64,000 nt of DNA from Monilinia fructicola (Eukaryota > Ascomycota > Leotiomycetes > Helotiales > Sclerotiniaceae): assembly GCA_008692225.1 (NCBI GenBank), contig VICG01000003.1, forward strand, positions 1,295,501-1,359,500, read 5' to 3'. Made by a program: the position numbers and the translations under genes. Shown here in pieces: positions 1-64,000 of the stretch (its first letter is position 1; every line of letters begins with the position of its first letter). Under the pieces are notes generated by a model that did no database searches, was not told where the DNA came from, and worked only from the letters and a program-made list of their open reading frames with translations.

Positions 1-3000
1 TTATCTAGATTCTAAGACGTGTCATTTAGCCGCCTCCAATGGAGAAGTCGGGAGCCAATTTTCAAGCTTTGTGGGGGGGAGAGGTTGTGTATTAAATTAC
101 TGTAAGTTTAGAACTATATTTCCTATTGTGCAGGTGGAATTTATATCGTACAGTCTTTATGTACAGTACACAGTACAGTAGCGATGCGTATCCCTTACTC
201 ATGAACACACATGTGTATGACAAGCTGACAGCTTGTATGAAGCAATTCACATGACAAAGTGAGTGCAGCATGGTTGGTGTATGCATCCAGTGCTTGTCCA
301 CTGCACGCACATCAAGTTTCGATAACCTTGAGAGTCTGATGGTTGACTGTATGATGAATGGGAATGCTGTATGCCTAACAGATGCTTATATTATTGTTCC
401 TGTCTGTTCCTGTTCCTGTTCCTGTATTGAGTTTTCAGATATTGAGATTCCTTCATCCTTCATCCCTCATCTCATCCTTCATCCTGAGCCATCTATCTAT
501 CTATCTATCTATCTATCTTTGTATGTAGTAATTATAAATTTCCCAAATGTTTATTAACTCATGTCGAAAGAAGCATCTCCAAGCTGGAAAGAGGTAAAAG
601 CTATCCTCTCACTAACGAAACTTTATACTTTAGTAGCTATTATCAATAATAACGCACGGCAATTTTCTTCACCATGAGCAAGAGTGACTGATATTCCATT
701 GTTCGTCCCATTTGGATAGCGTGGTAGCAATGCTAAACCTGAAATCTTCTCACATTCGTTGGATTGGTGATAGAAATGGAATCATACACGGTGCTTGGCT
801 TGGGAGAAGAGACATTGCAATTTGCTCGACGGTACAGCTTGATCGCCCGAGAGTAAGGTGATGCGTGCCAGTTTCCTCGATTATCTTCGGGTGCGATGGG
901 TGGTCCAACGATTTTCAGTACATTTGTTTTGTGAGAAATACAGGAATGCTTCATCGGCCAGAGCCGAAAGTAATTGATGGCCCTTAGCGGTACATCGAAA
1001 GTGCAGGTTCCTTGGAACAGACGATCTCCCGTTCAGACCCGATTTTCTGTCAGTCGCTTTTGCGCACCGGAGATCCTGGTAGGTTGCGTGCAGGAGAAAA
1101 GGCGCCGAGCCATGAACAACCAAGATTTACCAACTTTGAGATGCCAACAAGCGTAATGGTGCTGGTGTCTTGTGGAGTGAACCCCAAAGGAATCGTCGGT
1201 GTCTGCAGGAGCGATTAAATCATCGACGCAGAACTTTCTGAAACCGGCATGTACAATCCCTCCGGGCCATTAAGAAGATATCCTTAGAACTGAGTCCCGT
1301 ATCAATGATTTAATGTACGTAAGGATCCTGTCAAGCGTGAAGAGTAGCCTCCCTTCTGAGTTCTCATACGCTGCCACGTTAAAGCCACCCGATATGTTTC
1401 TGTCAAAGCGAGTAAATGGACTATTTTGAGATAAGGCTATTGCGTACTCAATCTCCAACCCATGCGATCAGCATGCGTGAACACTGAATATCGATATATA
1501 GTTTGGACTTGATATCATGATGCTTGACCAAATGATAGATTAGGGCTGGCCTATGCAACTAACTCGGAACCAAGACTGAAGCTCGGTAAAACGCTCGCGA
1601 CTGAACAAAAGTTTATCCATGGATGGATGGGTGGACTTTTTCCCATTCGCTCTCAGGGGTTTGTTCAAAAACCAAGAGATTAGTTGGCTTCCGGAGCATC
1701 CAGAATTCGAACCATCACCTCATGGGGTAGTTTAGTTTGACTTAGTGGCAGTGGCAACGAGAATTTTACTTTCCGAGCCATCAGTTTGCACCTGCGGCCA
1801 GCGAGTTTTCGGCCCTGCTCGTCTACCACCATCCCCACCATCGTCCCGGGAAGAGGAAAAAGGGCAGATGTGAGTGGCTGATGGCGCATGGGGGTCAGCT
1901 TGACGACGCTCAACTACTGTACTGTACTAGTACTACCTAATGAAAATTTCTAAAGTTTCGGGAAGCCGAGTTGATGAGCTCTGAGCTCTGAGCACTAAGC
2001 AAGTTGAAGTGTGTTTGTCCTTGACTCGCTGTCGACTTATTGCCCTCTTCGTCTTGACTCTTGAGGACCAGCTTAGCATGAATCGTGACATTGGGGTATT
2101 TTGTCTCTTCGATTCAATAACCACGACAGAGTAAGAGGATTCATTGATTCTCAAAGTTGATCAGGCTTCAGGATCGGGACCGACTGCAATACTGGATGGC
2201 AATAGACTTTGCATTCTCGGTCATGATGGACATTTCGCTTTCACCATGTCGGTCTGGAAGGATTGATCTGCCCCAGGAGTGTATACGAACGAACGATAAT
2301 TATTAGCATCATATTACAGAGTATAATAACACTCACTGCCTGTCACTGTAGGATATAAGAGTATGGGAAGCCGTGTTGATTCGAGGAAGATGCCCGTAGT
2401 CTTATGCAATTATGCAAACTGAAATGAAATGAACCATGTTGCAGAAATAGATAATGAATAAACATAGCATAGCACCCACTGAGTAAGAAGCCGTCCGGAT
2501 GATTATACCTGATACCTGGTTTATCTTGACCGAGGATCCCTGCGTGGTGGCATCACATACTGATATATCCTATCATCTACCGAGGACTGAGGAGAGGATG
2601 AGGATGAAAGCATCCCAATCCAGGACATATTCGATCAAGCGATTGATGGGTGGGTGGATGGATGGATGGATGGATGGATGCATTCATCAAAGCATCAAAG
2701 TGGCAGCTTTATTGAAATCTCGATGTCCATTGTGGAAGATGGATTGCGAAGAGCTGGGCATCAGGACTAGGTACTTTGTAGAACAATGGAAACCGGGCGA
2801 TCAAGAGAAGCTAGAAGAATTCAAGCCTAGCCCTGGAGAACGTCCATCAATCCCAAGGGGAAATGGAGGGAATCTCCATTATTCACTGCCGTTTGATTCA
2901 TTCTACCCATCACAATGCAGCCTTGGAACTTCAAACAATGGATGTAGTGGAGGTGCTATGTGACTGACTGTACAAGTGATTACTTTCCTTTCCTTTCTCC

Positions 3001-3950
3001 AACCTTTCTCCAACAACCTTTCTCCAACAACCTTTCAAGGGCTTTCCTCCCAAGTTCCCACCCCCAACAAGAAAGAGCAAGCAAGCATCAAAAGCGCATA
3101 CTGTACATGGAACCTTTTCATCCGAAATGCTGCCTGCCACAGCCATACATACATACATACATACATACAGTTACAGTTCACCAGCTAAAATCAAAGTATG
3201 TCTCTCCCGCGCGTCCATGGTTCCACACCCAACAAGGAATGAGCACAGGAGGAGAACGCAGAAAGCAGAAGCGGAGAAGGTTTTTGCAGCGTTGATACTA
3301 TTGATGATTAGGTATAGTGAGTTGGTTGATGGATGAGAGACGATTTTGACTTGCACGCCTCACAAAAAAATTAAACCTTCACGGACAGATGCAAATTTAC
3401 GTCCGTCGTCAGCTCGGGGACTCCTCCGCAATATTGCCTGTCCTTCATGGTGGATATGCTTCTGGCTTTCCCTGTCTCAGATCTGGTGGTAAAATTAGAT
3501 GAGGAATTTCAACCAGGTCGAGTGGAAATTCGAAGCATGTTAGTTTTTTGGAATTTGAATTTGAATTTGGAATTGGAATTGGAATTGGCATTGGCATTGG
3601 AACTGGAATTGCATTTTGACATTGCGACATTTTCTGTTTCTCTTCTCTTTATCATTCATCTACCCGTGGACTAATAAGGTATCTCTCGATTCGGAATTGA
3701 GTGAGAAGAGGGAATAGCTGGAGAACATGACTTGATCAGGTTTGGCTGAAAATGGAATGGAATGGAATGAAATGAAATGAAATGAAATGAAATAATGAGA
3801 AAATGAAGAATTAATTAAAGAAAAGGTCAGGTGGTTTGACAGGATAGGAATTTGAGAGAATGAATAATAAAAGGAGGAATGAGAATGGATATAAATAAAA
3901 GATATAATAAATGAATTTTTGAGATAAACATACGATTAATCTATATATAC
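1..3950. other. Gene-poor intergenic DNA with simple repeats
   Basis: No convincing gene is seen here. Open frames are short, lack recognisable domains, and several run through simple repeats. Visible repeats are (ATCT)n at about 491-518, (GGAT)n at about 2655-2680, (CATA)n at about 3144-3169, degenerate GAATTT/GGAATT repeats at about 3548-3612 and GGAAT/GAAAT pentamers at about 3752-3795. Confidence 0.6.
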
Positions 3951-4013
3951 CTATGATTATTATATACCTAGTCCTAGATAAATATATAATATATAATGCT
4001 TATATATCTATAT

Positions 4014-4144
4014 ATAATATACATCTATTATAATATACATCTATTATAATATACATTTATTATAATATATATTTATATATATAATATACATCTATTATAA
4101 TATACATCTATTATAATATACATCTATTATAATATACATCTATA
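4014..4144. repeat. AT-rich 16-bp minisatellite
   Basis: About seven to eight near-identical 16-bp units of the type AATATACATCTATTAT stand head to tail, with single substitutions (for example CATTTATT) and one shortened unit. The surrounding 3950-4180 is almost pure A/T. No gene overlaps it. Confidence 0.85.
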
Positions 4145-5108
4145 TACATAACATATATATATATATGTGTACTCCCTATATCCATTGGATATATTAGATA
4201 ATACAATAAACGCTTGTGCGACAGACTGATCAGTAAGGTTAGCGAATGAATAACGTTGAAATCTACAAGTAGATGTACGGAGTATCTCAGGTTCCAACTT
4301 CCAAGGTTGTTTGATTTTCTTCCCTTAAACCCCTTCTAGCATTTGAGTCGTCTATCTCTTGATCTCATTGGCATTGGATATTCGACATGAGATATCGACT
4401 TTTCATCTCTCCATCTCAATTTCTCTTGCGTCTAAGCCCCTTTGGGTATTAGATGGACTGGAATCAGGTTAGACTCCAGACCTCGATACCGTAGATACAG
4501 TAGTTGAATGCCTCTCCAGAATCCAGCTCAGTCGGGGACTCGGGGATGACTTGTAACTTTGCTCTAACGTTTTTAGCCACCACACCGAAGGAAACTTTCT
4601 CATTGCTATACCTACTTGCCCTATGTGTGTCTATACAAGCAACCAATCATTGATCCTCAAGTTAGCCTGCATTGGATGTACGAGTAGCTAGAGGGACCTA
4701 GGTACTTGTTAGGTAGACATGAGATTGATACTGACTGCAGGTGTGTCGTAGATATCTCTTTCATATTCTTCAACATCAACATCTCAATAGTCCCATTTGC
4801 TTAATCACGCTTTTTCTTTCCATTCATTTCATCTCCTCACAGCTCTCAGAAGACCAATCACCATCATCCATTCTCCACTCTCAAAGACCGACCCACTTAT
4901 CTCTCGACATTGAAAATTCAAAATTCCGCCAAATTCCACATCAAAGCCACCCACCAGTGAGTGCATCACCCACCATCCATCATCCACCACCCACACCAAT
5001 CCACTAGGCACATTTACTCTCGAGTCTCCAGTCTCTACGAAATATCCAACTTTAAGTATTATTATTCTTTTTATTATTATTATTATTGTATAGTATAGCA
5101 CAAGTGAG

Positions 5109-5880
<772 letters not shown>

Positions 5881-6901
5881 TATTATCATTACTTTAACCC
5901 CAACGGTCGAGAACTTTCCTTTTTTCTTCTTCTTCCTCTTCGTCTATTGCCATCTTAGTCTGCTCGAGTATGAAAGTCTTTTAGTTTCATGCCTCCCTCT
6001 CTAGTGTCTAGTACCTCCAGCTACTCATTAGCATCCAGATTAGTACTCCTCCATACTTACTTACTCACATTCACGCTACCGAGTCAAACTTCTCCAGAAG
6101 AAGTCGAAAACCAACATTTCACTTCAATTCATAATTCTCCATCTTCCCCCCTCTCCATTCTCCACATTCACTTGTTCTTCACCCTCTTCCACTTTCTCCT
6201 CGTACATTTTGTATACCTCCTGTACTTTCTATACTTTCCATCCTCTCATACTTTCCATCTTCTCTATACTTTCCATCCTCTCTCAACTCTCAACTCTCCA
6301 CTCTTCTACAACTCTACACCGTCTATCTATACGTATACCTCTACACCCTCTATACCTCTACAGCTTCTATACCTCCACACCCTCCACAACTCTACACACC
6401 TTCTTCTATACACACCTAAAGATCAAATCAAACAAACCATCATCTTCTTGTTCTCAAACCAATAACATAACCTACCAAAACAAGGACGACATCAAAGAAT
6501 CTTTTCCATCTTTCCCAATTGTCGAATATTATTCAAATCAATTCATAAATTGAAAGGTTTAATAACGCAGTGGAGATTACTACAATCGCAATCAATTCTT
6601 CCTTCCTGGCCTCTTCCTCCTCTACCCATTCTACTTTTGCTATCAACCACCCATCAATTCGCAAACAACCTTGGACCCTTTCGACATCTTCGATCAACGA
6701 GTTTTTATGATTGATCCTTTGCCTCCTTTACAACCCTTGGAACAACGAAACAGGAAGTCACCAAACCTACACAAAGTAGTAAAGACGTCAAACGAAGGGG
6801 AGGACGTTTATCTTGATTACAGGTCGTCCTGACCTTAAACCACTTACCTTGCGCCGCCACCAATCAATTAAACCTTTCCACCGGAAGGTATTATCGCAAA
6901 C
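5881..6901 (+). promoter_or_regulatory. CT-rich leader/promoter region of the REG1-like gene
   Basis: A pyrimidine-rich stretch of about 1 kb (many TCT, CCT, TACT and CTTCC tracts) leads to the ATG at 6902. Long CT-rich leaders are usual upstream of regulatory genes in filamentous fungi. Open frames in it (for example 5989-6465) are low-complexity Ser/Leu/Thr/His runs and are not believed to be proteins. No single promoter element can be assigned. Confidence 0.4.
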
Positions 6902-8707
6902 ATGGCGGTAGTCCTCAATTCGGAAGAAAATAGCTACTTTTCGTCAAGTCCTCTTCGTCGATCACATTCACAACCTAAATTCGTTACACCATCGTCGTCA
7001 TATTCAAAATCCCTCTCGCGATCAAACAGCACAAAATTCAACACAAACATCTCTCCCACTAATTCCTCAACATCTTCGGCGCCTTCATCTCCACGAACCC
7101 TACATGCAGATTCCGTTTCCCCCTCATACTCCTCAACACCAGCTAGTAGTTTGTCGCTTGACCACTGCGATGACGAGGATGATGAAGATCAGATATCCTT
7201 TCCCACCTATGATGATCTAGGATACTGCGATCAAGTGGAAGATCTAGAGCCACCAACCAGTCCACATACCATCCACATACCGGCGATTCCTATACCGTGT
7301 CACCAACTTCAAATAGCACCTCCACCACTTCTCGACCCGGTTCTCCCGAAGTACCGCACGCACATGCCGAGGATGATACAGCATTACAAGCGAAGCCTTC
7401 AAGGCATGTAGATTACTTATCGCACAATTGGAAGGAAGAAGATATATGGGCATCGTGGAAACTTATTGTGTCAAAGACGGGCGAGTACCCTAATCGTGAA
7501 CGATTAGAAAATGCTTCCTGGAGAACCTGGATGAAGGCAAAGTACAAGCTGAGGACAGTTTCACCGGAGACACTTAATTGGTAGGTTTTTCACCATCATC
7601 CCGCTATCGCAATGGTAGTACTCGAGAGAAAGGCAACTGACTTTTCATAGGTTGAAGGATTGCGACGTGACTTGGTTATACGGCCCACTTCAATCCGGAC
7701 CAACCGTCTTCAATGCCCCGGATACCTCCCCTGTCAGCAGCAGCAGCAGGTTGTCAAAATCAAATTCATTTCTACAGAAGAAACCAATTCTCAAGAAAAG
7801 AAGTATGTCCGAGATAATGCTGCAGCGATCGTTGTCGTCGTCGTCATTACTCAAACAGGCCGCCGCTGCAGTCCAGGCACAACAGTCGGTGGATGAGCAG
7901 CGCCCTGGCGTATCCAGAGCTGTATCGGATTACGTTCCCTATGAGTTTTCAAGCAGGCACGTAGAACAAGCTGATATAAGTATGCTCTCATCGGTTACAT
8001 CATCAGGCTTGATAACCCCGGGCACCGAGAGGAAACATATTAGTTTCAACGAACAGGTATCGCAGTGTATAGCCTTGGATGTCAAGGGCGATGATGACGA
8101 TGAGCCGGATTACAACACTCAAGACTTTGATGATAGTGACTCAGATGATGGAGCTATCATGATGAAGCGAAGCACTTCCAAACGACCACTTCCGCCAATG
8201 AGAAAGAAGCCGATTTCTAGGGTTAACTCCATTGCTGATAGCAAGACAATTGCAATGCTACCATCTACAACACTTAAATATCGAGAAGATACACCCGAGC
8301 CACAGGAAACAGCTATGAAGCATAGTGGGTTTTTTCATGGGATGAAATTATCGCCATCACCCTCTCAAGAAACTTTGAAACCTTCAAAACCATCTTCGAG
8401 AATGCTTCTAGGTGATGATGACGATGATGACGATGACATTGATTGGCAACCACCTAGTTCTTTCTCCCACAGAAAAGACAGTATATCAGTCGCGCAAGAT
8501 CGATTTCAAAGTCTTAGCACCTCGGACTCTCTTGGTTCAGATGGCGAGCCTTCAGGCATGAGGAGAACACCATCCGGAATGTTCATGCCCTATGAAGAAG
8601 ATGAAGATGACATCGTATCGGAAGGGCTCTTTGGAAGGGTTGTCGACACTGTAAATACAGCAAAGGATATCGCACATGTCATCTGGAATGTTGGCTGGAG
8701 GAGATAG
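6902..8707 (+). CDS. REG1: REG1-like regulatory subunit of protein phosphatase 1 (frameshifted as written)
   Basis: The first block (6902 to about 7265) is Ser/Thr-rich and acidic. The second (about 7282-7580) carries the conserved DUF1752-type segment NWKEEDIWASWK. After a 70-nt intron (7581-7650, GTAGGT to CATAG, branch AACTGAC) the segment continues as WLKDCDVTWLYGPL. Downstream, KHISF fits the RVxF-type motif that docks PP1, followed by EQVSQCIAL and acidic Asp runs. In yeast, Reg1 directs the phosphatase Glc7 against Snf1 in glucose repression; that role here is inferred. The first and second blocks are in different frames. Removing 11 bp from a direct repeat near 7261-7281 gives exactly 575 codons including the stop; as written the first block stops at 7411 after 169 residues. 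No intron of fungal size fits that junction well. Confidence 0.75.
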
Positions 8708-9223
8708 TTTACGAGGCCGGGGTAATATTGGCTCTAAAGAGAGTCATCGTCGTTCCACGAGTCAATTCAAGGATACGGATAAAACTAATGATCAGATATA
8801 ACGTCGGCGTATATACGGCGACCTTTGTACATAATACTAAAGCACATATTTGATGCTGCATTTACACCGGGGTAAGGAACCACAATTGGGACGTGGTTGG
8901 CGTTTGGGATGGTCTTTTTGCTCTTGTAGGATCAGGGCAGGAGGGAGGTTAGCCAAAATTGTATTCTGGCAATGGGTTACACATAAACGATCCGGAAAGA
9001 TTCGTCACGATTGGGGGTTGGGCTTCTACTGGGTACAGGAAATACCGGCTTGTCTATGGTTGTGGGTGCAAAATTGGGTTTACATTGTACAATGGGGATC
9101 ATGGGCTGTGCGCAAGCACAATATATACAATGCAGATTACACGTTGCATTTTGCTACATTGCGAATTGACGCAAAGCCTAGAGAAGAGAGGAGAGGGGAG
9201 GGGAGGAGAGGAGAGAAAGAGAG

Positions 9224-9254
<31 letters not shown>

Positions 9255-9690
9255 CTATTTGGCATATTCAGCAATGCCGTAGTCAAAAAATGAGAAATAT
9301 ACAAAATACTTAATGTCTTTAGATCAGTGATAGGAAGTGATAGGAAGTGATATAGAAAGTGATTGATATAACATGATTTGGATGATATGCGAGTGATGAA
9401 CAGTCTTTGACGAATTGTCGTCATTCGTTACACAAGATAAGAAAAATCCCACCAACTTCTTTCAAACAGAAACACAAACTCAAATGCTCTGCTCTCCTCT
9501 CCTCTGCTATGCCGGAATTCTCCCCTCTCGGGACCTTGCGGGTTCTTCATCAAACTTTCCTTTCCTTTCCTTTGTCTTCCCTGATGCTTCTAGATTCTAG
9601 ATTCTAGATTCTAGAAGCCCTTGAAGCATAATTGGAGCGGCCTCTTTCTTCGATTCATCTTTAAGGTTGGGGGTTGGTTTGGTTTGGTTT

Positions 9691-9720
9691 GGGTTTGGGT
9701 TTGGGTTTGGGTTTGGGGGG
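9691..9720 (+). other. Potential G-quadruplex (GGGTTT)n tract
   Basis: Five runs of three or more G separated by TTT loops lie on the plus strand (G runs at 9691, 9697, 9703, 9709 and 9715-9720). This fits the canonical G3 quadruplex pattern with 3-nt loops. It resembles a telomere repeat but the unit is GGGTTT, not the TTAGGG usual in filamentous ascomycetes, and there is no chromosome end here. Confidence 0.7.
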
Positions 9721-9749
9721 TTCTTTATTCTTTTGTTTTTGTTTTTTGT

Positions 9750-9939
9750 GGTTGGGTGGTAGGGTGGTGTGTTTGATGTGTGTGTGTGTGTGTTAATGGT
9801 AGGAAGGTATTGTTGATGAGTTGTACGGGGTAGAGCAGATTTTCTGGTTGGGTGATAGGGTGGTGTGTTTGATGTGTGTGTGTGTGTTAATGGTAGGAAG
9901 GTATTGTTGATGAGTTGTACGGGGTAGAGCAGATTTTCT
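9750..9939. repeat. Tandem duplication of about 95 bp
   Basis: A GT-rich unit running from GGTTGGGTG to GCAGATTTTCTG occurs twice in direct order (about 9750-9845 and 9846-9939). Copies differ by one substitution (GGTAGGG versus GATAGGG) and by the length of an internal (GT)n run, so the duplication looks recent. Confidence 0.9.
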
Positions 9940-10751
9940 GGGTGGGGGATGGGTGGTTTTGGAGGGGGAGGGGAGGGGAGGGGGGATGGATAGATAGAGA
10001 GATAGGGAGAGGGAGAGGGAGAGGGAGAGAGAGGATGGATAAAGCGGTGTGATGGATGATTAATTAGCTCTTTGTCTGTTTGTTATATTTTTGTGTTTTG
10101 TTTTGTTTCGTTTCGTTTTGTATATATCTTGCTTACATACTGTTGTTTATTGGTGCGTGGGTGATGGGTGTTTGGTTATGGTGTGGGTGGATGGGTGGGT
10201 GGGTAGGTAGGTAGGTAGGTAGGTATACGGAAGAGATGGCGACATCACATCACATCGCATCGCATTCAAAGCAAAGCAAAGCAAAGCTAACTCCCATGCC
10301 TGCCCATTCCAACTCACATCCCATCCCATCCATCCATCCATCCATCCATTCATTCCAATACCGAATTCAATTCCCGTCCTCCCGAGCCCCCCTCGCCTCG
10401 CTTCGCCTCGTCTCGCCTCACTTGCATTTGGATCACGAGTGAGACATCTGGATCTGGATTCTGGATCGCCTAATCGCCCCCTGGTTTACCCCATTCTCCA
10501 CAAAACGCCACATCAGATCCTCTGGAGTGCAACATACCTAGGTACTCTGTACAGTAGGAGGTAACAGTGCATGCCACGATACCCCAGGAAATGCTGTATG
10601 GGGTAAGGAGAGACAAACTTAGTACGCCTCATTGTAAGGGGGATGTATAGTATTAAATGTTAATAGATGTAAGGTTAATGATTATTATAATTGTAGTTAT
10701 AAATTTAAATTGTTATTATAATTGTAATTCTAATTATAATTCTAATCGTAA

Positions 10752-10840
10752 TTATAATATAATATAATATAATATAATATAATATAATATAATATATAAT
10801 ATAATATAATATAATATAATATAATATAATATATAATAAT
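10752..10840. repeat. (ATAAT)n pentanucleotide repeat
   Basis: About 17 units of AATAT/ATAAT with two short interruptions. It is flanked on the left by degenerate TAATTATAATT sequence from about 10680. It overlaps the 3' end of the doubtful minus-strand gene. Confidence 0.95.
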
Positions 10841-11313
10841 ATTCATTATAATCAACCCCATTTCGTTTAAGATGATGAATTAAATTTCCCTTCACCGTTC
10901 CCCTCTCTCCCTTGACCGTTGCACTTTGGACTCTCCCAGCTACCCACTGTATGTCCGTAGAGACACGGGGATGAGAATGGGGAAAGTGAGGAGCGCACGA
11001 GAGAAATGAACGGTGGTCATGGGACTTTTCGAATTCCATCTTCGGCCGGAGATAGACACCTGCATAGACAACAGTCGGTATGTGTTAGATATGTGGAAAT
11101 TGGAAGTGATGGGCGATGCCATCGGACTGGCATTATCGCAACGTAACGCAATTGCAAAGTGCTCTGCGGCTCAGAGACCCTAGCTTCCATACGGAGAGGG
11201 TGGTTGATACCTTTGCGGAACTGTGGGGGGGGAAAATGGTGTTCGTCTGGGCGAGGAGGTAGGGGATGTTTACTTGGGGTGGAAGAATAGGAATGAGAAT
11301 GTTGAGATGCCAT
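10752..11313 (-). CDS. Doubtful two-exon hypothetical protein
   Basis: Not recognised. Exon 1 (11313-11211) begins MASQHSHSYSS and is Pro-rich (LPPRPDEHHFPPP). A 151-nt intron (11210-11060) has GTATCA at the donor and CTATGCAG at the acceptor and joins in phase to exon 2 (11059-10752), which starts VYLRPKMEFEKSHDH. The frame then runs into the ATAAT repeat, so the last 25 or so residues are Tyr/Ile/Leu (YYIIL) and the stop lies at the repeat's edge. Predicted length is 136 aa. The repeat-encoded tail suggests a truncated relic or a mistaken model. Splice signals and protein-like exon 1 are the only support. Confidence 0.3.
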
Positions 11314-13780
11314 GGTAGCACTAGAACTGGTAATTAGCTACGTTGATTAATTGATTAATCGATTAATCAAAAGGAATTAAATTACCACACCATCATGCCG
11401 GTAGCATAGGTACAGACAGTACTGACAGAGCCGGACCGGTACCAGAATTACACCATCGCATTCACAATCACCTGCGAGTCTCTGCACTGCGAATTCCGCG
11501 TTACGGTATAGTTCGTACGTTAGTAGTAACTGGTTGTACCGAATGTACTCTGTGTTACTGTTTAACGATCAATGATCAATGGTCATCCAGTGATATCGTC
11601 ATATGTTTCACTCCCATTACCAGGTAGGTAGAAGACCCCTGTTCTGATCACCGCTTCCCTTCCACCCATCCCATGCTTCGTTTCCCTCTCCCCTTTCCCC
11701 TCAAAAGCAGATCTGATCACTGTAATAGACTAGCACCGATACACAGAAGTAGGAACAAGGTCCTCCTATCGACTCTTGTCAATCATTCCATCGTTACAGT
11801 AAAGAGAGAGTCGTACAGTGCCGTAAATTGCAACGATCCAATATATGTAATACCAAAACATCCATTCTGGGTTCTCGTTTCGCATCTCTCGTATTCCGTA
11901 CTACTTACTACTGTATGTATATTATTGTAAGGTTACCATTCTCGCTTCCGACTTCTCGCTTTTTCTCCATCATCTCCATCCACTCCATCTACGGAGTACA
12001 GTACAGCAGTTCTAAGTAAATTAGCTCGCTCCATCCCCCGCGAATTCAGCAACAAGGATACTGTAACAAGACAACGACCCTAGTATCGACCCTGATTTTC
12101 CACCCTAGTCTTCAGGGTATTTCCCACAGCAAGCAACCCCAGGTCAGCCCAGCGTCCTAGAGCTGCATCGGTAATTATCTACTCTTCTGCCTCTGAGAAG
12201 TGATCAGGGGTGACGTAGCCCTCCTTACTTTACCGCACTCCGTACTTTACGGGATGAGCTCTGAACGACCCACTGAACTATGAGCCCTGAGCCCTGAGCC
12301 TTGAGCCTCGGCTGTCTGGCTATTTCGAATACGGGAGTTTGGCATTTGCCGATTCTAGTCGAGATGATGATATCTAGGTCGTTCCACGCTTTCTCAAATG
12401 ATTTGGGATCTCCGTTTCGATTCCCTGTTTCGTACTTATAATCCAGGTAGTAGTAAGGTTAGGCGTTGTCCATTATTATGAAAACGCGCGAAAACAAAAA
12501 ACCTACTTTTATGCCATGCGCACCGAAGACGTTTTGATTATTATGCTATAGAGTATAATGAATCCTGCAGTGTAGAGTGAGAGAAACGATATGTAGTAGA
12601 ATCGATAGTGGAATGGAATGGAATATAGCAAAGGCCAGAATCTATAGTACAAGCGCAGATTCCAACCTTTCCCTTTCAAATAATCCTATAGAACTAATAA
12701 ATGCATCTATCCCAGCTCAACCCAAGAATCCAGATGGTAGAAAAATGGAAATAATTTCGATTTGGATGGTATAGTTATACAAGTCCTCTTATCTTCAACT
12801 CGGGCGTCATCCACCCATCCAATCCAATCCAATCCCTCATACGAGAAGACTCGAATGACCATCCATCCCATTCGATATCAGAACAGAGAGACGATTGACC
12901 ATCTCGACGCCAATTACCCCCCCCACATCCCCCCCCTCACTTAACATCAAGCACGAATACCTCTCTATCTATCTCCCAAGGCAATCTCGGATAGTCTATC
13001 CATCCAGGTATGATCCTCAAAGTAGCTCCTCTTCCTCTGATAGCTAGCGACGCCAAATATGAGTCCCCCAGGGACTCCCCACCACCACCTCAGATACCAA
13101 GCGCTGGCCATCTGCATACATCGAGCTCATAGACTCTCACCGCAAGATGCAGCGCTCAATATCCAAGGTAAGGTAGCTTGCTCCTCATTTCTAGGTATGA
13201 ATATTATGTGAGGGACGATCGGGAAATGGGGGTGTGAGATGTGTTGTGTGAAAGATGGTAGGGGGTTCCGAGTACAAGGTATCACGATCACGATCATAAT
13301 CATACTCACAGTATCACCATAGATATCTAGTGGAGATTTGAAGTGTGCGATTGTGATTATGGGAATGGTGGTATCTTATTCACATTCTATCTTTTAGCTA
13401 GCTACTGAGTTAAGGAAAAAGCACCCGCCCCTCCCCAAATTGCATGAAACGGCCTTCATGTCAAAACTGACTGGTATCATGAGAACTCCACCTTGCTGCA
13501 CTCCGAAAGAAAAGCCTAAACACCCGTCTGGACACCCATAAGCCTCGCGAGGACCTCAGGATGCACGAGAGGGATGTGTAGCTTTGAGAATTAGCCCCTT
13601 GAGAAGCTCGCTAGACCTGGTGGTCCTAAAACACCAAATTATCTGCCAATGGAAGAGAGAACCAAAGAAAATGTCCTGTTAAATACAAAAATACACTATC
13701 CACAGAATGTTTCATCTCATCATCATCGTGAATTCGTAATCGACCACCATACAACCTACCATCGAACCATTCCCTCACCC
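11314..13780. other. Intergenic region without supportable gene
   Basis: Only short frames without domains are seen. The motif TACGGAGTA or its complement recurs (for example near 11897, 11991 and 12237), and short repeats such as AATCC near 12808-12830 are present. The last 160 bp before 13781 are probably the 3' untranslated region of PSO2. Confidence 0.5.
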
Positions 13781-16700
13781 TCATCCCCCAAACTTCAATA
13801 CCCCATGCTTTCTCCTCTCCGTCAACCACCGGTCAATCCACACCTTCATCTTCTTCCTCCCCAACTCACTGCCAACATTGACAGTTGGAATCACCTTCTC
13901 GATTCTAAGTCCCATGACAAACATGGTTAATTCTCTGAAACTACTATGTTCACTGTAAGGAACCCCAAAACATTGAGCCTCCTTGGTACTTCCTCTCTGT
14001 GGCACCAACTCTCCCATGTTATACTCTGATCTCCAGTTTGGCGCATGCAAGATAGTATGAATTGGTGGAGAGTCTATAAAACGAGAATTGGGTGGCTTAT
14101 AGCTCCAACCACTGGGCCGAAAACCGACGACGCGTGTGAAATGAGGTTTGTAGCCGCTAAGATAGTCTTGTAGGGTTTCAGGGCGTAGGTCCATAATCAT
14201 TTGCATGTGGATTTGTGCTTCCAGAGGATCAGATGTCAAGCGACTTGTGAGTTCGGGATCTTCTAGTGCTGCACAGATACGCATCTTGCTTGGGATTGCG
14301 TAGATCTTGCAATCGAGGGCGCGAGCAACACCAAGCACAATGTGTTCTTTACCGATACTATAAGTACCACAAACAACAAGAAGACGGCCACGAGCTTTCT
14401 TCTTATCCTTAGAGGAGGCTTCTGGTGTGTTCAAGTCGTCGGTTTCGGTCTTTGGGGCGGAGTTGATGAATTTCGTCATTTTGGCTCCAGCGCGTTCCCG
14501 TTTGGCCGTCTCCCACGCATCGCATTCCTCTGCATTTTCCTTGCTGAGGCTGACACACATATCAGCGCAAGCCTGGACGACATCATCTTGCGATGGGAAT
14601 GCGAATTTGGGATTGAGGTAGGTAGTATCAAGATAACATATATCAATCTTTTGCTGCTTTGTCTTACCGTTGACGGAGTCGACAACGTTGGGCATGAGGA
14701 GCGGGTGAGCAATATGTGCGGGACAAGCACGAAAGTCGCCACAATGAAGAATGCGTTGGACTTTAGGGTTTGAACCACGACCAATACTCTTTTCGAAGAG
14801 AAAAAGAGAGCTTCCGGGACAGTGATTCGCAGGTATCATTGTCACTGAGACACCCTGTGTGTCGGGCACTTGAACCTTGCTATCAAAGTCAATAGTTACA
14901 ACCCATTTAGCATCCACCTTGAGCTGTTGTATGACAAGATTGCCAGTGATTCTGCTGCAATATATAGGACCGTGTGACCAAGTAGACGTTAGACCAACAT
15001 AATGATCGCTATGGAAGTGGCTTAGGAAATATGCTTTGCAGTCTTTAACTGCACCATATCTAAACGCATCAACACATATGGATAATCCAGGCATGATCTT
15101 GTAGAATGGGCAAGTTCTCTGATATGCTGGTTTTCCTCGCGATGACTTTTCTTTATCTGCAGCGCTTGCCCAAGCAGCATCTTCAATATTGCCTGACATA
15201 ATCTTGGAAAAGGCGGATCCTCCATTATTTTCGAGTTCAATAGGATTTGCTTGCCCTGGCCTCGGAATTGCTGCCTTCTTAGAATAACGACTTCTAGCAT
15301 CATCTGGCATCAATTTTGCTTCGCTTGACTCGGTAGGAACCTTTGCTTTGGCCTTAGCTTTAGCTGGCAGAGGAATGGGCTTTCCATCTAAGCACGCGTT
15401 TGACATGCATCGAAACTTCATTCGAAGTAATGTTACTCAAACTAGCATTGCACATAGGGCAGATAGAAACACGTTCTTCCTCTAGATTAGTGCTGGCGTC
15501 AAGGTCGTCATCAAAACCGTTGAATGAATCCTCTTCGGTTTGTGCTTCATTCACGGCTTCTAGGTTGTTTTGTTCCTCCATGAATTTGCGCTCCATGAAT
15601 TCTTCACCATCGACGTCCTCGTCAGGAAATTCACCCATGCCCTCAAACTCTTCCCATGTATCTGTACTTGTATTCTCCTCCTTCAAGGTGCCAGTCTCTG
15701 GATGTGAATTGCTCTTTTCTCTTGCGCTTTCCTTTGCCTTTGGGCTTGCTATCCGAGTCTTTATAGCCATTCGATGTCTTTTCATCATCGTATTCAGATT
15801 CGGTCTCGACTTTTTCTGACTCCCAGTTATCGAAGTACCCTGAGCCCCCCGATATTCTGGCTTCTCATCTGGTGATGAAATGGCTTTTGCGTTTCTGACT
15901 CGCTTGGCTTCCCACTCCGCTTGTGCCCTTTTAACCGGAACTCTTTTCTTGAGCTTGAAAACGCTGCTTCCCAAAGGTAGAGTATTTTCAGTGGATGGTA
16001 TGACGGATTTCTCTTCTACAATGTGTTCCTGCTTGGTGCCTAATTCTGCAATGCTCTTGATCGTAGAATTTCCAGGCTGTTTTCGCTCTATATGTGTTTG
16101 CGCTTGCGTAGTCAGAACAGCTTCCATTGACTCCTCTTCGCTATCAGAATCGTCTAAGAAAGGTCCTGATCGTCTTGGAGGTTTTCTTGAAGATTTGCCT
16201 TTGGCGATTGGGATCTGGTTTACGGCCAGAGGAGGGGTAGGTATTGATGAATCTTCAGTGTTGGTTTCGTCCGAAAGCTTTCGCTTTTTGATCGATCTTT
16301 CGGCTTCATCATAGCCTTCATCATTGATTCCGTACAGATCATCGTCAGCAATTTCTGGAGGAGGTTGAACTACTGCGCCAGATCTTTGTGCAACGAAGAG
16401 AGAGTCATCGTCTTTAAATGGGTTGTCCACTTTTTTTGAAGAAGTTCATAATATTTCCATTAGCTCTCACAGGTGTCTTTGATATCGCACACTTTTCTTG
16501 GTCGGTTGCTTGCTGAAGGCGGAAGCAATGGACTTCGATGCTGATTGCGGGGTGGTCGGTTTGTTTGTATTTCGAGGAGTCATTGTGATAGATTTTCGAG
16601 GAATCGAAATAGGGCTTGGTGGCGTGGGAGGTCTACCCTTGGACGGTTGTAATTGAGAGTCTGTAGATCTAATTGAATTTTCTCTAGGGTTCCTAAACAT
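13781..16700 (-). CDS. PSO2: PSO2/SNM1 DNA cross-link repair nuclease (frame broken in three places)
   Basis: Metallo-beta-lactamase/beta-CASP nuclease of interstrand cross-link repair, nuclear. The catalytic part (13781-15400) shows HFHSDHYVG, NHCPGS, YLDTTY, the beta-CASP segment GTYSIGKEHIV and the C-terminal PYSEHSSFREL with PTVNVGS, all typical of Snm1/Pso2. Upstream (15400-16430) is acidic and Ser-rich with a UBZ4-type zinc finger beginning CPMC. The N-terminal block is 16700-16467, start MFRNPRENS. The three blocks are not in one frame: one base short near 16490, one A extra in an A7 run at 16431-16437 and one extra base in the TTT at 15399-15401. With these undone the gene is intronless, 973 codons including the stop. 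A 63-nt intron (16495-16433, weak GTGTGC donor) would replace the first two indels but removes a PIP-box-like IMNFF. The zinc-finger lesion has no good intron explanation. Confidence 0.85.
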
Positions 16701-17588
16701 ATTACTTCAAACTTATGCTGTCCCAAAATGTGAAGTAATTGCCATCGATATTGGGTTGTTCGGTTAGGTACCTGGTAAGATGAAGGGTGAAAGCGTGAGA
16801 TCTTTATCTATACTATTGAAGAATAGGAGGCAGTCTCTGGTTTGTTTAATATGATGACCATGATCTGAATGAAATTGACAGATGAATTGAAGTTGTCAAA
16901 AGGCTTTTTGAGATGCAAAATTGTAAAAGAGTCTGGAGTGGTTCACTCACAATGGTTCAATCCATGTGGATTGAATTGTGAGAAACCCAAAAAAACACAC
17001 TAGTCACGGATAAACGCGATGATTCGCGTTATCAGCTGACCAAATCTCGTTGCTTATCCGAAGGGGTATGTACTGATGATACTGATGGAGAGGGCGAAAT
17101 GAACCAGACTTTCATATCTTCTTGACTTTGTAAAAGTCCTTGACAATATGACTGATTCATTTCTGTATACAGCTCTGAAAGCTTCTTGTATAATCTTATC
17201 CCTGGGAGAACCTATTCATTTCCTTGTATACATACATCTCAACTATATTTAAGTTCATAAATTGAGATTTCAACATTTATACAATATTAATCACACAAGC
17301 TATTTGAGTATTTTCATTTTATTTTGAGATATCTTCAGCACCAATTTGGTTTGAATGTTGAATTTTATATTCTTTCCAATGGCTCTCATGGCAATTCTTG
17401 ACCACAGCCAAGTGCCAGATCTACGTTTCTGCGATAACCTTCGATAACTCATAGACTAATCCATGGTCGGCTGTTCTAATGCCCTCTTCCACTAATCATC
17501 ACCCCTCCAGTCTTGCCTATAAAGCATAGCCTCCCCACGAAGGGAAGTATTCGTCCCAACTAATATCTTCAGCCCCAAGTTAATGCTT
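16701..17588. other. Intergenic region between PSO2 start and LSM2 end
   Basis: This holds the PSO2 promoter (minus strand) and the LSM2 3' region. No further gene is seen. Confidence 0.5.
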
Positions 17589-18093
17589 TCATTTTCCCTT
17601 ATTCGCCTGCTGTGCAGCCTCTCTCCTGGTAGCTAGAATTGATCATTAACCTCCGCACCTAATTTTCAGCCTGTATAAGGGACCTACCATCTTCCAAAAG
17701 TGTCGTATCGACCGCACCACCAGGCAGATGTACGTATCTGACAACACTTCCTCTTATGAAAACATTCTTGACCGATGACTATGCGCGCATCATCAGCATC
17801 GCAGAACTCAAAGCCCAGATCCCATCGCATTCCATCTCGTTTCTTCCGCCCAATTTCGATTACTGACCAGATGTGGGTATTTCAGCTCCTCCACCACTTG
17901 TATGTCATCCAGCTTAATATTTAAATATTGGTCGACCGACTTTAGTATGCCTTTGATTTGAATGTCGTTCTTAAGTTCGACCGTAACTTCGGAATCCACC
18001 AAGGTCTTGAAGAAGCTATTTGTAGGAGATAAATTAGCTGTGGCGGCTCTAACGCATCCGGTGATTGAATCAAATTTACCTGAAGAATAACAT
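17589..18093 (-). CDS. LSM2: U6 snRNA-associated Sm-like protein LSm2
   Basis: Member of the Lsm2-8 ring that binds the U6 snRNA 3' end in the nucleus, and of the Lsm1-7 ring of mRNA decay. Four exons join in frame: 18093-18080 (MLFFS, split Ser), 18015-17868 (FFKTLVDSEVTVELKND, then KGILKSVDQYLNIKLDDI, the Sm1 motif), 17778-17688 (SSVKNVFIRGSVVRYVHLP, the Sm2 motif) and 17632-17589 (ATRREAAQQANKGK). Introns are 64, 89 and 55 nt; the second has a less usual GTCAGT donor. The product is 98 aa, matching the family size of about 95. The near-identity to known Lsm2 proteins makes the call firm; the tiny 14-nt first exon is fixed by the conserved start. Confidence 0.97.
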
Positions 18094-19753
18094 CTTGCAA
18101 GACTGATTGGTAGCAAATAAGTCCTGATATTGTCGGACCAAAAGCTCAAGAATGAAGTTGACCACAATGAACCAAAAGCGATGATGTCGAATAAGTTTAT
18201 ATGCCTCAGGCAAAGACAAGCAGAGAGCGCGCACGGTCCAGCATCCCCAAGCCGCTTGTTTAACCTCACCTCACCTCACCTCACCGGCAGCTCTCCATTG
18301 AAGCGAAAAGGATTGAAGTACCACAAGTATCATCGACAATGTAACATTTCTATTTGGCTCCTATCCAGGATTCAGAACTCGAAACTCGAAACCAAAAACA
18401 TTTAAGCTTCAACCTTGACCTTGCAGTCCTTTTCAGATACTTCCGAACAAACACAACACCTGCAACCTTATATACCAACTATAATATCTGCCTGTAATAG
18501 CTTTGAGCCCCTTTAAAATAGCTTACAAGCCTCAAAGGTGCCCCTGCTTTCGCCTCACATATGTACACCCCTAAGTTTATGCCAAGAAATATATACTTGG
18601 CCTCCTTGGAGTTCTGCTCTAGAAGTGCAGTCTAAACAATGCTCCTCGCGGACTGATGCTCACCTACATCATATTCTTATTCCCTCTATACTTCCTCAGA
18701 TGTCAAGTGACGTGCTTGGTATTCCTTACCTCTATCAAAAATAGTACGATCATCTCGTTATGTCTTTGCTGAGTGGTAGGCATGTACTCGAGTGCATTTC
18801 ATATTTCCCGCGCTGTTTCTTCATCTGTCGACACAATACAATACCTGTTTCCCCTGCATCCAAGCGTCTCATTGAAGTGTAAACTGCATTCTCATGTACC
18901 TCTCTGTGCTTGAATCTACAAGCAACTTTGTTCCCTGCCGAGACTCTGCGAGCTCTTAGCCATTTGAAGGGCGAATAGAGCAACAACAGCTTTTGAATGA
19001 AATCCATCGTTTTACAAAGCAGCAGTAGTACCACTAAAACATGTAACCACCAGTACCCCAACCCAACCTCCAAGCATCCCCCTCACAGTCCTCCCCAGCA
19101 TTGCGCGCCAGCCCGCCAAACCCCATAAAGCAGCATCATGACCATCCCGCAGCAAAAACTTCCACCGCCAAAGTGCACGCCCCCCTTCCCCCTCCCCCCT
19201 TCCCCAGGTACATATCCCCAGATAAGACAGCAACGATCCAAGCACCCCCACGTCTCGTTGGCGCAGCGGTAGAGTTCATCATTCCCGAGAATGTTTGTCC
19301 GCCTCTCTACTTAGCAATTGGCAGGGCTTCGATCCGGACAGTGACATTGCTGTATATACTGGCTTGCCGCCTATATATACAGCGGTGGTTCATTGGGGCA
19401 TAAGAGCGTCGCGCTCTTAAGCTTTTGCCCTTTTGGCCCTGGAAGTTTTCATTTTTTGTGGGGCGTGGGGGACGCGGATGGGATGATAGGCGTCGCGCCT
19501 GACGTTCTGCGACTTTTGTCGCTTGATTGTGGGGCGCGTGTGAGGAAGCGACGCGAGGGTGGCTTGGGGAGATTCGGCGCGGGGTCAGGAAAGAGGCTCG
19601 GGGGTACACCTGATGTTCGCTTGGTGAGGCAGGCGGTGGGGGAGACTTCCTTTTCCTTCTTGCGCAGTGGCTCATGTTCCGTATCATGAATTTGAGAGTA
19701 TGCTTGGAAGATCTCAAGCCTCTTCGAGTGCCAATGATGGAAAAGTTCAGTTA
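18094..19753. other. Intergenic region with a GC-rich block
   Basis: No protein gene is supported. TCACC repeats lie near 18268-18285, in the LSM2 promoter. A GC-rich patch at about 19380-19650 opens with a perfect 8-bp hairpin (19401-19419, TAAGAGCG, loop TCG). Pol III A-box-like TGGCGCAGCGG (near 19258) and B-box-like GGCTTCGATCC (near 19324) lie about 60 bp apart, but no tRNA cloverleaf could be folded by eye. Confidence 0.4.
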
Positions 19754-20140
19754 CTATGGCCGTTTACATGAAAGCAAAGTGTCCAGTTCTACAAAATATT
19801 GCGCAGTGGTAGTGCAGTGGTAGTGCAGTGATATTGGTTATATAGCATACATTGAAAGAGATATCATAGCAGTCAATAATCTCCGCCCGCCCGCCTTACC
19901 TGATCGAATCTGCGGATCGTCTTGTTTGAATGCCATTTGGGAATCTCGGGTTTCACTCGGATTTGACTGCATGGCTCCCTGCACTGACCAAACATGATGC
20001 AAGATATCTCTCTCCTCGAAAGGAGGCGCAGATAATACCACGAATGGGCAGGGAATGTGCACATTTTTGGCATTGGCATTTACAAGCTTCTTGGCCAAGA
20101 ACTTATTTGGGGTGGGGAGAGGGGGGTGGAGGGTTGCCAT
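19754..20140 (-). CDS. Small hypothetical protein (two exons)
   Basis: Not recognised. Exon 1 (20140-19900) reads MATLHPPLPTPNKF..., then HIPCPFVVLSAPPFEERDILH and HVWSVQGAMQSNP, with a composition typical of a folded protein. It ends at a strong donor (TCAG/GTAAGG). Intron 19899-19789 (111 nt) ends TTTTGTAG, and exon 2 (19788-19754) adds 11 codons and a TAG, giving 91 aa. An in-frame ATG seven codons upstream is possible. No signal peptide or membrane segment is evident. It stands alone on the minus strand between SIL1 and LSM2. Splicing and codon pattern are the only support. Confidence 0.4.
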
Positions 20141-20416
20141 TGTGACTGAGAGAGAACACATGCTTGGCTTAAGACTGAGCTGAGAGCGCTGAGTGTAGAG
20201 AGTTTGATGGATGAAGCGAGGATGGTTCTGCCTTTCTTCTGTCGTCTGTCATTATTATAGAAAGCCCGAATGGTCATGTATTATCAAACAGTCACTTTTC
20301 AAAAGGATACATGTCACTAGGTAATTATGGCTTTTTGTGGAGATGGGGCTGTGAAAATTCCAAACATATTTTTGCTTAGCATATAGATATTCATACATCG
20401 TACGTATGAGTCATAC

Positions 20417-21622
20417 TCATAGTTCCTTATTCTTCTTCCCGCCCTGATTACCCACGTTTAGCCTCTCAAGAAACTCCTCCATCCATTGCCCCTTTCCACC
20501 CTTTGTTCCATGAAATTCCTTCCCATACCATGCCCAACACTCATCATTAATGACATCTCCGTTACATTCCTTCCCGCCCTTCTGAACCAAATCTATCTTC
20601 GGCCAGACTCCCAACCGCGCACCCATATTTTCGTCCAGGAAGTTGTCCATCAAAAGCTGTACAACACGTTTACGAACGATATCGTATTGAGGTCCCAACT
20701 TCAAGAAGACCGACTGGAGGTATGAAGTGCCGCCTTGTTTGAGGAAGGATTTTTGGATCTGAGGAGATTTCAATAGGCCACTGAGAGCTGATATTTGAGA
20801 TTTGAGAGACAGAGGTGAGGTGGTAGTGGCAGATAGTTTTTGTTGAAGTGCGGTAACGAGACCTAGCCCTTTTCCGCTGATTCTGGAACAGGTAGGTGTC
20901 ATGACAATATCGTGAAATGAGGAAAGAGAGGTAATGGCAGTTGGGTTGTTCTGTAGAGAGCCAGATAGGATTGCGGAGGCTGAATGATCGTGTCCATCCT
21001 CCGATGGTAGAGGCTCCGTGGCCACAAGACAAATTAGGGCTAGAACAGCCTCTTTATCAGCCATGATTTCTGACCCGTAATAAATGTCATGTGAAAGCTC
21101 CGAAAGGGAAGCCAGTGCCAGATCGAGAGATACAGATGTGTCTTGTCCTTTCAATGAGGCAAGAGACGTTCGGAAAGACTCGAAATCAGATGAAGAAGGT
21201 GGTGGAGGTTGAATCTTCCCATGGCTACTGTAAGCCGGTGGGCTTGAGGATGGTGGCGGTTCTTCCGAAGGCTTCACTTCGACATCTTCGATCACAACCA
21301 TGGCTTGTTCTGTGGGAATGTCAAGTTCCAGCGAAGTGTCTTCGCCTTCCATAGGGATATTGAGACGAGCTTCTTTTAAGCCGGAAGATATATTTAGCCG
21401 AACATGAAGTCCTGGTGGGATATCTTGCCCGGGCTTGATGACTTGAAAGTCTTTCGTTGGCTGGAAAAGTCGGGGGTAACATTCTGCTTGATTGCTCGTA
21501 GGACATATGAGCTCTGTATCTGCAGATGGTGAGGCTGCTGGGTCCATCGAAAATGCCCTCGCAAATATGGGGAGACTAAGCCATGCTAGGCTCAGTATGC
21601 TGTGTATTTGTAAATTAACCAT
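20417..21622 (-). CDS. SIL1: SIL1 nucleotide exchange factor of the ER Hsp70
   Basis: Releases ADP from the luminal chaperone BiP/Kar2 in the endoplasmic reticulum. The 401-residue intronless frame starts with a signal peptide (hydrophobic SILSLAWLSLPIFARAFS). It then has the conserved fungal Sil1 segment CYPRLFQPTKDFQVIKPG and GLHVRLNISSGLKEARLNIP, a Pro/Ser-rich linker (about residues 125-145) and an armadillo-like helical domain. It ends NKEL, a variant of the HDEL-type ER retention signal. Length and order match the family. The downstream neighbour on the same strand (chromodomain gene, 21688) starts its stop codon only 66 bp upstream of this ATG, so the SIL1 promoter must overlap that gene's 3' end. 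Confidence 0.92.
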   Translation of the reverse strand: MVNLQIHSILSLAWLSLPIFARAFSMDPAASPSADTELICPTSNQAECYPRLFQPTKDFQVIKPGQDIPPGLHVRLNISSGLKEARLNIPMEGEDTSLELDIPTEQAMVVIEDVEVKPSEEPPPSSSPPAYSSHGKIQPPPPSSSDFESFRTSLASLKGQDTSVSLDLALASLSELSHDIYYGSEIMADKEAVLALICLVATEPLPSEDGHDHSASAILSGSLQNNPTAITSLSSFHDIVMTPTCSRISGKGLGLVTALQQKLSATTTSPLSLKSQISALSGLLKSPQIQKSFLKQGGTSYLQSVFLKLGPQYDIVRKRVVQLLMDNFLDENMGARLGVWPKIDLVQKGGKECNGDVINDECWAWYGKEFHGTKGGKGQWMEEFLERLNVGNQGGKKNKEL

Positions 21623-21687
21623 TTTGAAGTTCTTAAATGAATGAAGTATGTATCGACTACAACAATTCTCTCTTCTCGATGAAGTTT

Positions 21688-22146
21688 TTAATCAGCTACG
21701 ATCGAAAGAATTTCTTTGACTTTTCTTCTGAACCGTCTCAGGTTTATTCTTTGCCTTTCCGCCAGCTCGAGGTCCCTACAAGCCTGATCAAAACCTTGCA
21801 CGTCAAATGGCCGAGCCTTTCCTTCTTTTTGATTCTGCTTGTCGACTAGCCACTGCTCCAGGATCCAAGGACACTTTTCAAAACAGGATTTTCCTTCCCA
21901 ACTTGAGCGTAAAAGGGGGCAGTCTTTCCACTTCACGAGATACCAACTGTGATCGTTCTTCGCCACTATTTCAGTGAGTATCTTTTCAGGAGATGCTTCT
22001 TCCCAGTCTTCGAAACCAATCTCTAATGAGGCAAGAGATTCTTCTGAACTTGAATCTTCCGCTTCACTCTCCAAGTCCAAACTATCGAAGAGAGCGAGCT
22101 GCTCTTCTGGGTTACTATTTGTAGTCATCGTAAGGACAAGTGGCAT
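21688..22146 (-). CDS. Small solo chromodomain protein
   Basis: A 152-residue frame, with an in-frame ATG at codon 7 (MTTNSNPEE) equally possible as start. Residues 1-50 are acidic (SEAEDSSSEESLA). Residues about 52-100 form a chromodomain: EKILTEIVAKNDHSWYLVKW followed by KDCPLLRSSWE and WILEQWLVDKQ, with the aromatic Tyr/Trp residues of the methyl-lysine cage. The basic C-terminus (RQRINLRRFRRKVKE) may contact nucleic acid. Such solo chromodomains in fungi can be chromatin readers or remnants of retroelement integrases. No integrase core is present here. It is divergent from the complex I gene, with about 200 bp between the starts. Confidence 0.8.
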   Translation of the reverse strand: MPLVLTMTTNSNPEEQLALFDSLDLESEAEDSSSEESLASLEIGFEDWEEASPEKILTEIVAKNDHSWYLVKWKDCPLLRSSWEGKSCFEKCPWILEQWLVDKQNQKEGKARPFDVQGFDQACRDLELAERQRINLRRFRRKVKEILSIVAD

Positions 22147-22348
22147 TCAGATAAGTACAGATCTATTGACTCAATTCGCCTTCATCATTGGCAGAATTTC
22201 AAGAGCTGGAGGCGGTCAGACGCCCGGGGATGATGGCTCGTCACTGCCTGAGGATATATTAGTCAGCAATGGTCAGCAACTGTAGAGGACGTTTAGACAT
22301 AACGACTTCCAAGAATGATATATTAAAAGCCAATTGATTAACAACAAA

Positions 22349-22995
22349 ATGTTTGCGCTCAGGAGAAAGGCGGTTCAATCTGCCGATCGAGTTGGACGAG
22401 TATCTACTCGAGTTTCGCGAAGATGGTCCTCGGCGGAGCATGGAAAGACTGGCAATGAGGTCCACCACTTCGCTGGATCGAGCACAGAACATGGCCATCA
22501 TCATGCTGGTCCCAAAGACGAGTCGTTCGGAGTGAGCTTGAATGCCTTCTATTCAGGTTTTACGACTGGCTAATAGTGGTATAGACTGGTTTCTTCGTTG
22601 TTCTCGCCGCTATTCCCATCTCGATCGGAGTTTACCAATACGCCCAACCATCCGCCGACGGAACTCCCTCTGGTCTCACAAAGTTGATTGACAGCTATTC
22701 ACAATACAAGGAGAAATGGGCTGCCAGAAACATCCTCCACGTGTCTATGCTTGAACAGGCTGCCTTCGACCGTAACCTTTTCCAAAGTGACACGGGTAGT
22801 GCGCATGTTAACCTCAGATTCCCCGAGTTGGTCTTCAATCCTCCAGTAACTTGTTCCCGCAGCTAATTCTTCTATAGGCAATTTAATACTGGATCTCCAT
22901 GGAACGTACCTGCAGGTCATAGAGCTAGGGATTTGGAAACTTTGGTGGCACATTATGAGAAGATCAACAAGGAGAGCGAAGAGAAGAAACGCTAA
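22349..22995 (+). CDS. Mitochondrial complex I subunit (NADH-ubiquinone oxidoreductase 17.8 kDa type)
   Basis: Accessory subunit of respiratory complex I in the mitochondrial inner membrane. Three exons: 22349-22531, 22585-22826 and 22878-22995, with introns of 53 and 51 nt. The second intron needs a weak GTTGGT donor, chosen because it alone keeps the conserved FPEQFNTGSPWNVPAG in frame. The product is 180 aa. The N-terminus (MFALRRKAVQSADRVGRV) is basic and Ser-rich like a mitochondrial presequence. A His-rich patch (GHHHAG) precedes one membrane segment (FFVVLAAIPISIGVYQYA). DSYSQYKEKWAARNILH and EQAAFDRNLF follow; these are hallmarks of the fungal 17.8 kDa subunit. Confidence 0.85.
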
Positions 22996-23446
22996 AGACC
23001 AAAATACAAAAATACCCGTACATATTGCTCTAAAGGAGGTTTCTTATTGTATAAAGTTTATATACGCATTCATCTGTGGTTGCCAAGCTGGTGATCAAAT
23101 TTTGTGATAACACCGAAATCATACCCACTCACCCCGAGCGCGACTTTCTATTGAGAGCACGGCCATACAATATTACGGAATGTGAAAGTAGAAAACCCCT
23201 CCGTGAGATACTTGGGAGATGCCGATTCCGCCACGGCAAATTTGAACGAACCCTTGGACTGAGGCCCGGTCTTAGTTACCAAAGTTGCTTCTTTCTGATT
23301 CGAATATATCTGAGAGCAGAATCTGTTGATTCTCAGTGAACTCCAGATCCTGAACTATTTCCCCAACTCCACAAATGCAAATTTTTATATCTCCGCAGCT
23401 GTTTTCGATCTGCTTGAATCTCTCTTCTAGAATGCCTGTGTCCCAC

Positions 23447-24272
23447 CTAATCCCACCATAGGCAGGGTCCCAACCCAACATTTTCCATCGAAGCTATTAC
23501 CTTATAAGGAGCCTCAATGACCCGTGCTTCCTCGTCATCATCCTGTTTCTCGGGACCCAATGGTGCTTGGTCATTCCATTGCTCAGAGTCAACCTGAAAT
23601 CGCACGGTTTCCTGGTTATCAAAGAACAGCTCTGTGCCTTCTTCGGTCTTCCAGACAAAGACTTGCTCGTTGTGGTCACTGTGTGATGATTAGGAAGCGG
23701 TACAGGAAATGAAAGGGGGAAGCCGACTTACAAGTGTGAACCCTCTGGTAACATTCTTGCGGGGACGAAGATTTCATCGAAGAAATGAGTACGGACTGAA
23801 CAATTTCAGCGGAGCTACACATGACTTGGTATATATACACTAACCTCTGATTCCACTCTCAATCGAGCTGCTGATTCTTCCCGTCATGATCTCATATTTG
23901 AAAGGTCTGAAGACAACAATGCGAAATTCGACTGCTCAGTGGTTAGCAAAATGTAAAATATAGGACGACTTCCAGGGACCATTATGTACCATTGACATTG
24001 ACAAGACCATCACCATGCCCAATTAAACCTTCCGAGGCCGAGAGGAGATCATAAAAGCAGATACAAAGACCAATCTTTTGAATCACCTTGTTGGCATACT
24101 TAAGATTGATGTTATCTTCAATTGCTTGACTAGCATCCTTTCCCAAATCTTGCGGTGCGATTTGAACCAGATCCGCAATTTTGGTCTACCAAGAAAAAGG
24201 GTTAGAGTCTCAAACTTAAGATTTTGAGATTTGTCTGTTAAGGAAGGAGAAGACACTTACGAGAATGAACAT
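23447..24272 (-). CDS. RPC25: RNA polymerase III subunit RPC25 (Rpc8)
   Basis: Stalk subunit of RNA polymerase III, paralogue of Rpb7, acting in initiation of tRNA and 5S transcription with RPC17. Five exons: 24272-24261 (MFIL), 24185-23990, 23931-23845, 23795-23732 and 23678-23447; introns are 75, 58, 49 and 53 nt with good GT...AG ends. Diagnostic segments are TKIADLVQIAPQDL, LKYANKVIQKIGLCICFYDL, GLIGHGDGLVNVNVEFR, then FFDEIFVPA, the S1-like FVWKTEEGTELFFDN and the C-terminal ASMENVGLGPCLWWD. The product is 196 aa, close to the usual 200-212. The four-codon first exon is fixed by the invariant MFILxKI start. Confidence 0.95.
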
Positions 24273-25866
24273 TGTGTCGTGACTGATCTCGTGATGCGTG
24301 TTTCTTTCCTTTTCTTTGCTCCCCCCTTTTCTTCTTGGATTACTTTTGAATGGTTAAGAATTGCTTTTGTATCTGATGCGTCCTACACTTTGAGTCGCTT
24401 CTTCCCAAAAGTTGAAACCGAAGTTTCTTTTGTGTGGCTGATTATATCCAATATCCAATATCCAATGTCTGATGTCTGATGTCCAATGCCCAATGCCCAA
24501 TATCCAAGATCCAATAAGCCGGGATGTATGGTATGGTATAGTATCGGATGGTATAGTATGGTATAGTATAGTATAATATAATATAATACTAAGTAGCTAC
24601 CCGATATCTATCAATGGGAAAAGCCAATAACGTGATTTGAAATATTCAAACCAATTTTCAGGTTGTCCAAAACTACCCAGACGATGGGTGATTGCTTCTT
24701 TCCCAACTTTGGAAGGTTGATTGATGGATGGATGGACGCCCAGGTGATGATGGTGATAATGATGATGATGATGATGATATTCAACTTTGACTTGAAATTT
24801 TGTCTTCTCGTTCCTTCCCAAAACAACTTTCTTTATCCTTGAAAACTAAACAATCTTTTCTTCATATCCCTCTCCTTCTCCTTCTCCTTCTCCTTTCCAA
24901 ACTTCTCATCCAAGAACAGTACTTGAGCGGAAACAAGTACAGTATAGTATTATTGTTCAATTATTCCGTCTTTCGATTTTTCACCCAGATCTTTCTTTTT
25001 CTTTCACTCCTCTCCATCCAGTACCGACCCATCTACTAGGTATCGATCTCTCTACGCTTACCTAATCCATGCGTCCATCAATCAATCAAGGAATCAACCA
25101 ATCAACCAACCAGCCCATCAACCAACCAGCCAATCCAGCCCGCTTTTCCTTACCTAAGCCACGTCTCTCAGGCCGGAAGACTTTCTATTGGTCAAGGCTA
25201 GCCATTGCACGCCAATTTCCACACTAAGCAATTAATAATAATAATAACAAGAGGGAGAGATCTCAGATATTCCCCATCCTCTATCCTCTACCTGAATAGT
25301 GATGGCGCCAGGCAAGCTTTCCTTTTCATCTTGCTCAAAATAACAAAAGTTCCATCTTCTTCATTCTATCTTTTCGACCTCTTCGATAATTTGTTCCCTA
25401 CTACATACAATACAATACAATACAGTATTGAGATATTCGCTTGACATCAATTAACGCGCATTACCACCTAGCATTATATTCTGCTTCTACTCTAGAGCAC
25501 CCTTTCGGTCAATACGGTCTCCCTCAGACCCAGCAGCATCCTGCATCAAACAGTTTGCGACAACCGTCGGACTCAAGGCCATTTGATGGTCAGTACCATC
25601 AAGAACCTAATATTCATCAACCCGCACAGATTAATTCTCATCCTTCAAACATTTACTTCGAGACAATCAATAACTTTGACATTAAAGATCCCGCAGCGGC
25701 AACTCTGAATCAATACAGACAATCTACTTTTTATCTACCTGCAGTAAACGGTTCGCAACTTCTCAAGGTTTCGCATCCCATCAGTAAACAACTGGAAAAC
25801 ATTAGATCTCAGCCGCAGCCACGACTTTTGCTAAACGCTTCTCAACTCCCATCAACTCAAAACACC
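24273..25866. other. Divergent promoter region of RPC25 and the NUFIP1-like gene, with repeats
   Basis: It contains tandem heptamers of CCAATAT/CCAATGC/TCTGATG type (about 24449-24515), degenerate GGTAT/AGTAT pentamers (about 24519-24590), GATGAT repeats (about 24745-24778) and CCTTCT repeats (about 24863-24890). An open frame continues upstream of 25867 to 25441 but lacks an ATG before 25867. Confidence 0.5.
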
Positions 25867-27846
25867 ATGGCTGGTGCACAGCAATACAACTTCCCTCCCC
25901 CTCCGCCTCCTCCTTCTGGCCCACCCGCCGTTGGGTATCCCCAACAGAACCCTCAGTATGGTTATCAACAACCTCCTCAATATCAACAGAATCGCAATAA
26001 CGGTCCTTCAAGAGGTGGTGGGCGAGGTGGTCACAATGGCCCTCATTCGCATCAAAATGGCTACAACGGACCACCACAAGGTCCTCCGCAAGAGTATAAC
26101 CCGCATAACCCAGCACCTTATTTAGGACCTCCAACCGGCTCTCAAGGCCCTGGTCATAATGGCCCCCCTAACAATTACCCCCAACAATGGCAGCAGCAAG
26201 GTCAGCATGGCCCGCCGCAACACAATCACGGTCCCCCTCAACAAGCACACCAGGCACCGCCTGCAGTTGCTCTCCCTGCCCAGAATTATCATCCAAATTA
26301 TGCTCCACAGGGATTCAATCCACCACAGCAGTATGGTCCCCAGCAACCGGCACCGTTCCAACAACCTTACGGACCACCTTCTCAGCAACCGCATCACAGT
26401 GGTCCACCCCAACAATGGCAAGGTCCACCTCAGGGACAACCTCAGTTCAACAATAACAATAGGGGTCGTGGTCGTGGTGGCTTCAATAATGGCCGTGGTG
26501 GTCATGAAGCCCCTCTAATGGGTCCTCCAATCCGCATGGGATTTGATAACGAACGCGGAGATCATATGGCTCAAGCGGGCAATGGTTTCCCTACCCCCCA
26601 ATATTCCAATCATCAGACTTCCCCTGCTCCGTTTTCTCAGCCAGCCTATCAAGCGTACCCCCCACAAAACTTCTCTAATGGAGGTCATGGAGGACAGCGT
26701 CCAACACATGACTCTCATTCATTCAACTCGAGCTCCAATCGGGGCAGAGGAAATGGGAACTTTAGAGGTAGAGGTCGCGACAATTTCCAATTTCGCGGTC
26801 GCGACAATCGTTCTTTCAATGGCAATTCACACTCCCTCTCCAATGCATTCAAAGCCTGCAGTCACAGGAGATAATGCGAAGAAGAACAAGAAGAAGCGCA
26901 GAACAAATACCCTTGGATTGACACCAAACGGTGTAGACCATGAGGATAGCGACGATGAAATTGATGATGTTGATGAAGAAGCTCGTTTGGTTACTTTGCT
27001 TGGTCCTGATACTCCACAGTATGTTCTTTTGCAGACCTAGAAGATTAGTTCTTCTTGTTCTTATTGCTAATAAAATTTAGGTTACCTGCGGATCTCAAGG
27101 CATGGCTCATTGAGCGTAAAAATCGCTTCCCTACGAAAGCTCGTAGAGAAGCTGCTGCTGAGGAGCTTCGCTTGAAACGTGAGCAAGCCCAGAATAAGAA
27201 TAACAAGTCCAAGAAAGATTCCGAAGCGAAGCTTATCAAAAAGGATGACGGGGAGACCAAGCTCGAGAAACAGCAGCGCAAGGCCGAGAAACTCAGACTG
27301 GAACTCGAGAAGGCTGAACGTAGGATCCAACAGGAGATGTCCGGTGGAAAACGCAAGCGTGAAAATGGTGACGAGGGCGATGAAGACCGTGGTCAAGGGA
27401 GTGATGATGACTCTGATTCATCCGATTCTGACTCGGGAAATTCAAAGCCGGAAGCCATGTCATCGCGCAACAATGGTTTTAACGGTCACATCGTTCACAC
27501 ACGAGCAATACCAACAAAAGCTCAGCTCCAACGTCACTGCAAGTATTATTCGACTGGTGGCACCTGCGGCAAGAAGGGCAAGTGTCGCTTCGTTCACGAC
27601 CTGGAGGTTCGTAACCAAGCTTTGAGAGAGAAGGAGTTGAACGGTGGCAAGATGACCATCGCTCAACGTCTCATTCTCAACGACACCGCCAAGGATGATT
27701 TGACCATCTTGAAGTCTATCAAGTACCTCAAGGAGAAGGGTTTGATGCCAGAATCATCCTCTGTTAGTGCACCACCAGCAGAAGAAATGGAGCCCAAACC
27801 CGAGGAAAGCGATTACGCCGATGCACCTGAATATGGAGAGGTCTAA
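25867..27846 (+). CDS. NUFIP1/Rsa1-like CCCH zinc-finger protein (one frame break)
   Basis: NUFIP1/Rsa1 proteins help assemble box C/D snoRNPs in the nucleus. The start ATG at 25867 has an ideal context (CACCATGGCT). Residues 1-320 are low-complexity Pro/Gln/Gly/Asn with RGG motifs (GRGRGGF, FRGRGRDNF). The NUFIP1-type core spans the intron 27019-27080 (62 nt): LVTLLGPDTPQ, then LPADLKAWLIERKNRFPTKA. A charged coiled-coil-like stretch (REAAAEELRLKREQAQ) follows. Near the C-terminus is a CCCH finger, CKYYSTGGTCGKKGKC...H. The RGG part and the core are out of frame by one base near 26832-26836. Removing one base gives 639 codons including the stop. Introns at 26768-26861 or 26798-26861 would also fix the frame but have poor donors and remove RGG sequence. 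Confidence 0.8.
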
Positions 27847-29373
27847 TTTCTGTTGCGAAGGACATTTATCTGGATTCAATCCATTTCGAGATGCCTTTTC
27901 AGCACCCTCTTGATATGTGTTTGGTTGTCACTTTTGCGGTACAGATTGAGAAGATCAAGGACAAGATGTTGTTTGATGAGTTTGACGTTCTCACTTTCAT
28001 CTACTTTCATCTACTGTAACCGATGACATGCGAGTACTCGTCGAAAGTCTGGTTCCCCATACTTTTATGCTCGGCAGTCTATCCCTTGCAATTCTTGCTT
28101 TATATTTCAATTTACCTGATTGGGGACGGGCTGGGGAGGCGTCGAGGAGGTTTTTTTCTTCTTCTTAAATCTGTACACTTCTACACCACTTCGAGGCCAT
28201 CACTTCGTTGATTTCACAATTTTTTTCATCTTTCATTCCCGCTGGCTTTTCCCTGTAATAGTTGCATTTCACACAGAAAAGCAAACACATTCTCCTATTA
28301 TGACCATCCCCCAACAAACTCCACAAAAAGTATGTTACTTGTCACCCTTGTGCGAGTTTCATATGCCGGCAATGGCAAGTTTGCTGAGAGTCAACCAGAC
28401 TGAATGTAGTATAGTTTCCGTGGTGATGTGGGAAGGAAAGGTGTCAGTGGGCTTCAAGTTAGTTAATTAGGCTAGAAAATCACTTCATAAAACAACCATG
28501 TTTTTTCATGATCCAATAAAGACACCGAAACTGGTAAGAGATGCCGGTCACTTCATGAATGTAATATGATCTTCTATTTATATATCATTACCTTAGAAGC
28601 TGGCTGAGAACTCTGTTGTTTGTCGTTCCATAAGCTACTTCATGGCATATACTGAGTCTTATGAATGTGTCACCTCCAAGAGAACGATTCTTCGTTTCTC
28701 TATTGCTAAGCACTTTAGCCACATCACTAGATCAGCCCAGGGCATGACGAGTCCGAAAAATCTGGATATAGGGTTGTATACAAAGTTCAAGGATCGCAAA
28801 CGGGAACAAACTCTCCCTTTGATGTATTTTCGTGCTATATCCGCTAGTGGGGTTGTTCATCTGGATTGTTTGTTTCGGAATCAAACGCTTTCCTATGTGG
28901 AGAGTTGCGTACCTTATGGTGTGCATTGTATGATCTGAAGTTCAACACCAACTGTCAACAAGGTAGAAGCCATAAAATACAAATTTATACGCCAAGATAC
29001 CCCCCGCATTACCTATGCTTAGACTTCAAAATAAAGTTTTGAACAGTTTCCCTAGGTGGGTTAGTAAGGCTATTCTGCGGTGTTTATATCCTTGATGAAT
29101 AGCCGGGTTTCCGATGTAATGAAATTCTTCAGCTCGGGGATCTTGTCTTACCTGGGCCCACGGAATGTCCTGTGATTCGTTTATTGTAACGCCAGCGTGT
29201 GCGACACAAAACGAAAACAAAAAATTGCGGGGTAGATTCTGCATATAAATATTCTATTGATTCTGTTCTGTTCTTGTCTTTTCATTTCTCAAGCTTCCTG
29301 ACCATATCATAAGACTTCTTGAATTTGCCCAAGCCAAGACAAACTATACAACGACGCATCTTGAGCACATATC
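27847..29373. other. Intergenic region without supportable gene
   Basis: It holds the 3' region of the NUFIP1-like gene and the promoter of the hydrolase gene. Short frames (for example 28642-28938) lack domains and splice partners. No repeats of note. Confidence 0.5.
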
Positions 29374-30668
29374 ATGGCTACTCCATCAAGTGAGGGCTAT
29401 AAGCCCGAATGGCTCGAGGTAATTGTCCCTTCCCCCTGGGCACAACGAGACCCCCTCAATCTCCTCCCCTCAACTACACACTAAAAGTCAATTCTCCCAG
29501 GTCGAGAAAGCTCTCGGCACCCGTCCTGTCCTCACCGGGGGCCCGGCCGAAATCAAAGAGCAATTCGACGCCTTGATTGCAGCCCTCGCTGCGCAAGCCG
29601 GACCCCCCGATAGTACCGTCCAAACTCGTGACACCTCCGCAGATGGCATCCCCGTGCGCATCTACACGCCGGCAAACGCCTCGGGCCAAACCCTTCCCCT
29701 CGGCGTGTACTACCACGGCGGCGGATATTGCGTCGGGAGCCTCGACTCCGAAGACGCCTGGTGTCGCTATATCGCCAAAAACACCCCGTGCGTCCTCGTC
29801 TCGGTCGATTACAGATTAGGTCCCACGCACAAGTTACCAGTCATGCTAGACGACTGCGTCCAGGCCTACGAATGGGTAAGTCGAACCTCATCTCTCCCCC
29901 CCTCCTCCCCCCAGACCCCACCCCCACACCCACGCACCCGCTCACCCCCCAACAGGCCTGGAAGCACGCCTCGGACCTCGGCGCCGCCCCCGCCCGCGTC
30001 TTCACGATCGGGAGCTCCGCCGGCGGCGGCCTCGCCCTCACCGTCGCCAACGATCTCATCGCCGCCGGCAAGCGCGACCTCGTCCAGGGCATCGTCGCCA
30101 TGGTTCCCGTCGCCGCGCACCCGCTGTCCGTGCCCGCCGCGTACCGCGCGCACTATCGCTCCTACGACGAGAACGCGTCGGGCGTCCCCATCATCGATCG
30201 CGCCGTGATGGATACCTTTTTTGCCGCCGTCGAGGCCGATGTGGATGATTCGAGGACTTGTGCGTTTTCCTGTTTCCTGTTTCCTGTTTCCTCTTATCTT
30301 TGATTCATTTATTATTCATATATTCATATACATATATATATATATATAGATTGGTTTGTTGCGTCATTTGTGGAGAGAGAAAGAGAGAGAGCATTTACTA
30401 ACCGATTCCCTGGGTAGTCGCAACGCTTTCTCAACACCTTGCCAAGTTCCCCCCTACGTATATTTCTACATGTGGTAAAGACCCTTTGCGAGATGATGGC
30501 AAGGTATTGGAATTGCTGTTGAAAGACAAGGGCGTCAAAACCAAAAGCGACTTTTATGATGGGTTGCCGCACTATTTTTGGGCTTTCCCTGGGATCAAAG
30601 GCGGAGAGGAGTTTTTGGCGAATGTTTGCGAGGGAGTGAAGTTCGTGCTGGGTAATTATAGTGTGTAG
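29374..30668 (+). CDS. Alpha/beta-hydrolase fold-3 esterase/lipase (HSL-like)
   Basis: Predicted cytosolic carboxylesterase of the hormone-sensitive-lipase type. Four exons: 29374-29418, 29501-29875, 29956-30259 and 30418-30668, with introns of 82, 80 and 158 nt; the last has a TACTAAC branch point. The product is 324 aa, the family's usual size. The oxyanion-hole motif [11 protein letters not shown] and the nucleophile elbow GSSAGG (Ser in GxSxG) are present, with a catalytic-Asp region near GKDPLRDDG and a His in LPHYFW. No signal peptide is seen. Exons 2 and 3 are strikingly GC-rich while exons 1 and 4 are not. It converges on CYS3, ending 266 bp from it. The substrate cannot be inferred. 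Confidence 0.88.
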
Positions 30669-30934
30669 AGTCTTGATGTTTTACATTGGGTTCACAGAGT
30701 ATTCGTAGAAATGCAAGCTAATATTGGGCCAAAAATCTGATTTTGTCTGTTTCCTTAACCCAAAGAATGAAATCCATGAGAACAAACAAGGCAAGAAATC
30801 TATGTGAATTCATTCGTCGTCTAGATATTTGTTTTCAGCAACCAAAGGTATGCCCCAACGCCAACACCCGTACACTTGCGATCGATATGCATATGCAACC
30901 CTTCAACAAAGAAAAACCAAAGCCCGCCCACGCA

Positions 30935-32188
30935 TCAAGAAGCATGATCCTGTAGGCCATTTGAAATCTTGGGCCAAACAACAGCCTTCTCCAAAGCTTG
31001 CAGAACATCTGCTTTCAAATCCTCTGCATCCTCAACTCCGCAACTGATGCGCACTAGATCATCATACACACCAATGGCCTCCCTGTGAGCTTTGGGAATG
31101 CCCGCATGAGTCATGCTGCTTGGAACCTCGACCAAACTCTCGACTCCTCCCAAGCTCTCTGCCAATGTGAAGATGTTTGTCATTTGGCAGAATTTTTCGG
31201 CTGCAGCGGACCCTCCCTTGATACGGAAGGAAAGCATACCACCTCCCATGCCATCTCTGTGTTGCTTGAGGGCGATTTTGCGGTGTGGGTGGGAGTCCAA
31301 GCCAGGGTAGTTGACGGCAATGACGTGTGGCGAACTCTCCAACGTTTTGGCTACCAATGTTGCATTCGTTGTGGCTTCGCGAGCTCGGAGATGCAGTGTC
31401 TTCAAGCCACGGTGAGCAAGCCAGCTGTCGAATGCCGAAGGTATGCAACCAATGGCATTTTGCAAGAAGCCTAATCTTTCTTTCATGGCGTCAGAATTGA
31501 AAGCGGCCACTCCCATCACTACATCAGAGTGCCCATTGATATATTTGGTGACAGAATGCACAACAATATCGGCTCCATGGTCCAATGGTTGTTGAACGTA
31601 AGGACTCATGAAAGTATTGTCAACCACCACCATTATGCCATGTTCGTGTGCTGCTGTAGCTACCGCTCTGATATCCACCAGTCGCAAGGTTGGATTACTT
31701 GGAGTCTCGATCCAGATGAGTTTCGTCTCTGGTGTAATATGATCAACCACATCCACCTCGATTTCCGGTGTAAATGTAACCTTGACACCATGGGCCTTAG
31801 CTACCTGGGTGAAATATCTGTGGGTTCCACCGTAGACATCTGATACGGAAATAACATGCGAACCGGCGGCGAGTGATTGCAAAATAGTAGCCGTCGTAGC
31901 AGATCCTGAAGAGAAAGCTAGAGCGTATTTTGCGTGTTCGAGAGCTGCGACGGCCTTCTCGAAATTGTCACGATTAGGATTGGAACTCCTGCTATATTCA
32001 TATGCGCCAACAGGTTTTCCGACGGCGGTTTGCGCAAATGTTGTAGAAAGGGAGATGGCTTCAATGACAGCACCGGTGACAGGATCATGAGGTGACCCGG
32101 CATGAACGGCTAGAGTGCCAAAGCGATGAACTGGTGAAGGAGCCCTTGGAGGAGTCTCAATAGGATGATCGAAGCTGGGGATAGTCAT
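30935..32188 (-). CDS. CYS3: Cystathionine gamma-lyase
   Basis: PLP enzyme of reverse transsulfuration: cystathionine to cysteine, 2-oxobutyrate and ammonia, in the cytosol. The intronless 417-residue frame has the Cys/Met-metabolism PLP family pattern throughout: FGTLAVHAGSPHDP, YEYSRSSNPNRDNFE, LAFSSGSATTATI, SDVYGGTHRYF, VDNTFMSPYVQQPL and the Schiff-base lysine in SVTKYINGHSD. Later LAESLGGVESLVEVPSSMTH and VRISCGVED complete the domain. Length is as in yeast Cys3 (about 394) plus a slightly longer N-terminus. Cystathionine beta-lyases and gamma-synthases share the fold, but the ESLGGVESL and GLDSHPHRKIA segments favour the gamma-lyase. Confidence 0.93.
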   Translation of the reverse strand: MTIPSFDHPIETPPRAPSPVHRFGTLAVHAGSPHDPVTGAVIEAISLSTTFAQTAVGKPVGAYEYSRSSNPNRDNFEKAVAALEHAKYALAFSSGSATTATILQSLAAGSHVISVSDVYGGTHRYFTQVAKAHGVKVTFTPEIEVDVVDHITPETKLIWIETPSNPTLRLVDIRAVATAAHEHGIMVVVDNTFMSPYVQQPLDHGADIVVHSVTKYINGHSDVVMGVAAFNSDAMKERLGFLQNAIGCIPSAFDSWLAHRGLKTLHLRAREATTNATLVAKTLESSPHVIAVNYPGLDSHPHRKIALKQHRDGMGGGMLSFRIKGGSAAAEKFCQMTNIFTLAESLGGVESLVEVPSSMTHAGIPKAHREAIGVYDDLVRISCGVEDAEDLKADVLQALEKAVVWPKISNGLQDHAS

Positions 32189-33675
32189 CGTGATGTGATG
32201 GAGGGGTATTGCGGGGTTGTAGATTGTAGATTGTAGATTGTATTTAGATAGTAGATAATAGATTGTAGGTTTTCTTATCTTGCTTTTTATTTCCCGGGTA
32301 AAGAAGTAGGTAGTTTCTCACAAGAATGAAAAATTGGCAAAAAGCTTGATACTATAAGGTCAACACCAAATATAAAAACAATCGAGGGAGAAATTTGACT
32401 TTATAGTTTTCTTTTCTTCTTCTTCGTCTTTCGCCTCTTCTTCTTCTTCCTAAGCAAATATGCAAGTGTTTCTTGGTAATGGGTCAAATTGGTAATAAGG
32501 TAAGAAGGAAGGGAAGGTCGACTTAAATGTCGTGATGAGCTAAACCTTAAATTGATACAACAAAGGCGGTAAATATAGAATTTAGATCTGAGACTAAAAG
32601 CACGCAATTTTCGTAAGGGGAGAGGAGGAGAGGGAGGGGAGGAAGGGAGGGAGAGAGAGGGAGAGAGGGAGAGAGGAGAGAGGAACTGAGGAACTGAGGA
32701 ACTGAGGAAGGATTAATGAGGAAGGAATGATGAGATGGAGATGGTATTGTATGTTGTGGAGCCAGTACCTGCCTAGGTAGGTAGGTAGGTAGGTAGCTAT
32801 AGGTAGATGAGAGATGAGAGAAGGAAAAGGAAGGAAGTAAGAAAGGAAGGAAGGAAGGAGGGAAGGAGGGAAGGTATCAATGTGATGATGGTGATGATGA
32901 TGATGATGACCTCGGCATGCTTTGATATCTATTGTTTGGCTGCTTATGTGCAGGTGCAGCTTGAAGAGGAAAGAAGATGAATCAGAGAAATACATACATA
33001 AATACAATCAATATATTACCTAGGTAGTTACTTATTTAATAAGGTTATATACTCGATACAGCATCATACCGTAATATAATATAATGGATACATACAAGTA
33101 TAATACAACACACAATACAACACAATACAACAATATCAATCTACGCAATGTCTATCACACCGGTTATGACCTAGGTATGATTCATGACAAATCGATGGTC
33201 ATACCTCGTATATAAATTCTTCGCCATTATCAATCTTTTTCAATGGATGGAATATGGTGGAACCAATGAGCTCCTTTTGAGTCATTGAGACATAAGACGT
33301 ATGGATAGATAGAATTGACACTTGCAAGTTGATTCCGGAGGTCCGTTAAGGTATGATTTATAAACACAGTACGATCTATATAAATACAGCATGTGTATGG
33401 ATATGTGTATACTAGGTATGTGTATGTGTATATATATATATATGTCAAAATCCACCTAGGTACCAAGTGGCTAATGTCAATATAATTACCTGAATAGGTA
33501 ATAACGTAACGTTAGAAGTTTCCAAGGTTGATCTTGATCTTGATCTTGATCTTGATAAAATGATAAACGATAACCTGGAACCTGGAAACAACCTTGGGAA
33601 TCATCAGAGGATGGTTTTGTGATATTGAGATCTAAATTCATCTAATGGATGGATAAATTATGATAGAGTTAAGGT
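32189..33675. other. CYS3 upstream region, rich in simple repeats
   Basis: No gene is seen. Repeats include purine-rich GGGAGA/GGAA tracts (about 32620-32700 and 32828-32875), AACTGAGG units (about 32685-32708), TAGG units (about 32776-32796), GATGAT (about 32883-32910), TACAACA-type repeats (about 33100-33130), TATG/TATA runs (about 33415-33442) and GATCTT units (about 33530-33557). Confidence 0.5.
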
Positions 33676-33684
33676 TTAAATAGA
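33676..33684 (+). repeat. Candidate target-site duplication, left copy
   Basis: TTAAATAGA, identical to 42577-42585. It stands 8 bp outside the left inverted repeat. Nine bp is the usual length for Mutator-like elements. Confidence 0.5.
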
Positions 33685-33692
33685 GAGTCGAC

Positions 33693-33719
33693 AGGTCGGA
33701 TGGACGTCCATCTGAGCTC
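33693..33719 (+). repeat. Left terminal inverted repeat (27 bp)
   Basis: Begins AGGTCGGATGG and ends CTGAGCTC; exact reverse complement of 42543-42569. Its centre GATGGACGTCCATC is itself a perfect 14-bp palindrome. Confidence 0.95.
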
Positions 33720-33899
33720 CCGTGTACTCGGAAAAACGTCGGGTGGACTAGTGGGGCGCGGCTGACCTTTTGCGAAATGGGTCCGCAACCTCTTCATAAT
33801 TTATGCAGAACGTCCGATCGTCGATCTCATTGAACAGTAGATTTGCGTGATTGAATTGATCGTACCTCTTCAATTGATTCTAATCATAGCCGTATGGAA

Positions 33900-33957
33900 A
33901 CGTTTAATAAACGTTTAATAAACGTAAACGTTTTTCAAAACGTTTCCAAAACGTTTA
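33900..33957. repeat. AAACGTTT palindrome cluster near the left end
   Basis: Five close copies of AACGTT-centred palindromes, several 11 bp apart, lie between the inverted repeat and gene A. Similar clusters fill introns of all three element genes (for example 34443-34470, 34622-34655, 35022-35110, 37505-37563, 39366-39410) and the right end (about 42293-42425). Confidence 0.9.
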
Positions 33958-34300
33958 TGCCCACCTAATTCTCAAATGTTATATGTCATCTATAAAGCAA
34001 AAAAGAGATTCGAGAATTAATTAATATTGCAAGCAACCTCAATTGAATCATTTATCTACCTTGATAATTAACGTTGTATCAATTCGAGTATTGCTTTTTT
34101 TCGTTTATATTATCTGATATTTCCCACCGAATTTTTATTCCAACTACAACTACTCTCGCTTACAACTTTTTTTTCGATCTCCCCATCAGTGCTCTATCAA
34201 TTCATTTAGAAATCACTTACTAAACGTTTTCAAAACGTTTAGAAAACGTTTACAAATCGATTTAAATTCTCACTTATAGATACTTGATTTTTTTTTCGAT

Positions 34301-35630
34301 ATGGCATCTGGACCTAATGCAACTGTGAATACTCTTGTTTATTCAACGAAGGATCAACAAGCAGACGCATATCTTCGTAGTAACCCTCGTCCCTCTGGAT
34401 GTTCTTTGTGGAAGTGTGATGAAGTAAGTGTTATTCAATCTCAAAACGTTTAATAAACGTTTATTAAACGTTTTCAAATCGCTTTTTGTAGTATATTTAT
34501 TAACATTTATTAATTATCTTAGAATGATGTTTATCAAGTGCCTGCGGGAGAAATATTTTGTCGTGCACCTTGGGGTCCACGCAATGAAATTTGTCCAAAA
34601 CTCGTATGTTATCATTGAATATAAACGTTTTCTAAACGTTTTCTAAACGTTTTCAAATCATTTAGATCAAATACAATGCTACCAACAATCTTCGTCTTCA
34701 TTTGAAGCAAAAACATTCGGATCTTTCGTTTGATAAGGGGAAAAAGGGTAGTACGAGAATGGTCAGTACTCATTATTAAATAATTTTTAAATAACTTTAG
34801 TATTGTTCTTTCTATTCGTTTTGAAAACGTTTTCTAATCGTTTTTTAAAACGTTTGCAGGAAGATCAAGCAGTCGCTCGGGAAGCATTCGCCCAATGCTA
34901 TCGTGCTCACCTTGAGTACGAGAAGTCAATTGGTGAAGTAAGACAAGAAACTGATGATAGATTGATCTCTCAAAACGTACGTGATCTCACTATTATTTTT
35001 TCAACCTTTTTGAAAGCATTTTATAAACGTTTTCTAATCATTTTTTAAACGTTTTCTAATCATTTTATAATCATTTTGAAAACGTTTTCTAAACGTTTAG
35101 AAAACGTTTTCACTTTCCAACATTTATTAATTTTATATGCAGAGTCATTTCTCTCCATCAAAGAAATTGCGAAAGAGAAAACGTGATGAACGCAATCACG
35201 AGCAAGCACGCGTTCGAGAGGAAGCAGAGCAAATTGCATCTGCTGGACCTTCTCGTGTGGTGAAAGATTGCCCTGTACGCAAGTATAAGGGAGCTATGAG
35301 AGTAAGTTTAAACGTTTTCAAAATGGTTAGAAAACGTTTAGAAAACGTTTATTAAACGTTTTCGAGATAAGTTAACTAACGTTTGCTAATTGTTTATCAA
35401 TTGTTTAGCCCAACGTAACGCGAATGCGAGCTGGCTGTGGGTTTAAACCCAATCAAAAATGTGATCATTGTGTTGCTGCTTCGCGTGATCGTTGTCCTGA
35501 TGTTAGTGCACAGGATTGGACTAACAATGGAGGTTGTATAATTCTTTTGAATTATAGGAAACCTTCAAATAGAGTCGACGATGTTGAAGATGAAGATGAA
35601 AACGATGATGAAGAGGGTAGTGTTGAATGA
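34301..35630 (+). CDS. Element accessory gene A: putative zinc-binding protein
   Basis: Function unknown. Six exons (34301-34423, 34523-34603, 34666-34761, 34860-34976, 35143-35301, 35409-35630) give an unbroken 265-aa protein; every intron is phase 0. The N-terminal part has KCDE..., EIFCRAPWG and LRLHLKQKH, a Cys/Cys...His/His spacing recalling BED or C2H2 fingers. The middle is charged and coiled-coil-like, with a basic patch (KKLRKRKRDERN). The end has a Cys cluster (CGFKPNQKCDHC...C) and an acidic tail. Exon 4 has the same length (117 nt) and a similar sequence to exon 4 of gene B. A DNA-binding role for the element is inferred from the fingers and the basic patch. Introns carry the AAACGTTT repeats. 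Confidence 0.7.
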
Positions 35631-36334
35631 GTTAGATTGGGATTTTCTTTATATTTGGGAAATATTCTTTTTGTTACTTCGAAATATTTTCAACTTGAAT
35701 CCGAAATGTTTTTTTAAACGTTTTCTAATCATTTTATAAACGTTTTCAAAACGTTTAGAAAACGTTTACACAAGCAATTTTTTCATATTAACGACCTTTA
35801 CGAATTCTTCAACTAGGTAGCATAATAATAAAAATATATGGTATTGAAAGAATTTTATTTAATAGTCATTTTGGTATGTATACAAATAAAGATCTCAGGT
35901 TAAATTCACCAATCTTATTATAAAGAAGTATTAAAAAATATTAATCAAACACTTATAAAATATCAAAACAATACTTATAGAGTACTATATAAACACTTAT
36001 ATAGCACCATACAAACACTAGAAATCATCGATCATAATATAAAAAAAAGACAAACAATATACCTACAAATTATTTAAAAAACGTTCTCTAATCATTTTCT
36101 AAACATTTCATAAACGTTTTCGAATCGTTTAATAAACGTTTTCTAAATGTTTTCTTTCTACATATCTCCTCAATCTCCATTGTTTAATTTACATTCTTCG
36201 GTCATGGATATACGTTTATCCTTTCGCTAAGATATCCACTTTATTTTTGTATTAAAACTATAGTATTTCCACATCGTGAATCGTTCATTCTCTCTTCTAA
36301 CTTTACTTTCAATCGTTTAAATCAAAAATACATT

Positions 36335-38161
36335 ATGTCTACTACTTACCCTTCGTCTTTTTCTCAACGACCAAATCATTGTCCTCCATATGAAGAGATC
36401 AAATGCAATGTAATGTTACCCTATTCTAAATCAATTCATTATTAATATATTTATAGGATTCGCAATGTACCAATAAATCAAAATGTGTTAAAAATCTACC
36501 CTGGGGAAAGGTTTTGTCGAGTTCAAATTGATGAAGATGGAGAATTGTGCACTACAAATGTATGTAACTCAATTCATTTCGAATTCATTTTCTAAACGTT
36601 TTTCAATCGTTTTCTAATCGTTTTCAAAACATTTCCAAATCGTTTTTGATTCGTTCTATAGCTAATTCTTGATCAGCATCAATATAAACAAACTAATGCT
36701 TTACTTCTACATTTGCGTAAAGTTCATAAAGAGGAAGTTCACTTTCATTCCGTTCAAGGTGTGTACCAAATACGGTATGTTGATTATTGATAAATAATTA
36801 TAATCAACCTTTTTTTTAATTTTATTCTTAATAGGCAATGAAAAATGCAGCATATAAGCATTTCAAAGCTGTATATGCTTATATTCAACAAAACACCAAA
36901 GAGAAAGATAAAAATATTGAAACTAATGATTCAATCAACGAATCGTCGAAGGTATCTATTAAAAAAACAATCCGAAAATGTTTTCAAAACGATTAGAAAA
37001 CGTTTTCAAAACGATTAGAAAACGTTTTCGAATCATTTTTCATACATTTTCTGATATCATTAAAATAGAATTCTCTACACTCAAAAAGCTCGAAGAGGAA
37101 ACCTCCTACTCGACGTAAATTGAATAAAAGTCGACAACAACAACGCGCTGAATCTCCAATACTTTCTAGTGGAGATCAAACTCAAGAATCAGGACCACCA
37201 GAACCAGAGATTCCTGCATCCCCTCAAGATAACATTCCAATCCCCTCAGAAATCGATTCGGAATCGACTTCAAAACGTTCTGAAAACGTTTTGACATCAC
37301 AGCCTACGGACCCTTCAACTACTACTACTTCTTCCTCTACATTAACACCACATTCAACAACACAACTACCTCAATCTGCTCCGAATCCTACTAGCAAAAC
37401 GTTAGAAAAGCGAAAAAATGATTCCTCTGAAGAGAATAGTACTAATAATCATGAAATAACAACTACTGAAAGTTCTATTCTAGTAAGAATTCTATTCAAA
37501 ACCTTTTGAAAACGTTTAAAAAACGTTTAAAAAACGTTTAAGAAACGTTTAAGAAACGTTTAAAAAAAGGTTTATGCTAACTTATACAAAAAAGAAAAAA
37601 CAACGAATCAATCCATCTACACAAAAATTTATTGATATTTGTAATGATATCGATAGTGCACATCCTCCCACTCCTCCTAAACTTACTGTAAGATTGTTCC
37701 GTTTATTTTTTCCCTCAGTTTGCTCGATGAAAGAATTCATTCTAATACGTTTCTTTATTATTATTAGCCAAATACTAGGCCTCGATTAGATACAAAGATG
37801 AGATGGAATGCAATTGGTGGACCATTCGATCTACCATATTATAATCATTTGCCCAACGTTACTGAAATGTTAAAAATGCTTAAAAGGAGCTCGAAATGTT
37901 GTATGAATTGTTCATCAAGACCATCAGGATGCAATCTTAAATATAAATCAGGGAAAAGCTGGAAGGTTTGCAAAAGTAAGTTGATATCTACTCAAATTGA
38001 AAACGTTTTGAAAGCATTTTCAAAACGTTTACTAAATGTTTTCAATAGAATGTCCATGTCCTAATTGGCATGCACCATATTTCGTATCTGATGCATGCGA
38101 TGATATTAGAATGTTTAAACAGCCTGTTGATGAGAATGGGAATATGATTTCGATTTCATAA
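36335..38161 (+). CDS. Element accessory gene B: divergent paralogue of gene A (one-base frame break)
   Basis: Function unknown. Eight likely exons: 36335-36409, 36457-36559, 36662-36760, 36835-36951, 37069-37482, 37595-37687, 37768-37975 and 38049-38161; nearly all introns are phase 0, as in gene A. Shared features with A are IKCN, YPGERFCRV (compare VPAGEIFCR), LLLHLRKVHKEE (compare LRLHLKQKHSD) and the 117-nt exon 4. Exon 2 is 103 nt; removing one A from the run at 36490-36494 restores the frame. Exon 3 ends at a weak GTGTAC donor; the better GTATGT at 36775 gives the wrong phase. A Ser/Thr/Pro-rich middle and a Cys-rich end (CCMNCSSRPSGC, CPCPNWH) follow. About 406 aa after correction. 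Confidence 0.6.
37505..37563. repeat. AAACGTTT array with exact 11-bp period
   Basis: Five consecutive copies in the intron between exons 5 and 6 of gene B, each unit AAACGTTTAAA or AAACGTTTAAG, so the CG dinucleotides recur every 11 bp. This is the most regular array in the element. Confidence 0.95.
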
Positions 38162-38499
38162 AACGAATAATACTGATACTGATGTTGATTCTGATGCTGG
38201 TAGTGGTAGTGGTAATGTTAGTGTTATTAGTATTAGTGGTAGTGGTAGTGGTAGTAGTAGTGTTAACACTACTAGTAGTGTAGGTGATAGTGATAATTAA
38301 ATAATTGATATTATTATTTTCAATCATTTATATATTGATCGTTATGTTCTAATATTATATATCAATCACTTTTGTAGAATTTAGGTTGAAAAATAGATCG
38401 CATTGCTATTCGAAATTGCTTTCTAAACGTTTAGAAAACGATTCGAAAACGTTTGATAAATGAATTGCTCTTAAAATAAAATAAACTACTAGGAATTTA

Positions 38500-41400
38500 T
38501 CATTGCTTTTGAAGTGATATTATGTACATTGTAGTTCCCTGATTTCTCGATCCCTTCGTGCTATTTCTATTTGTCTTTCTTTTGAGTTCCAATTCCTTAT
38601 TTGCAAGTTGTATTCTTAAATCAGCTTGTCTGACTGATTCTTCCAATGTAGCAGTTATATTGCTTTGTTGTTGTTGTATTGGAACAGATTGCTGTCTACG
38701 TGATCTTCTTATTCTAGGTGGTCGGCCGCTACTACTATGATTATAATCAGAATTAGATAATTGAGAAGATTGATGATGAATCTGTTGCTCTTCAGGAATA
38801 TCGTCAGATAACAACAGATTGTTTTCTTGTGCAAATTGTTGATTCTTCTTTTGTTTTAATACTAAATGAATTATTAGCGAATGGAATTAAATCATTTAGA
38901 AACGTTTAGAAAACGTTTAGAAAACGTTTTCTAAACGTTTATTAAACGTTTATCATTAGATTAAAATACTCACAACTTCTTTTTCGCCTTTCATTTATTC
39001 GATCATACACAGAACGACCTCGCCATGAGTTTGTAACCCCTAATATTGCATTATCTCGACCACCAAAATTGATTCGAAGATCATGCTTTCGCCCTCTAGT
39101 AAATAATTGTTAGATTGATAGTAAAACGTTTAGAAAACGTTTTGAAAACGTTTAAAAAACACTTACTTTTCGATCGAAATAGCTAATGATAACGCTTTGC
39201 CATAACGATTAGTTTGAGCTCCGCTTGCCTCTACTGCATTTGTATTTCGAATGCAATTTCGAAATGTTGCTTTATATCCCCTAAAAAGAATTGCTCGTTT
39301 AAACCCGAAAATAATCCAATCCCATTCTTTATGAGTGCACCATCCCATCATATCTGGACTTAAAAATAAAACTGTTAATAAACGTTTTCTAAACGTTTTC
39401 TAAACGTTTAAAGATAGAGACGTGAAAACCTACTAATCCTGTCGAACACATTCTAATAATGCATAGCAATCGTTTTTTGATTTTGCAATACTTATATCTT
39501 TTAGAAGACCTGCATAACCATCATTTGCAATGATACTATTATCAATTCCTCTTTGATAATGTACCAAGCAATAAATCATAGTAGATTGAATGTGAAATTG
39601 CCATGGACGATGCTGTGGATCAATATCACTTAAGAAACAACCCCAACCTAAATCATTATTGATATATTAGTTTAAAAATTCGTTGAATATTGATTAAACG
39701 TTTTCTAAACGTTTAAAAAACGTTTTCTAAACGTTTAGAAAATGAAATTTGCTTACCATTTGCTTGTTTTGCACACACATATCCACCACAATTGCTTTAA
39801 TTCCATTCCCATGAATATGATGAAAGTGAAGAGGTGGTTGATCAGCATTTTCCAATGCTTCATTAATACATCGATACCAATTTTTGAAAAGTTGGTAGAA
39901 ACCCTCAGCAGTTTCAACGTCGGTATATACCCGTGAAAGCTGAGTTACTATAAAATGGTTAATATATAATCAAAAAACATTTATAAAGTATTTTCGAAGT
40001 GAATATACTACATACATTGATCAATGTTTTCTTGCTCTATATATTGAGCAAAAATGACTTCACGCCATTTGCCAGCTGTACGTTTATAACTGGTATCTAT
40101 TTGAAAAGTATCGAGATTTTTCAAATATAATGCTTGATCCAAATAAAAACAATGAATTTCTCGACGATCACCATAATTATACATTCGTCGAATGTATTGT
40201 TGTGTTCCGAATTTATTGTAATGATTAGCTCTATAATCATACCATACACCTAATAATATTAGTTAATAGATTTGAAAACGTTTAGAAAACGTTTAGAAAA
40301 ACGTTTATTAAACGTTTTGAATATATTACTTACCAGCCCATTCAACACCGTAAGGATACCTATCAATCTGTTCCAGCATTGCGATTGCTTGAATTTTTGA
40401 TTTGTTATTCCATGCAGGATGTGCATTCATTAACTGCTCGATATTCAACTCTTGACAGAGTCGATTCATTCCTTCACTTGCAATGATATCACCTACAAAT
40501 TGCATTAATTTTTCGTTTTTCTTGTTAAATAAATATAAAATATAAATTATAAATTACTTACAATACCCACGTCCAAAGTTGATAAAGTTTTTAACTCGAT
40601 CAACAATTAATTCAGTTAATAAAGCAGGACTTCGGGATGGTGGTGGAGGCACATGTGTATGTTCACCGTGAGAAGTGATCAGAATATAAGGGTGGTCTTG
40701 AAGATCGATTGGAACAATGATATTGAATGTTACATCGCATTCAATACGTTGCAATGGTTGATTTCCATCATGATGAGGAACACCTAAAAAACTATTAATA
40801 AATAAGATACAAAAACGAGTTGAAAACGATGTGAAAAACGATTTAAAAACGTTTTGAAAACGTTTTCAATATAAGTTAAAAATGAGTTAAAAATGAGTTA
40901 AAAATGAGTTAAGTTAGAATAGAAGTTGAAGACGTACCACAATCACTTCGACGTGTTTGAGTACCAAATACTTGAAAGCATTCAGATGGTTGATTAGGGT
41001 GAAATCCGTAAGTTAATAAATCCATCATATATTCCCAATTGATTGGTCTTGTTGGATTGATAGTATGATAATAATGTTGAAAGAATTCATTATTATTAGT
41101 TATTTTATTGCAGCATATATAATAACGTGCATCACCATTGAAGTTCTAATCAAAAATCAGCTTCAACACACTTCGAAAACGTTTTTAAAACGTTTAGAAT
41201 GTGATTAAACTTACTGTAGTATTGAAATGTCGAACTTCTGGTACTCCATCGCATAGTATTGTCTCCCCAGTATTAGGATCAATTTTGTAGAATCCACAGC
41301 CATACTTTTCAAAATGCTTTTTAACTGTATGATAAGTTCTAAAGAGGATGAGTTAGAAAATAGTAATAAAAAACGTATTCTAAACGTTTTCGAAATATTT

Positions 41401-42220
41401 TCAAAACGTTTTCATAATGATACATACGTTAATGTTTCTTTTTGTCCCAAACCAGCATTATATTCCTCAGCAAAAACACGTTGACTAGAATGTGTTCGAA
41501 TCCGTTTGTCTTCCCAATCGCTTGATGTCCAACTAGTATGCGAACTAGAAATATAATTTGATGCATGAAGACATGCATTTATTCCGCTGCATTTTTTGAT
41601 TGTACGTTTAACCTGAATACCTCCCATCCAATGTGAAATGGTAGTTTTCCTGTGAAGTGATCGATTTGTATGTGTTGAATATTGAATCTAATTATAATTT
41701 ATTAACAAAATGCTTTAAAAATGCTTTAAAAATGCTTTCGAAACGTTTTCTAAATGGTTTCTAAACGTTTTGAAAACATTTAGGATATACATACCTTTGA
41801 ACATACTTTATCTGCTTGCTCAGGTGTCAATTCATGTACATTGATTAAATTGCCAATTCCTCGTTCTGAAGTAGGGGGATATAATGGGCAATCAATCACA
41901 TAATTGATTTGTTCAACACTTAATGGTTCTTGTGCTCTATCTGAAAGTAGAAATATTGGATTCTCTTGAAGATTATCTATTGCTTCCTATTTATAAACGA
42001 TTAGAAAACGTTTTAGAAACGAGTTAAAAATGTGTTCAAATAATCTTACTTGAATATTTTCATCCAAAGGATATAATTCTGGTAGTTCATCCTCAACAAT
42101 TCTTCTTCCAACTAATTCGGTATCCCAATTAGAATATAAATGTTCTCCTTCTGGTAGGGTGATACCTAATTCGTGTATTGTAGCAAGACAAGAACGACGT
42201 AACCAAGTGATAGGATGCAT
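38500..42220 (-). CDS. Transposase-like protein of the element (Mutator-like, tentative; one base short)
   Basis: Thirteen exons can be chained by good GT...AG sites: 42220-42050, 41986-41795, 41687-41428, 41338-41215, 41145-40938, 40783-40562, 40492-40334, 40249-40016, 39947-39757, 39647-39434, 39358-39167, 39095-38974 and 38861-38500. Order of motifs: an N-terminal Cys/His region (CSGINACLHA), ITSHGEHTHVPPPP, a first acidic site in FQIDTSYKR, a second in IVVDMC, then YCLVHYQRGI, and a C-terminal Glu in NTNAVEASGAQTNRYGK. This resembles the D...D...C-x2-H...E order of Mutator-like DDE enzymes. The exon 9/10 junction is one base short (ATG/GTAAGC where an extra G is needed). Corrected length is about 883 aa. 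The C-terminus is Gln/Arg-rich. Confidence 0.65.
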
Positions 42221-42542
42221 TTTGAAAAGAGAACAATAAATGAAAGAAAGAAAGGAAAAATCTATAAATGAAAGGAATAAGAATCATTATTTAAACGTTT
42301 TCGAAATGTTTTCTAAACGTTTGATAAACGTGTTAAAAAAAGATAAATAAATACGGTGGTTGGGAGTGGATCAATTGTATAATAATGCTATCTAAATGTT
42401 TTCTAAACGTTTTCGAAACGTTTAGAACTACGATGTGGATCCATATTGCACAAAGTTATGAATTCGGCAAAAGGTCGGGTGGACCTGCGCGACGTTTTGC
42501 GGTTGACCTTTTTTTTTTAAGTGATGCCCCACAGGTCCATAT

Positions 42543-42569
42543 GAGCTCAGATGGACGTCCATCCGACCT
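42543..42569 (-). repeat. Right terminal inverted repeat (27 bp)
   Basis: Exact reverse complement of 33693-33719. Inside it lie a run of T and the segment GTCGGGTGGAC, also found inside the left end in the same orientation. Confidence 0.95.
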
Positions 42570-42576
42570 ACATACC

Positions 42577-42585
42577 TTAAATAGA
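42577..42585 (+). repeat. Candidate target-site duplication, right copy
   Basis: TTAAATAGA, matching 33676-33684. It is 7 bp outside the right inverted repeat, so exact element borders remain uncertain. Confidence 0.5.
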
Positions 42586-43279
42586 TATCCATGGATATCT
42601 ACTGTAGGTACCTACTGTAGTAACTGTACTAGCAGTCTAGTAGTCTAGTACTGCTCAGGTGTACATTTAGTAAAGCCTGATAGATGAGAAAAAATGCGGG
42701 TAGAACTGGTAATTGCCGGGTACCTGAAATGGTGGTTGCATACTCCGTACCGTACGGAGTACAATATTGACTGTTCGGATCGCGGATGACTAATGGCATG
42801 ATTATGTAATTATACGGCTGCAGAGTACCTAGAACTGCGACTGCCCGTGATTGACTGTGTGGCTGTGTAAAGAAGAAGGCTGAGTTGATGACTAATAAAC
42901 CTTCATACAATGAGCCAATTAAAAAGAAAGCGAGATGCAGCCTGGTTCCGACGTTCCGGAACCTCTTGATCTCACCTGGCCAAGCAGGTACCTCCAGAGG
43001 CCTCCAGCTACTCTCAAACAGCCTTGATGAGAAAACAATACAGACCAAGTCATGAAAAGGGCATGAAATGTGAACTCATCAACTAAGGTATCACCAATCA
43101 GTGTGTATCGTCAAAGATAGACGGGCATGTTTATCTTGGTTGTATGAATGAGAACAACTTTGTCTCCAATATGATGACTCTTCGGTCAGAATTATCAATC
43201 TGATCGACGTCCTTGATATCGATAACGTTCACCATAACTTCACTCCCATTCTCCTCCGTCTTGTGATAGGCAGAATACA
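42586..43279. promoter_or_regulatory. Upstream region of the Zn2Cys6 gene
   Basis: About 690 bp between the transposon and the regulator gene. A near-perfect palindrome at 42741-42761 has arms TACTCCGTAC and GTACGGAGTA around a central C. No gene is seen. Insertion of the element next to this promoter could affect the regulator; that is inference. Confidence 0.4.
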
Positions 43280-44738
43280 ATGCCACCAAGGAGATCTCAT
43301 AAGAAGTCCAAAGCGGGATGTCAAAGATGCAAACACAGGAAGATCAAGGTAACCAGTCAGAACGAGTGGTATCGAGAAGATACAATGGGTATTTGCTAAT
43401 TTGGAGTCAGTGTGATGAAAAACATCCTTTATGTGGAAATTGCAAAAAGCATGGTCCGTATATCTTGACGAGAAATGAAACCCGATATTTTGATATTGAT
43501 ATGAAATAGGAGTTTCCTGTGACTTTGGTGATAATCCACTATCACCTGATTCACCATCATTCCGACCTCCAACTTTGCTTCATCAAACTTCAGAAGAGTC
43601 TGTTGCCCATATCTCATCGCCCGCTTCGACCAATTCTTCAATACTTCCATTACATCAATCGCCTATGCAAGCCATCAAAACTGCTAATCATCCAGTACAT
43701 GATCGAGCACTCGAGCTCAAACTGATGCACCATTACACGGCAACGACCTCGAAAACACTATCTAATGATGAAAGCCAAGAAGCTGCGTGGTCAATAAACG
43801 TGCCAGCAATCGCTTATAATTATCCATTTCTCATGGACGCAATCCTGGCTGTGTCTGCTCTACACTTGCGTATATTACAGCCCGAGGATCGAAGCCTCGT
43901 ACGCGCTTCACATAGCTATATGGCTTCAGCAATTGCTCAATATTCTTCTCTTTTAAACAAAGGGCCATCTGAAAACAATGCAGAGGCACTTTTTTGTACC
44001 GCTGCTCTTATTGCTTTTCAAGCATCAGCATCCCGTTGTGTTGAGAATGGAATTGACGGCGATTCTGATAGCGCTTACGTTTTCCCACTCGCTTGGTTTC
44101 ATTCTTTCCAAGGGGTGAAGACAGTCGTGATAACTTCCTGGCAGTGGCTACGAAGTTCCGAAAAAATATTTCCCATCATCAACGGTCAACCTCCATTAGT
44201 ACTGGATCCCGATCCAGAACGTCGAGGTTTCTTTGCTCCCTTGCTCGAAGGCCTAGAGCACGAATCAATCTCCCTTGATGCCGCTCTGGACGCGGATACA
44301 AAGCGGGCATATAAACATGCTGTTGCTATGCTCAATTGGGCGCATCAAAAACCTGAACGAGCCCGAATTCTTGGTTTTGCAGCTACCGTGTCACGTCGCT
44401 ACATTGAGCTCTTGCGGCAATCCGATCCTCGCGCTTTAGTTATTGCAGCATGTTTCTTTGCCATGACCCGTATCGTTGATGATATCTGGTGGCTTCAAGG
44501 CGTCGCCAAAAGAGAAGTGACAGGAATTTTTGGCTTATTGCCGGAAGAGTGGTGGCCGAAGATGGATTGGCCAATGCGAATTGCAAATTTTGAGGGGATG
44601 CTTGATGAGGATACATGGGGTGCTTGTTGGCATTCTGAGGGTACGCCAAAGCCGGAAGAAGGGTTCAATGGCAGCCTGGTCTCGCATATCGACATGCTGG
44701 CACAAATTTTGAATCGAACTGCACCACCACCAGATTGA
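43280..44738 (+). CDS. Zn2Cys6 transcription factor, Upc2-like family
   Basis: Nuclear fungal regulator. Three exons: 43280-43348, 43411-43453 and 43510-44738 (introns 62 and 56 nt; the second has a GTCCGT donor). The binuclear zinc cluster is spread over all three: CQRCKHRKIK, then CDEKHPLCGNC, then VSCDF, giving the C-x2-C-x6-C-x5+-C-x2-C-x-C pattern, with a basic lead-in MPPRRSHKKSKAG. The rest (446 aa in all) has the middle-homology-like core of the sterol-uptake regulator type: LMHHYTATTSKTL, then WSINVPAIAYNYPFLMDAIL and AVSALHLR. Target genes are not known. The gene lies about 700 bp from the transposon's right end. Confidence 0.9.
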
Positions 44739-46064
44739 AAGATCATGCGCAAGTTATAGAGAATGAAAATGCAGGAATATGATATGTCTTCGAGTATTCC
44801 AGGATATCGTGGCCCTCAAATTATTGGGAATATGGTAGGAATAGGCACGATATCCTGATATTCTCGCTATACACGCTTCCTATCGGGCTGATACGAGCCA
44901 TAAGTATATGATCAAAAGTCATCACAGACAATGATGGATATCACCTTACCGATGAGCGGGTAATTAGACTATAGAGTCTTCACAGCTTAATGTATAATAT
45001 CAAAATTATGTATACTAACACGGAGCACAGCGCATAATTCTTTGAATACACCTATATTTGTATATATTTTGTCCCCTTTTTTTTCTGAATTTGGATTTCG
45101 CCAAAGAATTTTGAACCCATCCTCAAGGGTATATCACGTTTTCGAGCGAGGATGAAGGGGGTCATCTTGTCCACTACTTCAAATTTCCGAAATTTAACCA
45201 TGATTGACACAATACTACTTGTACAGGATTTCGATTTCAATCCAAGCAACTATCACTCCAAAAACTCTCTCTTTCAAGTCCCGCTAATCAAGTATTCGCC
45301 ACCACATACCTCATACCTCACATCTCATAGCATAAACCGGAAGGGTAAACCTTCCTAAGCTCAACCCTTTCGTAAACGTCCGACTCAAAGATACACAATA
45401 ACATAAAACCACATCAATAATGACGTACCCCTATCTCCTAACGTGACAATGACGTTCGTTCGTTATTCCTGCACCCCTCCCAGTTCGCTTCAAGCATTCC
45501 GGATCCTCACCCTTCTAAACATTTTCGGCCACGCGTTAACCCCACTGCCAAGACACTTACACACCACAATTAGCATTTCCACCGTCGCATCACGAGGCTT
45601 ACCTCCTTCCTACCGACTCTATCGACTCCCTATGGCTGGATCACAACGCATGAAAACGTATCCCCCCGTGTACAATGGTGCGATCCGGCTAGCTGCGTTG
45701 AGTGTAGGCCCATGGTTGATGTCAAGATTGCATTGCGCAGCGTCCGTAGATCTAGCAAGATGGCACGATTCGGCGCATGCAGATGCCTCTTAGATCATGG
45801 CCCATCCAATGGGAAGAACCCGGATCCGTCGACGTAGTTGTGCTTTCCAGTGGATTCCGGGCGGACGCATGGCTGTGTGTCGAGTATAAATATCGAAATG
45901 CCTACATCCTCCCACCGGTCTCCATACATCCTCATCCCTCAAAATCCCAATCTCAATCTCAATCTCCATCTCAATTCTTCACCCATAGCACATCACAACT
46001 TCAATCTACCCCAAACATCCACATCTCGATCGCAAAGCCCAAGACTCCCTTCGCTGTCATCACA
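44739..46064. other. Intergenic region without supportable gene
   Basis: A frame at 45443-45793 lacks a domain and shows no splice support. The last 250 bp contain a short CAATCT/CTCAAT repeat (about 45945-45975) and form the Gly-rich gene's leader. Confidence 0.45.
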
Positions 46065-46596
46065 ATGGGACTCATCAGCAAAGTCATCCACAAGGTGGAG
46101 GGCAAGCATGTTCGTTCCCGTCACTTCCCTGCCCCCTCCCTTCTTTTCCTGCCATCTGTATTCACGCACGCGCACCACTAACACGCAACAGGACCCCAAC
46201 CAAGGACCTCCACCCCACCACCACCATGTAGGTGGCGGTGGCCCGCAAAATGGCCAACCTGGCGGCGGGAACTTTGGAGGGCCAGGCGGACAGGGAGGAT
46301 ATGGTGGTCCGCAGGGAGGATTTGGGGGACTGGGGGGACCGGGGGGACATCATGGAGGAGGAGGAGGAGGAGGAGGAGGAGGAGGAGGAGGAGGGGGATT
46401 TGGAGGTCCTAGCGGGGGATTTGGAGGGCCGGGTGGACCAGGTGGACATCATGGAGGAGGAGGGTTCGGTGGACCAGGTGGACCGGGTGGACATCACAGC
46501 GGAGGAGGATTCGGTGGACCAGGTGGACCCGGCGGCGGCGGAGGAGGAGGAGGATTCGGCGGAGGAAGAGGACCAGAAGGACCAGGCGGATTCTAG
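46065..46596 (+). CDS. Gly/His-rich small protein
   Basis: Two exons: 46065-46109 (MGLISKVIHKVEGKH) and 46192-46596, joined across an 82-nt intron with a GTTCGT donor, CACTAAC branch and CAACAG acceptor, giving 149 aa. After PPPHHHHVGGGG the protein is Gly-rich, with repeated GGPGGHHGGGG units that could bind metal or form a flexible coat. The N-terminal helix-like MGLISKVIHKVEG recurs, to my knowledge, in small stress-type Gly-rich proteins of filamentous fungi, but no function is proven. The GGA repeat coding for the longest Gly run (about 46354-46397) is microsatellite-like and likely varies in length. Confidence 0.65.
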
Positions 46597-47415
46597 CGCC
46601 GCCCGCTCCCCATGACGTGTTTATGATACCATTTCCGACCCATTACCGTTTTCCAGAGCGAAATCCCACCGCATTGATCTTGACGTGCTTTGATCGTCAA
46701 GAGCCCAGCGGGAGCCAATTATTGGATCTAAGTCTGGGCGGGTGAAGGTGAAGGTGAAGGCGTAGCTTGTTTACGAGCGGATCTTCCGTCTGCGAGTACT
46801 GTACGTACGTATGATGAATGATGAACGGTAATTAGCGAGGTACTTTTTTGCTTGGACGATCATCGCGAGGAGGGATAGCTTGTGGATGTGCGGGTATGGT
46901 GTGAAAATTGTTGTTATTGTTATTGTTATTGTTATTATTATTACTATTACTATTATTGCAGTCATTAATCCCCTCTGCCTACTACCTACTATACTCGCTG
47001 TATGAGAAGATGAAGTATGGTTAATTATGGGAAGTAACATATCCTGATAGGATATCACCGCCTTGAAGTTTAACAAAGAGAGAAAAAAACAATTGATTAT
47101 GGAGGTAAAAGATTATGATGATAGGATTCATGTACAAACTGCTGGCATTCCTCATTATGATAGTATCCTCTAATATCCATAAAGAACGATAGAAAACATG
47201 GAAAGCAAAAGACAACTCACGACCGCCAAGGAAGTCAAGTAGTAAAGAAGCTTTAAGATCTGTTACGCCTGCAATGCCTGTATATCTCATCTTCCCGCCC
47301 CTTAACTCCATGTCGCTAAAGATCAAACAATGCATCCATCCATCGCATTTCCTGATGCAAGCGCCCCACCCGTATCAATCCCTAAGAAACACAGCTGATT
47401 CCTCTAAACGATTTG
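46597..47415. other. Intergenic region between the Gly-rich gene and SPT2
   Basis: A TTATTG/TTATTAC repeat lies at about 46912-46956. No gene is seen; both neighbours end here (convergent). Confidence 0.5.
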
Positions 47416-48474
47416 TCATCTTCTAGATTTGGCCATAGCTGCAAGGCGTGCTCGCTTCTCGGCTTTCTCCTTCTTGAGTCTATTCTCCTCGGCAAGAGCC
47501 TCGGCATCTTCCCTCCTTGCGATGATAGCAGCCTTCTCTTCTTCATCATCGACTTCAAATGCTGCTGCTTCCATATCAGAAGATACATCAGACGCATAAT
47601 CATCCTCCTCAATCTCCTCCATATCATCCTCATCCTCGTCAGTGTCGTAGTAACGATCGAGATTCTTTTTGCCGTTTTTATATCGGTCATTACCTCCACT
47701 GCGAGAGGAGTATGAAGGTGCAGCAGGTTTCGTAGCAGTTGCACTACCACCAGGTCTTGGCCGAGCTGTCCCGGTGTATCCAGTTGTCGCTGTAGCAGCC
47801 TTCTTGACCTTCTTTTCTACAACGGGTGGCTGAGACTTGGCACCAACAGACTTCGTACCATTCGTACCACTTTGGACATTCCTACCTAGAGTCTGTCCAG
47901 GCTTCTGAAATTTAGAACTTGGTTCTATCCCCTTTTGAATCGTCTTTCCCTTTTGAGTCCTCGCTTTGTCCAACTCACGCTTGGGCTGTGGCTTATCGAT
48001 ACGTTTGTGTTGAATCTTTCCAACCTGTCCCAAAGTAGCTTGAGCGGCCTTTCCACGCGCCATAATCTCCGCATATGAACCTTTCTTTGGGGGCTTTGCC
48101 GATTCTGTAGGAGGTGGAGTTGGCTGCCCATTCTTGAATGTGGTGTTGGTAGTGTTAGCTGAGTTCGGCGTTGGTCTTCGTTGGTTTGTGTCGATCTTCA
48201 TCCTGCCCATACTTGTATCAACAGCTGTAGGACGTTGCGCTTGAGTGACTGGTCTTGAGGCCGTAGTAGTGTTTGGTTTTTGGAGTTTATCAACCGGCTT
48301 CCTCAACTCATCGTTCGCCTTTCGCTTTGGCGGAAGAGTAGCGGTCGGCATCGTCATCGTTGGACTTGGGCTTGGCCCCCCCGAGATCTGGGCGAGAAGG
48401 TCACTAATCTTAATCAAGTCAGTACAGAGATGATTTGAAGTGTAGGCAACTGCGCAAAGTGAACATACCGGCAT
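47416..48474 (-). CDS. SPT2: SPT2 chromatin protein
   Basis: Histone H3-H4 chaperone acting with transcription elongation in the nucleus. Exon 1 is only ATG CCG (48474-48469); a 60-nt intron (48468-48409, GTATGT donor, CTGAC branch, TTAAG acceptor) leads to exon 2 (48408-47416) starting ISDLLAQISGG. The product is 332 aa, highly basic with Pro/Thr/Lys stretches (for example KKGSYAEIMARGKAAQ). It ends in the SPT2 domain: DRYYDTDEDEDDMEEIEEDD, SDMEAAAFEVDDEEEKAAIIARRED and EENRLKKEKAEKRARLA. The intron is a multiple of three and open, so retention would add 20 residues. Divergent from the P2 gene. Confidence 0.88.
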   Translation of the reverse strand: MPVCSLCAVAYTSNHLCTDLIKISDLLAQISGGPSPSPTMTMPTATLPPKRKANDELRKPVDKLQKPNTTTASRPVTQAQRPTAVDTSMGRMKIDTNQRRPTPNSANTTNTTFKNGQPTPPPTESAKPPKKGSYAEIMARGKAAQATLGQVGKIQHKRIDKPQPKRELDKARTQKGKTIQKGIEPSSKFQKPGQTLGRNVQSGTNGTKSVGAKSQPPVVEKKVKKAATATTGYTGTARPRPGGSATATKPAAPSYSSRSGGNDRYKNGKKNLDRYYDTDEDEDDMEEIEEDDYASDVSSDMEAAAFEVDDEEEKAAIIARREDAEALAEENRLKKEKAEKRARLAAMAKSRR

Positions 48475-49052
48475 AATGAATGATGTGCTTGTGGTACAGT
48501 GAAAATTTGAATAAAGAGAATCAGAAGACAATGAACAACTCAAACGCTGATCGCGTGGATTCCTGACTTCTTGTATGGCATCAGCACATATAAAATGATA
48601 AGTATGATATTAACACCAGGAAGGAAATCAAAAGCGCCAGAAAACAAGTGACTGCGCCCCCAGAAGAAAATGCGGTATGTATGTTATTCCTGTAAGTTGT
48701 TGAAGAAGCAAGTGTGAAAAGCAGACAGCACTTGACAATCGGCAAGGATTTAAGTACAATTCAATATCACGTGATGTTGCGGACGGAAATGGATTAGCGT
48801 GAAGCCCAACTGCCCACACACGAACTTTTAGATTTTAATCGAATTCAAGATCCACAACGAAACTTTCACAACCTCAAAACTCCAGAACTTGAAATTTCAG
48901 TCTCCGTCTCTTGCGGTTAAATCGATTGATATACCTGTTCTTCTAACGAAACAAACAAATGTAAGAACACTCTCTTAATCATAGCCTTGATTCGCGCAAC
49001 TTGATTATATTCGAAGATCATCAACTGATAGTATTTGCGCACAGCAGTCAAA
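48475..49052. promoter_or_regulatory. Bidirectional promoter, SPT2 / ribosomal P2
   Basis: 578 bp between divergent start codons. No confident single element is assigned. Confidence 0.4.
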
Positions 49053-49500
49053 ATGAAGTACCTCGCAGCATACCTCCTCCTCACCATCAGTGGAAAGGCC
49101 ACCCCTTCCGCTAAGGACATCACTTCCGTCCTCGAGTCTGTCGGCATTGAGATCGACAACGAGCGTCTCGACACTCTCATCAAGGAGCTCGATGGAAAGG
49201 ACATCAACGAGGTCAGCAACAATCAAAAATAATGCGCATATGTTTCGCTGACTAACCTGAACAATTAGTTGATCGCTGAGGGTTCCTCCAAGTTGGCTTC
49301 CGTCCCATCTGGCGGTGCCGGAGGTGCTGCCCCAGCTGCTGGTGGAGCTGCTGCCGCTGGTGGTGCCGCCGCTGAGGAGAAGGCCGAGGAGAAGGCTGAG
49401 GGTATGTTTTTTAGTTTTGATACGGACGAAATACTTACTAACACAATGCACAGAGAAGGAAGAATCCGACGAGGACATGGGTTTCGGTCTTTTCGATTAA
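49053..49500 (+). CDS. RPP2: 60S acidic ribosomal protein P2
   Basis: Stalk protein of the large ribosomal subunit; recruits translation factors. Three exons: 49053-49211, 49269-49401 and 49454-49500 (introns 57 and 52 nt), giving 112 aa. It begins [20 protein letters not shown], continues [19 protein letters not shown] and [17 protein letters not shown], then the Ala/Gly hinge, and ends with the conserved acidic tail [22 protein letters not shown] identifies P2 rather than P1. Confidence 0.97.
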
Positions 49501-50146
49501 GCAGTCAATTGACGTACCCACGAACTCAACGCTCTCGACCTACCGGGATATCATTTCAAGACTTCTGGAGGAAACTGTGCGGGCTTGGCCTGCCATTTGC
49601 ATGCCACATGGGTAAATGGATTAGTTCTTACAAATATCACCATGACAAGCATATATTCATGCAACATAGAGCAATAAAGACGTGATTCACCCATTCGCTA
49701 TTCCCTTGAACGGTATGAATATTCTTAGAATATGCAAATGCAAGTGACATGTATTTTCCGTCAACTTTCGCCCAGATCTAATAGTGCTCGAATTCCGTCA
49801 ATTTTTTGGCACATAAATTCAAAAGAATTGCCTATCTTTGAATGAACCATACCAAACCTCACATCGTTTCGTGAAAGATCAAAAAAACGAATATAAGGCC
49901 ATTCAAAAACTACCTAGGTAGTATCTGCCCTCTCCCTGCCCTCCCCAATACACCCCTGCGTACTGATGCTTGCGTTGACAAAAGGACGAGGCTGAGAGGT
50001 TTTTGGGAATATTTGCCCTATTTTAGCGCCAATATTTAAGCGAAAATCAAATTTGCAAAATTTCCGCCTTACCTTACAACTTCTCTCGTTGACCTCCGTA
50101 CGACAAATCCATCACGACAACTTACGAAAAGTAACCCACCGCAAAG
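49501..50146. other. Intergenic region, P2 terminator to RPS15 promoter
   Basis: 3' region of P2 and promoter of RPS15. No gene is seen; (TAC)CTAGGTAG-type short sequences occur near 49912. Confidence 0.45.
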
Positions 50147-50869
50147 ATGGCCGACGAAGAATATGTGAGCAATTGATTACTTTATCTGCAATCCTCGAGA
50201 TTCATCTCTGAAGTCATTTCTCAGATAATGCGAATGAAATGGAATACTAATCATTTTCATGAATTCAACAGGATGCCCAAAAGGCTGCCGAGATCAAGGC
50301 AAAGAGAGCATTCCGCAAGTTTTCCTACCGTGGAATCGACCTCGACCAGTTCGTCTACCTCTATAAATTTACCACATGAATATCAAAGGGGATCTCATAG
50401 TAGCTAACCCTCATATTCTTCGAATAGACTCCTCGACCTCTCCTCTGACCAACTCCGCGATGTCGTTCACGCTCGTGCCCGTCGTAGGTTCAACCGCGGT
50501 TTGAAGCGCAAGCCTATGGGTCTCATCAAGAAGCTCCGTAAGGCCAAGCAAGAGGCTCAGCCAAACGAGAAGCCCGATTTGGTCAAGACTCACTTGAGAG
50601 ACATGATCGTTGTTCCAGAGATGATTGGCAGCGTTATCGGTATCTACTCCGGAAAGGAGTTCAACCAAGTCGAAATCAAGCCTGAGATGGTTGGTCACTA
50701 CTTGGCCGAATTCTCTATCTCTTAGTAGGTTATCCCGATTTTGTCGATTGTGAAGCTTTTGGAATTTCATTCTAGATTCAGGTACTGACTTCAAAACAGC
50801 CGACCAGTCAAGCACGGAAGACCCGGTATCGGTGCCACCCACTCTTCCCGTTTCATTCCCCTCAAGTAA
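50147..50869 (+). CDS. RPS15: 40S ribosomal protein S15 (uS19)
   Basis: Small-subunit ribosomal protein near the decoding centre. Four exons: 50147-50164 (MADEEY), 50272-50348, 50428-50724 and 50800-50869, giving 153 aa. Key segments: [77 protein letters not shown] and the terminal [20 protein letters not shown]. The second intron has the less usual donor GTTCGT, also used in the Gly-rich gene. Length is typical (about 145-153). Confidence 0.97.
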
Positions 50870-53009
50870 ATTATTGGGATGCATTTACTCTGTATCATTT
50901 GGGCTATCAAGGATGGATGCATCATATTTGCATGGGATTGTACGGCGTGTAAGCCTGGGATATCAACCTGATTCATGACTACGGTCGGAATGCAGCTATA
51001 ATAGATAGCAAGCAACAGGCACTTATGAGAATTACGTCGAGAACATCTACCTCCCTTGTTGCCCCATCGTGAATTACTTTCTCTTCCTCTTATCTTGTAT
51101 GAGGAAAATGTCCATGGAAGTGTTTCCAACCTCTTTGTGATCTAGTGATTTGCCCTGTCGGCTATTGACTTCCCTAGTAGTACTTGAGCATGAGTTCAGA
51201 GCCCTACACTTAGTCCTACATTAATACGTCTTTCCTACATACACGAAATATAGCCCTTTTAGGATTTTCATATGACTTCGCTCGTACCACAAAAGACTAA
51301 TTCTCCAGAGCCACCAAGATTGTCAACCCGAATAATAATCATGTGGCTTATGGCTATCGGAAAATTCGCGACATCTGCCCGCTAGATATTTCATTAAGGT
51401 ACCGAAGTATTGATACGATCCCATAATGGATGCCATAGTTCGACAGTCAGCTATACCCCTTTTTGACTCGATGATCTTTCAACAGTTCAGTTTTTACTGC
51501 TTTCCGTAGTTTTCCTGTGACCTAGCTTCGCCCACATAAGTTACTGTTTGGGTCGTAGTGATCGTATGTATGAAGACGTATTTCCGCTCCATCTTCTTCT
51601 TCATCACCCACCTCAATCAGCGCACGCGGATCGTCTATATCGATATCCCTATCGCTACAATACTCTAAGAGAGTCGGGACGTCATTGCCGCGTTTCATTG
51701 GGTCCGTTTCCGGGCGCGTTGCAGTCTCACCTGGTCTTCTTTCATTGCCAGTGACGCAAGAGACGGGTGAAACATCAGTAGGGGTTTCCGGAAGAGATGC
51801 GGCTTCCTGGTCATAATGGGGAAACGAAAACACTCATTCAATAAAGATAAAGGGGAAGGAAAACTTCCAATCCATGACTGATAGGGGGTGCTTGTGTGGC
51901 TATCAAAATACTGTCTTCTCTTGATCGACACGAGCTCTAACGCATTTGAGATGATGTCATACGATCTACATGAGTGGCCGTATAGACCAGTTGTCTCAAG
52001 AATATATTTCGTGGCTTGGGAGGTATGGGTTGCTTGATTCAACAACGTGTGACACGCGAGCGCTACTTTCCGAAATCATAACTGTTACATGCCTACATTG
52101 ATCAGCCAGTGTGATGGATGGATAAATGCCGAGCTTACGGGTATAACACATATGCGGCCGCATCTCTCTCTGGCGGCTGAGGTACTTCTTCATACTTCCA
52201 CATAGCACGATGAAAGAAAATCGTGGTTATAACTTCTATAATCCATCGCAATGCATACCGAGAAGAAGCTTGGCACTGCTGTATAAGTACGGTGCCTGCA
52301 AAGCTCAAAAGGCAAGACAATACCCGAAGATGGCATGTCAACTGCATCTGGTCCAGGAAGCATGTTGGAATGGTAGCGCGCATAGCTCTATTTGCAGGCG
52401 TGGCTCTGATCGTACTGCAAAGAACAAAGTCCCCGTCTATCACCTTGAAGCTCAATGGTCCAACCTTCGGTAGCGTTCGAGACCAACCTTCGAGCGTAGA
52501 TGCCTCGATTCCCGACGGACGTCGATATTTTACATTATATCACAGCGCTCCTCACTCCAACCATTCATGTCCTCGAGATCAGCAGCATGACCCCCAAGGA
52601 ATCGGAGGACACTTTGAAACGTCTTTTGAGGACGCTGTCAGACTCTTTCCGTGACCCTGCAATCCCTTCATGGACCCTGTGCTATTGCGCGTCTCACTTT
52701 GAGTTACCGAAAGAAAGCTCTAACTCGTGGAGTGAAGGGAGATTTAGCCCGTCATAGGAGAGTGATACCATGCACCAATGAGAGGGCTTCCACCGCCTAA
52801 TGACATAGCACTGTCGGTGCGTATAGACACAGCTTAAGAAGTCTAAACAGCGAATATCCGTCCGTGCATTGTGAGTTTGTGTTATGGTATGTTACCTTGG
52901 GTATGCTGTGGATCGATTCCAGTAATGAGAGTGCACATCCCGTTTGATTAAAATGGTTGCTTGCAGCAGAAATACGCAAATTATGGATAAGAATGATAGA
53001 TGTCAATCA
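50870..53009. other. Intergenic region with weak gene-like fragments
   Basis: No gene could be built. A minus-strand stretch 51522-51800 reads acidic and protein-like (PTLLEYCSDRDIDIDDPRAL) behind a plausible acceptor. A plus-strand stretch 52500-52757 (DVDILHYITALLTPTIHVLEI) is similar in quality. Neither has a start, a partner exon or a known domain, so they may be relics. Confidence 0.3.
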
Positions 53010-56000
53010 TCAGTCTCCTCCAATCCCAGACCGCATACCAAATCCACTTTTCCGATTTTGACTCGGCATCTTGTAATCTTTCTCCCTGCGCTCCTTATGA
53101 TTTTCCCAAGAGTCACAGTCTTTGACTTTTGACCAAGTCCTTTCCTTTTTTAGCTTTCTCTTCTTTTTTCTCTGTCTCAATCCTCTTATCTTGCTTTTCT
53201 TGATGCTAGTCTTGTTGGTGCCCAAGACCTTGTTGAAGGACTTTTTGCTATATTCAAGTATTATCTTATATAGGTGTATTAGTGTTTTCCCGATAGAGTT
53301 AAAGAGCAGACGGATGCGGGTACTCCAGGCAACAATGAGGGCGAGTGTTATAAGGGCGAAGGATGTAGGTACTAATGGTACGGTATTTGTTAACTTTATC
53401 ATTTTGCGGATGGGGAAGTGATTCATACTCGCAATGACGCCTATAGTACGGAGGGGTAGAAAATTATCACCGCCCCATTCTCTGAAATATGTTAGACTCT
53501 AACGCTGCCAAGTTCCAAATGGAGAAGAAGGATACTGACTGGACGTTCATCCCCAAAAGACCCGTGAAGAAGCTAAGTGGCAGCTAATAGAGGAGACCAG
53601 TTAACAGCTCATGAATTTTAACGTATGATAGAATGACTTATGAAGATAACTGTGAAGACCTATTTTCATTGATAATTAGCTCAGCTCATCATGCGGGAAT
53701 GTGAAGTAGACTCACCGTGAATATCATGACAGACCTGCTTTGCGCACTAGCAAGATCGGCCTGGTATCGTGACAGACGTGCCTCATCTACCTACATCACT
53801 GGTCAATAATCTAGATTGGATGGCCGTGGTATCCCACAAACCTGTGCTTGTCTCTGTATCATGCCCAGTAACTTGTCAAACTACTTCAAATCAGTGATTG
53901 CATTCGAAAATGAAGGGTACACAAACATCACCCCTAGTACTCCTCACGCTTTCGATCATCCTTTCAACATGCTGAGTATATTCCTCAAGATAGTCCGCAG
54001 CATTTCTTAAAAAAACCAGGCCATTGGTAGTCAATTATCGCTGTTCGTACACATCCAACATACTCTTAATCTCTGACATTTGACTTGTGAACAACGTCTT
54101 AAGAGTGTTCAGCTCATCCTCAATATCTCTAAGTTCCAGGAGAGCAGAGGTATTGTCACGATTCTGCTTCTCTGCGATTTTGCCTTCGAGTTGATGTTTT
54201 GCACGAATGGAACTGGTCCTCAAGTCGTCATTATCTTCTGCTTTATCCTGGAACCTGCGTGCACGGAAACTCTTAAATGATGTTGTCATTTTTTCTGTCT
54301 GATTGCATGATTAAAAACAGATAAGAGAGACTCTCGGATTTTCATGGGAATGCTTACAAGAATACTGATCGCTTCTTCGAATGTTCGGAAGACCTCCATG
54401 TCAGGATGAGAAGTTCGTTCAAGCAAGATAGTGACCGCATGAAGTGCGATCACTAGAAATCAAGGAGTTAGCAAGTTCCTAACGATGAGGGAAGCTGAGA
54501 AATCAAAATTCCATCAGAGCATGAAAAGATGCAAGTTTTGTGAAACCCAATTTTTTTAGGTATTGCAGAGTAGGACAAGAAACAATCTAATGTGCTCACA
54601 AGCTGCAAGGTCATATGGATTCTCGCATCGTGAAGTCAGATCAGCGTTGACTTCATTTAAAATGCTGTTGCGGAGGTCGGCTTGCTGATATAGTCTGCCA
54701 TCTGTCTTCAATCCAGCCCTCTAGAAAAAGTTAGCAAGATGCTTGCTGCCTACTGGACCATCAAGTGTTTTAGAGTTACAGCATCTTACTCTAGGAAAGA
54801 AAGTGACAGCAAATCCTAATCGTGAAACTTGGTTAATAGCTCATCGTCTCTTCTTGCGCAAGTTTTATACCACTATCAATGATCCATAACCAAAGCTGAT
54901 CAACCATGAGGACGTTCCCATCGAGAACATCGTCATCAGATGCTATGACGGTGTCACTTTGAGCCCCGTGGTCCTCAGAGTTCTCATCAATCTCATCATA
55001 ATCTTCCTCCTCCAGATTCTCATATAATTCTGTTTTTCCCTGGCCTATTTTGCTTTGTCGGTAAGAACTGCGATGTTTATCAAAATCCGAACCAACAACT
55101 CATTCTTTGGTCATTTTGTACAGCATTTGATCTTCATCTCTCGCTCTTGTATCAAGAAGACTAGGGTAGCCGAATTGATCTAGTGTGCGTCGAATATTGA
55201 TGGGAGGGTCATGCCCCATATACTGCCAAAGGACTTGGAACTCTTCGGAATCAAGCTTTGCAACTTCTTGAGGAACTGGTCTTGAACGACCTTGCTTAAG
55301 GCGTTGTTTGACTAAAGCTCTTCTTTTTACAAGAACCTTATAGGTGTCGAAATGAAGGTAGGGAAGATACAAGCACATTTGGATATGGCTGATTTCAAGA
55401 GAGCTGATACTAATCTTCGGAGATGATAATGGTGATACTGGTTGAAGAGTGAGTCAAGAATTACGACAGAATAAACTATAACTTGCCTTTTTCTAGGCCA
55501 AAGAAAGAACAATGGGGCTTCCAGTAACACGCATGATGATGCTCTTGGTGTCTCCCGCGCACATGTTTCGAATGCCAGGGCTCGACATCTAGCATTCTGC
55601 TGTGGATATCCGGACCTTTCTCCACTGATATTCTTGAAAGAATATCCTTCATAGTTAGTGAAAATCATTGTCGCCTGAACATTTGGGTGCTTACATGGAC
55701 CCAAGAAGGATTATTAAAAGGAACGTGTGTCCATTTGAGCCTGAGCGTCGAATAATTTGGACTCCGCAAATTAATCGGGACAGAAGTGACAACGCTTCCA
55801 CTTCCCCTACTCTCTAGCGAAGATGGGGACTTATTCCGATGGATATCAGCATCGGGCGAACTCAAGAATGAAACATTAGTAGGCTGTGTTTCGCTGCGCC
55901 TTCGAAGAGGTCCGGGCCTTGTGGCTTTATCATCAGTGATATTTTGTGACTCCATTGTAGGTGGCTGCAAAGTTGGACTAGTCCCAAGGCCATGGTCGGG

Positions 56001-58061
56001 TTTCGCTAACCACTTATCTGACGATGCACGAGGTGGAGCATTGAAAAATTCAGATCCGCAGGAAGTTGATTGTTTGACTGGAAGCGAACCACTCCTTTCC
56101 ACATGTGCTCCTACATCTGCTGCAAGCGAAACTGGATGATTAATGGCATCGTTCACATCAGTTGTCATTACCTGTATCTAGTTTTAGCAGTTGATTATCA
56201 AGCCTCCTGGTAAAGATTTCACATATTCAAGGTAATCGATAATAGCGCAGCTTCCAAGTTGGTAGCAAAACTCACAGAAGTTGGGGGAGGCGGGTTTAAT
56301 CTATTCTCACTAGTGTTTTCTGCTAAGGGCCTGGTTCGGACCTTGTCCTTTAGTGCTCATCCTTTCCGAGATAGCAGAGGGGGACTTGAGCCTCTCTTGA
56401 GAGGGTTCATTTTCAGGGTGGACTTGGGGCTTGATGAATTATCCTTATGATTATCAATAGGAGTAATCTTGTCCTGTAGTAAAGATCGAGCGCGAGTATC
56501 GTGACTTAGATGCTGTCGAGCCACTGGAGCAAATGATGCTTCTTCTCTTCTTGCTTCCAAAAGCTTGGTAGGTTCATCCCTCATGAAGTCTCGCATCGAT
56601 CTATTTGTAGACCAAACTCTAATTGGAAGCTCGTTTTTGGAAGTCATAGTTATACCTTCATAAAACCCATTGATCTCCACCTTGATTCTTTCTTCGAGAT
56701 TTAATTCACAGTGCGAGATTTTGCTCAATTCACAGGCTTTCTTGACGGAAGCTGCGAGCGCCTGTAAATATGACTCTTTGGTGTGCATATTCTCGAAACC
56801 GAATGCCGCACACTTTACGTGGGTGCTCCCTAATGGATACACAGTTTCGTTGCGTAACTTAAGTATTGCGGATTTGATAGATGTGATGGGTGCATGAAAA
56901 GGTTTACCTTGATCCGGGCCAGTAAGATCCGAATCTAATGTCTCAAAAAGAGTCCATACCTTGAGATCTCTCGCTAGAGCTTTGAAATCTTTACCAATTT
57001 GTTGTAAAGAATAGTGATTCAATTCTAGCTGCTTTGTTATAGATACTGGAAGTTCTCGTGATAATCCCATAATTCCACGAATGCTGGTTGAAAACCCTGG
57101 TTGCGATAAATAACTTGAACTTCTTTGGGGCGTTGCTACTCTTGTGGTCAGTGAGGCAATAGTAGTACAACTGATTATCTTGAAACACACCAAAAAATGT
57201 AACACCATAGCAATCATCGAGTATTGGATGTTTGCATCTTCGAACTTCTTTGAGAGCTATTTTGGCCACTACCCCCCCGGTGCTATGGCAGACGAAGAAA
57301 AGAGAACGAGATTCTTTCTGAATATTGATTAGCCGAAGAATAATGATGGTGTGCACATGTGCAACAGCTCCAAGGTAGGATACAGATCAGCGCAATGCGG
57401 CTCTTACCTCAATCGACCTCAACTTTCTGATGTTATCCAAAAGTTTGTTGGCTAGTTGTTTCAATGTATCGCCGTCTTTCGGAAACCCATGGTCATATAA
57501 AAGTACTCGCGCCATTTGAGATCTTTGCGACTACGAAGGCCACCATTTATCCACGAAGGCTCCATCCTATTCAAATAATGCATAGTTGATTGTTTAGAGG
57601 GAGGTTGTGGGTAAGCCGGTGATATAGAAGCTATGTTTATGATAGCCGAGTTTACCTGCTTTTTCTGGGTGAAGAAAAATCATCTTGTGCAGCAAATTTA
57701 GCTTCTGGAATCCATGCCATCTCAGGGTCTCCTCCAATAGCTGGAACTCCCATTATTCTGTGATTTCATCAACTGTGGACATATTTTGGGAGTAAAAACT
57801 ATCCTTACTCGACTTTAGAGACTTTTGGCGATGCATCGATACGAGGGTTTATTATTTTGAACGCCAGATCATCCATCTCTGACTTTGGCTCACCATTAAC
57901 CCCGAAAGGCCTATCGCGGGATACTTCTGCGCTGCTTTTTCGGGAATGAGTTTGATTATCGGCAACTGAGTCTCTCGCGGGGGGTAACCCTGGACAGATT
58001 CCAGTTCAACCAAAGAGATTTCCGAATTCCTGTGCAAACCGCTTTCCACGTTGGTTTCCAT
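53010..58061 (-). pseudogene. Decayed alpha/beta-hydrolase (SERAC1/SesB-like) with CorA-like C-terminus
   Basis: Exons can be followed along 5 kb: METNVESG start at 58061; IMGVPAIGGDPEMAW (57757-57656); ARVLLYDHGF (ending 57408); the lipase elbow FFVCHSTGGVVAKIAL (57317-57191); ATPQRSSSYLSQ onward (from 57138); a Ser-rich linker; LYLPYLHFDTYK; DPPINIRRTLDQFGYPSL; VLDGNVLMVDQLWLW; LYQQADLRNSILNEVNADL; and a CorA-like membrane end with FFTGLLGMNVQEW (the GMN motif). It ends in a basic tail at 53010. Lesions: in-frame TGA at 56357-56359, TGA at 55100-55102, TAA at 54035-54037, a donor reading ATAAGT instead of GTAAGT before LPLSFF, and frame slips near 57936-57940 and 57530. Some exon joins (about 55400-55640) are unresolved. 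The full order is as in fungal hydrolase/CorA-like fusions. Confidence 0.75.
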
Positions 58062-59213
58062 CTTCGAAGTATTTGCCGATGCAACGAGATTAATGACAGA
58101 TATCGCAATGTATTCCCAATAGATTGATAAGATTGATAAGATTGAGATCTGAAGTGTATAACGACAATAAATAAGAGGCTGAACTCCGCAGACCAATTGC
58201 TCATCAGCTGGGAAGCGGTAATATAAGGTTATGTGAACATGATCAGGTCATGTGCAATCCCAGAGCCGTATAGACAGACATTTGATGAAGGCGGAAACCA
58301 AACATAACCATGTAAGCGCTTGCATGGATAGCAAACCAATGAAAAGTCCCCGAAGAGGTGAGATTGCCTATACATGTTTGACTTCAAAACACCGAAGGAC
58401 CCTTTGAGGGTCATGATTTTGGCTGCATGTGTTTCTCTCATGCATCAAGGGTGACCTAGATCCCTCCCGCACTACTGTAAGCTTTCGTGATGACACTGCT
58501 CATCTTCATATGTCCGATCGACAATGGAGAAAGTAGTGTTGTCTTCCCATCGAGAGTATTCAGAACACTTGGCAAAAAGGGACGTCAGTTTGTGTAAAAT
58601 TACACAGTATTCTCGAGACTGACAAGGTTGTCATCTCAAGGAAGTTGTACAAATATTATATGGACCGTGCTCTGACGGGCCCAAATTGAGTGTGCATGCA
58701 CCGTACCTTACTTAAGATTATTATATTCGGACAATGGAACCCGAAAGTCGGATGAAATCCAAACCGCATTGTTTTGTACGGTTGATCCGTATCATTGGTA
58801 GAAGAGAAGACTTTTGTTTCATATCTGTTAGGATTTCCAAGAGCCGCTCTTATGGTCTAGTACAGCAAAACTATATGAGAGGTGCATGTTCAAACCCAAT
58901 GGATGTAGTATTCATTCGGCGGCAGCAGGTTTCTGGTGCCAAAAGATGCAGGAAGGTGTTCCATCCTCACAACCGCTTCAACTTAACACAAGTGGGACAA
59001 TGTAGTATTGAAAATTTCATATCTTTATCATTAAATTCTATTATATTGTTCCATACAAGGCATTTAGGCCTATGCGGTTATATGAGCAAATATAAACAAC
59101 TTTTGCAACTCTTATACATCAAGTTGTGCAGGTATCTGTGGGAATCTCCCATTCCCTTTATCAACCGAAAAAAAAAAACGCCATGAAAGACAGAAACATC
59201 AACGGATGCTCAA
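58062..59213. other. Intergenic region between pseudogene start and MFS gene end
   Basis: No gene is supported. A plus-strand frame (58734-59186) has no domain. Confidence 0.5.
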
Positions 59214-61255
59214 TCACTTTTCCCTCGTAATCTCATCACTCGTAGATTCAGAAGTCGGCTTTACGCGAGTCGACGCGCGAGTTCGTCTTGGGCTGTTATC
59301 GGAACGGAAATATTGGTGAATTTCCTGACTCCATTCATCATCGAAGGTTGCAATATCTTCTTCGTTCTTGCCCTTTTCAGTTTGCTTGAGTTCCCATTCT
59401 TGACGCATTTCAAGAATCTTATCTCCAGCATCTAACTTAGGATCATAGCTCTTACCAGCACCCATCCATCTTTCCCAGAGAGACAAATGAGCTGGGTGAA
59501 TGGCGATACCATGATACTCGGACTCCCTACCAGCTCTAATATATTTCCATCTTCTTTCCTGTTCCTTAAGATCGAGGCCAGTGGTATCTGGGAGGAAGAT
59601 AGCTGTGAGGAGCATGCCGGCGAGACCGAACCATGGGACTATATAGAACTTTTGCTGGGTCGTAATGAAGTTATAAAGAACCGATGCGAACAAGGCACCC
59701 AATTTACCAACAGCTGCTGAGAATCCATGTGCGGAGGCGCGGATAGGGGTTGGGAAAACCTCTGCTGCGACGAGGAAGGTAACACTATTTGGACCGAACT
59801 GATTGAAGAAGGACGACAAAAAGTACATGGCTTGGAACGATTTAATACCAGCGATACTGGTATAATGGGCATAGTGGAAAGCCGGGATGACAAAGAGAAT
59901 GAAATCTAGCGCGAATCCAACTTGTTGCATCCATTTTCGTCCATAGAGCTTGTTGTCGATGAGGAATGAAGCGCAATAGTAACCGGCAAGAGATACTCCG
60001 ACATTACACAAATTCCACAACCATCCTTCCATAATGGATGTTGAGCCTGGTGAGATAACCTTGATGAACTGAGACTGGAACAGTTTGTTACCGTAAAAGA
60101 AGACATCATTGCAAAACCAGGCGCCGGCTGTAGCAATCAAACGCCCCGAGAAATGCTTGACGGTTAAGGTCAAAGACTCTTTATCGTATCCAGTGACGTT
60201 CGTCTTCTTCTTGGCGAGATCTAGTGATTTGGAGATGAGAGGCATCTTGTACATACGGTAGTAAACAAGCCACAGCGTACCAACGGCGGGGATAGCGAAA
60301 GACACTCGAAATAGCCATTGTGCAGAGACGTGAGAATAAGGTGGGTTCCCACTTCCATGATGGAAGATGAGAAGCAAGAGGATGAGGATGGCTTGGTTGA
60401 AGAATTGGCCCCAACCTTGCATCAAGAAAGCCATAGTGACCTTGCGTCCACGATGAAGGCGGTCAATCTTAGTTGTTTGGCGATTTGATGCAGTGGCACT
60501 CTCCATGGCAGCAGTAGCTGTCATAGGATATTCACCACCTACACCGATACCGTAGAAAAACAATGACCAGGCATAGCAGATCACCCAACCATTGAGAGTT
60601 GTACCCCAAGACGCGATAAGCATAATAAGGCCGAGAAACATAATGACTGCGTCTTGAATCAAACCCCAACGACGACCAATCTTATCACCTAAGTAGCCGA
60701 CGAGGATTTGACCAACAATGATACCAATAATCTCCAAGTAAGTGACGGCATAGGTCCATTGCTCACTACAAACTTTGAAAGTCTTCCAACATTGTGGCCA
60801 AACGGCCGAGAAGAGGGGCGCCAAGTTTCCAATGGAGAAAAGAACATATCTGGAAAAAAGTGATTAGCATTGAAAACTGTATCCATCACAAAATTGACAT
60901 ACCCTTCGAGACCCAAACCTGCACCGGGGAGAACAGCATTGCTGAAGTACCAGCTGACAGGACTGAGAGGATCGACTTTCATCATTGCCCAGATTGACTT
61001 TAGCTCTTCCTTTGCATCGGCTCCTTCAGTCCTAGTGATGAAGGAGATCTTGTCTTTCAATTTGAGATCTGCCCAATAAACATGATCTTCAGTAAAAATA
61101 TCATCTGGGTAGAGGAATTCGTTAAAAATTTCTTCGTCGGCTCCTATATCGTATATCGACACATGATCATCACCGGTTTCTGGACCATGAGGGAGACCGA
61201 TTATTCCCATATTGGTAGGGTTATGGTGCTCGTGAGTGTGGACTGGGTTCGCCAT
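59214..61255 (-). CDS. MFS transporter, phosphate/glycerophosphodiester (PHS/GIT1-like) type
   Basis: Plasma-membrane proton symporter of the major facilitator superfamily. Two exons: 61255-60903 and 60849-59214 (intron 53 nt, phase 2), giving 662 aa. A hydrophilic N-terminus of about 115 residues (MANPVHTHEHHN..., IYDIGADEEIF) precedes twelve predicted membrane segments. MFS signatures: VGYLGDKIGRRWGL after TM2, GVGGEYPMTATAAMES in TM4, and FGPNSVTFLVAAEVFPTPIRASAHGFSAAVGKLGAL in TM10-11 (here given in part), typical of fungal phosphate and glycerophosphoinositol carriers. The C-terminal tail is long and charged. The substrate is not certain. It is the only intact gene right of 58 kb. Confidence 0.85.
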
Positions 61256-64000
61256 CTTGTCAATTGGCGACAGGGCCTCGAGAGTTGAGGAGATTGAGGA
61301 TAGTTGACGGCAAAGCCCTTATTGCTGATGCAATGAAGGGGTGATGAGGATGTTTTGTCGTTGAAGAGAAAAAGAAGTGAGAGGGGACCACTGAGGGGAG
61401 ATGAATTAAATAAGAGAATCAATTATGAATGAGCGGGCTAGTTAACCATCCTGGCGGAGATATTTTTTTACTACGGAAGTCCATGCACACTTTACTGGAT
61501 TAGTGGCAAGAAATATGCATTGAGCAGGTACCTAGTAGGTAAGTAGTAAGTAGGAAGTAGGAAGTAGTAAGTAGTACAGTAATAAGTAGGTAAGTAAGTG
61601 TACCAGGAGTAGACCTAGTCCATCGCAGTGGGGTATCGGTCTCGTTTGAAGCGGGGCTAAGTGGATTCTGAAAGTATAACTTATATTAACGAGTAAGATT
61701 CTAAGGGACTACCGGTATTTGGGTGAAGGAAACACTTCATGTAGTGTGCAAAAGGTAGGTAGAGCTACCTATATAGGTTTAGTACATCTATTTCCGAATG
61801 GCTGGGACAGCTCGTTTTTTGGATTTTGACACATCCATGGATGTTCTTAGGATCTACTAGATACCTATTCGAGTAAGTAACGCAATAAAATGTGTCAAGA
61901 TAGGAAACAAAAATGTAGAGCAGTCAGTCAGTAGTGTTGAAGTGTGTTCCATATTCATAAGTAATTGTTGGGTTTTGTGACCTATTTGCTGTACTACTTA
62001 TTATGTTGTAGGACTAGAACTACTCGCGGGTGTAATTAGGTGCTGTAGATTCTATCTCATCATTATAGTAGGATGAAAATAAACCGGAATTGTGTAAAGA
62101 GTTGAAATAATAAGAATAACCTCAATAAGAATAATAATGCATGACGAAATGAAGGGGTTGATCAGTGATATATATGACGTTTTATTGGATCGCGATGCGA
62201 ATTTCTATCAAGAACAAAATCAATTTACCCATAAGTACGAAGTAGTACCGTAAATATACAGGAACGTAACCTCTGTACTCGTATGAGAAATAAAGATTTT
62301 TCTAGAAGAGCTTTGGAATGGTTTGGGCCCTCTCCGCATTTTTTGGGGATGATACTGTTTAACTTATTGCTCAACCTCTCTCACAACTAATCGCTTTTAG
62401 GTTATAGAAACGATAATCAGCAACCTGGAATGCATCTAGACTGTAGCTTTCACTCCCAAAAATACCATTTTAGACAAACAGTTTGAATCCGATAAGTAAG
62501 ACTCAGGTAGATCCTGGATCTTAGCGAGCCCTGACATCTCAATATCGAATAACAAATATAAGCCTAGATTTCAAACTGAAGTACCTTGCCTTATTGCCGC
62601 ATGATTTACGCATAAGCAGTTTCTTTGCTTCAAAATGTTGATTAAACATATCTCAATTGCGACTGTGAAAGCTATCCCCCCCCACTTTGGAGCTGGTTCT
62701 GAGTCCTACTATTCACACCACAAACTGAAACGCTGTACTGTAATTTTTCAAGATCGCCTGCTTTGGAACCTTGAATGTCCACATCTTCAGGCTGATACAT
62801 TATCCAATACAATTTGATGAAGTGAGTTTCTATACGACGCCTTGTTATTGTAGATTGCCCGTCGTCCTGTTGCCTGTCATGCCTCAAAACGGTAAGTTTC
62901 TCCACTGGTCTGTCGTATCAGATTATCTTCATTTATACTGTGACTATCCCCCGCTGAGAAGTATCAAACGCTAATTGCGGGTGCCCCGGACGATTCATCT
63001 TGTATCTCATAAATATATATATATCTCAATTTTCGATGGTGCTTGTCGCTGTCACGAGAATTCTCCCTCCAAGCCATTATGCTGACTCTCAACCATCACA
63101 AGCTTTCCAAGCCGGCACACTAATATTGAAGACTTTTCTTGGTGAAGCTTTTATGCTCGTGGCGGCGGTCATGCATAAAAAGAGCTTGTGGATTTCATTC
63201 CGGACGTAACTTTGAAATCGGTTTTTGGTGGTCCCCCTTCATTTTTGAAGAATGAGGTTAGAATTGGCCAATCATATTGCGATAAAGCAACACGTTGTTG
63301 TCTCTCAAGCTCTCACAGGTTTTTCGGAGTTTGAAATAAGCGTTGGCTCTAGCGGCTGGGTGGGGCCGATATATGCGACGCATTTGGGGAATATCGGTGA
63401 GGCTGTGAGCCCCTTGTAAACGATACGCTGGCCCAGAAGTAATTTTTCGCATTTTGATGTTTTCGGATGAACAGCGCTGACAGCAGTGGAATTTGGAAGT
63501 GCCCGGGGGTATATAATCACCGGTCAACTAAACTGATACCACTCTACCTACTAGGTGGCTATCCGGTATATATCCATTCTAATATATTGCCATCCCATGC
63601 AGGCTTACGAAATCCTGCCAAGTCTCTTCTCCCACGTGCGTAGGCCTTGAAACGCGAGACGCTCATCTTCAGCATAATCTCCTCTGTCAAATTGTGTCTC
63701 ACGGTATGACGAAGGTGGAAGTCTCCCGTCATCTAATAGATCCGACAGAGCGGCTCCTTACTCACTCTCTGCATCATGACTTTAGTGGCGTGAATGCATC
63801 GTGGTTGTGGCACGTTTTGGCATACTTGGCAATGAATGGCCAAGAGCAAGCCATGCGTAAGGCTGACCGGAAGGTTTAGAATACCCTATCGCATTCAGTT
63901 GGCTTAGCCCAAGGATGATTCTTGAGATCGGTATCACCGAGATGAAGAAGCAAAAATTTGCACGGGAGCCCCAGCAAATCGAGCAGCGATTCTAACTTAA
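61256..64000. other. Intergenic region to the window end
   Basis: No gene is supported on either strand. Short repeats of GTAAGTAGTAAGTAGGAAGTAG type lie at about 61538-61600. Frames such as 63258-63527 lack domains and partners. A gene reaching beyond 64000 cannot be excluded. Confidence 0.5.

What the first reader, a model, noticed from the sequence alone, without database searches (positions are those of the whole stretch)
33685..42576. Large transposon whose non-coding DNA is saturated with one palindrome, AAACGTTT
Seen directly: several dozen copies of AAACGTTT or AAAACGTTTT lie in introns, spacers and subterminal regions of an 8.9-kb element, on both transcription directions, but are nearly absent from exons except the low-complexity part of gene B (about 37276-37415). 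The flanking genome lacks them. Such density in all spacers suggests binding sites for an element-encoded protein, or a chromatin or methylation signal. No known Mutator-like element with this design comes to mind.
Basis: partly seen in the sequence, partly recalled or inferred. Interest (0 to 1): 0.87.

Follow-up and report, generated by a model that had tools for sequence, protein, structure and literature searches.

The report
Transposon studded with phased palindrome arrays
A fungal jumping gene carries the same eight-letter palindrome dozens of times, in short arrays spaced about one DNA turn apart and almost only in its non-coding DNA, a layout that in a plant marks docking sites for a protein by which a transposon escapes silencing.

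Summary
The 8.9-kb element 33685-42576 has 76 exact AAACGTTT; the other 55 kb of the window has none. 75 are non-coding, 55 of them in introns. The genome is Monilinia fructicola. Ten full-length copies and 31 short gene-less copies with the same ends all carry arrays; together 0.27% of the genome holds half of all AAACGTTT. Array length differs by about whole units between 99.9%-identical copies. The layout matches Arabidopsis VANDAL elements, whose VANC protein binds motif arrays in non-coding regions and removes silencing. Best reading: sites for an element-encoded zinc-finger-like protein (paralogous genes A and B), acting VANC-like and/or as transposition accessory. Binding is untested. 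Three copies carry RIP (C-to-T) changes; motif CpGs are hit less, but AAACG outside arrays is spared equally, so this is mainly sequence context, not a shown footprint. Membership in MULE is suggested by the ends but not shown: no Pfam transposase match.

The parts
33685..42576 (.). whole element, 8,892 bp
   Evidence: TIRs plus 9-bp duplication TTAAATAGA on both sides
33676..33684 (.). left target site duplication TTAAATAGA
42577..42585 (.). right target site duplication TTAAATAGA
33693..33719 (+). left terminal inverted repeat AGGTCGGATGGACGTCCATCTGAGCTC
   Evidence: 137 genome hits to its inner 24 bp at up to 3 mismatches, 100 listed
42543..42569 (-). right terminal inverted repeat
34301..35630 (+). 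gene A, 6 exons, 265 aa, Cys/His-rich (weak zf-BED-like stretch)
   Evidence: zf-BED E 0.11, below Pfam cut-off; 95% identical to an annotated M. fructicola protein
36335..38161 (+). gene B, about 8 exons, resembles A over the FCR..C..LHL..H stretch; this copy has small private insertions in the coding part, and the record P0002 from another copy reads on to the equivalent of about 38300
38500..42220 (-). gene C, 13 exons, putative transposase; this copy has small private insertions
   Evidence: annotated relative P0005
33898..33956 (.). array 1, left subterminal, 5 exact units
34222..34251 (.). array 2, upstream of gene A, 3 units
34444..34473 (.). array 3, intron A1, 3 units
34623..34652 (.). 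array 4, intron A2, 3 units
34825..34855 (.). array 5, intron A3, 2 units
35025..35109 (.). array 6, intron A4, 5 units
35310..35361 (.). array 7, intron A5, 4 units
35716..35767 (.). array 8, A-B spacer, 4 units
36112..36141 (.). array 9, upstream of gene B, 2 units
36594..36601 (.). array 10, intron B2, 1 exact unit with degenerate neighbours
36998..37027 (.). array 11, intron B4, 2 units (22 bp shorter than the majority of full copies)
37284..37291 (.). site 12, the only exonic exact copy, low-complexity exon of gene B
37510..37561 (.). array 13, intron B5, 5 units
38001..38030 (.). array 14, intron B7, 2 units
38425..38454 (.). array 15, B-C spacer, 2 units
38900..38951 (.). array 16, gene C intron, 5 units
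39124..39153 (.). array 17, gene C intron, 3 units
39380..39409 (.). array 18, gene C intron, 3 units
39696..39736 (.). array 19, gene C intron, 4 units
40276..40317 (.). array 20, gene C intron, 4 units
40847..40865 (.). array 21, gene C intron, 2 units
41177..41195 (.). array 22, gene C intron, 2 units
41382..41411 (.). array 23, gene C intron, 2 units
41741..41770 (.). array 24, gene C intron, 2 units
42006..42013 (.). array 25, gene C intron 1, 1 exact unit
42293..42322 (.). array 26, upstream of gene C, 2 units
42405..42423 (.). array 27, right subterminal, 2 units

Best explanation
The arrays are tandem binding sites for a protein that the element itself encodes, most likely the zinc-finger-like protein of gene A or its paralogue B. 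Shown: each unit is a perfect palindrome, fitting a symmetric dimer; units repeat mostly every 11 bp, so bound dimers would lie near one face of the helix and could pack side by side; an array starts about every 315 bp (median) along the element, so bound protein would cover the whole length almost without touching coding sequence. Inferred: this coat keeps the element's chromatin open against host silencing (DNA methylation or heterochromatin) and so keeps its genes and ends usable, as VANC does for VANDAL elements in Arabidopsis; the subterminal arrays may also help the transposase find the ends, which would explain why gene-less copies still carry motifs some 140-190 bp inside each end. The confidence is for binding by an element protein with such a role; it overlaps with the first rival.
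For: 75 of 76 sites non-coding. 11-bp lattice in the window copy and genome-wide, 481 pairs at 11 bp against 6 at 10 and 48 at 12. 27 arrays without shared flanks beyond degenerate units, by eye in copy L036, so not one repeat copied with its surroundings. 457 of 481 genome-wide 11-bp pairs lie in 41 copies of this family. Motifs in 31 of 31 gene-less two-ended copies, the outermost ones 137-193 and 151-191 bp from the outer edges of the 24-bp TIR core. Array-length differences between copies that are about 99.9% identical: 22 bp less in the window copy, 43 and 12 bp less in L037, 11 bp more in L039, like the turnover reported for VANC targets. The element encodes two Cys/His-rich proteins that share a stretch.
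Against: No binding, methylation or expression data. The zf-BED match of A is below threshold; both structure predictions failed. No homologue of A or C outside M. fructicola was found, and no diverged relative of C in the genome at E 1, so co-evolution of protein and motif could not be tested. The gene-less copies share descent, so their constant array position may be inherited, not selected. Lower mutation of motif CpGs in RIP copies is largely explained by context (AAACG outside arrays 10/40 mutated, motif 68/308), so it gives no clear footprint. In 18 aligned gene-less copies, C/G retention in motif columns (0.88, 23 columns) exceeds other interior columns (0.66, 25) only by about what that context effect predicts (prediction worked out by hand). 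Array-length differences could in part be assembly errors, and 43 and 12 bp are one base off whole units.
Confidence: 0.6

Rival explanations
1. Transposition accessory sites only: the transposase or protein A/B binds the arrays to bring the two ends of the element together, as subterminal repeats do in Ac/Ds and En/Spm (recalled). No anti-silencing role. It shares with the best reading that an element protein binds, so the two odds overlap.
For: All 41 two-ended copies have an outermost motif 137-248 bp from one end and 144-191 bp from the other. Most gene-less copies keep little besides ends and arrays: conserved ends of about 64 and 120 bp, an interior of 4-9% G+C in 29 of 31 (0.23 and 0.15 in two) and the arrays.
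Against: Does not explain some 25 further arrays through the 8.9-kb copies, in 19 of 24 introns, nor internal arrays 250-390 bp apart in gene-less copies such as L051 and L052.
Confidence: 0.3
2. Passive minisatellite: the 11-bp unit expands by slippage wherever coding constraint is absent and survives host RIP because AAACG is a poor RIP substrate.
For: AAACG is mutated at 0.25 outside arrays against 0.52 for all CpG outside arrays in two RIP copies. Unit number differs between near-identical copies.
Against: Slippage lengthens an array but does not seed the same palindrome in 27 places of one element, and pairs at this spacing are nearly confined to this family (457 of 481). Arrays are regular in the seven copies without RIP.
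Confidence: 0.15
3. Sites for a host DNA-binding protein or a host chromatin or methylation signal (CpG in every unit), recruited by the element as enhancer, insulator or nucleosome-excluding DNA.
For: Every unit carries one CpG; 75 of 171 non-coding CpGs of the element are in the motif. Arrays lie upstream of all three start codons.
Against: About 1,018 AAACGTTT lie elsewhere in 43.9 Mb, against 1,506 genome-wide for the letters read backwards, and only 24 of 481 pairs at 11 bp lie outside the 41 copies: no sign that the host uses the array elsewhere.
Confidence: 0.12
4. An RNA-level role, such as hairpins between palindromes that help splicing of the introns.
For: 55 sites are in introns.
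Against: 20 sites are outside genes, and gene-less copies carry arrays too; 5 of 24 introns have none.
Confidence: 0.03

Closest known systems
Arabidopsis VANDAL elements with VANC proteins (VANDAL21/Hiun, VANDAL6), PMC5735166 and PMC10398659
   Same: Short motif (YAGTATTAY for VANC21) in dense tandem arrays in introns, intergenic and terminal non-coding DNA, at a density unique to the element; arrays gain and lose units between copies; the element also encodes proteins beside the transposase (passages seen; abstract; for the extra ORFs PMC6446971 passages).
   Different: There motifs lie in one orientation; here the motif is a perfect palindrome on an 11-bp lattice. Binding and demethylation shown there, untested here. 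VANC sequences were not compared; A and B match no Pfam family above cut-off. Host is an ascomycete with RIP.
Mutyl, a yeast Mutator-like element with a second ORF mutB (PMC6446971; that the yeast is Yarrowia lipolytica is recalled)
   Same: Ascomycete element with 9-10-bp TSD and an extra ORF given a DNA-binding role (passages seen).
   Different: 22-bp TIR and C2H2 finger in that paper's table; its text and table disagree on the orientation of mutB; no motif arrays mentioned in the passages seen.
Ac/Ds and En/Spm subterminal repeats (recalled, no call)
   Same: Repeated short sites inside both ends bound by an element protein.
   Different: Those sites sit near the ends; here arrays run through the whole element.
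Repeat-induced point mutation in Monilinia fructicola (PMC8959702)
   Same: RIP reported for this species' transposons (passages seen); copies L041, L042 and L034 show it.
   Different: RIP explains the decay of copies, not the arrays.

Membership tests
Mutator-like elements (MULE) | target site duplication of 8-11 bp | tested here: met
   34 of 41 copies have a 9-mer with 0-1 mismatch at the borders (best of four border offsets), against 0 of 328 shifted controls treated alike; many of the 1-mismatch cases fit 8 bp
Mutator-like elements (MULE) | terminal inverted repeats (some MULEs lack them) | tested here: met
   27-bp TIR; 137 genome hits to its inner 24 bp, 100 listed
Mutator-like elements (MULE) | transposase with the MULE DDE domain | tested here: not met
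   no Pfam transposase match for the gene C part or P0005; PF10551 finds nothing in the genome at E 0.001. A D...D...C-x2-H...E order is seen by eye only
VANDAL/VANC anti-silencing system | dense short-motif arrays in non-coding parts of the element, rare elsewhere | tested here: met
VANDAL/VANC anti-silencing system | array gain and loss between close copies | tested here: met
   22, 43, 12 and 11-bp differences in arrays of near-identical copies; assembly error not excluded
VANDAL/VANC anti-silencing system | a VANC-family protein | not tested
   no VANC sequence was compared; A and B have no Pfam match above cut-off
VANDAL/VANC anti-silencing system | element protein binds the motif and removes methylation | not testable with these tools
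   needs EMSA, ChIP and bisulfite data
RIP-mutated repeats | changes are C>T and G>A, favouring CpA | tested here: met
   for L041 (1451 of 1451), L042 (1225 of 1228) and L034 (288 of 288); CpA highest in each. The other seven full copies, the window's included, show no such pattern

The most novel reading that the evidence does not exclude
A fungal, independently evolved counterpart of the VANC system: an element-encoded zinc-finger protein polymerises on helically phased palindrome arrays placed every few hundred bp, coating a whole transposon to hold off silencing; gene-less copies reduced to ends, arrays and almost pure A/T, which leave RIP few targets, exploit it in trans.
Probability: 0.35. 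Interest if true: 0.85.

Novelty: new variant of a known kind. Interest (0 to 1): 0.72.

Why it matters
Sequence-specific anti-silencing by transposons is well shown only in one plant group, as far as I know. A fungal element with the same layout, an unrelated host and a host defence (RIP) that writes its action into DNA would show that the strategy arises repeatedly, and gives a simple, testable site: a palindrome at 11-bp spacing. It also shows what a parasite reduced in a RIP host can look like: gene-less copies that are GC-rich ends, arrays and A/T.

Tried and rejected
RIP footprint: motif CpGs mutated 68/308 against 420/848 for other CpGs looked like protection by bound protein. Rejected as evidence because AAACG outside arrays is mutated 10/40 and WWWCGWWW outside arrays 23/76 (Fisher p 0.69 and 0.14). 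Not all points one way: AACGTT outside the full 8-mer is mutated 13/24, and a model trained outside arrays expected 0.35 against 0.22 observed (simpler models expected 0.37 to 0.52), so a small extra effect is not excluded. Selection on motifs in gene-less copies: inconclusive. In five 1.1-kb copies motif columns were 1.00 and interior 0.99: no information.

Control with other transposon families for RIP context: not possible in the simple way, since 10 of 10 DDE_1 and 15 of 16 RVT_1 matches carry stops and no intact reference was at hand; the one RVT_1 match without stops was short and not pursued. Structure prediction of P0005 and P0001 gave mean pLDDT 40 and 42; not used, no fold search made. 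PDB search of P0001 gave only chance-level hits. The Pfam DH_ALS2 match to gene C (E 2.3e-5) is below its cut-off and judged spurious. Search for AAACGTTT in print: 35 papers hold the letters, 20 titles listed, none on a fungal transposon; 15 not seen. Searches for Monilinia with Mutator and for an 11-bp palindrome in Monilinia transposons found nothing on this element; in the TET/JBP paper PMC12730594 the terms MULE, Mutator and Monilinia do not occur.

Solo ends: of 7 fetched single-end loci, 5 have motifs nearby and 2 (L074, L077) have none; both look truncated or internally deleted. Ten more single-end hits with 1 mismatch and one 2-mismatch palindromic hit were not fetched, and 37 of 137 TIR hits were never listed.
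Full report
What is there. The window lies in a 44.03-Mb, 20-contig assembly. Contig lengths equal those given for annotated Monilinia fructicola proteins that match gene A, so the host is M. fructicola. The element 33685-42576 is bounded by a 27-bp inverted repeat and by TTAAATAGA on both sides. It holds three intron-rich genes: A (34301-35630, +), B (36335-38161, +) and C (42220-38500, -), with 24 introns in my models.

The motif. AAACGTTT occurs 76 times, always within the element; shuffles of the window give 1.13 on average and at most 5. 75 of 76 are non-coding, 55 of them in introns; the only exonic one is in a low-complexity exon of gene B. Among non-coding 8-mers of the element it is the commonest (75); the next palindromes occur 4 times. 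The spacing is the new fact: of 49 neighbour distances under 60 bp, 34 are 11, 10 are 22, 1 is 33, and 4 are 12, 17 or 23. Units with one change lie mostly 11, 22 or 33 bp from an exact one. The 27 arrays (single sites included) show no shared flanks by eye beyond degenerate units; starts are 315 bp apart at the median over seven copies.

Other copies. The TIR core gives 137 hits in the genome with up to 3 mismatches, 100 of them listed. I took all listed facing pairs under 2.5 kb (31 gene-less copies) and nine further full-length copies, eight paired by TIR and one (L042) through its gene C. Seven full copies, the window's included, are 99.86-99.98% identical in aligned positions. Each of the 41 carries motifs: 49-78 in full copies, 4-21 in gene-less ones. 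They make up 120.7 kb, 0.27% of the genome, and hold 1032 of its 2050 AAACGTTT and 457 of its 481 pairs at 11-bp spacing. Pairs at 10 and 12 bp number 6 and 48. Target duplications: 13 of 41 perfect 9-mers and 21 with one mismatch, often at the first base, so 8-9 bp; 0 of 328 control offsets do as well. Of 7 further single-end loci, 5 have motifs and 2 have none.

Gene-less copies. By their best BLAST matches most share with the full element only about 64 bp at one end, about 120 bp or more at the other, and the arrays; L058 has the 64-bp end on both sides. Their interior without motifs (125 bp in from each end) is 4-9% G+C in 29 of 31; L061 (0.23) and L069 (0.15) have extra central DNA. Outermost motifs lie 137-193 and 151-191 bp from the outer edges of the TIR core. 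Best matches among them run from about 70 to 99.5% identity, so shared descent may explain constant positions.

Turnover. Against the majority of full copies, the window copy lacks 22 bp and L037 lacks 43 (20+11+12) and 12 bp, and L039 has 11 bp more; all four changes are in arrays. Seven other insertions of 4-7 bp (three in the window copy, three in L038, one in L042) are not whole units, and six of them lie outside arrays. Small private 1-3-bp insertions scattered through coding DNA look like assembly errors, so reading frames of single copies cannot be judged.

RIP. L041, L042 and L034 differ from the majority by C>T and G>A in 1451 of 1451, 1225 of 1228 and 288 of 288 substitutions. RIP is reported for this species (PMC8959702, passages). 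In L041 and L042 motif CpGs are mutated in 68 of 308 cases against 339 of 656 CpGs outside arrays, but AAACG outside arrays is equally spared, 10 of 40, and C or G in the array zones beside the motifs are mutated as elsewhere (458 of 919 against 2099 of 4185). Against this, AACGTT outside the 8-mer is mutated 13 of 24 times and a context model still expects 0.35 where 0.22 is seen. No clear footprint of a bound protein can be claimed. What remains is that the motif is a poor RIP target, which helps arrays persist.

Proteins. A and B share a stretch with conserved Cys and His (FCR...C...LHL..H; 14 of 37 residues, where B is represented by the fused gene model P0004). The best Pfam finger hit of A is zf-BED at E 0.11, below cut-off. 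C, or its annotated relative P0005, matches no transposase family. Three protein searches, one with A and two with parts of C, found only M. fructicola records; this search needs shared 5-residue words, so remote relatives are not excluded. P0005 finds only these ten copies in the genome (best candidates scored). By eye C has an order of acidic residues and a C-x2-H like Mutator transposases (recalled); this is an impression.

Mechanism. The layout matches that of VANC21 targets: ChIP signal and motif in introns, intergenic and terminal non-coding regions, motif density unique to the element, tandem-repeat turnover (PMC5735166, passages). VANC removes silent marks along the whole element (same passages; PMC10398659 abstract). 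I therefore hold that a protein of this element, probably A or B, binds the arrays. Shown: palindrome, phasing, near-exclusivity, coverage, persistence in gene-less copies. Inferred: who binds, and to what end. Anti-silencing explains the internal arrays better; help to the transposase explains the subterminal ones. Both may be true.

Membership. By its ends the element resembles Mutator-like elements; by domain test it does not qualify, so I do not file it there. It works like VANDAL/VANC in layout; kinship with it was not tested.

Novelty. In the papers searched I saw no description of this element or of phased palindrome arrays in a fungal transposon; the library is open-access only, and apart from passages of four papers and one abstract I saw listings.

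Noticed in passing
window 5050-5850: About 800 bp of ATT/TTA triplet repeats (12% G+C in the 1-kb bin), a long microsatellite unrelated to the element.
   Followed up: partly
window 43280-44738: A Zn(II)2Cys6-type transcription factor gene (MPPRRSHKKSKAGCQRCKHRKIKV) seems to start about 700 bp beyond the right end of the element; family named by eye.
   Followed up: no
L061:710-2150, L069:750-2230: Two gene-less copies hold extra central DNA with GGCCGAAATGG / CCATTTCGGCC-type repeats shared between them, perhaps another repeat inserted.
   Followed up: partly
L041, L042, L034 against the seven other full copies: A nearly pure RIP series with an unmutated reference in the same genome; in L041 and L042 RIP hits CpA most (0.65, 0.53) but also CpG, CpT and CpC at 0.34-0.51 outside the motif, and less in the outermost tens of bp of the element.
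   Followed up: yes
several contigs: 10 of 10 DDE_1 and 15 of 16 RVT_1 matches listed in the genome carry stops, while this family has seven near-identical copies without RIP.
   Followed up: no
window 33693-33719 and 42543-42569: The inverted repeat itself contains a palindrome with the same ACGT core (ATGGACGTCCAT), and GAGCTC.
   Followed up: no
L063 and L039 (C11:101283-111148): A gene-less copy and a full copy sit about 110 bp apart.
   Followed up: no
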